Shown: one piece after another, positions 1 to 34,660 of the stretch
Layout of the letters: the number at the start of each line of letters is the position of its first letter
Numbering within the stretch: the stretch's first letter is position 1
IMG/VR virus record: IMGVR_UViG_3300043448_000247
Span: 1 to 34,660 of that record
DNA: 34,660 bases
Strand: one strand, 5' to 3'
Source of the DNA: a virus
Made by a program: the position numbers and the translations under genes
The notes under the pieces: model-generated
The model's input: the letters and a program-made list of their open reading frames with translations, nothing else
Database searches by the model: none
Told to the model about the DNA's origin: nothing

Positions 1-127
1 GAGCCAGCTTCAAGCTGGACGCCGGTGATGTAGAAGGTGGCTCCGTTGGTGCCGACTACGCTGGTTGCGCCGGTGGCGGTGATCAGGTTGCTGCCCGCCC
101 AAGAACCTGCGGTGCCGCTATAGGTTG
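1..127. repeat. Terminal direct repeat, left copy (circular joint)
   Basis: Bases 1-127 are identical to 34534-34660. The repeat lies inside an open reading frame that continues in frame across the joint, so it marks where a circular or permuted molecule was cut rather than a biological element. A length of exactly 127 is typical of an assembler k-mer overlap (inference). Confidence 0.95.
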
Positions 128-740
128 AGCCAACGCCAAGACCAAACTGAATGCGTATCCCCGTGCCCGTTCCTGTTTCCCAAGAACCCGTCGTGTCGCC
201 AGCAATCGTGAGGGTTTTTTGCTCCCACGTGTTTGCTGCGCTGATGGTGTAGGTAAATGGGTAGGAGCGATTTGTGGCGTTGTTTTGCAGCGATCCACCA
301 AACGTACCAGTTAGTGAAGAACGAACCCAAAAAGAGATCGTGATAGTTGCTGCTCCTGCGGCACCAAACCCAAGGTCTGCAACGTTGTTGCCCTCAATCA
401 TCTGGTAGATCATGTAGTAATCACCAGCAGCAACGGAATATGCAGACTGGCTAGTTACCCCAAGGTAATTTTTAAAACCAGCCGGAGGAGTGACAGACCC
501 AGCGTTTTGCTGCGCGATTAGTTTGCCAGTAGTGCTCTGGCTGACTGCCCAGCGGTCTAAGGTGTAGCCGCTAATCGTGTTGGCCGTAGCCGCCCCAGCA
601 TTGCGCTGGTCGATCCGCATATCGCCGTTGATGATGCGGTTCCTGAACCCCATCGAGTTGGGCGGGCTGGCGACCCCGGAGAAGACAGCATTGCTGCCGC
701 CGCTGGCGTCTTGGTAGGTGTTTGCTTTTACGAGGCTCAT
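1..740 (-). CDS. Tail fibre / receptor-binding protein, N-terminal part (gene spans the circular joint)
   Basis: The gene starts at ATG 740 and runs off the left edge. It continues in the same frame at 34533 and ends at 34152, giving a 373-residue protein. About 30 residues in is the motif NRIINGDMRIDQRN, which is characteristic of a widespread family of phage tail and fibre proteins. The rest is rich in Gly, Ser, Thr and aromatic residues with a beta-sandwich, carbohydrate-binding-like character (inference). The start codon overlaps the TGA of the small gene upstream (ATGA). The segment is visibly richer in A+T than the head genes, as expected for a host-range module exchanged between phages. 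It is probably a distal fibre or adhesin; the receptor cannot be told from sequence. Confidence 0.75.
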   Translation of the reverse strand, partial: MSLVKANTYQDASGGSNAVFSGVASPPNSMGFRNRIINGDMRIDQRNAGAATANTISGYTLDRWAVSQSTTGKLIAQQNAGSVTPPAGFKNYLGVTSQSAYSVAAGDYYMIYQMIEGNNVADLGFGAAGAATITISFWVRSSLTGTFGGSLQNNATNRSYPFTYTISAANTWEQKTLTIAGDTTGSWETGTGTGIRIQFGLGVGSTYSGTAGSWAGSNLITATGATSVVGTNGATFYITGVQLEAG

Positions 741-901
741 GCCAGTTGCTCCTCAGTCGGACGCGCAAGCGTCGGGTGTTCCCACTTGGCGATGTAGTCA
801 CCTTTGCCGTCGCTGTCGTTTTGCAGCGTGATGACGGTCATGAAATCACGATCCGAGAGTTCAGGGTACAAGGCTTTGATTTTTTCGTAGAGCGTCATCA
901 T
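737..901 (-). CDS. Small fibre-associated protein, XkdW-like (54 aa)
   Basis: This short gene lies between two fibre genes and has ATGA overlaps at both ends (start ATG 901, stop at 737). The protein begins MMTLYEKIKALYPEL and ends with WEHPTLARPTEEQLA. It contains an LQNDSDGKGDYIAKW segment that resembles the XkdW/tail-fibre accessory family found next to phage fibre genes. Proteins of this type are thought to help fibre assembly or form a fibre-tip domain, but that role is inferred from position only. The tight coupling on both sides supports a real gene despite its size. A second small protein with similar features follows the next fibre at 33982. Confidence 0.75.
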   Translation of the reverse strand: MMTLYEKIKALYPELSDRDFMTVITLQNDSDGKGDYIAKWEHPTLARPTEEQLA

Positions 902-1494
902 GCGGCCCTCACCATAGCAGCGGAAAAGAATGTGTTAGCCACGGAGCTTCCTTCAATCGACGCAGAACTTGCAACGATGTAACCGAAAATTTCAACGTAG
1001 TCGGTTGTCCCATTGAAGTAAACAACATTCGAGACATTGACGCTCATCCCCGTGCCTGCGGTTATGTAGCCGCCATATTTAAATGCGCTACCGTTCTTGA
1101 AAATTGCGATGGAGGCTTGGGTTGGGGAACTAGATGGGCCGTTGTTCAAACTGCCATTAATTTGGTAGTACCCGGCCACATTGGGCGTGAAGCGATAGTT
1201 TGTGGTGCTGTCATAGCAGTTATTGGTGTCGAACTCCTCCACGTTGAACTGAATCTTCGTGTAGACGCCGCTGGAAATTGCTTGGTTGCCGCTGCGATAA
1301 GCACTAAACGCCGGGCCGTTGCCGCTCACGCCAGAAGCCAGCATGGCCTGAGAAACAACCGCCGTCGAACCCGTGGTGATCACCGTCCCGCTGTTGTCCG
1401 GCAGGTCGAGTGTGCGGTTCGTGTTGCTGTTGGGCGAGGCAATCGTGAAGATGCCCGTGCCCGAGGCGTTGCCTTGGATTTTTACTTGACTCAT
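898..1494 (-). CDS. Tail fibre protein with C1q/TNF-like C-terminal domain
   Basis: A protein of 198 residues. The N-terminal part (MSQVKIQGNASGTGIFTI, then RTLDLPDNSGTVITTG) is a short stem sequence common at the start of marine and freshwater phage fibre proteins. From about residue 60 the pattern AFSAYRSGNQ ... NVEEFDTNNCYD ... YRFTPNVAGYYQINGSL matches the C1q-like jelly-roll fold seen in trimeric phage fibre tips. In that fold, FTPNVAGYYQI is the most diagnostic strand. The ATG at 1494 overlaps the TGA of the upstream gene by four bases. It is likely an adsorption or receptor-binding component; the ligand is unknown. The C1q assignment is by motif recognition, not a search. Confidence 0.8.
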   Translation of the reverse strand: MSQVKIQGNASGTGIFTIASPNSNTNRTLDLPDNSGTVITTGSTAVVSQAMLASGVSGNGPAFSAYRSGNQAISSGVYTKIQFNVEEFDTNNCYDSTTNYRFTPNVAGYYQINGSLNNGPSSSPTQASIAIFKNGSAFKYGGYITAGTGMSVNVSNVVYFNGTTDYVEIFGYIVASSASIEGSSVANTFFSAAMVRAA

Positions 1495-2450
1495 TGTGCG
1501 GCTCCTTCAAGCGCGGCGATGCGGGCGGTCAGGGAGGTGATGAGGGCTTGCTGTTCCTGAATCGCAGCGGTCAGCGTGGCGACTAGGAAGCTGGTGTCAA
1601 TGCCTTGGTACTGTGGGTTGCCTTCAGCGTCCACTGCGTCTTTCTCGCCGGTCACCGCGTCAGGGCAGACCGCTTGCAGTTCATGGGCGATGAAGCCTTG
1701 GCCGTCTGTGTTGTCCGATTTCCACTTGTAGGTGACCGGCTTGAGCGCCGCGACCTTGGCAAGTGCCCCAACCATCGGCGCTACGTCCTTTTTCAGTCGA
1801 TAGTCGGAGGTGGTGTTGTAGGCAACGCTGTTGTCGTTGGTTCGGGCGATATATCCAATGTCCGTCGTGCCTGCGTTGTTCAAGAAAAGAATCTGGTTGA
1901 AGAAACCGCTGGTGCCGCCGTTGTTGTGCACTGCAACCGGATTACCCCCCGAACGCCTAACCTGCAAACTGGACGTAACGCTCATACTCGTCGTCCCCAC
2001 CAGCACGTTCCCGCTGGAGGTGATCCGCATACGCTCTACTTCCGCATCGACAGCCCCAGCGGTATTGGTGTAGAAAACCAAAGCTAATTCGTTGGCGTCC
2101 ACTGCCTCCTCAAGAGCTTGAATCTTTGTTGTGCGAACCCCTGCGGAGTTGGTGATGCTCAGCCGCAAATTAGCAGAGGTTGCCGCGCTGATGTTGTGGG
2201 GGGTGATGACCTCAATACCACCGCCGCTGGGTGCGCGGACATCTAGCGTTGCTTCGGGCGAACTCGTCCCGATGCCCACGTTCTGCGAGCTATTAACACG
2301 CATCGCCTCCGTGCCGCCCGTAGCAATAGCCACCGTGTCAGCAGCCGGGAAGAATACGCCGGTGTTGGTGTCAGCGCCCTGGACGGCAGGCGTCCCGGCG
2401 CTTCCATCAACCCCCGCGATCCCCGTTGTTCCGTTAATCGTTACAGGCAT
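1491..2450 (-). CDS. Tail fibre/spike with S74 intramolecular chaperone
   Basis: A protein of 319 residues. The N-terminal half is a beta-rich fibre with repeated phrases such as VGIGTSSPEATLDV and RMRITSSGNVLVGT, typical of trimeric phage fibres. The C-terminus is the endosialidase-type chaperone (peptidase S74). It begins with SDYRLKKD, where Ser215 is the predicted first residue after self-cleavage, and continues through LKPVTYKWK, GFIAHELQAVCPDAV and a final coiled coil (EQQALITSLTARIAALEG). In known members the domain guides trimerisation and is then released by serine-dependent autoproteolysis. A strong AGGAG site lies just upstream of ATG 2450. It is the second of four fibre genes in tandem. 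Confidence 0.9.
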   Translation of the reverse strand: MPVTINGTTGIAGVDGSAGTPAVQGADTNTGVFFPAADTVAIATGGTEAMRVNSSQNVGIGTSSPEATLDVRAPSGGGIEVITPHNISAATSANLRLSITNSAGVRTTKIQALEEAVDANELALVFYTNTAGAVDAEVERMRITSSGNVLVGTTSMSVTSSLQVRRSGGNPVAVHNNGGTSGFFNQILFLNNAGTTDIGYIARTNDNSVAYNTTSDYRLKKDVAPMVGALAKVAALKPVTYKWKSDNTDGQGFIAHELQAVCPDAVTGEKDAVDAEGNPQYQGIDTSFLVATLTAAIQEQQALITSLTARIAALEGAAQ

Positions 2451-2459
2451 AGCCTCTCC

Positions 2460-4079
2460 TTAAATCACAGTCCAGACCGAGCCGCTTGGCACAGTCACAG
2501 TCACGCCGCCGTTGATAGTGATCGGCCCAAACGTGCCGGCGTTCTTGTTCGTGCTGATCGTGTAGTTGGTCGTCACAGTCTGATCGTTCTCGATGAACAC
2601 AGCATCAGCGCCGCCACCCGTAGCACCACCGCCAACCGCGCCCCAGGCGCTGCCGTTGTAGATCTCGGGCTTGCCAAGCGTGGTGTTAAAGCGCAGGAAA
2701 CCAGTAGCCGGCGAGCCATCTCGCTGTGCCGTCGTGCCCACAGGCAACTTGCCTGAACCTGTGTTGCTGGTCTTCTCAACCACCAGGGCCGGGTCAACTG
2801 ACACGAAGCCCCAGGCCGAGCCGTCGTACACCTTCACGCGGTTGGACACTGTGTTGAAGTACAGGTCGCCCGCCGTCAGGGCATTGCCGTCGTTGTCCAG
2901 CGTAGGGTCGCTAGAGAACGCGCCAAGGAAGATGTCGGTGAAGGAATCCAGCGCGGCCTCCGCAGCGGTCTGGGCCGTCTGCGCTGCCGTGGCGCTGGTG
3001 GCGGCATTCGACGCCGAGGTGCTGGCAGCAGACGCAGAGCTTGCAGCATTGCTGGCTGAAGTGCTGGCATTGCTGGCGCTGGTCGAAGCAGAACTTGCTG
3101 AGCTGGCCGCGTTGCTTGCAGAGGTGCTGGCAGAGCTGGCGCTGTTGCTGGCGTTCGTTGCCGAGGTAGCCGCTGCCGAGGCGCTGTTGCTGGCATTGGT
3201 GGCCTGGGTGCTGGCCGTGCTGGCAGACCCGGCAGCAGCCGTGGCAGATCCAGCAGCCGCCGTTGCAGAAGATGCTGCGTTGCTGGCCGATGTGCTGGCG
3301 TTCGATGCCTGGGTGCTGGCCGTCGAGGCAGAGCTGGCAGCGTTCGTGGCCGAGGTCGAGGCGTTGCTGGCGCTGGTGGCGGCAGCCGAGGCAGACGCAG
3401 CAGCAGCAGAAGCCGATGCGCCTGCGCTGGCGTTGTCCACGATCAGATCCCACTTGGCCGAGTCAGCGTTGCTGCTGATCGGCGTGGTGCCGCTCGAGGT
3501 GTGTGCGGTGTTGGCGTAGTAGACGTTGCCGTTGCTGGCGTCCTTGACGATGTCGCGCTTGTTGTACGCCACACCGGCGGCCCAGTTGCCGCGGTTGTCA
3601 CCGATCACCTCGCCGGTCACCGGGTTGCCGTTGCTGTCGAAGGCCAGCGTCTTGTTGGCCCGCACCGATGCGCGGGGCAGCGTCATGTTGATGCTGGTCG
3701 GATCGGTCTGCGGGGCCTTGAGCGCCCGGTCAACAGCCTCGGCGTTTTGCTGCGCGAAGATGGTCTGTTGATCCATTTCGTCGTTGACCGTGTTGGCGAA
3801 GAAATCGCCGCCGGTCACGAAGTCGGTGGTGCGCTGGATGGTGCGGTTGCCAACGATGGCGATCTGAGTTGCGCCAGTTGGCGTGGCCGTCAGCGTGACA
3901 TAGCCGGTGCCGTTGGCGTTGATGGTCACCGTGTAGTTGGTGGTCAGCGTCAACAGCGTATCGTCCCGGTAGACAGCGATGTCGGTCGCGGCCAGGATCT
4001 CGAAGGTGAAGTTGTACGGGCCGGTGCCGCTGGCAGCCAGCACAACCCGGCGAGGCACGTTGGAAATTGGGACGCCCAT
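2460..4079 (-). CDS. Tail fibre protein with T7 gp17-like N-terminal attachment domain
   Basis: A protein of 539 residues. Residues 1-150 resemble the T7 gp17 N-terminal domain that docks fibres on the tail (PYNFTFEILAATDIAVYRDD, then NRTIQRTTDFVTGGDF and DQQTIFAQQNAEAVDRAL). A short segment around 165-212 (GNWAAGVAYNKRDIVKD) looks like a carbohydrate-binding or fibre module. Residues 217-378 are a low-complexity Ala/Ser/Thr/Asn shaft. The C-terminal part carries two copies of a phrase of the LYFNT..NRVKVYDGSAWG type, common in fibre and collar proteins. It follows the ejection-protein genes by 33 bp, with an AAGGA site before ATG 4079. It is likely the primary fibre adaptor onto which the other fibre proteins are mounted. 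Confidence 0.88.
   Translation of the reverse strand: MGVPISNVPRRVVLAASGTGPYNFTFEILAATDIAVYRDDTLLTLTTNYTVTINANGTGYVTLTATPTGATQIAIVGNRTIQRTTDFVTGGDFFANTVNDEMDQQTIFAQQNAEAVDRALKAPQTDPTSINMTLPRASVRANKTLAFDSNGNPVTGEVIGDNRGNWAAGVAYNKRDIVKDASNGNVYYANTAHTSSGTTPISSNADSAKWDLIVDNASAGASASAAAASASAAATSASNASTSATNAASSASTASTQASNASTSASNAASSATAAAGSATAAAGSASTASTQATNASNSASAAATSATNASNSASSASTSASNAASSASSASTSASNASTSASNAASSASAASTSASNAATSATAAQTAQTAAEAALDSFTDIFLGAFSSDPTLDNDGNALTAGDLYFNTVSNRVKVYDGSAWGFVSVDPALVVEKTSNTGSGKLPVGTTAQRDGSPATGFLRFNTTLGKPEIYNGSAWGAVGGGATGGGADAVFIENDQTVTTNYTISTNKNAGTFGPITINGGVTVTVPSGSVWTVI
2946..3431 (-). repeat. Degenerate Ala/Ser/Asn/Thr repeat tract in fibre shaft
   Basis: Residues 217-378 of the fibre are almost entirely Ala, Ser, Thr, Asn and Gln, built from irregular units such as SASNAAS and STSASNA. 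At DNA level this is a tract of repeated 'gctggc'-type words on the plus strand. Such tracts form long helical or coiled fibre shafts. They may vary in length by slippage or recombination, and they create a long spurious open frame on the other strand. Confidence 0.85.
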
Positions 4080-4112
4080 GGCTCAATCCTTCCTGTTGAA
4101 AATTGTACGAAC

Positions 4113-7100
4113 TTAGCGCCCGTATGTGCGTGCGATCTCGCGGTTTCGTCGCATTGCCGCCGCAAGGTCTGGGAACTCCACAGCCGGCATGATTCCCTCG
4201 GGGTCGCCCACCATCTGTGCCTTGGCTGCACTGCGATATCGCTCCACGATGGCGGCGATCATCTTCTGCTTGTCGCCCTTGAGCAGGGGCTGGCCGGCGA
4301 CTAGGGCATCCTGCTCGGCAGCCGCCAGTTCAAACGGGATGGCCTGCTCGAGGTTCATGCCGTCCATCAGGATCTCCTGGCCGGCCAGGCGCTTGAAGCG
4401 GTTGATCTGCTGGGCCGACAGGCGCACCCCGTCCCAGGTTTCGCTGGCGCGGGGGATGCCGTAGTCCAGGGCCACCAGGACTTCGTCCACCTCCGACCGC
4501 TTGCCCTCGCGGGCCTGGATCACGGGCGACCAGTTGAGCCAGTTATCCAGCCCGCGGGTGTCCACCTTGACCTCGCGGCCCAGCTCGTCCAGCAGGGGCG
4601 GCACATCGGCAGACACGCCGGGGATGCGCGACATGATCCGCTGCTTGGTTTCGTAGAAGGCCCGCAGCCCCGCCGGCACATCCATCTCGGCGGCCTTGAC
4701 GTTCGACCGGGTGGGATCCACCAGGCGCTCGATGTGGCCCATCAGGGTCGAGTTGGTGAAGCCCACGCCAGGTGTGCCGGTATAGACGAAGTTCGTATAT
4801 TGGCGGGCCAGGCCGTCGAAGACCTGCACCAGCTTCTCGCCGGTGTCGGTACTGCGCGAGCGGGCGATGGACAGCAGCTCCCCGATAGCCTGCAGCATGG
4901 GCAGGTTGGCCATGTACTCGCCGGTGGCGGTCATGCCGGCCAGGGCCATGCGCTGCCAATCCTCCATCCCGGGGTGGCGGTCGAACTTGGCGGCATCAGC
5001 CATGTCAGCGCCCATTGCAAACACCATGCTGACAGGATCGAAGCGGGCGTAGCTGACGTAGATCTTGTCCGAGCCGACGCTGACCTTGGTGATGGCCCGC
5101 AGGCGCTCGATGTTCTCCTCGCTGATCTCGCCCTTGTCGAAGACCAGGGAGTACTTCTGCCAGCCCAGGCGCTCGAGGGCCTGGCGATCCTCGGTCTGCG
5201 ACGGGCCGCTGCCGGTCACCCGGTTGTCTAGCGCCAGCATGGCAGAGCCGGTGATGGCCGAGCCGCCCATGGACAGCCTGGCGATGGCCACATCACGGTG
5301 CCGGCCTCCCTTGCTCCACAGGTCGTAGAAGCGGGGGCTGACCGCGTTCAGCACGGGGATGTAGCTGCTGCCCTCGATGAACAGGTTGGTCACCGTCTTG
5401 GCGAACGGGACAATCATCTTGATCGGGGCCAGGTTCAGGATCTGGTTGCTCCAGTAGTAGGTTTCGCCTAGCACGCCCTGGCGGTCGATCTTGGTCTGCA
5501 GGGTCACCATGTCGCGCAGGGAATCGATGTTCTCCTGCATGGCGCGGGGGCGCTCGGTCAGCAGCTGGGCACCCTTGGCCTGCACCTCGGCGCGAGCTGC
5601 AGCCGGATCCATGCCGGCAGCGATCAGGCGGTCGTACTCCTTGTTGAGGTACGTCCAGGCCTCCTGGTGCAGCTGCATCCTGGCCACGATGCCGCCCACA
5701 AATTCGTCGGCAGCAGCGATGGGCCGGAAGCTCATAATGTCCTGCACGAAGCCCAGGCCCTCGATGGCGCGGCCCACCCAGCTGTCGCGCAGGTCGGGGG
5801 TGCGGTAGACCTCCCTGCCGAACAGCCGGATCGGGGTGTCGGACAGGTACTCGGCAGACAGCGGGTTCAGGGGCCTGTTGGTTTCGGTGAACTTGCTCTC
5901 GCCGCCCCTCTTGATGGCCTCCTTGGCCAGCTCCCAGCCGTCCAGCATCCCGTTCTTCAGGCCGCTCAGGGTGGCCATGATGTCGCCCATCTGGTAGCGG
6001 TCAGGGTCGGTGCCGGGGATGGCGGTGCGGATGCGACCGATGCCAGTAGCCAGCGCCCGCTCCAGGGGCTGCAGGGCACCGAAGACGCCGCTGCCAGCCA
6101 GGTTGTAGGCATGGGTAGCCGGGTCGTTGAGCAGGTGAGCCTGGAAGGTGTGGAACCAGATGTCCCTGATCTTTGCCCCCAGGCCGACCTCGATGAGGGC
6201 GTTCTTGCCCTTGCGGGTCGGGGTTTCTAGGTAGTCCACGGCCAGCTGGTACAGCACGCGGTCGGACTGATCGGCTCCCAGCTCGTCCAGGGCGGCGCGG
6301 ACATCGCGGGTGTCCAGGCCAGGCCCCTTGTCTTTCACGCGCTTGAAGACGTTCAGGGAGCGGGCCACATCGGTCTGGATGCCCTTGAGCTGCTCCACGA
6401 TGATCTTGTGCTGGGCCAGGGCCAGGCGCAGATCCAGCTTGCCCTGGTCGTCCAGGGTGCCGTCCTTCATCTTGGTGAACAGGTCATCCAGCTTCTTGGC
6501 GCTCTCGTCATGCACCACCACCGCGCCGGCCAGCTGCTTGGCCAGCTGGCTGCCGCCGACGGTGGCCTCCATGCTCTCGCCGGCCAGGGCGCGGTTGAGG
6601 AACTGCTCGGGCACGCCGGCGTTGATGGCCTGGGTGTAGATCGACCGCAGGGACATCGAGGGGGCCTGCTCTGCGAAGTTGTCGCCGGCAGCGCGGATGG
6701 TGGCGGCCAGGCCCTCGTTGTCAGTCCAGGCGCTGGAGATCGGGGTATCGGGCGGGGCGGCGCGGCCAGCACCGGCAGCCTCCAGCATGGCCCGCTCGGC
6801 AGCGATGTCGTTGACGGTTGTGATGTCCACCGGGCGCAGCGGTGGGGCTGCAGGCTTGACCGGGGCGGGTGCCTTGGGCGTAGTCACCGGGGCGATAGGC
6901 GTGGCACCAGCGGCAGCCGGGGGAGGGGCTACCTTGGTGACCTCGTCAACCAGCCTGGGTTTCTTGGCAGCGCGTGCGCCGCTCTTGGTCAGGCCTTCCA
7001 GCAGGCTCAGGCCGCCGCTCACAAGGCCGGCGACCTGGACTTCCTCGGGGAGTTCTTCTTGCGCGACGGCAGGCAGGCCAGGCTGCGGGGTGCCCTCTAT

Positions 7101-7175
7101 GCTTGGCTCCAGCTCCGGCTCAACCGGCGTGGACACCATGTCATTGAGGCGTTGCTCAAGCGGTGGGATGGCCAT
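4113..7175 (-). CDS. Large virion-associated/ejection protein with LPD38-like domain (1020 aa)
   Basis: The position after two other large internal proteins fits a T7 gp16-like ejection protein that enters the host with the DNA. The N-terminus (about 1-150) is Pro/Ala/Glu-rich and probably disordered. The central part has HTFQAHLLNDPATHAYNLAGS and SFRPIAAADEFVGGIVARM. The segment YVSYARFDPVSMVFAMGADMADA is typical of the 'large polyvalent protein associated' LPD38-type domain. Two hydrophobic helices occur around residues 570-640 (NLAPIKMIVPFAKTVTNLF and ARLSMGGSAITGSAMLAL). I chose ATG 7175 (TGATG overlap, AAAGGAG eight bases upstream) over the in-frame GTG at 7178. The family call is by motif memory, and function in DNA ejection is inferred. 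Confidence 0.8.
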   Translation of the reverse strand: MAIPPLEQRLNDMVSTPVEPELEPSIEGTPQPGLPAVAQEELPEEVQVAGLVSGGLSLLEGLTKSGARAAKKPRLVDEVTKVAPPPAAAGATPIAPVTTPKAPAPVKPAAPPLRPVDITTVNDIAAERAMLEAAGAGRAAPPDTPISSAWTDNEGLAATIRAAGDNFAEQAPSMSLRSIYTQAINAGVPEQFLNRALAGESMEATVGGSQLAKQLAGAVVVHDESAKKLDDLFTKMKDGTLDDQGKLDLRLALAQHKIIVEQLKGIQTDVARSLNVFKRVKDKGPGLDTRDVRAALDELGADQSDRVLYQLAVDYLETPTRKGKNALIEVGLGAKIRDIWFHTFQAHLLNDPATHAYNLAGSGVFGALQPLERALATGIGRIRTAIPGTDPDRYQMGDIMATLSGLKNGMLDGWELAKEAIKRGGESKFTETNRPLNPLSAEYLSDTPIRLFGREVYRTPDLRDSWVGRAIEGLGFVQDIMSFRPIAAADEFVGGIVARMQLHQEAWTYLNKEYDRLIAAGMDPAAARAEVQAKGAQLLTERPRAMQENIDSLRDMVTLQTKIDRQGVLGETYYWSNQILNLAPIKMIVPFAKTVTNLFIEGSSYIPVLNAVSPRFYDLWSKGGRHRDVAIARLSMGGSAITGSAMLALDNRVTGSGPSQTEDRQALERLGWQKYSLVFDKGEISEENIERLRAITKVSVGSDKIYVSYARFDPVSMVFAMGADMADAAKFDRHPGMEDWQRMALAGMTATGEYMANLPMLQAIGELLSIARSRSTDTGEKLVQVFDGLARQYTNFVYTGTPGVGFTNSTLMGHIERLVDPTRSNVKAAEMDVPAGLRAFYETKQRIMSRIPGVSADVPPLLDELGREVKVDTRGLDNWLNWSPVIQAREGKRSEVDEVLVALDYGIPRASETWDGVRLSAQQINRFKRLAGQEILMDGMNLEQAIPFELAAAEQDALVAGQPLLKGDKQKMIAAIVERYRSAAKAQMVGDPEGIMPAVEFPDLAAAMRRNREIARTYGR

Positions 7176-10036
7176 CACTTAGCTCCTTTCTGAGGAGCCG
7201 GACGGCCCCCGCTTACTTCTTGTCCTGCGAGGATTCCTGCTTGGCGACTGCGCCGGTCAGGTACAACTCTTGGAATGACTTGCCCGACTTCTCCGCTTGT
7301 ATTTGATTGCGGAGCGCCTGCACCAGGGGATCTTGCTCCCCCTTGCGCTTGATCAGCCTGTCCAACTGTTCTTGCAAGGTACTCATCGTAATCACTCCTA
7401 AAGAAGACCTTGGTGTCGTAATACACCAAGCGTGCATCAGACACATTGCCCTCTCTCATTATATCGCCAACAATATCTTGAAAGAGATCTTCTTTTTGCT
7501 GCATGGTTGCAGCCCGATTTGCGGCGTTGAATGAATCGTCAAACTCCGGGATGTATTGAAAACGAATGCCATTTAGTCCTGCTGTATCAGCGCCGCCAGA
7601 TCTAGCCTGGACATTGATGCGGTCGTTGAAGCGCATATCGGTCACATAGGTAAACCCGTCTACCCCGTACTGGCGCAGCTTCTCTGTCACCTTCTCCATC
7701 TGCTGGGGGGTGATCTTTTGCTTGAAGTAAATTTCGACACCTGGCCGAGCATTCGGGCTGGTTCCGTCTTTAAGCACCTTTGACATGAACACGGCATCCT
7801 GGTCATAGGCTTTTCCCTGCTCAACTAGCCGTCGCTCCAAAGGCGCGGGGTTGAAGTTTTGCCGGGTCACAAACTCGGCATTCAGCGCCCGCTCGGTCTG
7901 GGCCATGAATGATCCGTAGGTGTTGGCCAGGTTGTAGGTCACCACTGCGGGGTCGGCGCGGACCACATCATCCAGCTCTGCAGCCAGCTCGGCCTGGGCA
8001 TAGTTGCTCATCGGCCTGCCAGGCCGCTCGCCGGACACGCCCAAGCTGTAGCGCTCCACCGGGGCCTTCATTTCCTCGAGCTTCTGCTGGTTCTCGGCGC
8101 GAGTGGCCTCAAACCCTTCTCTTGCTTGTTGTACGCGCACACCGTACTGCGGCGGTCCAGTGAACCCGTCAGCCGCCTCGGCTTCATCCACTCGGCGCAT
8201 TGCCGGGGGCTTGAACCCCTGGTTGATCTCGCGGCGTGTTTCCTTGACGGCCATGGGATCTGCAGCCCCGGCGAACGACATCTCGAAGTCCAGCGAGCCG
8301 CCTTCGCCCGCCTTGGATGTCCAACCGTTATTCGTCCAGCGCTCCTTCTCGATGAACCAGGCCACGGCCTGAAGGTCATCGGGTCCAAGGTCTCCGATCT
8401 CGGGGGCGATGTTCTTTACGATGTTGCTGCTGTTGATGTCGCCAGCAGCCTGCCGGAACACATCCTGGCCGAACCCGAACTCGCTGCCGACCTTCGGGTC
8501 ATACAGGGTCGAGCCGACCAGGTGCTTACCTGCCACGCCTTTCTCGGCTGGGGGCGGGATGCGCGGCAGATCGGCCAGGCGGCGCAGCATCCGAGCGGCC
8601 CACACATCAATCGTTGCCTCGTTCGTCAGGCCGATCAAGTTGCCGGTAAAGTTGGGCGTCTTCGGGGAGTCGCCAGCCTTCACGGCGCGGAACATATCCA
8701 GCAGGGCGCCCATGGACGCGGGGCTATTTGCGTTGAAGAGCTGGCCGCTGGCCTTGGTGATCAGCGGGAACTCGCCGGTCTTGTGCAGCTCGGTGAGCGT
8801 CTTCGCGTCCACCGGCATGCCTTCCTTGATGCGCCGCTCAAACGCGGCCAGCTCGTTGTCATACTCACCGCGGGAGAATCGGCGCAGGATCTCGATGGCG
8901 TTGTCGAAGTTCTGCTCGACGCCGGTCTGCGCGGACGTAGTGCCCAGGACATCCGCAAAGGCATCACCGATGCCGCCGAACTCGGCACGCAGTCGGTCAC
9001 GCATCGAGCGATACCAGCTCGCCTGGCGCAGGATCTCAATCGCCGCGGCATCACCCGCAGCCGCACGGTTCACCACCTCCTGGACTTCGCCCACCAGCTT
9101 GGACGACAGCGCAGCCTGCCAGTCGGCCTTGCTCACGCCTTCAGGCGGGGTGTGGAAGTTGTAGGCGATCTTGGCAGGCTCGACCTCGGCCAGGGTCTCC
9201 TTGGCCTTGTTCTTCTTGAAGGTGATCTTGTTGGCTTCGATGGTCGCCCAGCCGTCGGCCTCCGGGTAGGAGGTGTGCATATCGCTGACCGCTTTGGTCG
9301 CCAGCTCTCGCTTGGCCGGGTTGCGTCCAGCGGAGTTGATCACCACGCTACGCTCATCCTTTGTAAGTGGAGGCGCTACGTTCGTCACCGAGCCAGGCGG
9401 TACCACGTTCATCGGGCGCACAGCCTGCGGGATGAGTCGAGCAGCAGGGCCGGTGCCTTGTGTCATGGCCTGGTCGATTGCCTGACCGACAGCTCTCGCG
9501 CCTGCCTTCACTCCCTTGACGCCAACATCAATCGCCCCAGGCAACGGGGCAAGTTCTCCGAATGCCTGGCCGACATTGGCGCTCTGCGTCCTGATCGCTT
9601 CGTTCCTTGAACCAGGCGGCGCGACGGGAGGAAGCTCAACCTGAACATCGGTAAAGGGAATGCGGAATCCCTCTTTGCTGATCTGTTCTGTGGTCGCCAT
9701 CCGGGTCTTTTCTTTCATGCCAGCCAGGAAGGCGTCGATACGACTCTGGTCTTCAGGACGGTTGAAGATGGAGCGCAGGCCACGGCCCAGCATCTCGATG
9801 TCGCCTGGCAGGCCCATCGTCTGGGCGACAGCACCACGCACAGTACCAGCGCCCATGTCAAACAGGGCCATGCCGGCGTCCGACATGGTGAGCTGACTGC
9901 CCCTGCCGCCACCTCGTCCACCCATGGCCAGTTGCACGCCGTCCATGCCGGCCTGCTCCTCGGGTGGCGGCGCGGCAGGGTAGTCGCGCTCCAGCGACCA
10001 ATCAATGAATGCGGAGTCGAAGTCTTTGGCGATCAT
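7175..10036 (-). CDS. Large internal/ejection protein (953 aa), polyvalent-protein-like
   Basis: The start ATG 10036 overlaps the upstream stop (ATGA). The N-terminal 200 residues are mixed, with Gly-rich loops and hydrophobic helices. The middle contains NFTGNLIGLTNEATIDVWAA, LVGSTLYDPKVGSEFGFGQD and LDFEMSFAGAADPM, recurrent in large uncharacterised phage virion proteins. The C-terminal third (from about residue 700, YSLGVSGERPGRPMSNYAQ) contains KQKITPQQMEKVTEKLRQYG and looks like a separate module encoded in A+T-richer DNA than the rest. The last ~60 codons overlap another frame (7213-7386) that has much better codon bias, so the true or ancestral C-terminus is uncertain. It is likely an ejected internal virion protein; no enzymatic motif is certain. 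Confidence 0.75.
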   Translation of the reverse strand: MIAKDFDSAFIDWSLERDYPAAPPPEEQAGMDGVQLAMGGRGGGRGSQLTMSDAGMALFDMGAGTVRGAVAQTMGLPGDIEMLGRGLRSIFNRPEDQSRIDAFLAGMKEKTRMATTEQISKEGFRIPFTDVQVELPPVAPPGSRNEAIRTQSANVGQAFGELAPLPGAIDVGVKGVKAGARAVGQAIDQAMTQGTGPAARLIPQAVRPMNVVPPGSVTNVAPPLTKDERSVVINSAGRNPAKRELATKAVSDMHTSYPEADGWATIEANKITFKKNKAKETLAEVEPAKIAYNFHTPPEGVSKADWQAALSSKLVGEVQEVVNRAAAGDAAAIEILRQASWYRSMRDRLRAEFGGIGDAFADVLGTTSAQTGVEQNFDNAIEILRRFSRGEYDNELAAFERRIKEGMPVDAKTLTELHKTGEFPLITKASGQLFNANSPASMGALLDMFRAVKAGDSPKTPNFTGNLIGLTNEATIDVWAARMLRRLADLPRIPPPAEKGVAGKHLVGSTLYDPKVGSEFGFGQDVFRQAAGDINSSNIVKNIAPEIGDLGPDDLQAVAWFIEKERWTNNGWTSKAGEGGSLDFEMSFAGAADPMAVKETRREINQGFKPPAMRRVDEAEAADGFTGPPQYGVRVQQAREGFEATRAENQQKLEEMKAPVERYSLGVSGERPGRPMSNYAQAELAAELDDVVRADPAVVTYNLANTYGSFMAQTERALNAEFVTRQNFNPAPLERRLVEQGKAYDQDAVFMSKVLKDGTSPNARPGVEIYFKQKITPQQMEKVTEKLRQYGVDGFTYVTDMRFNDRINVQARSGGADTAGLNGIRFQYIPEFDDSFNAANRAATMQQKEDLFQDIVGDIMREGNVSDARLVYYDTKVFFRSDYDEYLARTVGQADQAQGGARSPGAGAPQSNTSGEVGQVIPRVVPDRRSRQAGILAGQEVSGGRPAPQKGAK
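7213..7386 (-). CDS. Small out-of-frame gene overlapping the 3' end of the ejection-protein gene (57 aa)
   Basis: An ATG at 7386 is preceded by AGGAG eight bases upstream. It opens a +1-frame ORF (MSTLQEQLDRLIKRKGEQDP ... QESSQDKK) lying wholly within the 3' end of the 953-codon gene. It reads as a hydrophilic, helical small protein. By my count 44 of 57 codons end in G or C, like the rest of the genome, whereas the large frame over the same bases has only about a third. So selection appears to act on the small frame. It could be an independent accessory or scaffold-like peptide, or an alternative C-terminus reached by a +1 shift, since the frame is open back to 7446. Function unknown. Confidence 0.6.
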   Translation of the reverse strand: MSTLQEQLDRLIKRKGEQDPLVQALRNQIQAEKSGKSFQELYLTGAVAKQESSQDKK

Positions 10037-11781
10037 TCTGCGTCCAGCTTCTTACGTTGCTCGGAGATGGCCCGGTAGCTCTGCCGGATGGCGTCAACGT
10101 CTTCGCGGCGCAGACCGAGTGCGGCTGCGCGAGAGGCGATGTCGTTCACATCCATGTCGTCGGTGAACAGGACACCCGTCTTGCGGACAGACCCATTCGA
10201 TCCGTAGTTCGTGTTGAGGTTTTCCACCAGGCGCTGGATGGTCTTGTTGGCATCGGAGTCGCGCCGGCCCTTAACCACCTTCTCAGCGATCTGCATCTTT
10301 GTCGGTAGCGGCTTGTTGTCTTTGCGTGCAGCCTCAACAGCTGCAACATACTCGCGTTGAAAACGGCGCTCCATAGCGGAGTAGGCATCGTTCTGACGCT
10401 GCGAGATATTGAACTGGCCGGGGATGATCTTGGACTCGGTGCGGAACAGGCGGTCAATATCGCGCTCTTCCTCGTTGGTGCGCGAGATATAGAAGCTCAA
10501 CACGCCTTCGTTCAGGCGCTTGTAGCCGATGCCCAGCTCCTTGGCCCGCTTCTCGATAGACGCGGGATCCGGGTGCAGGCCCTGCATGATCTCGGTCTTG
10601 AGAACGAACTCGGCGCGAGGGTTGGCCTGCTCCCCGCCGGCACGCTTCTGCGGCAGGTCGAACACGCGCTCGGGGCTAATGGCCTTGGGGTTGCGGATGC
10701 TGATCGCACGCAGCTGATCCAGCGCGGCCTTGCTGCCGGTCTGGAAGTACTGGGTTTCCAGCTGCGCCACCTGCACAGCATCGGCCTGCAGCGCGTCCTT
10801 GGCCGCCTGATCGACCGCAGCCTGGCGCTCGGTCACCAGCGTCCGCAGGTTGCTGCGAACCTGGGCCTTCTCGTCAAAGCTCATGCCGACCCACAGCTTG
10901 GACATCTTGCCGGCGTCCATGGCGTCCAGGCGCTTGATAGCAGCCAGCGGGTCACCAGAGAAGTCGGTGCTGCCGACGTAGGCAGACACAGCGCCGACGC
11001 GGGCTTTCTTGAGTGCTTCCTCTGCTTTGGTGCTGTACTGGGCCTGGATGGCAGGATCATTGAAGCGTGCAGCACTGCGAGCGATTTGGTTGCGGAAAAA
11101 GCCGGCAAAAGCCTCGAAATTGTCGGGATTGTTAGCTGCGGCCTCCTCCATGAGCCGCACCTCTCGGTCGAAGTCCATGTCGAACAAAATTCGCTGCTTG
11201 TTCAGCTCGCGCTTGGTTTCAGCCTCGATGGCCGACTTCAGCACCACGTTGCCGTGCGTGGCCATGGTTGCCCGGAACTTGTAGGCGGCCTCGGGATCGA
11301 CCTTGGCAAGCGTTCGACCCAGGCCGTCGGTCATCGTTCTGATCTTGGTCAGCACCTGCTCGGAGTTGGCCTGGCCTTGCTCGACCTGGGTGAGCAGCTG
11401 CACCAGCTCGTTGCGGCCCTCTGTCTCGAAACGATTGGACAGCTCCAGGGCGCGGGCCTTCTGCACCGCCTGCTGGAACACGCTGACCGGGTTGTCGCCA
11501 AGCCTGAGATCGGCCAGGTTCCCGTTCTTGGCGGCCTCGAACTGCTCGGGGGTGAGCGGGTTCTCGGCAGCGAACTGCAGGCCCTCCCGCTCGCGCTGCC
11601 GGAAAGCCTCTCCAAACAGGCTGGCGCTCATGCGGTCGAGCGCGTCTGCGATCTGGCCGGAACCCTGCGCCTCTGCACGCGAGCCGATGAAGTTGACCTC
11701 CTGCACGCCCACGCGCTGCATGGGTACGTTGCCGGGGGCGCGAATGTCTACGCGGCCAGATTCAATGCGTCCTGTTGCCAT
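10033..11781 (-). CDS. Internal virion protein, T7 gp15-like position (582 aa)
   Basis: A mostly alpha-helical, hydrophilic protein with no signal peptide or membrane segment. It begins MATGRIESGRVDIRAPGNVPMQ and continues with ALDRMSASLFGEAFRQRERE, a pattern seen at the N-terminus of many podoviral internal core proteins. It has long helical stretches rich in Gln, Arg and Glu. It sits between a small gp14-like protein and the two giant proteins, which matches the T7 order gp14-gp15-gp16. In T7 these proteins form the inner core and then the trans-envelope channel during ejection. Assignment rests on order, size and helical character, as sequence similarity across these families is weak. Confidence 0.7.
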   Translation of the reverse strand: MATGRIESGRVDIRAPGNVPMQRVGVQEVNFIGSRAEAQGSGQIADALDRMSASLFGEAFRQREREGLQFAAENPLTPEQFEAAKNGNLADLRLGDNPVSVFQQAVQKARALELSNRFETEGRNELVQLLTQVEQGQANSEQVLTKIRTMTDGLGRTLAKVDPEAAYKFRATMATHGNVVLKSAIEAETKRELNKQRILFDMDFDREVRLMEEAAANNPDNFEAFAGFFRNQIARSAARFNDPAIQAQYSTKAEEALKKARVGAVSAYVGSTDFSGDPLAAIKRLDAMDAGKMSKLWVGMSFDEKAQVRSNLRTLVTERQAAVDQAAKDALQADAVQVAQLETQYFQTGSKAALDQLRAISIRNPKAISPERVFDLPQKRAGGEQANPRAEFVLKTEIMQGLHPDPASIEKRAKELGIGYKRLNEGVLSFYISRTNEEERDIDRLFRTESKIIPGQFNISQRQNDAYSAMERRFQREYVAAVEAARKDNKPLPTKMQIAEKVVKGRRDSDANKTIQRLVENLNTNYGSNGSVRKTGVLFTDDMDVNDIASRAAALGLRREDVDAIRQSYRAISEQRKKLDAE

Positions 11782-11784
11782 CTA

Positions 11785-12438
11785 TTAATCCTCTCTGCCG
11801 TAGCGCCGCCAGTTCGCCAGCGGATCTTTCGGGCCGGTGCTGAACGGGTCAGCCTTGGCTAGATTCATCGCCCCGCGGGCCAGGGTGAAGTTGGCAAGCA
11901 TCCCGCCGGCACGCCGTGCAGCACCAGCTGCCTGGCCGTACTGGCCAGCCTGGCGCTGGGCCTGGAACAGGTTGAGCGTGTTCTGCAGCTCGGTGGACTG
12001 CAGCAGCGCCGAGGCGTCTTCGAAACCCAGCACGCGGGCAGACAAGGCGTTCAGCTCCGCAACGTCCACATCACGCATGGTGGCGGCCACGTTCTCGCGC
12101 TGCACCGCCTCGATGGAGCCCGTGCCCAGGGCCACGCCGCTGGCCGCCGCACGGGCACGCAGGGCGGCATTGGTCTGCCTCATGTTCCGCAGCAGAGTGT
12201 TGCCGGCGATCTGCCAGTTGCGGGCGTCCGTCTCAGCCTTCTGCAGCATCCGGCCCGTCTGCACGGCGGCGTAGGTTTCGTCCAGATCGGCACGCACCTC
12301 GGCCACCGCCAGAGTGTCGCGTGCTTGCAACAGGTAGCCGGTCTGCTGCTGGATCGCCTGCGCCCGCTGCATCTCGGAGGATGCGTAAGCGTCCAGAATG
12401 CCGCCGACTGCTTGCGCTTGTCCTAGTGTGATAGCCAT
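11785..12438 (-). CDS. Internal virion protein, T7 gp14-like position (217 aa)
   Basis: A helical protein with Ala/Gln-rich segments (AVGGILDAYASSEMQRAQAIQQQTGYLLQARDTLAVAEVRAD). A mid-section, MRQTNAALRARAAASGVALGTGSIEAV, resembles the ASGV..GTGS turn frequent in podoviral internal core proteins. The C-terminus has GGMLANFTLARGAMNLA. I place the start at ATG 12438, which has AGGAA six bases upstream. A TTG two codons earlier overlaps the upstream stop but has no better site. It lies directly after tail tubular protein B, as gp14 does in T7-like gene order. It probably inserts in the outer membrane during DNA ejection (known for T7 gp14, inferred here). Confidence 0.7.
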   Translation of the reverse strand: MAITLGQAQAVGGILDAYASSEMQRAQAIQQQTGYLLQARDTLAVAEVRADLDETYAAVQTGRMLQKAETDARNWQIAGNTLLRNMRQTNAALRARAAASGVALGTGSIEAVQRENVAATMRDVDVAELNALSARVLGFEDASALLQSTELQNTLNLFQAQRQAGQYGQAAGAARRAGGMLANFTLARGAMNLAKADPFSTGPKDPLANWRRYGRED

Positions 12439-12440
12439 GG

Positions 12441-14654
12441 TCAAGTTCCTGCGTGAACCGCCACGCGGTAATCAAGCCCCAGCAGAGTCATCTTCAGGGG
12501 CAGGTTTTGCGACACCTCAATGGCCTGCTCGCGGCTGTAGCCCAGCACGCCATTGACGCGCTTGATCCCGGTGAAGGTCGGCTCCGGCTCATCCAGCAGC
12601 GGGTTGTCGAACAAGCGGAAGGCCACCGGCTGGTTGTTTAGCAGCAGGTGCTGGGTGTCCTTGACCACCGCGTTGATCTCGACGATGCGCTTCTTGAAGG
12701 CCACCCGGTTGCCGGTCTGCAGCCGGATGTCCACGGGCATCGTCTTGACGTAGACCGTGATCGGCAGGCCCACCTCGTAGCTGGTGGTGCTTGCCCGGTC
12801 GAAGGTGACAGCGCCGCCGCCGCTGACGGTTTCATTGCCCTGGGGCACGCCGTCACAGATCACGTTCAGCGACTTGCCGATGTGCGGCAGGCCGCTGGCG
12901 CTGGCGGCCGCCCCGCCCGTGAATGCACAGTCGGTGTACAGGCTGTCGCTGAACAGTTCCACAAAGTACCTGTCCACGCTGTTGAACCGGCGCTTGGTGA
13001 CGCAGTAGATCTGGGTCACATCCACGCCAATGTCCAGGAATGTGCCGTCGGTGGTGAACTCGCTGGGGCTGGTGATCTGCTGCGAGCGCATCAGCGAGAA
13101 GACCGCCAGGCTGCCGTCGGACTCATTGGTCAGCATCAGCAGGTCGGCCTCGTCGGTGCTGGCGGCCCGGCGTAGGGCGATGCGCTGCGGGGTCTTGAGC
13201 AGGTGGCCTGACAGCAGCGAGATGCGGTTCGTGACGTAGGTCGCCTGGGTGTCAGTAAAGATGAACTCGTTGAGCGACTTGCCCTGGCGCTGGATGTAGA
13301 CCGAGCCGGACTCGAGGGTCAGCACCCTGGTGCCAGGCTTGATGCCGTTCCTGCTGACGTTCTTGAAGGTGAAGGTCAGCGGGGTGATCGGGTCGCTGTC
13401 GCGCTGCGGCACGAAGAACTCGCCGCCGGTGGTGAAGACTTGGAAGTCCCGCGAGCTGATGATGTCGGTAATGACGTTCAGATCGTTGGTGTCCAGGGTC
13501 GCCTCGACCGCATCATCGTCTAGGGACTCGGTCGGCACGAACTCGAAGAACAGGCCGATCTTGCTTCCCCAGATGGTGGACGGTCGAGACTTGCTACCGC
13601 CGAAGTACAGCCGACCCTCATGGAAGGTGACCGACCGCGGCCATCCCTTGGTGCTGCTCCACACATCCTCGTAGCCATGTTCCAACTCCCAGCGGCCAGC
13701 GTCGATTGCGGAGGTGTTGAAGAACGGGTACTCGGTGATGGCCTCGACCACCGTGGCCGACACATACCGCACGATGCGGGCACGGCCCTGGGGCGTGGCG
13801 TTGACGTACTGGTTGACCGCCTCGGTCGTCCAGCTTGTGATGCTGTAGGTGCTGGTGTTGTCTGGCGTGGTCGTCCAGGCCCGGTCAACGGTGGCCACCT
13901 TGGTGGAGCCGACGTAGTCCTCGATGATGCGGATCTGGCCAGCGCCTGTGCCGCCTGTGATGGTGATGTACAGGCCGTTGAAGTAGTCGTCCGTACCGCT
14001 GGATGATCCCTTCAGCGTGATGGTGGTGCTGGTTCCAGCCTGGGCCGTGCCGGTGTCGTGCTTGGAGCTGGTGGTGGTCAGCGTGATGTTGCCGCTCACC
14101 GCAGACGGGGTCAGCGACTCCGAATTGTTCGTGTGCGTGTCCAGGTTGAAGGCGTACTTCGGCACGCTGTCGAAGGTAATGGTGCTGGCCGTCCAGGCCG
14201 TGTCGCTGGTGCGCGTGATACGCACCGGCTGCAGGTCAGGATGCACAACGATCAGGGTGTCAGCCGACTGCGTCCAGCACATATCGTCCACCATGTCGCT
14301 GGTGACGCTGGTCGTCAGGTAGTTGTTGCCAGAGCCGTTGATGTTGGCCTGTACCACCCCGTTCTTGATGACGTACATACGCTGGTGCGTGAAGCACAGC
14401 ATATAGCTGTCGGTCACCGAGAACTGGAAGGGCACCAGGCGCACGCCGTTGCCGGCGCTGGCCGTGCTGGTGTTGGGCAGCTCCAGGATGTGCTTGGTGC
14501 CAGGCCGACGGCGCAGGCCGCCCTGGGGCTGGATCAGGACGTTGGTGGCCTTGGCCAGCGCGTTGTTGTACTGCTCGAGATCGACACGCGCCCGCATCAA
14601 CGGGTCAAGCTCGCCCGTCGAGAAGTTGGTCTGCAGGTCAACAAAGCGAGACAT
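12441..14654 (-). CDS. Tail tubular protein B (T7 gp12-like, 737 aa)
   Basis: The N-terminus MSRFVDLQTNFSTGELDPLM followed by RARVDLEQYNNALAKATNVL and a GGLRRRPGTK motif is a hallmark of podoviral nozzle proteins. A later HEGRLYFGGSKSRPSTIWGSK motif, with the preceding W..GWPRSVTF, is also typical. The length is close to T7 gp12 (794 aa). The predicted role is the distal nozzle of the short tail, mounted on the gp11-like ring and carrying fibres at the interface. It overlaps the preceding gene at TGATG. Beta-propeller architecture is known for the family and not directly visible here. Confidence 0.93.
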   Translation of the reverse strand: MSRFVDLQTNFSTGELDPLMRARVDLEQYNNALAKATNVLIQPQGGLRRRPGTKHILELPNTSTASAGNGVRLVPFQFSVTDSYMLCFTHQRMYVIKNGVVQANINGSGNNYLTTSVTSDMVDDMCWTQSADTLIVVHPDLQPVRITRTSDTAWTASTITFDSVPKYAFNLDTHTNNSESLTPSAVSGNITLTTTSSKHDTGTAQAGTSTTITLKGSSSGTDDYFNGLYITITGGTGAGQIRIIEDYVGSTKVATVDRAWTTTPDNTSTYSITSWTTEAVNQYVNATPQGRARIVRYVSATVVEAITEYPFFNTSAIDAGRWELEHGYEDVWSSTKGWPRSVTFHEGRLYFGGSKSRPSTIWGSKIGLFFEFVPTESLDDDAVEATLDTNDLNVITDIISSRDFQVFTTGGEFFVPQRDSDPITPLTFTFKNVSRNGIKPGTRVLTLESGSVYIQRQGKSLNEFIFTDTQATYVTNRISLLSGHLLKTPQRIALRRAASTDEADLLMLTNESDGSLAVFSLMRSQQITSPSEFTTDGTFLDIGVDVTQIYCVTKRRFNSVDRYFVELFSDSLYTDCAFTGGAAASASGLPHIGKSLNVICDGVPQGNETVSGGGAVTFDRASTTSYEVGLPITVYVKTMPVDIRLQTGNRVAFKKRIVEINAVVKDTQHLLLNNQPVAFRLFDNPLLDEPEPTFTGIKRVNGVLGYSREQAIEVSQNLPLKMTLLGLDYRVAVHAGT

Positions 14655-15268
14655 CAGTACCTCGCCGTGATGAGGGTGTAGTCGTCAATCACCTTGATGG
14701 TGTTGTTCGCGCCGTCGATCTGGGTGGCCTGCCGGAAGTAACCGCCACGCCCGTTCTCGCTCGGCTCGCCCAGCGCCATGCGCCGCCAGAAGCCGGCCTT
14801 CTCGGCCTGCTCGGTGATCGGCTCGGCAATGTGCCAGGCCACCTGGTACTTGAGCAGCTGCACGAAGTACTGCGGCATGGCGAACTCAGGCGTGCTGTAC
14901 TGGTAGTCGATGTAGACCGACTCCAGGTTTGTCAGCACTTGGTCGCCCTGGATCTCCCATTCCTTGCGCGGCGTGGCCCCAACAGCTGCCGTGTCATACA
15001 CGGCCCGGGGGCTGCCCAGGCGGTCGCCAGGGAGCTGGTAGGCGTACTTCCATACGCTGGTTGGCGCGGTAATCAACTGCGACAGCGCGATCTTCTTCAT
15101 GCTGAAGCTCCACGGGTACATCATTAGTGTGGAGTCACGAATGTCGGGGTAGAGGCGGTCGCAGACGCTGGACTCGTCGGTGCCGTCGTTGAAGGACGAA
15201 ATGGCCTTCGCGCCCAGCATCAGGAGTGCGTCTGAGCAGATGGTGATCCCGGTGTCGCCTGCAGCCAT
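14654..15268 (-). CDS. Tail tubular protein A (T7 gp11-like, 204 aa)
   Basis: The sequence MAAGDTGITICSDALLMLGA, then DESSVCDRLYPDIRDSTLMMYPWSF (broken here for description) and a C-terminal YFVQLLKYQVAWHIAEPITEQ, is diagnostic for the gp11 tail tube or gatekeeper family. In T7 these proteins form the ring between portal and nozzle. The position immediately before tubular protein B is the expected order. An AGAGG site precedes ATG 15268. A strong hairpin lies upstream, separating this gene from the capsid pair. Confidence 0.93.
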   Translation of the reverse strand: MAAGDTGITICSDALLMLGAKAISSFNDGTDESSVCDRLYPDIRDSTLMMYPWSFSMKKIALSQLITAPTSVWKYAYQLPGDRLGSPRAVYDTAAVGATPRKEWEIQGDQVLTNLESVYIDYQYSTPEFAMPQYFVQLLKYQVAWHIAEPITEQAEKAGFWRRMALGEPSENGRGGYFRQATQIDGANNTIKVIDDYTLITARY

Positions 15269-15289
15269 GTGAACCTCTTAATGTGAGAA

Positions 15290-15321
15290 GGGCCAGCCTC
15301 CGATTGCTCAGGGGCTGGCCC
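15290..15321 (-). terminator. Strong intergenic hairpin after the capsid genes (no T run)
   Basis: The 9-bp arms GGGCCAGCC (15290-15298) and GGCTGGCCC (15313-15321) are separated by a 14-base loop. It lies in the only gap between the capsid-linked gene and the tail tube gene. There is no run of T downstream on the minus strand, so it is more likely a leaky attenuator or mRNA 3'-end stabiliser than a full terminator. Confidence 0.5.
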
Positions 15322-15338
15322 GCTTGCGCCGACTGCGA

Positions 15339-15617
15339 TTAATCGCTATCGGTAGACGACAGGGTGGTGCCGTCGGTAACGTCCACCACGCCGGAAGCGT
15401 TGGAGACAACGTAGACCAGGGTGACCACGGCGGTAGAGCCGGTGGAGGTCACGCAATGGATAACGTCGCCCACTTCCAGAGTGTTGGCCAGCGAGTTGAA
15501 ATAGCCGCTGGTGTTGACATCGGCAATGGTGTCGGTGGTCTTGTAACCATACATCGACGGGGCATTGCCACGCTTGGACGCGCTGTACGCGGTGAAGCCG
15601 TCAGCAGAGTAAGCCAT
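15339..15617 (-). CDS. Small capsid-linked protein (92 aa), possible head decoration protein
   Basis: A Ser/Thr/Gly-rich, beta-type protein without membrane segments (MAYSADGFTAYSASKRGNAP ... NTSGYFNSLANTLEVGDVIH). The phrase TSGYFN..ANTLEVGDVI recurs in small proteins next to podoviral major capsid genes. It is transcribed directly after the capsid gene with a strong GGAGG site, suggesting high expression. A decoration or head-stabilising role is the obvious hypothesis from position and composition, but I do not recognise a named family. The 16-bp spacing after the capsid gene and the hairpin downstream suggest that the two form a highly expressed unit. Confidence 0.75.
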   Translation of the reverse strand: MAYSADGFTAYSASKRGNAPSMYGYKTTDTIADVNTSGYFNSLANTLEVGDVIHCVTSTGSTAVVTLVYVVSNASGVVDVTDGTTLSSTDSD

Positions 15618-15633
15618 GTTTCAGACCCTCCTA

Positions 15634-16488
15634 TTAAGCCGCAGCCGCAGTGTCGCGGGCGGTGATCTTGACGATACCCTCGGCGTCAATCGCCACAGAC
15701 CCAGCAGAGAACAGGGCATTGACAAGCCAGCTGGTCTTCTCGGGGATGTAGTTGATCTCGGTGCGAGGAGCGATGCCTTCAGCGTAGCCAATTGCTTGGT
15801 TGTGGAAGGCGTACAGGGTACGGTCGTTAGAACCGTCGATGGGCAGGCCACCTTCAGAACGATCACCCAGCACATGGAACTGGAAGCCCATGAAGCTGTT
15901 GATCTCGCCCTGCACCAACGCCTTGACGGTGTTGAAGTCAGAGCTGGTCACCGAGGTCTGCTCCAGCATCGCAGCCAGGGAGTTGGCATGGATGATGATA
16001 TGGCGGCCATCGGACGGAACGTTTTTGGCGTTCAGGATCTTGGCAGCCTCGCGCAGCTTGGCGATGTTCATGTTGGTGTTAGCACCGCCGATGGAGTTGG
16101 CGACAGTGCCGGTGCCGGAGGCAGCCGCCAGCGCATCGAGGATCAGCTGATCCTGGCGACGGCCAATTGCTGCACCGACCACTTGGGCCAGTTCGCTACG
16201 CTCATCGAAGTTGACCTTCTGCTGCGAGAAGATGTCGCTGTACTCAGCGGCATTCCAGTCGCCCAGCGTGCAGGTCACGGTGGAGAAGCCGACGTTCATC
16301 GGCGTGACATCGGTCTGGGTCACGCGGGCAGTAGCCACGCCCTTGCCGACCTTGGGGAACTTAACGGTGGAGCCTTCGACGCCCCGACGCTGACGCACAG
16401 CGCCCACCAGCATTGCTTTGCCCTGGTAAGCCTGTTTGACCTCTGCGTCGAAGAGAGTGACAAAGGCGTTTGAGAGAGAAACGCTCAT
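15634..16488 (-). CDS. Major capsid protein (284 aa)
   Basis: The gene lies between scaffold and tail tube genes and is the first gene after a dedicated promoter. The protein (MSVSLSNAFVTLFDAEVKQAYQ, then GSTVKFPKVGKGVATARVTQ) has the N-arm and beta-rich E-loop character of HK97-fold capsid proteins. Around the middle are ERSELAQVVGAAIGRRQDQLILDAL (helical spine) and DGRHIIIHANSLAAMLEQ; the C-terminal SWLVNALFSAGSVAIDAEGIVKI resembles the closing A-domain strand of this capsid group. There is no N-terminal protease-cleaved delta domain of note. Length is short but within the range for small podoviruses. A GAGG site precedes ATG 16488, and the transcript would have an untranslated leader of about 130 bases. 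Confidence 0.88.
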   Translation of the reverse strand: MSVSLSNAFVTLFDAEVKQAYQGKAMLVGAVRQRRGVEGSTVKFPKVGKGVATARVTQTDVTPMNVGFSTVTCTLGDWNAAEYSDIFSQQKVNFDERSELAQVVGAAIGRRQDQLILDALAAASGTGTVANSIGGANTNMNIAKLREAAKILNAKNVPSDGRHIIIHANSLAAMLEQTSVTSSDFNTVKALVQGEINSFMGFQFHVLGDRSEGGLPIDGSNDRTLYAFHNQAIGYAEGIAPRTEINYIPEKTSWLVNALFSAGSVAIDAEGIVKITARDTAAAA

Positions 16489-16627
16489 TTGATTACCTCA
16501 TTCGGTTGTTGATCAGGGTTTGCGCGTCGGTGAGCCGGAGATCCGGGCCTGTGCTTGCTGGTTGCGCCAGCCAATCGTCAGCATCTCGCTGCGGTCAGGG
16601 TCACATTGCTGTGGGCCTTGGGCCTTG

Positions 16628-16654
16628 ATTGTAGGGAAAAAACTACGTTGTCAA
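16628..16654 (-). promoter_or_regulatory. Probable sigma70-type promoter for the major capsid gene
   Basis: On the minus strand a perfect -35 TTGACA (16654-16649) is followed after 15 bases by TACAAT (16633-16628). The spacer is two bases shorter than ideal and contains a T-run. The element sits about 20 bases downstream of a rho-independent terminator and ahead of the capsid gene. That position makes it persuasive despite the spacing. Confidence 0.65.
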
Positions 16655-16676
16655 TAGCCCCCGTTGCATTCTGGAC

Positions 16677-16706
16677 AAAAAAAGCCCCGGCGGGTTAGGC
16701 CGGGGC
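16677..16706 (-). terminator. Rho-independent terminator after the scaffold gene
   Basis: The 8-bp arms GCCCCGGC (16684-16691) and GCCGGGGC (16699-16706) enclose a 7-base loop. They are followed on the minus strand by seven T residues (A run 16677-16683). It lies 35 bases after the scaffold stop codon, reads in the direction of the leftward transcript and is a textbook intrinsic terminator. Confidence 0.9.
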
Positions 16707-16741
16707 GAGGTGGCAACTGCCTTGCGGCAGACCTTGGAGAC

Positions 16742-17515
16742 TCAGCTCATCACCTGGTTGAACAGGCGCTCGACCTTCTGCCGGTAGGCAGCGTCGGTCT
16801 TGTACTTTGGATCGGCCACCATGGCGTACAGTTCCTCCTTGGAGGGTGCGCCGTCGATGGGGGCTGACTCGATGGGCACCCGGCCCTCGTAGGCCTCGCG
16901 GATCTTGAGCAGGGCCTGCAGACCGCGGGCGGTGCCGCCCATGATCTTGAACTCCTCGAAGTCGTCCTTGCTCCAGACGCCCTTGTTGACCAGGCCCCTG
17001 GCCCAATCGACCATGCCGTTGATCATGGCGTTGGCGTTGGGGCCGAGCTTCTCCATCTCGACCTTGGGATCGACCATGTCATTGCCCAGGATCTCCTGAG
17101 CATTGGTCTGCAGGCGCTCAACCAGGTCATCGAACTGAGCCTGGTTTAGGCTGTTTTCCTTAGCCCAGCCGACGATGGTGTTTGCCATCGGGTTATCTGC
17201 GGAGTTCTCTCCGAACTTGCTGGTGTCGTACTTGCCGTCAGCAGGCGCGTTGTGTGCGCCCTTGCTGATCTTGCCGCGCAGGTCGCGCCATGACTTGGCC
17301 AGGCTCTCGTAGTCGGGCTTGCCGTCCTTGATGAAGTTCTCCGGCAGCCACTCGGGCGGGGCCTCCGGGGCAGCAGCTGGAGCTGCAGCTGCAGGGTCTG
17401 AAGCCTTGTGGGGGATCTCCGCTTTCTGCGGTTCTGCGGGTTTCGTGGGGTCTTCGACGGTGACCGAGTCCAATAGGCCGGTGTCGCCACCGGGTTGGTC
17501 GTTGGTGTCTGCCAT
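16742..17515 (-). CDS. Capsid assembly scaffolding protein (257 aa)
   Basis: An acidic, low-hydrophobicity protein with an Ala/Pro/Glu-rich disordered N-terminus (about 1-55) and the conserved scaffold phrase PEWLPENFIKDGKPDYESLAKSWRDL (about residues 54-80). It ends in a helical tail (YRQKVERLFNQVMS) of the kind that binds capsid subunits. The location between portal and capsid genes is the standard place for T7 gp9-like scaffolds. A terminator follows it directly, so its transcript ends before the capsid gene. The start ATG 17515 follows a GGAAG site. Confidence 0.88.
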   Translation of the reverse strand: MADTNDQPGGDTGLLDSVTVEDPTKPAEPQKAEIPHKASDPAAAAPAAAPEAPPEWLPENFIKDGKPDYESLAKSWRDLRGKISKGAHNAPADGKYDTSKFGENSADNPMANTIVGWAKENSLNQAQFDDLVERLQTNAQEILGNDMVDPKVEMEKLGPNANAMINGMVDWARGLVNKGVWSKDDFEEFKIMGGTARGLQALLKIREAYEGRVPIESAPIDGAPSKEELYAMVADPKYKTDAAYRQKVERLFNQVMS

Positions 17516-17518
17516 TGG

Positions 17519-17782
17519 TTAGAGCTTCCTTGCTTGGTTGATCCGCGCTATCAAGTCCCGCACCACGTTCCTCTGCCCCTCGGCAAAGAAGGCATGGGAG
17601 GGATCAGCACCCGGCACGGCGACGGGCACATCCACATACATCTCGCGCATCCACTCCAGCAACTTCTGGCCATCCTCGGTGCCGAACACCCGCAGGCACA
17701 GGCGCATCAGGTCTTCACGCTTTTGCGTGGCCTCGCGTCTGTCCTCGGTCTGGTCGGCGGCCTCCAGGTCTTCCCAGCTCAT
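17519..17782 (-). CDS. Bbp19-like small phage protein (87 aa)
   Basis: The sequence MRLCLRVFGTEDGQKLLEWM followed by a distal FFAEGQRNVVRDLIARINQA matches the pattern of the Bbp19-like family, small proteins encoded beside the portal gene in BPP-1-like podoviruses. It is helical, charged and soluble. It overlaps the end of the portal gene by four bases (ATGA). Its function in the family is unknown; a role in head or connector assembly is inferred from constant position. The family name is from memory of the motif, not from a search. Confidence 0.75.
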   Translation of the reverse strand: MSWEDLEAADQTEDRREATQKREDLMRLCLRVFGTEDGQKLLEWMREMYVDVPVAVPGADPSHAFFAEGQRNVVRDLIARINQARKL

Positions 17783-19386
17783 GCAGGCATCTCCTCAGCC
17801 GGGGCCATGGGTGCGCCACCGGCCTGGGCCTGTGCAACCATGGCCTGAGCCATGATCTGGTCTTGCTGGGCCTTCTGGGCCTCCTCCAGGATGACGGCCC
17901 GCTCCTCGCGGGTGTTGCGGACGGCCATGGGCACGCCCAGCTTCTCGCCCAGGTAGTCTGGCAGGGTGTCGGTCTTCAGGGCCACAGCGCCGTCTGCGCC
18001 GAAGCCCTGCATGATTTGGGCGTACTGCAGGATGGCCTGCACCTCGTCCATGGCCTGGGCCTGGGCCAGCGGGGCCTCGGGCACCACCTTGACCTCGAGG
18101 CCGTTGACCCGCAGCGGCATATCGATCAGGCCGCGCTCGTCCATGACCTCCAGGATCTTGGCCACCAGCGGAATCATGGTTTCGTTGATCAGGCGACCGA
18201 AGGCGCTGCCCAGGTTCTGCGACAGCTCCTTCATGCGCTCCACGATCTCGGTGGCCGAGCGGGCGCTCATGTTGTCCGGCGGCAGGGACTCGTCCAGCAG
18301 GATGCGCTTGACGTTGGAGCGCAGGTCATTGATCACCAGCTGGCTGACGTTGAAGTCGCCGGAGCGGGGCAGGGCGGCCAGGGCCGGGCCTTGCGGGCCG
18401 CCGTTGCGGGCCACCGGGATGATCGCGCCGGGGGCCAGCTTGACGGTGTTGGGGTTCAGCACCCCGTCGTCGGCAGCCGTGTAGACCCCAGAGACAGCCA
18501 GGCTGGCGTTCTTGAGCAGCAGCTCGATGGTCTTGTTCAGGGTCTTGATGTCGGGCAGGGCGGTGAGCAGCGGGCCGCGGCCATAGATCTCGCCGGCCAC
18601 CTTCATGTAGCGCGAGATCACCCAGGGGCTGGACTTGCGCCGGCGGTAGACGATCTCCTCTTTGCCGTGCTTGTAGATAACGTGGTAGCAGTAGTCGCCG
18701 CGCTTGGCGTCATAGATGGTGGCCTCGAGCAGCTCCACATCCTCGGTGGGCTTGTCCTGGATCAGGCGGGCCAGCTGGCCTTCAATCTTGGCATCCGGCC
18801 ATTGGCGCTGGATGGACTCGCCCTTCATGCGGATCTTGCGGTAGACGTTGTCCACCTGGCCGTTCGCGCCCTCCTCGTAGGTGACCAGGAACAGGGGCAC
18901 CGGGATGAAGTTGATGGGGCTGATGTCGTCACCAGGCTGCACCATCATGCAGGCGGTGCCCACGGCCAGGTCGAGCAGGAACTCGCCCATGGCGATGTCG
19001 AAGTTGCTCTGCCGCAGGACTGTGAACATCTTGTCGTTGTAGATCTCCAGCACGGCCTTGGCGGTGCCTTGGCGGTCAGCGGGGATGTCGCTGCCGGCAT
19101 CCAGGCGTGCCCACTTGCGCTGGGGCGGGAAGACCGCGGACTGCAGCCGGTTGGCGAATCGCTGGGTGGAGTTGATGGCGGTGGAGTCGAAGACCCGCGT
19201 CATCTTGTTCTTGCCGGTGTAGTTGCCCTCCCAGACTCCGTACAGCTGGCGCTGGGGCAGGGCGAACTCGTAGGCATCCATGTACAGCGCCTGGAACTCG
19301 TCCTTCTTCTTTTGGGCGATGTCCTGGCGCTTGACGATCTGCTCAGGGGTCAGGCGCATCCCGCCGGTCTTGTCTTTGTATTCCAT
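17779..19386 (-). CDS. Portal / head-to-tail connector protein (535 aa)
   Basis: A podoviral portal of the T7 gp8 family, forming the dodecameric channel through which DNA enters and leaves. Diagnostic segments are ALPQRQLYGVWEGNYTGKNK, RVFDSTAINSTQRFANRLQS, AVFPPQRKWARLDAG and a later RSATEIVERMKELSQNLGSAFGRL (stem helix region). Length is as expected (T7 gp8 is 536 aa). The C-terminal Gln/Ala-rich tail (AQAMVAQAQAGGAPMAPAEE) is probably the flexible barrel end. It follows a series of tiny genes and is translationally coupled to the Bbp19-like gene. Confidence 0.95.
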   Translation of the reverse strand: MEYKDKTGGMRLTPEQIVKRQDIAQKKKDEFQALYMDAYEFALPQRQLYGVWEGNYTGKNKMTRVFDSTAINSTQRFANRLQSAVFPPQRKWARLDAGSDIPADRQGTAKAVLEIYNDKMFTVLRQSNFDIAMGEFLLDLAVGTACMMVQPGDDISPINFIPVPLFLVTYEEGANGQVDNVYRKIRMKGESIQRQWPDAKIEGQLARLIQDKPTEDVELLEATIYDAKRGDYCYHVIYKHGKEEIVYRRRKSSPWVISRYMKVAGEIYGRGPLLTALPDIKTLNKTIELLLKNASLAVSGVYTAADDGVLNPNTVKLAPGAIIPVARNGGPQGPALAALPRSGDFNVSQLVINDLRSNVKRILLDESLPPDNMSARSATEIVERMKELSQNLGSAFGRLINETMIPLVAKILEVMDERGLIDMPLRVNGLEVKVVPEAPLAQAQAMDEVQAILQYAQIMQGFGADGAVALKTDTLPDYLGEKLGVPMAVRNTREERAVILEEAQKAQQDQIMAQAMVAQAQAGGAPMAPAEEMPA

Positions 19387-19393
19387 GATTCAA

Positions 19394-19717
19394 TCAGTCC
19401 TTCTGAGCTTTGTACTTGGCCAGCAAGTTGCGGCCCTTGGCGGCCAGGCGTGCAGCAGCTGCAGTGGTGCGCGGGGCAGGCTCGCCCCAGGCACGCGCTG
19501 CCAGCGCCAGGCGCGTCGGCTCGCCGTTGTCCTTGACCAGCGGGCCGCTTGGGTCGGTGTAGAAGCGAGTCAGGAATGACCCCTTGCGGCGGGCACGCTC
19601 ACCCGACGGGCTGGACTCCTTCACGCCGGGCTGCAGGTTCTTGCTCTCGCCCGTGCGCTCGTAGTGCCGCCGACCGGCCTCGGTCAGTCCACCCTCGGGG
19701 TCTTTGAGCCTGCTCAC
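19394..19717 (-). CDS. Small DUF6321-like protein (107 aa)
   Basis: The conserved stretch SRLKDPEGGLTEAGRRHYER, then NLQPGVK and a later RRKGSFLTRFYTDPSGPL, matches a small family of phage and prophage proteins (DUF6321-like, from memory). It is very basic with no membrane segment, so it could bind DNA or RNA; no function is known. I place the start at GTG 19717, which gives a GTGA four-base overlap with the upstream stop, rather than an ATG further upstream that would overrun the preceding gene. It belongs to a run of four tiny genes before the portal. Confidence 0.7.
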   Translation of the reverse strand: MSRLKDPEGGLTEAGRRHYERTGESKNLQPGVKESSPSGERARRKGSFLTRFYTDPSGPLVKDNGEPTRLALAARAWGEPAPRTTAAAARLAAKGRNLLAKYKAQKD

Positions 19718-19881
19718 TTTTTGGCCTTGGCTGCCGCCATGTTGTCGATCAGGTTGGGATAGGGGCGACCGGCCTTCTGCGCCCGGCGCATGGCCATGCG
19801 CTTTTGCGCGTCTGACAGCTCCCGGGGCTTGCCCAGATCCTTTGGCCGGGGCTTCTCCCAAACTTCTTTACCTTCCATCAT
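19714..19881 (-). CDS. Small basic protein (55 aa), unknown
   Basis: It starts at ATG 19881 (ATGA overlap with the upstream stop) and ends at 19714 where the next gene begins at GTGA. The product, MMEGKEVWEKPRPKDLGKPR followed by ELSDAQKRMAMRRAQKAGRP, is highly basic with a central helix and ends with the sequence AAAKAKK. It contains no recognised domain. A nucleic-acid-binding role is possible from charge. Its reality is supported by perfect coupling on both sides and by the absence of any other good frame here. Confidence 0.65.
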   Translation of the reverse strand: MMEGKEVWEKPRPKDLGKPRELSDAQKRMAMRRAQKAGRPYPNLIDNMAAAKAKK

Positions 19882-20051
19882 TCGTCCTCCTCTTTGAGCA
19901 GGTACTCGGCCAGCAGCTGGCGCTCCATGCGCGTAAGCGTCAGGTTCTTCTTGAGCTTCTTGCCCAGGGCCACCTTCTGCTCGTCTTCAAGCTCAGGCTT
20001 TTCCATCGGCTTGTCTTCGCCGTTCTTCTCGATCTCGATCTCGATCTTCAT
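19878..20051 (-). CDS. Small charged helical protein (57 aa), unknown
   Basis: It begins MKIEIEIEKNGEDKPMEKPE at ATG 20051 (ATGA overlap) and stops at 19878, overlapping the next start. It is strongly charged, with acidic N-terminal and basic central parts (GKKLKKNLTLTRMERQLLAE) and is predicted helical. No family is recognised. As part of the coupled micro-gene series between the coiled-coil proteins and the portal it may act in head assembly, but this is only context. Confidence 0.6.
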   Translation of the reverse strand: MKIEIEIEKNGEDKPMEKPELEDEQKVALGKKLKKNLTLTRMERQLLAEYLLKEEDE

Positions 20052-20215
20052 GCGTAGGCCTCCTTCATCAGGCCACCCTTGCGCTTGGAGCGCGAGCGGC
20101 GCTGCTCAGACAGAGCGATGGCAATGGCCTGCTTGCGGTCGGTGACCTTCTGGCCGGAGCTGGACTCCAGCTTGCCCTGCTTGTACTCACGCATGACCTT
20201 TTCAACTTTGTCCAT
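20048..20215 (-). CDS. Small DUF6496-like basic protein (55 aa)
   Basis: The product MDKVEKVMREYKQGKLESSS then GQKVTDRKQAIAIALSEQRR is a near-perfect match to a common small phage motif (VMREYKxGxLxSSSGxxVxxRKQAIAIALSE, DUF6496-like). The family occurs in many phages and bacteria and has no known role; its strongly basic tail suggests nucleic-acid binding. The ATG at 20215 overlaps the preceding gene by 14 bases in another frame, while longer in-frame extensions upstream are non-coding in character. Confidence 0.8.
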   Translation of the reverse strand: MDKVEKVMREYKQGKLESSSGQKVTDRKQAIAIALSEQRRSRSKRKGGLMKEAYA

Positions 20216-20792
20216 TGCTACCTCCCAACATAGTGCGAGTGCTGCGGCGCGTGGCCTGCAGGCGTGCGGCGCGGCGCTCACCGACCTCGCGCTGCATCGT
20301 CTGGCCCAGCTGGCTGCGCCTTGCTTCAAACTGTTCGCCGCCCTGGAACTGCTCGACCTGCGGGGCCATCGGCACATCCGGCGCAGTCGGTGCTTTCTCG
20401 GTGAACGTGGGCACGGGCTTGGGTTCGTAATAGGTGAACTTCTCGGTCTTGGTTTTGCCGTACCAAGTGCGGTAAGACGTTTCACCCTGGCGCTCCACCA
20501 CGGGATCCTTCTCCAACTCGGCCAGCTGCTGGCGATACGCCTCCAGCTTGGCGTTGTAGTCGGCCAGGGCAGCCTGGTACTGGGGATTGGCCACCTGCTG
20601 GTACTGTTGCATGGCCGCCTCAAACGGTGCCATCTGCTCGCTCACGCGGCCCTGGTACTGCGCGAAGTTCCTCGAATAGTCCTCGGTCAGCGCGGCGATC
20701 TGCGACTTGTACTCATTGGCCAGGCGATCCAGGCCGCCGGTGCGGCGCGACAGGCGGGCCAGGTTGACCTGTGTGGGGCGTATTGTGGCCAT
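20202..20792 (-). CDS. Coiled-coil structural protein (196 aa), unknown
   Basis: Residues about 15-105 form a long heptad-like helix rich in Gln, Ala and Tyr (e.g. QYQQVANPQYQAALADYNAK). This is followed by a Pro-rich linker (PTFTEKAPTAPDVPMAP) and a basic C-terminus ending ARLQATRRSTRTMLGGSNG. It overlaps the previous gene by one base and is paired with another coiled-coil protein. Such pairs upstream of podoviral portal genes are common and uncharacterised; a virion or assembly role is inferred. Not an enzyme by any visible motif. Confidence 0.7.
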   Translation of the reverse strand: MATIRPTQVNLARLSRRTGGLDRLANEYKSQIAALTEDYSRNFAQYQGRVSEQMAPFEAAMQQYQQVANPQYQAALADYNAKLEAYRQQLAELEKDPVVERQGETSYRTWYGKTKTEKFTYYEPKPVPTFTEKAPTAPDVPMAPQVEQFQGGEQFEARRSQLGQTMQREVGERRAARLQATRRSTRTMLGGSNGQS

Positions 20793-21238
20793 TACTGCAA
20801 CATCCCCGAGGAGCCGCCCAGGTTCATGCCGACGCCCAGCTCGGCATCCATGCGCTCACCAGACAGCAGCGAGCGGCGGCCCCCGCGGGTGCGGGCACGC
20901 AGGGCAGAGGCCTCGGAGGCCGCGGCCTTGCGGCGCTCCTCATCGGCGGCGGCCTGGACTTCGCGGGCCTTCTGTTCCATGGCCAGCTTGTTGTCGCGGT
21001 AGGTCTGCGCCTGCAGATCGAACTGCTGGCGGGCAAGATCAGCCTGCTGCTGCAGCGAGGTGGCCTGCTGGGCGTAGGCCTGCGTCTGGCGGGAGATCTC
21101 CTCGCGCATCCGCGTGGCATCGGCGGCCTGTTGTGCTAACGCCGCACGCTGATCTGCTGATGCCTGCTGTCGGCTCTTCTTGGCCTGGTAGGCGCTGACG
21201 CCCGCCGAAGCGATGATCGCTGCTGCAATCCACGGCAT
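20792..21238 (-). CDS. Membrane-anchored coiled-coil protein (148 aa), possible virion component
   Basis: The N-terminus MPWIAAAIIASAGVSAYQAK is a short hydrophobic helix followed by basic residues, resembling an anchor. Residues 25-105 are an Ala/Gln/Arg coiled coil. The C-terminus RARTRGGRRSLLSGERMD is a phrase I recognise as recurrent in small podoviral proteins encoded between terminase and portal. A GGAGAG site precedes ATG 21238. A role in assembly or ejection is possible; the function is unknown. Confidence 0.7.
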   Translation of the reverse strand: MPWIAAAIIASAGVSAYQAKKSRQQASADQRAALAQQAADATRMREEISRQTQAYAQQATSLQQQADLARQQFDLQAQTYRDNKLAMEQKAREVQAAADEERRKAAASEASALRARTRGGRRSLLSGERMDAELGVGMNLGGSSGMLQ

Positions 21239-21240
21239 AG

Positions 21241-21630
21241 TTACTCTCCAATCAAAACTTCATCCACCTTGTCCGGGTCTGTCTCGTCAGTCGCGTGAAC
21301 ACAGAACCAGACGCTGTCCTCTAGGGCCACGATGTTGTGATGCTTGCCAGCCTGGATGCACAGGCAAGCCGGGGCCTTGTATTCCTGCTCAACACCGTCA
21401 ACCGTTACCAGCACCCGACCGCTAGCCAGAATGCTCAGGTGATCGTAGGTATGGGCGTGCGTCACCGCGTAGTGCCCGCTGGGCAAGTGCATCTGCTTGG
21501 CGTACACGCCCGCCGAGAAGTGATGCACCACACCCAGGTCGATGTCGATACTCATACCAATAGATTCTATTGGGGGCTGTACAAGATGCAAGCTGTCCGA
21601 TGGCGCAGTGACATCACCCTGAGAAGACAT
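21241..21630 (-). CDS. Cupin-fold protein (129 aa)
   Basis: The central stretch contains HYAVTHAHTYDHLSILASGR and VLVTVDGVEQEYKAPACLCI, followed by QAGKHHNIVALEDSVWFCVH. This gives the two-motif cupin pattern: a first histidine cluster (HAHxYDH), an alternating beta structure ending in G, then a second G..HH motif. The histidines could bind a metal ion. Members in phages have no settled role; sugar-nucleotide or small-molecule binding are possibilities. It overlaps the end of terL by 17 bases and precedes the coiled-coil head genes. A second in-frame ATG lies at 21555 just past a perfect palindrome, but the upstream start is preferred because it has an AGGAC site. Confidence 0.85.
   Translation of the reverse strand: MSSQGDVTAPSDSLHLVQPPIESIGMSIDIDLGVVHHFSAGVYAKQMHLPSGHYAVTHAHTYDHLSILASGRVLVTVDGVEQEYKAPACLCIQAGKHHNIVALEDSVWFCVHATDETDPDKVDEVLIGE
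21557..21573. repeat. Perfect 17-bp palindrome within the cupin gene
   Basis: CCAATAGATTCTATTGG has 8-bp arms around one base. It is AT-rich in a GC-rich neighbourhood and ends two bases before an in-frame ATG. It could be a protein-binding site, but it also encodes PIESIG in the cupin frame. Confidence 0.5.
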
Positions 21631-23173
21631 CGAAGTCCTGCTTCATTATCACGGTCTGGTTCATGGGCCTGCCGCCGAGGCTGGGAGTGCGGGTCATGCG
21701 GTTGTACTCGCCGCCGCCGAGCATCAGGTAGCCGAAGGAGTCACCGATGTGGGAATGCTCGTTCTTGTTGGGCGCATCCCTGAATCGCTCCTGGCCAGAG
21801 CCGACAGACACGCGCTTAAAATGGTAGCCGCCGCCCAGCGCCTTGCGGAGGAGCTTGCATTGCCTGTTGACGATCAGCCCCGGCTTGCCGGCGATCAGGC
21901 GCTGCATGGGGGCTGCAGCTGCTTCTCGGCGCACCTTGAAGTCGTTGCTGGCCGTCGGCTGCGCCCGTAGCCCCAGGGTTCGCAAGAAGTCGAAGCTGGT
22001 GACCTCGTAGATCGCATCCCGGGCCATGCCGGCGGGGTCGCCCCACAGCAGTACCTGGTGGTTGGGGTAGTGCTGGTTGAGCAGGGCCAGCAGCTCCAGG
22101 CCGAACCGCTCCAGGCCCATGTCGAAGGTGACGATCTCCTTGTGGATGACCCAGCGGCCATTGGGCAGGCGCTGTCCGATGGTGGCTGCGGGCGTCAGGC
22201 CGAAGTCCAGGCCGATCTGGATGGGCACGGTGGGATCCACCTCGGTGTCGCCGGACATGGTGCTGTCCTCGTACTCGGGCCAAACGGGGCGGCCTTCCTG
22301 GACGTAGGTGTACAAGCCCCCGGCGTAGCAGCGGATCCAGTCGAGGTTCTTGCCCAGCAGCATCTGCGGGTAGTAGCCCGCGGGCAGGTTGTTGATGTTC
22401 TCGGCCTTGGGGTTGACCTTCCACCACTTGCCGGCGCTGTAGACATGGTCGTTGGCCTCGGGGTTGTCCGGCAGGGTGTCGGGGTCTGCCTCCATCACAC
22501 CGCCTGGCTGCTTCCAGAACTTCCAGGCATACGGGCCGGACATCTTTTCCTTCTCGGCCATGTTGTGCCACCAATGGTCATCGTCCATCGGGTTGGTGTC
22601 CATCCAGATGCCGTGCCAGGTAGCGCCCCCGTCGCGCTTGGTCGGGTAGCGACCGACCCGGTGGGTCAGGCCGTCGATCACCGCCTTCGGTAATTCTCGG
22701 GCCTCGTTGACCCAGGCCCCGGTCAGCTCGAGCGACAGGAGCTTCCTGACGTCCTTGGGCTGGTCAAGGGCCAGGAAGATGACCTCGCAGTCGATGCCTG
22801 CAGCGCCATCACGGGCCGGCAGCCGGATGTGGTGGGTGATGGGTGGCGTCCACAGCATCGGGCCGAAGGTGGCTTCGGGGAACAGATCCAGCCAGGTCTT
22901 GATGGTGGTGGTCTTCAGCATCGGGTAGCTGTTCCTGACCACCGCCCAGCGTGAATAGCGGATGTTGTCGATGGGGCTGGGCTTTTGCTGGACAGCCTTG
23001 ATGAAGATCTTGGACGCGCACCCGTAGGACTTGCCCGACCCAACCGGCCCCATGATGCCCTGCACGAAGGCGTTGGACTGGATGAAGTCGTAGATGACCG
23101 GGGACTTGCTGAAGTCCAGGCGCAGGCCAGACATGGCCACGGCCTTGTCACTTTGTTCTTTTGTTCTTGCCAT
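21614..23173 (-). CDS. terL: Terminase large subunit (519 aa)
   Basis: The DNA-packaging motor ATPase and nuclease. Walker A is GPVGSGKS at residues 42-49. The LTGAWVNEAREL segment supplies the Walker B/catalytic acid, and DTNPMDDDHWW follows in the ATPase domain. The nuclease (RNase H-like) domain begins with IQIGLDFGLTPAATI and continues with LLWGDPAGMARDA and HSHIGDSFGYLML, the expected acidic residues. Full length for the family. The gene overlaps a small upstream gene by 26 bases, and two small genes separate it from the small terminase subunit. ATG 23173 has only a weak site, so an internal ATG at 23134 is a possible alternative. Confidence 0.96.
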   Translation of the reverse strand: MARTKEQSDKAVAMSGLRLDFSKSPVIYDFIQSNAFVQGIMGPVGSGKSYGCASKIFIKAVQQKPSPIDNIRYSRWAVVRNSYPMLKTTTIKTWLDLFPEATFGPMLWTPPITHHIRLPARDGAAGIDCEVIFLALDQPKDVRKLLSLELTGAWVNEARELPKAVIDGLTHRVGRYPTKRDGGATWHGIWMDTNPMDDDHWWHNMAEKEKMSGPYAWKFWKQPGGVMEADPDTLPDNPEANDHVYSAGKWWKVNPKAENINNLPAGYYPQMLLGKNLDWIRCYAGGLYTYVQEGRPVWPEYEDSTMSGDTEVDPTVPIQIGLDFGLTPAATIGQRLPNGRWVIHKEIVTFDMGLERFGLELLALLNQHYPNHQVLLWGDPAGMARDAIYEVTSFDFLRTLGLRAQPTASNDFKVRREAAAAPMQRLIAGKPGLIVNRQCKLLRKALGGGYHFKRVSVGSGQERFRDAPNKNEHSHIGDSFGYLMLGGGEYNRMTRTPSLGGRPMNQTVIMKQDFDVFSG

Positions 23174-23420
23174 TGCTGGTCACCGCTTTCATAAAGACAT
23201 GGAAGTGCTTGGGGTCGAGCTTCATCGGGTGCTGCTTGTTGGACAGGCCATGCACCGTGGCCACATCCACCCCGGTGGCCCGCTTGGCGTTGACCACCGC
23301 GGTGGAGCGATCCGACGCCACTGCGGCCTTGTTGATCTCTGACCAGTTGATCACCGTCTGGTAGGCAGGATCGCGCCAATGGAAGGCCGCCAGGGGATGA
23401 CAGCTGCAGCGGTACTTCAT
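23148..23420 (-). CDS. Small protein (90 aa) between terminase genes, unknown
   Basis: It starts at ATG 23420, overlapping the preceding stop (ATGA), and overlaps terL by 26 bases. The product has an N-terminal CSCHPLAAFHW segment with Cys and His residues that might bind metal. A middle section SEINKAAVASDRSTAVVNAK resembles a helix-turn-helix of a small regulator, and the C-terminus is basic. No family recognised. Its fixed place between small and large terminase genes suggests a packaging accessory or DNA-binding role, but the sequence does not prove it. Confidence 0.6.
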   Translation of the reverse strand: MKYRCSCHPLAAFHWRDPAYQTVINWSEINKAAVASDRSTAVVNAKRATGVDVATVHGLSNKQHPMKLDPKHFHVFMKAVTSNGKNKRTK

Positions 23421-23635
23421 CGGTTGGGGCAGTCGCGGCCCTGGCGGCAGTGGTGATTACACGGCGGGCAGATGTGTTGCATGGACAGCAGCGTGCTGGC
23501 CTTTGATCGCACCTCCTGGCTCACAGCATGACCCAGGTCTTCTGGGTCAAGCAGCCGCAGCAGGAAAGAGCGCAGGGCCACGTTGTGCGCCGTGATCCGC
23601 TCGGCAGCAGCGCGTAGGGTTTCGATGTCATTCAT
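23417..23635 (-). CDS. Small Cys-rich protein (72 aa), possible zinc binder
   Basis: An N-terminal helix (NDIETLRAAAERITAHNVAL) is followed by a C-terminal cluster CPPCNHHCRQGRDC, four cysteines and two histidines within 14 residues, compatible with a zinc knuckle. It overlaps the small terminase gene by eight bases and the following gene by four. Function unknown. The domain could bind nucleic acid or a terminase partner. Confidence 0.65.
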   Translation of the reverse strand: MNDIETLRAAAERITAHNVALRSFLLRLLDPEDLGHAVSQEVRSKASTLLSMQHICPPCNHHCRQGRDCPNR

Positions 23636-24062
23636 GCGATACCTCCGGCGGCGGGGCCACCACGTTCACATCAATCACGCTGGGCTTCTCGCTGCCGTCG
23701 TCAGGGTTGTCCAGCAGACCGCTCGCCTTGGCCAGCAGACGCAGCACACCCACCTTGTCGTACAGCTCGATCTCCAGCGTGCTGTTGCCTTCCTTGTCCA
23801 CGCGAGTGCGGATCGTCTTGATGGCCTGCAGCGCGTGTTCAGGGATGTCCGATGCAGCCTTGACCCTGACCTGGCCATCCTCGCCCCAGGTCATCACATC
23901 GGTGATCTTGGTGTTGGCCATGCACAAGAGCGCATAGGCCACGGCCTCCCGGTTGGCCAGGATGGTGGCGCTACGCTCCAGCCGACGCTGGACGCTCCTG
24001 ACCCCGCCCCAGTTCTTCAAGGACGGGATCTGCTCGGACACTCGAGACTTAGGCCTTGGCAT
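23628..24062 (-). CDS. Terminase small subunit-like protein (144 aa)
   Basis: The C-terminal half, EIELYDKVGVLRLLAKASGL, closely resembles the C-terminal helix of small terminase subunits in podo- and siphoviruses (the 'xxK..AL.LLAKxLGL' pattern). The N-terminal part is basic with helices (VRSVQRRLERSATILANREA) that could contact DNA. Small terminases recognise pac or cos sites and activate TerL. The position two genes before terL supports this role. The N-terminal helix-turn-helix is not clear, so the call is probable rather than certain. Confidence 0.75.
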   Translation of the reverse strand: MPRPKSRVSEQIPSLKNWGGVRSVQRRLERSATILANREAVAYALLCMANTKITDVMTWGEDGQVRVKAASDIPEHALQAIKTIRTRVDKEGNSTLEIELYDKVGVLRLLAKASGLLDNPDDGSEKPSVIDVNVVAPPPEVSHE

Positions 24063-24285
24063 CCCGCGCTTTCAGCATGGCGTCAGCCATGCGGTATGCG
24101 TCATCAGCGACATCGCGCTCACCGTGGCCGGGGGTCAGCTCACGCGCATCGGCGCACCAGCCAGAGGCCAGCAGCCCCTGCATCGCCTTGGCAGCGAAGT
24201 AGTCGCGCAGGGTCATGCCATGCTCGTTGTCTGTCAGGTCAAAGTGCATGGCAGGAAAGGCAGGGGTATCAGAACGGGATGTCAC
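24049..24285 (-). CDS. Small conserved phage protein (78 aa), unknown
   Basis: The phrase GMTLRDYFAAKAMQGLLASG is a frequent motif in short phage proteins of unknown function; it is followed by DVADDAYRMADAMLKARDAK, a helical C-terminus. I use the GTG at 24285, with GGGGAC upstream, because family members usually begin with a short N-terminal PAFP segment, seen here. An ATG at 24249 is an alternative. It overlaps the SSB-like gene by 17 bases and the small terminase gene by 14. Role unknown. Confidence 0.7.
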   Translation of the reverse strand: MTSRSDTPAFPAMHFDLTDNEHGMTLRDYFAAKAMQGLLASGWCADARELTPGHGERDVADDAYRMADAMLKARDAKA

Positions 24286-24550
24286 TGTCGTCCCCTTGCG
24301 GCTGATACCCGTTGCCCTTGGCCGTGTTGTGCGAGTCCATCGGCTTCGCAGCAGCCTGCAGCTGGTTGCCGATCTTCACCGAGATCCAGGTGTCCCCAGC
24401 CTTGGTCTTCTTGGGCGTGATGTCCAGCCAATGCAGGCTCCCATCAGGCAGCATCACCTTGCCCTTGTACGCAGGGTGCCAGTCCTCCGTCTTCTTGTCG
24501 TTCTTGAAAGCCGATCCCTGACCAGGACGCATCTCGTAGTTAGTGGCCAT
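24269..24550 (-). CDS. Small SSB-like protein with acidic C-terminal tip (93 aa)
   Basis: The protein begins MATNYEMRPGQGSAFKNDKK. It has a compact beta-type core (YKGKVMLPDGSLHWLDITPK then GDTWISVKIGNQL) followed by a flexible Gln/Gly linker and ends GDDSDIPF. That tail matches the consensus of bacterial single-stranded DNA-binding proteins (DDDIPF), which recruits replication and repair partners. It is half the length of E. coli SSB. The core is a plausible minimal OB fold, though I do not see a standard SSB signature. It lies directly downstream of the replication initiator, with an AAGGAG site. I infer a phage ssDNA-binding protein. Confidence 0.65.
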   Translation of the reverse strand: MATNYEMRPGQGSAFKNDKKTEDWHPAYKGKVMLPDGSLHWLDITPKKTKAGDTWISVKIGNQLQAAAKPMDSHNTAKGNGYQPQGDDSDIPF

Positions 24551-24925
24551 TTACTTAAAGCTCCTTCTGGTTGATTGTCAGGCAATTACCCGTGCCAACA
24601 AATACGGGGGAAAAATTGAGGATGGCCCCCGCTCGCGCATGGGAGGGGGCGGGGGGAAAGGGGTGCCTTCACGCGCACGGTGACGCCCGCGGTATCGCCT
24701 GCGCGTATGCCGGCGCATATGGTTGGCCTCGGCTCCCTGGGGACACGCTGCCCCCTCCCCCCTGGTTCTGGACACGCCAGGCACCCCCCCCCTTGTCCAA
24801 TTCCCATACGTTCGTCTGGGTTTGCGACACAGGCCCTACAAGGCGCTGGAGGCTTGAGCTGGTACCCATGCCTAGGCTGACCCCTGATCGCGTCTCCTGG
24901 GGCCTTCTAGGTGCCTTGCTGGGCA
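24551..24925. other. 375-bp gap next to the initiator gene, G/C tracts and GGACAC words
   Basis: The largest space in the leftward block. It has a run of nine C (24784-24792), G-rich tracts near 24641-24664, a 5-bp hairpin TATGC-CGGC-GCATA (24706-24719) and a GCCCCC/GGGGGC stem near 24625-24650. The word GGACAC occurs at 24741 and 24770, the same half-site as in the origin repeats to the right. I see no convincing promoter; one weak minus-strand -35/-10 pair (TTGTTG/GACAAT) lies just before the SSB-like gene. A low-confidence ORF covers part of it. It may be a flank of the replication origin or an untranslated leader. Confidence 0.5.
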
Positions 24926-24929
24926 TCAT
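24669..24929 (-). CDS. Doubtful low-complexity ORF coupled to the initiator stop (86 aa)
   Basis: The ATG at 24929 overlaps the initiator's TGA as ATGA, the coupling used throughout this genome, so it must be considered. The product is rich in Gly, Ser, Pro and Gln (e.g. DKGGGAWRVQNQGGGGSVSP) with no clear fold and no family I know. By my count about 71% of codons end in G or C, which does not discriminate in DNA this GC-rich. It may be chance. Confidence 0.2.
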   Translation of the reverse strand: MMPSKAPRRPQETRSGVSLGMGTSSSLQRLVGPVSQTQTNVWELDKGGGAWRVQNQGGGGSVSPGSRGQPYAPAYAQAIPRASPCA

Positions 24930-25852
24930 TGGATCCTGCCGGCATCTGCCAGGCTGATCACCTCGGCTGCCAGGCGCTCGGGGTTGGGCGCGATGCCCTC
25001 GGCTGCGTAGGTGTCCAGCAGGATCTGCAGCGCCTGGCCGGCCTCGGCGTCGGTCACGCCTGCGGATGCGATCTCAGCTCTTTGCTTTTCGTTCAAATGT
25101 CGTAGAACACTTATAGTTGTATTAATACTCTTACTCTTACCTATCTCTATATCTGTGTTCTCTGTGTTCGGGGACACTCCTGAGTGTCCTATAGGTTGCC
25201 TATGGAGTGAGTTATCCACAGGCTGCGGTGTCCTATGCTGAGACTCCTCATTGGACACTCCTGGGTGTCCTATGGTGCGCTTCCTGGTGGCCTTGGCGTT
25301 GGCCTCCTTGATGGCCTTGACTGTCCTGGTTTCGCCTAACTTGGGCATGGTCTTCCTTTCGGTTGGTGGTGTCTTCAGCGCCTTGGCGATCAGGCTGGCG
25401 ATGCGTGCCTGGCCGGCTGGGTCTGGTGTGTCTTGCATGGCTGGTGGCCTGGTGGGTTCTTGGGCTGAGGTGATGGCGATGGCTGTCTCTGCGTCCACGG
25501 TGGGGTCGAAGATCACGCGGATGGTGTTGGAACGCTCGCCCCTGAACCCCTTCTTGACGATCTCGACGTAGCCCAGCCGGCGCAGCTGGGCCATCTGGTT
25601 GGTGATGGCCTGGCGGCTGATGCCCAGGTCGCTGGCCACCTTGGCCTGGCTGACCCAGGTCATGCCGGCCCGGTTGCAGTAGCTGCAGATGGCTGCCAGC
25701 ACGCGCAGGCCGCCGTCGGTCAGCTGCTTGTCGGCCACCGCTCGGAAGGGCAGCACGCACAGCGTGCGCTGGTCTGGCGGGGCTTCCTTCTCCCGCACCT
25801 TGGGGCGCTTGGGCAGCTGGAAGGGGACGATGTTGTCAGGCAAGGCGCTCAT
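24926..25852 (-). CDS. Replication initiator, lambda O-like, with winged helix (308 aa)
   Basis: Residues about 45-115 form a winged helix-turn-helix: LTDGGLRVLAAICSYCN, WVSQAKVASDLGISRQAITN (recognition part, residues 66-85) and QLRRLGYVEIVKKGFRGERS (wing). The middle is basic and low in hydrophobics. A region of about residues 190-260 is encoded by repeat-rich and AT-rich DNA that looks like a replication origin, as in phage lambda O. The C-terminus (QALQILLDTYAAEGIAPNPE) is helical and could recruit host helicase. No phage helicase loader is seen, so the host must supply it. It overlaps the upstream gene by 17 bases. Confidence 0.75.
   Translation of the reverse strand: MSALPDNIVPFQLPKRPKVREKEAPPDQRTLCVLPFRAVADKQLTDGGLRVLAAICSYCNRAGMTWVSQAKVASDLGISRQAITNQMAQLRRLGYVEIVKKGFRGERSNTIRVIFDPTVDAETAIAITSAQEPTRPPAMQDTPDPAGQARIASLIAKALKTPPTERKTMPKLGETRTVKAIKEANAKATRKRTIGHPGVSNEESQHRTPQPVDNSLHRQPIGHSGVSPNTENTDIEIGKSKSINTTISVLRHLNEKQRAEIASAGVTDAEAGQALQILLDTYAAEGIAPNPERLAAEVISLADAGRIQ
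25078..25273. other. Probable replication origin inside the initiator gene
   Basis: An AT-rich stretch (about 25078-25165) in GC-rich DNA sits beside clustered repeats. The palindrome GGACACTCCTGAGTGTCC is at 25172-25189 and its near copy GGACACTCCTGGGTGTCC at 25253-25270. The word GTGTCCTAT recurs at 25184, 25228 and 25265, and CCTAT also at 25199. A perfect DnaA box lies between them. Iterons, an unwinding-prone region and a DnaA box within an initiator gene are the classical layout of lambda-type origins. Confidence 0.75.
25212..25220 (+). promoter_or_regulatory. Consensus DnaA box
   Basis: TTATCCACA matches the strict DnaA consensus and lies between the palindromic repeats of the candidate origin. 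A single 9-mer could occur by chance, but here it falls exactly inside the repeat cluster. Confidence 0.7.
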
Positions 25853-26066
25853 TCCTGCGGATCTCTCTCATGTACTGTCGGATGCGCTGCTCGGCACCCT
25901 CGCCGTAGACCTTGTCCATCCTGGCCAGGTGGCCGTCCACCAGGGCCTTGTCCTGGGTCACTTCCCAGGTGGTCAGCAGCTCCCTGGCAGCCGCCCGCTC
26001 GAGGATCCGGCGCTCGGGCAGGGTGCCGCGGTGCTTCGGGTACCAGGGCTTGAACGGGCGCTTCAT
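25836..26066 (-). CDS. Small basic protein (76 aa), unknown
   Basis: The N-terminus MKRPFKPWYPKHRGTLPERR is basic and Pro-rich, and the remainder is a charged helix (ARELLTTWEVTQDKALVDGH, YMREIRRNERLA). It is coupled to the preceding gene by ATGA and overlaps the initiator by 17 bases. No recognised family. Placement before the initiator suggests a replication or regulation accessory; unproven. Confidence 0.6.
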   Translation of the reverse strand: MKRPFKPWYPKHRGTLPERRILERAAARELLTTWEVTQDKALVDGHLARMDKVYGEGAEQRIRQYMREIRRNERLA

Positions 26067-26275
26067 CGCCTAGCCTCCCGCTTGGCCTGCAGCCGTAGTT
26101 CCTTGGCCAGCACCTGGCGACCTCGGTCGGTGACCACGCTGCCGGCGCTCACCAGGCCGCGGCGGCGCAGCGACCAGTAGGTGACCCAGCTGCCGGGCAC
26201 GTTGTTGGTCAACTTGAACCGCCAGCCCATGGCGAAGTGCTTGAGCATGAAGACCTGGTGGCAGGACAGACTCAT
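26063..26275 (-). CDS. Small winged-helix-like protein (70 aa)
   Basis: ATG 26275 gives the usual ATGA overlap with the sigma-like gene, so I prefer it to an upstream ATG at 26296. The product contains WVTYWSLRRRGLVSAGSVVT followed by DRGRQVLAKELRLQA, a short helix-turn-helix/wing arrangement as found at the end of MarR-like or PadR-like domains, with a basic tail. Possibly a DNA-binding regulator; the first helices are short. Its position next to a sigma-like protein suggests a role in transcription control. Confidence 0.55.
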   Translation of the reverse strand: MSLSCHQVFMLKHFAMGWRFKLTNNVPGSWVTYWSLRRRGLVSAGSVVTDRGRQVLAKELRLQAKREARR

Positions 26276-26703
26276 GGCCGGTGCCTCTCGATCCATGTCC
26301 AGCGCCGCCAGGTCATCACCTCGGCGCGAATCAGGTCATAGCGGCTCACGCCGGTAAATTGCTGCTGCACCTGGCGCAGACGCCGCAGCACCTTGGCCTC
26401 CATCTGGCGCACGCGCTCCTTGCTGATGCCTAGCTCCTGGCCTACGTCCTCCAGGGTGCAGTCCTCCAGCACCAGGCGCTGCAGCACCAGGCTGTACCGC
26501 TCGTCCAGGTCAGCGGCCTCCAGGATCTTCTCCAGCAGCTCGCGCTGCTCGACCTGCTCCAGGTCGGTGATGTAGTCGAATGACCAGCGCCAGGCCGGCA
26601 ACGGCTCCAGCTCCTCGTTCCTGCTGTGCCAGATCTTGTTCACCTCTGGCGGGTTGTTGGCGCTGTTGAGCTGCCCGTAGTACGGTGATGCGAAGCCCCT
26701 CAT
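26272..26703 (-). CDS. Sigma-70 region 4-like DNA-binding protein (143 aa)
   Basis: Residues about 67-112 (DERYSLVLQRLVLEDCTLED then VGQELGISKERVRQMEAKVL and RRLRQV) match the region 4 helix-turn-helix of sigma-70 factors. ISKERVRQ.E is the -35 recognition helix. No region 2 core-binding or -10 domain is visible; the N-terminal 60 residues are short and unlike a sigma. The protein may bind -35 sequences or RNA polymerase to redirect transcription, for example to late promoters. It is encoded in the early leftward operon (ATGA coupling). Known phage examples act as anti-sigma or activator proteins; which applies here is open. Confidence 0.8.
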   Translation of the reverse strand: MRGFASPYYGQLNSANNPPEVNKIWHSRNEELEPLPAWRWSFDYITDLEQVEQRELLEKILEAADLDERYSLVLQRLVLEDCTLEDVGQELGISKERVRQMEAKVLRRLRQVQQQFTGVSRYDLIRAEVMTWRRWTWIERHRP

Positions 26704-27161
26704 GCAATTGTCCTGGCCCGCCTGGCGAGCAGTTCTTTGGCCACGAAGTCCAGCGCCTTCTCCAGCTGGCCCACCGTGCAGGCGTCCAGCTGGGCGTCAT
26801 GGATCTCCATGCCCAGGTTCATGGCCGTCAGCTCCGGCCCGGTGAACAGGAAGCGGTTCTTGGCCAGCCCGCGGCGGCCCATGGTCACAATGGCGTCCTG
26901 GGCGGCGGTGATCTCGGCCCGGTACTCGGTGCCCAGCTCGCAGGTGATGGCCAGGGCCTCGGCCACGTTCATGGCCGCGATCAGGATGTCGATGTCATCT
27001 CGGCTGCCGGTGCCGGCGACCATGCTGGCCAGGGCCTGGTGGTTCTTGATCTTTAAGGTGACCGCCTTGCCGGTGTGCTGCACCAGCCGAAAGCCCCCCA
27101 GCACATGGCCCACCGTGTCCATGATCACGCCCTTGGGCTTGTACTTGCTGCGCTTACGCAT
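26700..27161 (-). CDS. Conserved phage protein of unknown function (153 aa)
   Basis: The N-terminus MRKRSKYKPKGVIMDTVGHV is a widespread phage motif; the rest is a compact helical protein (IDILIAAMNVAEALAITCEL and MEIHDAQLDACTVGQLEKAL). I place the start at ATG 27161, which gives this motif, rather than upstream starts that would read through the preceding micro-gene. It is basic at the N-terminus and soluble. No function is known to me; its occurrence in early regions suggests host takeover or replication support. Confidence 0.75.
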   Translation of the reverse strand: MRKRSKYKPKGVIMDTVGHVLGGFRLVQHTGKAVTLKIKNHQALASMVAGTGSRDDIDILIAAMNVAEALAITCELGTEYRAEITAAQDAIVTMGRRGLAKNRFLFTGPELTAMNLGMEIHDAQLDACTVGQLEKALDFVAKELLARRARTIA

Positions 27162-27258
27162 CGTCGCTCCTGTCCAGCATGGCCACGATGGCGATGGCCA
27201 CCAGCAACAGCGGCATGGCCAGGGCCAGCGCCAGGGCAAGAGCGCAGGCCCAGATCAT
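27154..27258 (-). CDS. Tiny single-pass membrane protein (34 aa)
   Basis: An ATG at 27258 overlaps the preceding TGA (ATGA) and the gene overlaps the next start by eight bases. The product is one long Ala/Leu/Ile helix (about residues 4-27) with a short charged tail DRSDDA, so it should span the membrane. It has a convincing operon position but is too small for family recognition. Could be a superinfection-exclusion or host-modulating peptide; this is speculation. Confidence 0.5.
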   Translation of the reverse strand: MIWACALALALALAMPLLLVAIAIVAMLDRSDDA

Positions 27259-27383
27259 CGGCAGCCCCCCAGCAGGCTGATGCCGGCGTTGACGGCGTGC
27301 GTGCCAAGCCAGAGGGCTGCGCCCGTGCCGGCCACCGTGATCACGAAGGCCGCGAGCTTCTCCCAGAAGGTTGGTTCGTTCAT
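27255..27383 (-). CDS. Tiny membrane protein (42 aa)
   Basis: It starts at ATG 27383, overlapping the RusA stop by ATGA, and ends where the next micro-gene begins. The product has a hydrophobic stretch (FVITVAGTGAALWLG, about residues 13-27) and ends with LLGGCR. No signal peptide or family is recognised. Coupled arrangement and lack of alternative frames support it modestly. Confidence 0.5.
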   Translation of the reverse strand: MNEPTFWEKLAAFVITVAGTGAALWLGTHAVNAGISLLGGCR

Positions 27384-27784
27384 TCGATGTCCTCCTTGAC
27401 GGTCACCACCAGGCGCGGCTCCAGGCTGTACTGCTTGGTCACCAGCAGCCGCACCACTTGCACATCGTCGGCGTAGACCACGCCGTTCAGGGCGTCCAGC
27501 ACCGCCTTGGCCACGTTGTCCAGGTCTGGCTTGCCGGGGATCTCCTGGCCATCCATGGCGCGGATGCGCTTGGCCCGCGTCCAGCTCTTGGGGATGCCCT
27601 TGTAGGCGTCCACGCGGACATGGACAGGCAGCTCGGTCGCAGGGCAGGGCATGGCCTCGGCTGCCCTGGTGGCGATCAGCCGCTCGTACTCGACGGTGGC
27701 CGCCGGCGTGTAGGTGCGCCCGTTGCCGAACCGCGGACGGCCCTTGCCCTTCGGCTCACCAGGCACGATGAACTGCACCTCCAT
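27380..27784 (-). CDS. rusA: RusA-like Holliday junction resolvase (134 aa)
   Basis: An endonuclease that cleaves Holliday junctions. The N-terminal IVPGEPKGKGRPRFGNGRTY is the usual RusA opening. The acidic cluster KPDLDN (residues 85-90) and YADD (104-107) supply the conserved aspartates (compare Asp70, Asp72 and Asp91 in E. coli RusA). Length is normal for the family. I use ATG 27784 (TGATG overlap); the GTG one codon earlier is an alternative. Being opposite the RecT/exonuclease operon, it probably resolves recombination or replication intermediates before packaging. Confidence 0.93.
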   Translation of the reverse strand: MEVQFIVPGEPKGKGRPRFGNGRTYTPAATVEYERLIATRAAEAMPCPATELPVHVRVDAYKGIPKSWTRAKRIRAMDGQEIPGKPDLDNVAKAVLDALNGVVYADDVQVVRLLVTKQYSLEPRLVVTVKEDIE

Positions 27785-27954
27785 CACAGCAGGCCAGCCT
27801 TCCGCAGCGCCTCGAGGTACTGCTCGTATTGCTCGGCCTTGCTAGGCAGGGGCTGCTGGTCGGTGACCGACAGCGCCAGCTGGATCAGATCCACGGGCAG
27901 GGCCTGGCCCTCGCGGGCCATGTCCAGCACCCTGATGGCCTCCTGCTGAGTCAT
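27784..27954 (-). CDS. Small helical protein (56 aa), unknown
   Basis: It begins MTQQEAIRVLDMAREGQALP at ATG 27954 and is coupled to both the RHH gene (ATGA) and RusA (TGATG). The C-terminus (AEQYEQYLEALRKAGLL) is helical and charged. It is acidic and soluble with no family that I recognise. Perfect coupling on both sides makes it likely to be real. Confidence 0.6.
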   Translation of the reverse strand: MTQQEAIRVLDMAREGQALPVDLIQLALSVTDQQPLPSKAEQYEQYLEALRKAGLL

Positions 27955-28142
27955 CGCGCCCCCTGCAGCAGGCGATCCAGGCGCTGGCTCACATCGGCGT
28001 AGCGGTCGCGCAGCTGCTCGCGGATGGCCTCATCCACCACCGAGGCCAGGCTGCGGCGCTGGTCTGCAGCAGCCCGGTCGAGGAGGGCACGGGTGTCGGG
28101 GCGCAGGCGCACCACCAGGGGCTTGTTGGGTGACTTGCTCAT
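27951..28142 (-). CDS. Ribbon-helix-helix (CopG/Arc-like) regulator (63 aa)
   Basis: The sequence KPLVVRLRPDTRALLDRAAA then DQRRSLASVVDEAIREQLRD has the beta strand, helix and second helix of a CopG/Arc-type DNA-binding domain. The VVRLRPDTRALL strand/helix and SLASVVDEAIREQL helix are typical. It is the first leftward gene and faces the rightward recombination operon across an IR-rich gap, so it is a good candidate for the repressor of one or both operons. AGGA precedes ATG 28142. No other repressor is seen in the genome. Confidence 0.85.
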   Translation of the reverse strand: MSKSPNKPLVVRLRPDTRALLDRAAADQRRSLASVVDEAIREQLRDRYADVSQRLDRLLQGAR

Positions 28143-28253
28143 GTTGATCCTGTATTCACGGCGACGGCGCGGATCATACTCTTGGGAGCTGTACGGGTGC
28201 CGCTTCAGACAGCGGATTAGGGTTTGTCCCTAGAAAATAGCGGGGGAATTGGC

Positions 28254-28284
28254 TTGTGTACAGCCTCCTGACTTCGTGTATGAT
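28254..28284 (+). promoter_or_regulatory. Possible rightward promoter of the recombination operon
   Basis: TATGAT (28279-28284) is a good -10. Upstream candidates are TTGTGT (28254-28259, 19-base spacing) or TGTACA (28257-28262, 16-base spacing), neither ideal. The likely start site near 28291 lies next to the IR at 28294-28312, as expected for a repressible promoter. Confidence 0.5.
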
Positions 28285-28293
28285 TCGCTTCAA

Positions 28294-28312
28294 CGATGTC
28301 GCGGTGACATCG
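28294..28312. promoter_or_regulatory. Candidate operator at the rightward start site
   Basis: A 7-bp perfect inverted repeat CGATGTC/GACATCG with a 5-base spacer. It overlaps the predicted start of transcription and lies 30 bases before the first rightward gene. It may bind the RHH protein or form an RNA hairpin in the leader. Confidence 0.55.
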
Positions 28313-28341
28313 GGAACCACCGAGATACAGGAGTTCAAGAG

Positions 28342-28557
28342 ATGACCAAGACCGAAACCCAAGTCCGCAGCAAGTTCGCTGCCTACTTCCTCGACCTGCA
28401 GGCCGACCTGGCCCGCGACGGCGTCACCGTCAACAAGCAGTCCGAGTGGGAGTTCTTCATCGAGCATTGCATCGAAGAGGGCGAGGTGCCTGCAGAAGCT
28501 CGCAGCTGGAAGTGCCCGCGCAGCCTGAAGTCCCTGGTCTTCAACGCGGAGGTCTGA
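28342..28557 (+). CDS. Small protein leading the rightward operon (71 aa), unknown
   Basis: The start ATG 28342 has AGGAG eight bases upstream; longer frames upstream run through the promoter. The product (MTKTETQVRSKFAAYFLDLQ then WEFFIEHCIEEGEVPAEARS and LKSLVF) is helical and soluble, with scattered Cys and Trp, and is not a known domain. As the first gene of the operon it may regulate it or modulate the recombinase. It is followed within three bases by the serine recombinase. Confidence 0.7.
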   Translation: MTKTETQVRSKFAAYFLDLQADLARDGVTVNKQSEWEFFIEHCIEEGEVPAEARSWKCPRSLKSLVFNAEV

Positions 28558-28560
28558 ACC

Positions 28561-29229
28561 ATGGCCCCGCACACCGGCAAGTTCGTCGCGTACTACCGCG
28601 TCTCGACCGACAAGCAGGGCCAGAGCGGCCTGGGCCTTGACGCCCAGCGCGAGGCCGTCGCCCGCCACATCGGCCAGGCCGAGCTGGTCGCCGAGTTCAC
28701 CGAGGTCGAATCTGGCCGCAAGAATGACCGCGAGCAGCTGGCTCACGCCCTGAGCCTGGCCAAGCGTACAAAGGCCACCCTGGTGATCGCCAAGCTCGAC
28801 CGCCTGGCCCGTAACGTCCACTTCATCTCCGGCCTGCTGGAAAGCTCTGTGCCCTTTGTCTGCGCCGATATGCCCGAGGCTGACCGCACCTTCCTGCAGA
28901 TGATGGCAGTGTTCGCTGAGTGGGAGGCCCGCAAGATCAGCGAGCGCACCAAGGCAGCCCTGGCCCAGGTCAAGGCACAGGGCCGCCAGCTGGGCAGCCC
29001 CACCCCCGAGATCGGCAGCGCCGCCGGCATCGCCAAGATCCAGGCCAAGGCAGACCGCTACGCAGAGCGCGTTGGCCCCCTGGTGCAGGACATCATCCGC
29101 AAGTCGGGTGCCTCTACCCTGCGTGACATCGCCGCGGCCCTCACCGCCCGCGGCATCGAAACCCCCCGCGGGAACATCAACTGGAACCCGAGCCAGGTGT
29201 CCAACCTGCTCAAGCGCATCGGCAACTAA
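28561..29229 (+). CDS. Serine recombinase (resolvase/invertase family, 222 aa)
   Basis: The N-terminal catalytic domain carries YYRVSTDKQGQSGLGLDAQ with nucleophile Ser15, then TKATLVIAKLDRLARNVHFI with the active-site DRLARN, and the long E-helix (FLQMMAVFAEWEARKISERT). The C-terminal ~70 residues, ASTLRDIAAALTARGIETPR then WNPSQVSNLLKR, form a helix-turn-helix of the recombinase type. It is shorter than large serine integrases and lacks their zinc/coiled-coil parts, so a resolvase, invertase or compact integrase role is possible. It may resolve multimers, integrate, or invert DNA; no crossover site is proven. Confidence 0.92.
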   Translation: MAPHTGKFVAYYRVSTDKQGQSGLGLDAQREAVARHIGQAELVAEFTEVESGRKNDREQLAHALSLAKRTKATLVIAKLDRLARNVHFISGLLESSVPFVCADMPEADRTFLQMMAVFAEWEARKISERTKAALAQVKAQGRQLGSPTPEIGSAAGIAKIQAKADRYAERVGPLVQDIIRKSGASTLRDIAAALTARGIETPRGNINWNPSQVSNLLKRIGN

Positions 29230-29240
29230 AGGAGAAAACC

Positions 29241-29456
29241 ATGCAGAAACAAACCCCCTACAACACCGGCAAGGTCTTGATCGGCTCGCAGTACCAGCCC
29301 CCCAGGCGCGTGAACCTGAGCGCCACCGAGGAGCGCCTGCAGTCGGCGCTGCTGGGTGACAAGCAGTCTGCCAGCGAGCGGGCCGAATGGCTGTTCCTGC
29401 GCTGCCTGTACGTCATCGCTGCGGTGGCCCTGGCCATCATCTGGGTGACCCGGTGA
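29241..29456 (+). CDS. Small single-pass membrane protein (71 aa), unknown
   Basis: An AAAGGAG site precedes ATG 29241. The N-terminal part is polar (MQKQTPYNTGKVLIGSQYQP); the C-terminus has one clear transmembrane helix, LYVIAAVALAIIWVTR (residues about 55-71). No family recognised. It ends TGATG with the next gene. The role in a recombination operon is unclear. Confidence 0.65.
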   Translation: MQKQTPYNTGKVLIGSQYQPPRRVNLSATEERLQSALLGDKQSASERAEWLFLRCLYVIAAVALAIIWVTR

Positions 29457-29770
29457 TGCAGCCGCAAGAGATTGGACGGGCGATCCGGGACGCCCAGATC
29501 GACCTGTTCCAGCACAGGGACGCCGAGTTCCTGACCCGCTGCCGCACCCTGGCCGTCGAGGTTGCCCGCCGCCAGGGCACCGTCAGCATCAACGACATCC
29601 GCTCGGGCATTCAGCTGCCGGCAGAGATGCACCCGTCTGTGCTGGGCGCAGTGTTCAAGACCAAGCAATTCCAGGCCTGCGGATTCACCGAGGCCACCCA
29701 CCCCCAGGCGCACGCCCGTGTCGTCAGGGTCTATCAGCTGACCAACCAAGGAGAAACCAATGGTCAATAA
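29456..29770 (+). CDS. Small helical protein (104 aa), unknown
   Basis: ATG 29456 (TGATG with the previous gene) is preferred over earlier in-frame starts. The product starts MQPQEIGRAIRDAQIDLFQH and has RQGTVSINDIRSGIQLPAEM followed by VLGAVFKTKQFQACGF, which resembles a small winged-helix domain found in phage proteins. It overlaps the nuclease gene by 11 bases. Possible DNA-binding accessory of the recombination system; not proven. Confidence 0.65.
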   Translation: MQPQEIGRAIRDAQIDLFQHRDAEFLTRCRTLAVEVARRQGTVSINDIRSGIQLPAEMHPSVLGAVFKTKQFQACGFTEATHPQAHARVVRVYQLTNQGETNGQ

Positions 29771-30722
29771 AGTCACCCCCGACACGATGCTGTCGGCCAG
29801 CCGCCTGCCAGGCGTCATGGGCATCAGCCGCTACCAGACGCCCAACGATGAGCTGGAGTACAGCATCCGCGCCTTGAAGGGCGAGGAGCGCCGGGACATC
29901 GGCAATGAGGCCATGGCCTGGGGCAACCTGATGGAGCCGATGATCCTCGAGGACGCGGCCCGCCGGCTCGAGCTGGTGGATCTGGTCACCGACCACCCCA
30001 CCGCCAGGTTCCACGATAGCCTGCCGCTGTGCTGCAGCCTGGACGGCACGGCAGACGGGCGTGGCCAGATCATCAGCACCGACCCGGCTGCCGGCGTGTA
30101 CGTCATCGGCCAGGACAGCATCCAGCTGGAAGGCGTCGGCGTGCTGGAGGCCAAGCTCACCAGCATGGCACCCGAGGATATGCCGCCCCTGTGGCGCGGC
30201 CCCATCCAGCTGCAGGCCCAGATGGACATCGTGCAGGCCAAGTGGGGCGCGGTGGCCACCTTGTACCGGGGCACCGAACTGCGCGTGTTCGTGTTCGCAC
30301 CGCACCAGGCAACGGTCAAAAAAATTGCAGAGGTTGCCCGCGACTTCCAGCGCCGGCTGGATGAGTGGAAAGAGACAGGCCTGGTGGACTACTACCCGCC
30401 GCAGGACGATGAGAAGTGGCCAGACCTGCGCGGCCCGTTCCCGATTATCCCGGTGGCCGCCGTGTTGGATGACAGCTGCATCGAGCGGGCCGAGAAGATC
30501 CTGGCCAAGCGCAAGGAGATCAAGAAGCTGCAGACCGACCTGGACAGCGATGAGGAGAAGCTCAAGGAGATCCTGGGCGCAGCCGAGATGGGCATCGCCG
30601 GCCAGTACCAGATCATCCGCTCGACCCGCCACTACCAGGCCCAGCCCGCCAAGATGGTGCCGGCCAAGGAGGCCTACACCATCCGGCAGTCCACCCTCAC
30701 CATCAAGCCGGTGAAAGCATGA
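29760..30722 (+). CDS. YqaJ/lambda-exo-like recombination nuclease (320 aa)
   Basis: A 5'-3' exonuclease of the PD-(D/E)XK fold that resects DNA for annealing. The motifs are SASRLPGVMGISRYQTPND (N-terminal YqaJ motif), WGNLMEP (residues 54-60), SLDG (93-96) and the catalytic LEAK (129-132) followed by PIQLQAQMDIV. Residues 210 onward add a helical region (ERAEKILAKRKEIKKLQTDL) typical of the family. It is paired with a RecT-like protein in the same operon, the classical two-component recombination system. ATG 29760 follows AAGGAG. Confidence 0.92.
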   Translation: MVNKVTPDTMLSASRLPGVMGISRYQTPNDELEYSIRALKGEERRDIGNEAMAWGNLMEPMILEDAARRLELVDLVTDHPTARFHDSLPLCCSLDGTADGRGQIISTDPAAGVYVIGQDSIQLEGVGVLEAKLTSMAPEDMPPLWRGPIQLQAQMDIVQAKWGAVATLYRGTELRVFVFAPHQATVKKIAEVARDFQRRLDEWKETGLVDYYPPQDDEKWPDLRGPFPIIPVAAVLDDSCIERAEKILAKRKEIKKLQTDLDSDEEKLKEILGAAEMGIAGQYQIIRSTRHYQAQPAKMVPAKEAYTIRQSTLTIKPVKA

Positions 30723-30889
30723 CCTTCCCCGCCATCATGGAAGCCCACAACCGGGCGCTGGTCGCCTTGCTCAACGCAACCGACATGACCGAAGAGCAGG
30801 CCGATGAGGTCATCACCTCCATCGTCGCCCTGGTCTTCCAGACAATCAAAGAGTACCTGCCAAACGAAGGAGACATGAAGTGCAACTGA
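30719..30889 (+). CDS. Small protein between nuclease and annealase (56 aa)
   Basis: It starts at ATG 30719 (ATGA overlap with the nuclease stop) and overlaps the annealase start by 10 bases. The product MTFPAIMEAHNRALVALLNA then DMTEEQADEVITSIVALVFQ is an acidic helical protein with no known domain. It may help couple nuclease and annealase; this is inference from position only. Confidence 0.65.
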   Translation: MTFPAIMEAHNRALVALLNATDMTEEQADEVITSIVALVFQTIKEYLPNEGDMKCN

Positions 30890-31899
30890 CCACTACCCGC
30901 CAGGGCTTCGCGCCCACTACCATCACCGAGGCCATCCAGTTCAGCGAGATGCTGGCATCCAGCCAGATGGTGCCCAAGCAGTACCAAGGCAAGCCGCAGG
31001 ACATCATGGTCTGTGTGCAGTGGGGCATGGAGCTGGGCCTGGCCCCGCTGCAGGCGCTGCAGAACATCGCTGTCATCAACGGCAAGCCAAGCGTGTACGG
31101 CGATGCAGCCATGGCGCTGGTGCAGGCCAGCCCCCTGTGCGAGGGCGTCGAGGAGTTCATCGAAGGCGAGGGCACGAACAACCCCATCGCCGTCTGCGTG
31201 GCGCACCGCAAGGGGCGCAAGCCAGTGCGATCCACATTCAGCGTTGAAGATGCCAAGCGAGCCGGCCTGTGGGGCAAGCAGGGGCCATGGCAGGCCTACC
31301 CTAAGCGGATGCTGGCCATGCGGGCCAGGGGCTTTGCCCTGCGTGACGCCTTCCCTGATGTGCTCAAGGGCCTGATCACTGCGGAGGAGGCCCAGGACTA
31401 CCCAGCCGAGGACAAGCCCCGCCAGGCCCCGCGTAACCCCCTGGACGCCCTAGCCCCTGCAGCCCCGGCCCTGCCGGTCAGCGAGGTGGTGGCCATGGAG
31501 CAGGCCATGGCCGACACCGTTGACCCGGAGCCGGTCGAGGTTGTCGAGACTGTTGCTGTGGAACCACAGATCACCGACGCGGTGACGGTGATCGAGCGCG
31601 AGCCTGGCCAGGACGATGAGGAGGTGGGCCTGGCCCCCGATGGTTTCGCCCTGATGGTGCCTGGCAAGGACGCCCCGTTCAGCACCCATGCCAGCATCGA
31701 GGAGTGGTCAGCAGCGTATGAGGAGCTGGCCGGCAAGACGGCCAAGGCGGGCAAGGTGCCGGCCAGGGATCGGATGACCAAGCTGCGCGAGCTGAAGGAG
31801 GCCAATGAAGGCCTGCTCAAACGGGCCGATGTGGTGTGGAGGGCCAAGCACCTGGCCGGCTACCAGCAGCGCCTGCGTGCGCTGGGTGCCGCCCAGTAA
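30880..31899 (+). CDS. RecT-like single-strand annealing protein (339 aa)
   Basis: A GTG start at 30880 with GAAGGAG upstream. Residues about 5-170 are RecT-type: FAPTTITEAIQFSEMLASSQ, QDIMVCVQWGMELGLAPLQA followed by LQNIAVINGKPSVYGDAAMA, and RMLAMRARGFALRDAFPDVL. In RecT proteins this core binds DNA and drives strand annealing. Residues about 180-250 are an acidic Pro/Glu/Val-rich linker (probably disordered), and the C-terminal helix may contact partners. The gene ends exactly where the convergent endolysin gene ends. Together with the YqaJ nuclease it forms a recombination system. Confidence 0.93.
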   Translation: MQLTTTRQGFAPTTITEAIQFSEMLASSQMVPKQYQGKPQDIMVCVQWGMELGLAPLQALQNIAVINGKPSVYGDAAMALVQASPLCEGVEEFIEGEGTNNPIAVCVAHRKGRKPVRSTFSVEDAKRAGLWGKQGPWQAYPKRMLAMRARGFALRDAFPDVLKGLITAEEAQDYPAEDKPRQAPRNPLDALAPAAPALPVSEVVAMEQAMADTVDPEPVEVVETVAVEPQITDAVTVIEREPGQDDEEVGLAPDGFALMVPGKDAPFSTHASIEEWSAAYEELAGKTAKAGKVPARDRMTKLRELKEANEGLLKRADVVWRAKHLAGYQQRLRALGAAQ

Positions 31900-31923
31900 T
31901 CAGGCGAGCATCTGCTGGGCGGC
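31888..31923. repeat. Inverted repeat spanning the convergent stop codons
   Basis: GCCGCCCAG (31888-31896) and CTGGGCGGC (31915-31923) are perfect 9-bp arms around 18 bases that contain both stop codons (TAA for the annealase, TGA for the endolysin). It could act as a bidirectional terminator, although no T runs follow. Confidence 0.55.
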
Positions 31924-32412
31924 GCTGGCTACCTCGGTCACGCGCCTGCCCCAGCCCTTGCCGAACGTGCCCCAGGTCGGCAGGGACTGCATGAAGGCCA
32001 GACGCCTGGCTTGGTACTTGGTCAGCAGCTCGGCAGGGTCAGCCTCGGCTACCTTGCCCAGCGTGCCAGGCCCGATGGCCCCGTCTGGCACAGCGCCCAC
32101 GCATTCCTGCAGCCACTTGGCCGCACGGCCTGGGCCTGAGTTGATCGCAGCGTCGAAGACCGCGTAGTCCACGCCGGTCGGCAGGTCGTCGCCCTTGATC
32201 TTGTCCCAGTACTTGGCCTTGTACATGGGGCCAACCTTCTCAGGTGTCAGGTCGCGCATCTCCTGCTCGGTGACATCCCGGCCCAGCCATTCCTCCCAGA
32301 CGCGCTTGGTCACGCCCAGGTTGGTCATGCCGCCTGGATCCTTGGGGTGGTTGACGTAGCCGCCCTCATGGTGGAGGACAGCTGCCAGTGCGGCGTCGAA
32401 GTTCTCTTTCAT
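31900..32412 (-). CDS. Endolysin, GH108 muramidase with C-terminal peptidoglycan-binding domain (170 aa)
   Basis: A peptidoglycan hydrolase that ends lysis. The N-terminus carries the GH108 motif HHEGGYVNHPKDPGG, with catalytic Glu16, followed by MTNLGVTKRVWEEWLGRDVT. The middle has AKYWDKIKGDDLPTGVDYAV and FDAAINSGPG (typical of the family), and the C-terminal segment (VPDGAIGPGTLGKVAEADPAELL) is a peptidoglycan-binding-3-like domain. No signal peptide or SAR helix is visible, so export depends on a holin. The ATG at 32412 overlaps the upstream holin stop by four bases. Last gene of the leftward transcript. Confidence 0.95.
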   Translation of the reverse strand: MKENFDAALAAVLHHEGGYVNHPKDPGGMTNLGVTKRVWEEWLGRDVTEQEMRDLTPEKVGPMYKAKYWDKIKGDDLPTGVDYAVFDAAINSGPGRAAKWLQECVGAVPDGAIGPGTLGKVAEADPAELLTKYQARRLAFMQSLPTWGTFGKGWGRRVTEVASAAQQMLA

Positions 32413-32819
32413 TTCTTGCCCTTCATGTCAATGATCTTCTCAAGCGTCCTGCCGCCAAAGTAAAAGCTCATGATGAGCATACCCCACTGGCCCAGCAGTT
32501 CGACATAGCGCTCGTTGGTATCCATGTCAAAGGCGCTCATCATGGCGAAGATGAAGTAGCCCGCCAGGATGAAGATCAGCGTCATGGGTCGGATGTTCTT
32601 GGACAGCCAGGAGTCGCTGCCCATGTCGGCCTTCAAGCGCTCGGTCAGGTTGTTTTGCTCTGTCTCAAAGAGCTTGGTGTCGTTAGCCATACGGGCCAGC
32701 TCACCGTCCTGGGCCATCTTGGCCAGTTCAGCCTGAGCCTTGGCCTTGGCCTCTGGGTCAGGAATGAGCTTATCGACGAGCTTGCCGCCGACTTCAAGTA
32801 GTGCTGCTAGGGGTAGCAT
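32409..32819 (-). CDS. 3-TM-type holin (136 aa)
   Basis: The phrase SWLSKNIRPMTLIFILAGYF, followed by FDMDTNERYVELLGQWGMLI and FGGRTLEKIIDMK, is characteristic of the '3TMs holin' family also found in gene transfer agents. An N-terminal hydrophobic region (LPLAALLEV), an amphipathic helix of about residues 22-65, and two strong TM helices (about 79-97 and 107-122) fit the topology. It lies directly before the endolysin gene, as expected for the protein that releases it. The start overlaps the upstream small membrane gene by 26 bases. Confidence 0.9.
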   Translation of the reverse strand: MLPLAALLEVGGKLVDKLIPDPEAKAKAQAELAKMAQDGELARMANDTKLFETEQNNLTERLKADMGSDSWLSKNIRPMTLIFILAGYFIFAMMSAFDMDTNERYVELLGQWGMLIMSFYFGGRTLEKIIDMKGKK

Positions 32820-33102
32820 CTTTCTTCTCCTCTACAGGTTCATCATCCGGCGGTGGTTTGCTGTTCAGGATGTCCTTGCCCTTGATGGCCAGCAGCGTGG
32901 CCAGGCTGCCAAGAATGTACTTGCTCATATCGGACAGCAGGAAGAAGAACTGCTTGTCAGCAGGCGCGATGCCGGACATCGGCTGCGTCACGAAGACCAG
33001 CGAGTACAGCGAGAAGAACACCATGCCCATCACGGTCAGGGCGAACACCACACCGATGATGAACCGCAGGATGGAGTCGAGCTGCTCGGGGCTGTACTTC
33101 AT
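32794..33102 (-). CDS. Small two-TM membrane protein (102 aa), holin-like
   Basis: Two hydrophobic helices (about residues 12-36, ILRFIIGVVFALTVMGMVFF, and about 58-75, YILGSLATLLAIKG) with a charged Pro/Glu-rich C-terminus ending ATPSSTT. No named family, but size and neighbours suggest an additional holin or anti-holin. ATGA coupling to the lipoprotein gene. It could equally be a membrane-stress or superinfection-exclusion protein. Confidence 0.65.
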   Translation of the reverse strand: MKYSPEQLDSILRFIIGVVFALTVMGMVFFSLYSLVFVTQPMSGIAPADKQFFFLLSDMSKYILGSLATLLAIKGKDILNSKPPPDDEPVEEKKDATPSSTT

Positions 33103-33284
33103 TTCTCGTTCTCCATCTTCATGTCGGTGGGTCGATTCAGTTGATCAGGGCACACGCCATTGATGGCACACATGGGGCGCACACAGTCGGCACGCTCCCA
33201 ATGCTTGGGGTTCTGGCAGTCGTAGCGGAACCGCTCCTCACACCCGGCGAGCAGCAGCGCAGTGGTCAGCAGCAGGTACTTCAT
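33099..33284 (-). CDS. Small lipoprotein (61 aa), candidate o-spanin
   Basis: A signal peptide (MKYLLLTTALLLAGC) ends in a lipobox LLAGC with Cys15 as the predicted lipidation site. The mature part has four further cysteines (DCQNPKHWERADC, MCAINGVC) and no proline-rich stretch. It is encoded within the lysis block, like outer-membrane spanins, but no matching inner-membrane spanin with the correct topology is obvious. It overlaps the upstream gene by four bases. Other possible roles are immunity to superinfection. Confidence 0.75.
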   Translation of the reverse strand: MKYLLLTTALLLAGCEERFRYDCQNPKHWERADCVRPMCAINGVCPDQLNRPTDMKMENEK

Positions 33285-33745
33285 TGCATGGCCTGCCTGA
33301 TGATAAAGATGATGATCACGCCGATGATGATGACGGCAATCGCGCCACCGACAATCTGCGCCGCCAGGATCCGCTGGGCCACCAGCTTCTTGCGGGCGAT
33401 GCGGGCCTCGCGCTCGGCCTTCTCGCGGGCCTGCCGGATCTTGGCTCGCTCGATGAGCATCTGCTCCCAGAGTTCGGGATACCCCCCGTAAACCAGTTGA
33501 TGTTTCAATTGCTCCTCCATTTCGCGCAACTGGTTGGCCTGCATGACGATTTCCATCGCCTTGCCGGTATCAGACTGGCCCTTCTTGCCCGCATCGTTAG
33601 CCGCCTTTTGGACAGCATCCTTGGCGTCAAAAAACTTCCCAAACTCGCCCACCAGACCTTGGATGTCCTTGCCCAGCTTGAGCGCCTTCTGGATCCCAGC
33701 CACCGCGGCCTGGGCCGTAGCGAAGGCGGTGATGGGATCAATCAC
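33281..33745 (-). CDS. Membrane-tethered helical protein (154 aa), unknown
   Basis: It begins with a GTG at 33745 (GGAAAGG upstream). The N-terminal part (MIDPITAFATAQAAVAGIQK then LGKDIQGLVGEFGKFFDAK) is a motif I know from small proteins in freshwater and marine phages. A long charged helix (ERAKIRQAREKAEREARIAR) is followed by a C-terminal TM helix (IVGGAIAVIIIGVIIIFIIR, about 132-151). The tail-anchored topology differs from i-spanins. The function is unknown; its place in the lysis block suggests an envelope role. Confidence 0.75.
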   Translation of the reverse strand: MIDPITAFATAQAAVAGIQKALKLGKDIQGLVGEFGKFFDAKDAVQKAANDAGKKGQSDTGKAMEIVMQANQLREMEEQLKHQLVYGGYPELWEQMLIERAKIRQAREKAEREARIARKKLVAQRILAAQIVGGAIAVIIIGVIIIFIIRQAMQ

Positions 33746-33747
33746 GG

Positions 33748-33978
33748 TCAGCCTTTCCAGTGACTGGTCAACCAGGAGATGCCGGCACCAACCATGCTGG
33801 CGATGGTCATGCCCATCCAGAAGCCGCCCTTGCCTTTGTTGGCAAGAGCCAGCAGCTCTTCAATCTGGCGCTCCATCTTGTCGAGCTTTTTGTCCATCGC
33901 TTCAAAGCGGCGCTCGTAGTCCTGCACGCGCTGCCACATGGCCCCGTACTTGATGGGGTCGATCTCAGTCGGCTCCAC
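33748..33978 (-). CDS. XhlA-like small membrane protein (76 aa)
   Basis: A GTG start at 33978 with GGAG upstream. The N-terminal half is a coiled coil (YERRFEAMDKKLDKMERQIE), the C-terminal half a TM helix (FWMGMTIASMVGAGISWLTS, about residues 53-72). This coiled-coil plus C-terminal TM plan resembles the XhlA haemolysin/lysis family. It is first in the lysis block and could assist holin function. The family call is topological, so moderate. Confidence 0.65.
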   Translation of the reverse strand: MEPTEIDPIKYGAMWQRVQDYERRFEAMDKKLDKMERQIEELLALANKGKGGFWMGMTIASMVGAGISWLTSHWKG

Positions 33979-33981
33979 GGT

Positions 33982-34152
33982 TTACTCCTCTGGTGTGTCC
34001 GCAGGCAGCGGCGTGTTGCCTTCTTCCAGCCACTTCAGGTACTGCTGGTAGTCGGTGTTGGCGGGGTCCTGCAAAAACGATATCTGGCTTCCATCATCGT
34101 TTGTGAACTGAACACCAAGATCGCCGCTTGACGTTTTATACAGCTTGTACAT
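33982..34152 (-). CDS. Small fibre-associated protein (56 aa)
   Basis: It starts at ATG 34152, overlapping the last base of the fibre stop codon (TAATG). The product begins MYKLYKTSSGDLGVQFTNDD and ends with NTDYQQYLKWLEEGNTPLPA, a phrase common at the C-terminus of tail-fibre assembly or accessory proteins. It is the counterpart of the small protein at 737-901, and both are coupled to fibre genes. A chaperone-like or fibre-tip role is inferred from context. Confidence 0.75.
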   Translation of the reverse strand: MYKLYKTSSGDLGVQFTNDDGSQISFLQDPANTDYQQYLKWLEEGNTPLPADTPEE

Positions 34153-34660
34153 TACAACTCCGCAGAAATAATTAGAGACGCGCTGGCATTGCTTGCATAG
34201 AGCGCAGACCCCTGACCTGAAGTAAGGCCGCTGGCAACAGTGATGCCGATGTTTGGTGAGCGCGTGCTTGCTCGGTCAATCGTGAGGGCCGTGGCAGTAA
34301 CTGTGTTAGCTGCGCCATTAAGCGCGTTGAAGTGCGATGCGCTACTTACAGTCAGCGTCTGTGAGGTGCTACGCATGACAACCGGCAATTGGATGGTTGC
34401 AAAAGCATTTGTGCTGGAATTGGAAAACCCCGTAGCAATCCATTCATTGGTCGCGCTGATCAACTGAATTGCATACCGCTGACACATGATCAACTCGCGC
34501 CCGTAGTCGCGGCGCTCAAACGGCGAGGCCACTGAGCCAGCTTCAAGCTGGACGCCGGTGATGTAGAAGGTGGCTCCGTTGGTGCCGACTACGCTGGTTG
34601 CGCCGGTGGCGGTGATCAGGTTGCTGCCCGCCCAAGAACCTGCGGTGCCGCTATAGGTTG
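34152..34660 (-). CDS. Tail fibre / receptor-binding protein, C-terminal part (joint-spanning gene)
   Basis: This is the 3' part of the gene that starts at 740; the 34534-34660 portion duplicates 1-127. The segment after the joint includes ERRDYGRELIMCQRYAIQLI and a Thr/Ser/Asn-rich beta domain (FNALNGAANTVTATALTIDR) ending at TAA 34152-34154. The phrase VQLEAGSVASPFERRDYGRE, just at the joint, is typical of tail proteins that also carry the NRIINGDM motif. The full-length product is 373 aa. Confidence 0.8.
   Translation of the reverse strand, partial: TYSGTAGSWAGSNLITATGATSVVGTNGATFYITGVQLEAGSVASPFERRDYGRELIMCQRYAIQLISATNEWIATGFSNSSTNAFATIQLPVVMRSTSQTLTVSSASHFNALNGAANTVTATALTIDRASTRSPNIGITVASGLTSGQGSALYASNASASLIISAEL
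34534..34660. repeat. Terminal direct repeat, right copy
   Basis: Identical to 1-127 over the full length. Trimming one copy closes the circle and restores an uninterrupted fibre gene. Confidence 0.95.

Follow-up and report, generated by a model that had tools for sequence, protein, structure and literature searches.

The window, i.e. the whole virus contig of 34,660 bases that was analysed, carries what we consider, with a probability of about 82%, to be a genuine dual-coding locus: a 57-codon gene nested at the 3' end of a 953-codon gene for a putative ejection protein, which would have arisen by 3' extension of the large gene over its small neighbour. The minus-strand genes follow a T7-like order (head-tail connector, tail tubular proteins A and B, then proteins of 219, 582, 953, 57 and 1020 residues, and the tail fibre). 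The large gene sits between the tail tubular and fibre genes, where T7-like phages have ejection (internal virion) proteins, and the putative role of its product rests on this gene order; no sequence or fold homology to a known ejection protein was detected in phage records and solved structures. With respect to gp14/gp15/gp16 of T7-like phages (PMC8954989), the locus is similar in gene order and in the 1020-residue protein, which matches an internal virion protein family; it differs in the 953-residue protein, which has no detectable sequence relative in the same sources, and in the 57-residue gene placed between the ejection genes.

Table 1. Features of the window, in its own numbering, and overlap classes of the related loci (overlap: nucleotides by which the large-frame stop lies past the small-gene ATG).
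Feature	Position or loci	Strand	Description
Large gene	7175..10036	-	953 codons + TGA; place in the T7-like order suggests an ejection (internal virion) protein
C-terminal tail of large protein, probably overprinted	7178..7384	-	from about residue 885 to residue 953; disorder predicted
Shine-Dalgarno AGGAG of small gene	7395..7399	-	spelled by large-frame codons AGG AGT (Arg Ser)
Small nested gene	7213..7386	-	57 codons + TAA (7215-7213): MSTLQEQLDRLIKRKGEQDPLVQALRNQIQAEKSGKSFQELYLTGAVAKQESSQDKK
TGATG	7173..7177	-	large-gene stop TGA overlapping the ATG of the next gene (7175)
Downstream gene	4113..7175	-	1020 codons, the first being ATG 7175; matches internal virion protein family phrog_6651, E 3.5e-19
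Overlap 17 nt	L027, L028, L031		large protein ending DYDEYLR or DYDEYLK
Overlap 41-47 nt	L029, L030, L110-L113		
Overlap 101 nt	L097		
Overlap 143 nt	L095, L099, L101		
Overlap 173 nt	L100		
Overlap 185 nt	L092		
Overlap 206-212 nt	window clade		
Overlap 233 nt	L094		
Overlap 278-281 nt	L018, L025, L068, L073		
Overlap 527 and 587 nt	L074, L086		
Overlap 968-1025 nt	L016, L021-L023, L034, L069		
Overlap 1679-2267 nt	L077-L079, L091, L098		

Conservation of the small gene and its linkage to the large gene

All the loci compared come from metagenomic virus contigs. Viral contigs scanned with the large protein yielded 35 loci, and scans with alignments of the small protein enlarged the set, so that 62 loci, window included, were examined in detail together with four more. 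About 65 non-identical related contigs share the small gene at the same place and in the same frame, with protein identities of 27-89%, and the set contains 50 distinct small proteins. In the scan with the large protein, every locus reaching the 3' end of the large gene has the small gene (L036 ends before that point).

In 62/62 loci a homologue of the large protein is encoded upstream, and the offset of the small frame is constant. The downstream gene varies: it is of the window's ejection kind in 33 loci, of another family in 19, a terminase large subunit in four (in L027, Terminase_3 with E 1.2e-36) and of another kind in one. Since the linkage of the large and small genes is constant while the downstream gene changes, the two form a unit, and this suggests a joint function of the small protein and the large ejection protein. 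In the lineages with the shortest overlaps (L027:4018-5229, L028-L030), the terminase large subunit gene directly follows the small gene, its GTG overlapping the small-gene stop.

By tblastn, no relative of the small or of the large protein was found in named phages, nor was one found in GTDB genomes. The nearest named phage, as judged from tail tubular protein B, is Methylophilales phage MEP301, and the region of it that was searched contains no homologue of the small protein.

The small protein is predicted to form a helical hairpin (residues 4-15 and 20-34; mean pLDDT 72), followed by a short helix near a conserved QELYLTGxV motif and by a disordered end. It gave no match in Pfam, NCBIfam or solved structures and no reliable one in PHROGs, and structure searches with the small and large models returned nothing significant; family searches with either protein gave at most weak hits. 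A weak match of the small protein to phrog_7334 (E 0.0011) was rejected as a probable chance match between helical proteins: none of eight related phage records matched phrog_7334, yet 5 of 14 control genomes did, and a tblastn search gave weak matches to rudivirus structural proteins.

Start signal, codon use and selection on the small frame

The AGGAG, the ATG at 7386, the 57 codons and the +1 position within the 953-codon gene, all claimed in the first-pass annotation, were reproduced at the same coordinates. The small gene (7386..7213) lies entirely within 10036..7175, on the same strand and in a different frame, and a spacer of 8 nt separates AGGAG (7399-7395) from the ATG. In the window, the predicted duplex with the anti-Shine-Dalgarno sequence has an energy of -9.4 kcal/mol, a strength that none of the other internal ATGs tested in the large gene reaches. 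Over the loci the median is -8.4, as compared to -2.9 at 2,686 control ATGs in large genes; L095 and L016 have weak Shine-Dalgarno sequences.

The small ATG is embedded in the large-gene codons for an R-x-D-Y-D motif. The arginine is encoded by AGA or AGG in all 55 loci that have it (24% expected from the same genes) and the tyrosine by TAC in 58/58 (48% expected), L054 and L055 being left out of both counts. If the tyrosine that precedes the start (7386-7390 in the window, and at all loci) were encoded by TAT, a further ATG would arise 3 nt upstream; the exclusive use of TAC therefore suggests that the start spacing itself is selected. Every locus has a small-gene ATG. In L054 and L055 the canonical ATG is lost and the tyrosine codon is TAT, which provides a new in-frame ATG 3 nt upstream. 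The R-x-D-Y-D codons are chosen to form a Shine-Dalgarno sequence and an ATG, and the start of the small gene is under selection. An alternative start at ATG 7446 (77 codons) was rejected, as the upstream extension is not conserved: in L029, L031 and L013 the small frame closes within 6-13 codons in that direction.

Over the shared bases, 44/57 codons of the small frame end in G or C (GC3 0.77) as compared to 18/57 of the large frame (0.32), matching exactly the earlier count of 44 and agreeing with the estimate of roughly one third. Upstream in the large gene, none of 827 windows of 57 codons has a GC3 as low as 0.32. The comparison of substitution rates per frame in relatives, suggested as a check in the same annotation, points to constraint on the small frame. 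In the window clade, changes per site were 0.072 where they are nonsynonymous in both frames, 0.112 where silent in the large frame only and 0.296 where silent in the small frame only. The small-frame NN/SN is thus 0.24 (95% CI 0.15-0.38), substitutions falling mostly at sites that are silent in the small frame. The identity of the small protein exceeded that of the large-protein tail in 274/274 pairs (0.71 vs. 0.54). These data indicate strong purifying selection on the protein encoded in the small frame. The pattern that had been named as contrary to this claim, a conserved large C-terminus together with a broken small frame, was not found: relatives retain the small frame, and several end the large frame early. 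GC-rich DNA commonly has short open reading frames, and a chance frame with no product might be considered on this ground; it is refuted in practice by the conservation over about 65 loci, the selection and the start-signal data.

The earlier annotation had proposed that either two proteins are encoded or a shift between 7446 and 7386 carries the large protein over into the small frame. The first part is well supported, given the conserved start and Shine-Dalgarno sequence of the small gene, its conserved frame, and a large frame that is kept open and, in relatives, read into real domains (see below). The second part, programmed +1 frameshifting to give a large-small fusion, is very improbable. 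The window's small frame is open for 20 codons upstream of its ATG and the GC3 signal switches to the small frame near that ATG, as a shift would predict. However, the ATG is present in all loci, replaced 3 nt further upstream in L054 and L055, and is served by a strong Shine-Dalgarno sequence; the small frame is closed six codons upstream in L029 and L031; and there is neither a recognisable slip site nor any locus with large and small proteins in one frame. This also sets the small gene apart from the programmed frameshift of the tail chaperones gpG/gpGT, considering that it has its own conserved ATG and Shine-Dalgarno sequence and no slip site.

The large frame over and beyond the small gene

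The large gene of distant relatives ends where the probably overprinted tail of the window begins, and among the other loci the large-frame stop lies at increasing distances past the small ATG (Table 1); in L024 the large frame is open to the contig end, at 332 nt. The overlap classes cluster on a tree of the large-protein core, midpoint-rooted only and with long branches, where they require 5 changes as compared to 20.9 in shuffles. For most loci of the window clade, the large frame terminates at the start of the next gene or within a few nucleotides of it. The AlphaFold model of the large protein predicts a folded part to about residue 890, where the distant relatives stop, and residues 893-953 are predicted to be disordered (pLDDT under 50).

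Amino-acid constraint on the tail is weak. The large-frame NN/NS was 0.64-0.89, with intervals reaching 1 (window clade, 0.64; 0.40-1.00), a ratio that is not a clean one, as it sets first against second positions of the small codons. In one sequence alone the open large frame is unremarkable: when the small gene is recoded synonymously, the large frame stays open in 23% of cases. Its openness is significant only across the clade. A codon NNT before AA, AG or GA in the small gene would stop the large frame, and pyrimidine sites of this kind were counted. In the window clade T was found at 0/78 of the stop-making synonymous sites as compared to 108/235 elsewhere in the same genes, whereas lineages with an early stop showed no avoidance (19/61 vs. 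57/182). Since the read-through class is defined by being open, changes were also counted on the tree: no stop-making change was found where 7.0 were expected in the window clade (P about 9e-4) and where 12.4 were expected over all read-through loci (P about 4e-6). This tree count was used instead of a closest-pair version with too little power, whose P values were 0.05 in the window-type clade and 0.01 when pooled. These counts indicate that, in read-through lineages, the large frame over the small gene is kept open by selection.

Beyond the small gene, L094, L018, L025, L068 and L073 have a GG-containing large-frame C-terminal end soon after the small-gene stop (in L094, GGLVERVYNDNRTYK), and no large-frame start codon lies between the small ATG and this end. 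Similar ends (GGxV, then DNRxY) close the far longer tails of L016, L021-L023, L034, L069, L077, L078, L091 and L098. The extended frame contains an ART-PolyVal domain in L077 (E 4.9e-18) and a GNAT domain in L078 (1.6e-7). From these features, the large frame is judged to be read through the small gene in sister clades. The outer frame of the nested pair is thus selected or used over the overlap, as indicated by stop avoidance and by the ends and domains beyond.

A real small gene accompanied, in the window clade, by a neutral disordered tail that is tolerated as read-through with no selected function would fit the weak amino-acid constraint, the disorder and the odd codon use, and it has been argued that long 3'-extension overlaps do not need selection (PMC3887535). 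We consider it improbable, as stops are avoided where the small protein permits them (0 vs. 7.0 and 0 vs. 12.4), sister clades have conserved ends and domains beyond the small gene, and the large stop of the window clade falls nearly always at or within a few nucleotides of the next start.

Within one clade (L077:5003-6785, L078:5003-7132, L016:3667-4632, L024:7621-7948), differing domains follow the nested gene (ART-PolyVal, GNAT, ASCH-like, L5 gp82-like), and domain-bearing extensions mostly end in the common motif GGxV...DNRxY. The large-frame region past the nested gene is apparently a slot for swappable effector domains. In this respect the relatives resemble polyvalent proteins (PMC5512222), long virion-linked proteins with swappable C-terminal ART, GNAT or ASCH-like domains. 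They differ in that the linker joining the core to the added domains has a separate conserved gene encoded within it, and the window's own large protein has no such conflict-related domain.

Origin of the overlap and possible role of the small protein

The starting point would be an ordinary stop/start overlap, still present in distant relatives, in which the large protein ended in D-Y-D-E-Y-L-R/K and the stop of its gene lay 17 nt past the small ATG. Once this stop was lost, the large frame would run on in the alternative frame and add a disordered Gly/Ala/Pro/Arg tail. The stop newly acquired in the window clade would have come to lie on the next gene's start codon (TGATG/TAATG), an arrangement expected to couple the following ejection gene to the large gene in translation; the TGATG of the window is plausibly consistent with such coupling. 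In another clade the large frame would have run farther and acquired variable domains. The small protein would have a separate initiation on the shared mRNA, at a Shine-Dalgarno sequence and an ATG of its own that lie inside large-gene codons.

Most likely, then, the small gene is the older coding sequence over the shared bases and the large tail was overprinted after the stop was lost. The tail GC3 of 0.32 as compared to 0.77 in the small frame, together with a fold that ends at about residue 890, speaks for 3' extension as the direction, and stop-loss extension rather than truncation is the likely course. A long ancestral tail, shortened in the early-stop lineages, would be compatible with a tree that is midpoint-rooted only and has long branches, with the several changes in overlap length, and with the position of L095 (143 nt) next to the nested clade. 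This reverse course is unlikely, considering that the codon use of the tail is foreign and that of the small frame native, that the conserved fold does not reach beyond the early-stop position, and that early-stop loci keep no trace of large-frame stop avoidance.

Stop-codon loss is listed among the routes to overlapping genes (PMC2268670), and unidirectional overlaps by 3' elongation have been described in which the upstream stop is lost and replaced inside or beyond the next gene (PMC3887535). The present series agrees with the latter in the lost stop and in the position of the new one, and differs in that a whole gene is covered, with up to 2 kb beyond, and in that stop avoidance favours selection on the extended frame. 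For spanins, an i-spanin gene that loses its stop and extends past the o-spanin gene was considered one conceivable route to embedding, and the survey found no family combining embedded with overlapped or separated forms (PMC6139136). Like the embedded lambda Rz/Rz1 spanins, the small gene starts inside a larger phage gene and out of frame, and two-component spanins likewise include overlapped and embedded forms and a disordered alternative-frame segment. The proteins are unrelated, the small one having no Cys, lipoprotein signal or hydrophobic N-terminus, and the gene stands between ejection-type genes and not in a lysis cassette; unlike in spanins, one family has both overlapped and embedded forms. 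The origin of nested genes is usually argued from endpoints, whereas here one protein pair spans overlaps from 17 to 2267 nt, which makes the stop-loss route, envisioned and unseen in that survey, directly testable. Relatives preserve nearly every step of a large-gene stop moving over and past the small gene.

As to its role, the small helical-hairpin protein may, tentatively, serve the large ejection protein as a partner or assembly factor. A stronger version is rather doubtful: the small protein would be an obligatory partner, made inside the hinge where these phages plug interchangeable C-terminal effector domains. If so, the nested gene would mark a dedicated, reusable joint, keeping partner and cargo carrier inseparable in recombination and their synthesis balanced on one mRNA. 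The locus adds a conserved family of small phage proteins which, being nested, may well escape standard gene callers. Elsewhere in the window, the tail fibre protein (2460-4079, minus strand) contains a long Ala/Ser/Thr/Asn repeat stretch, with weak 42- and 21-base tandem repeats.
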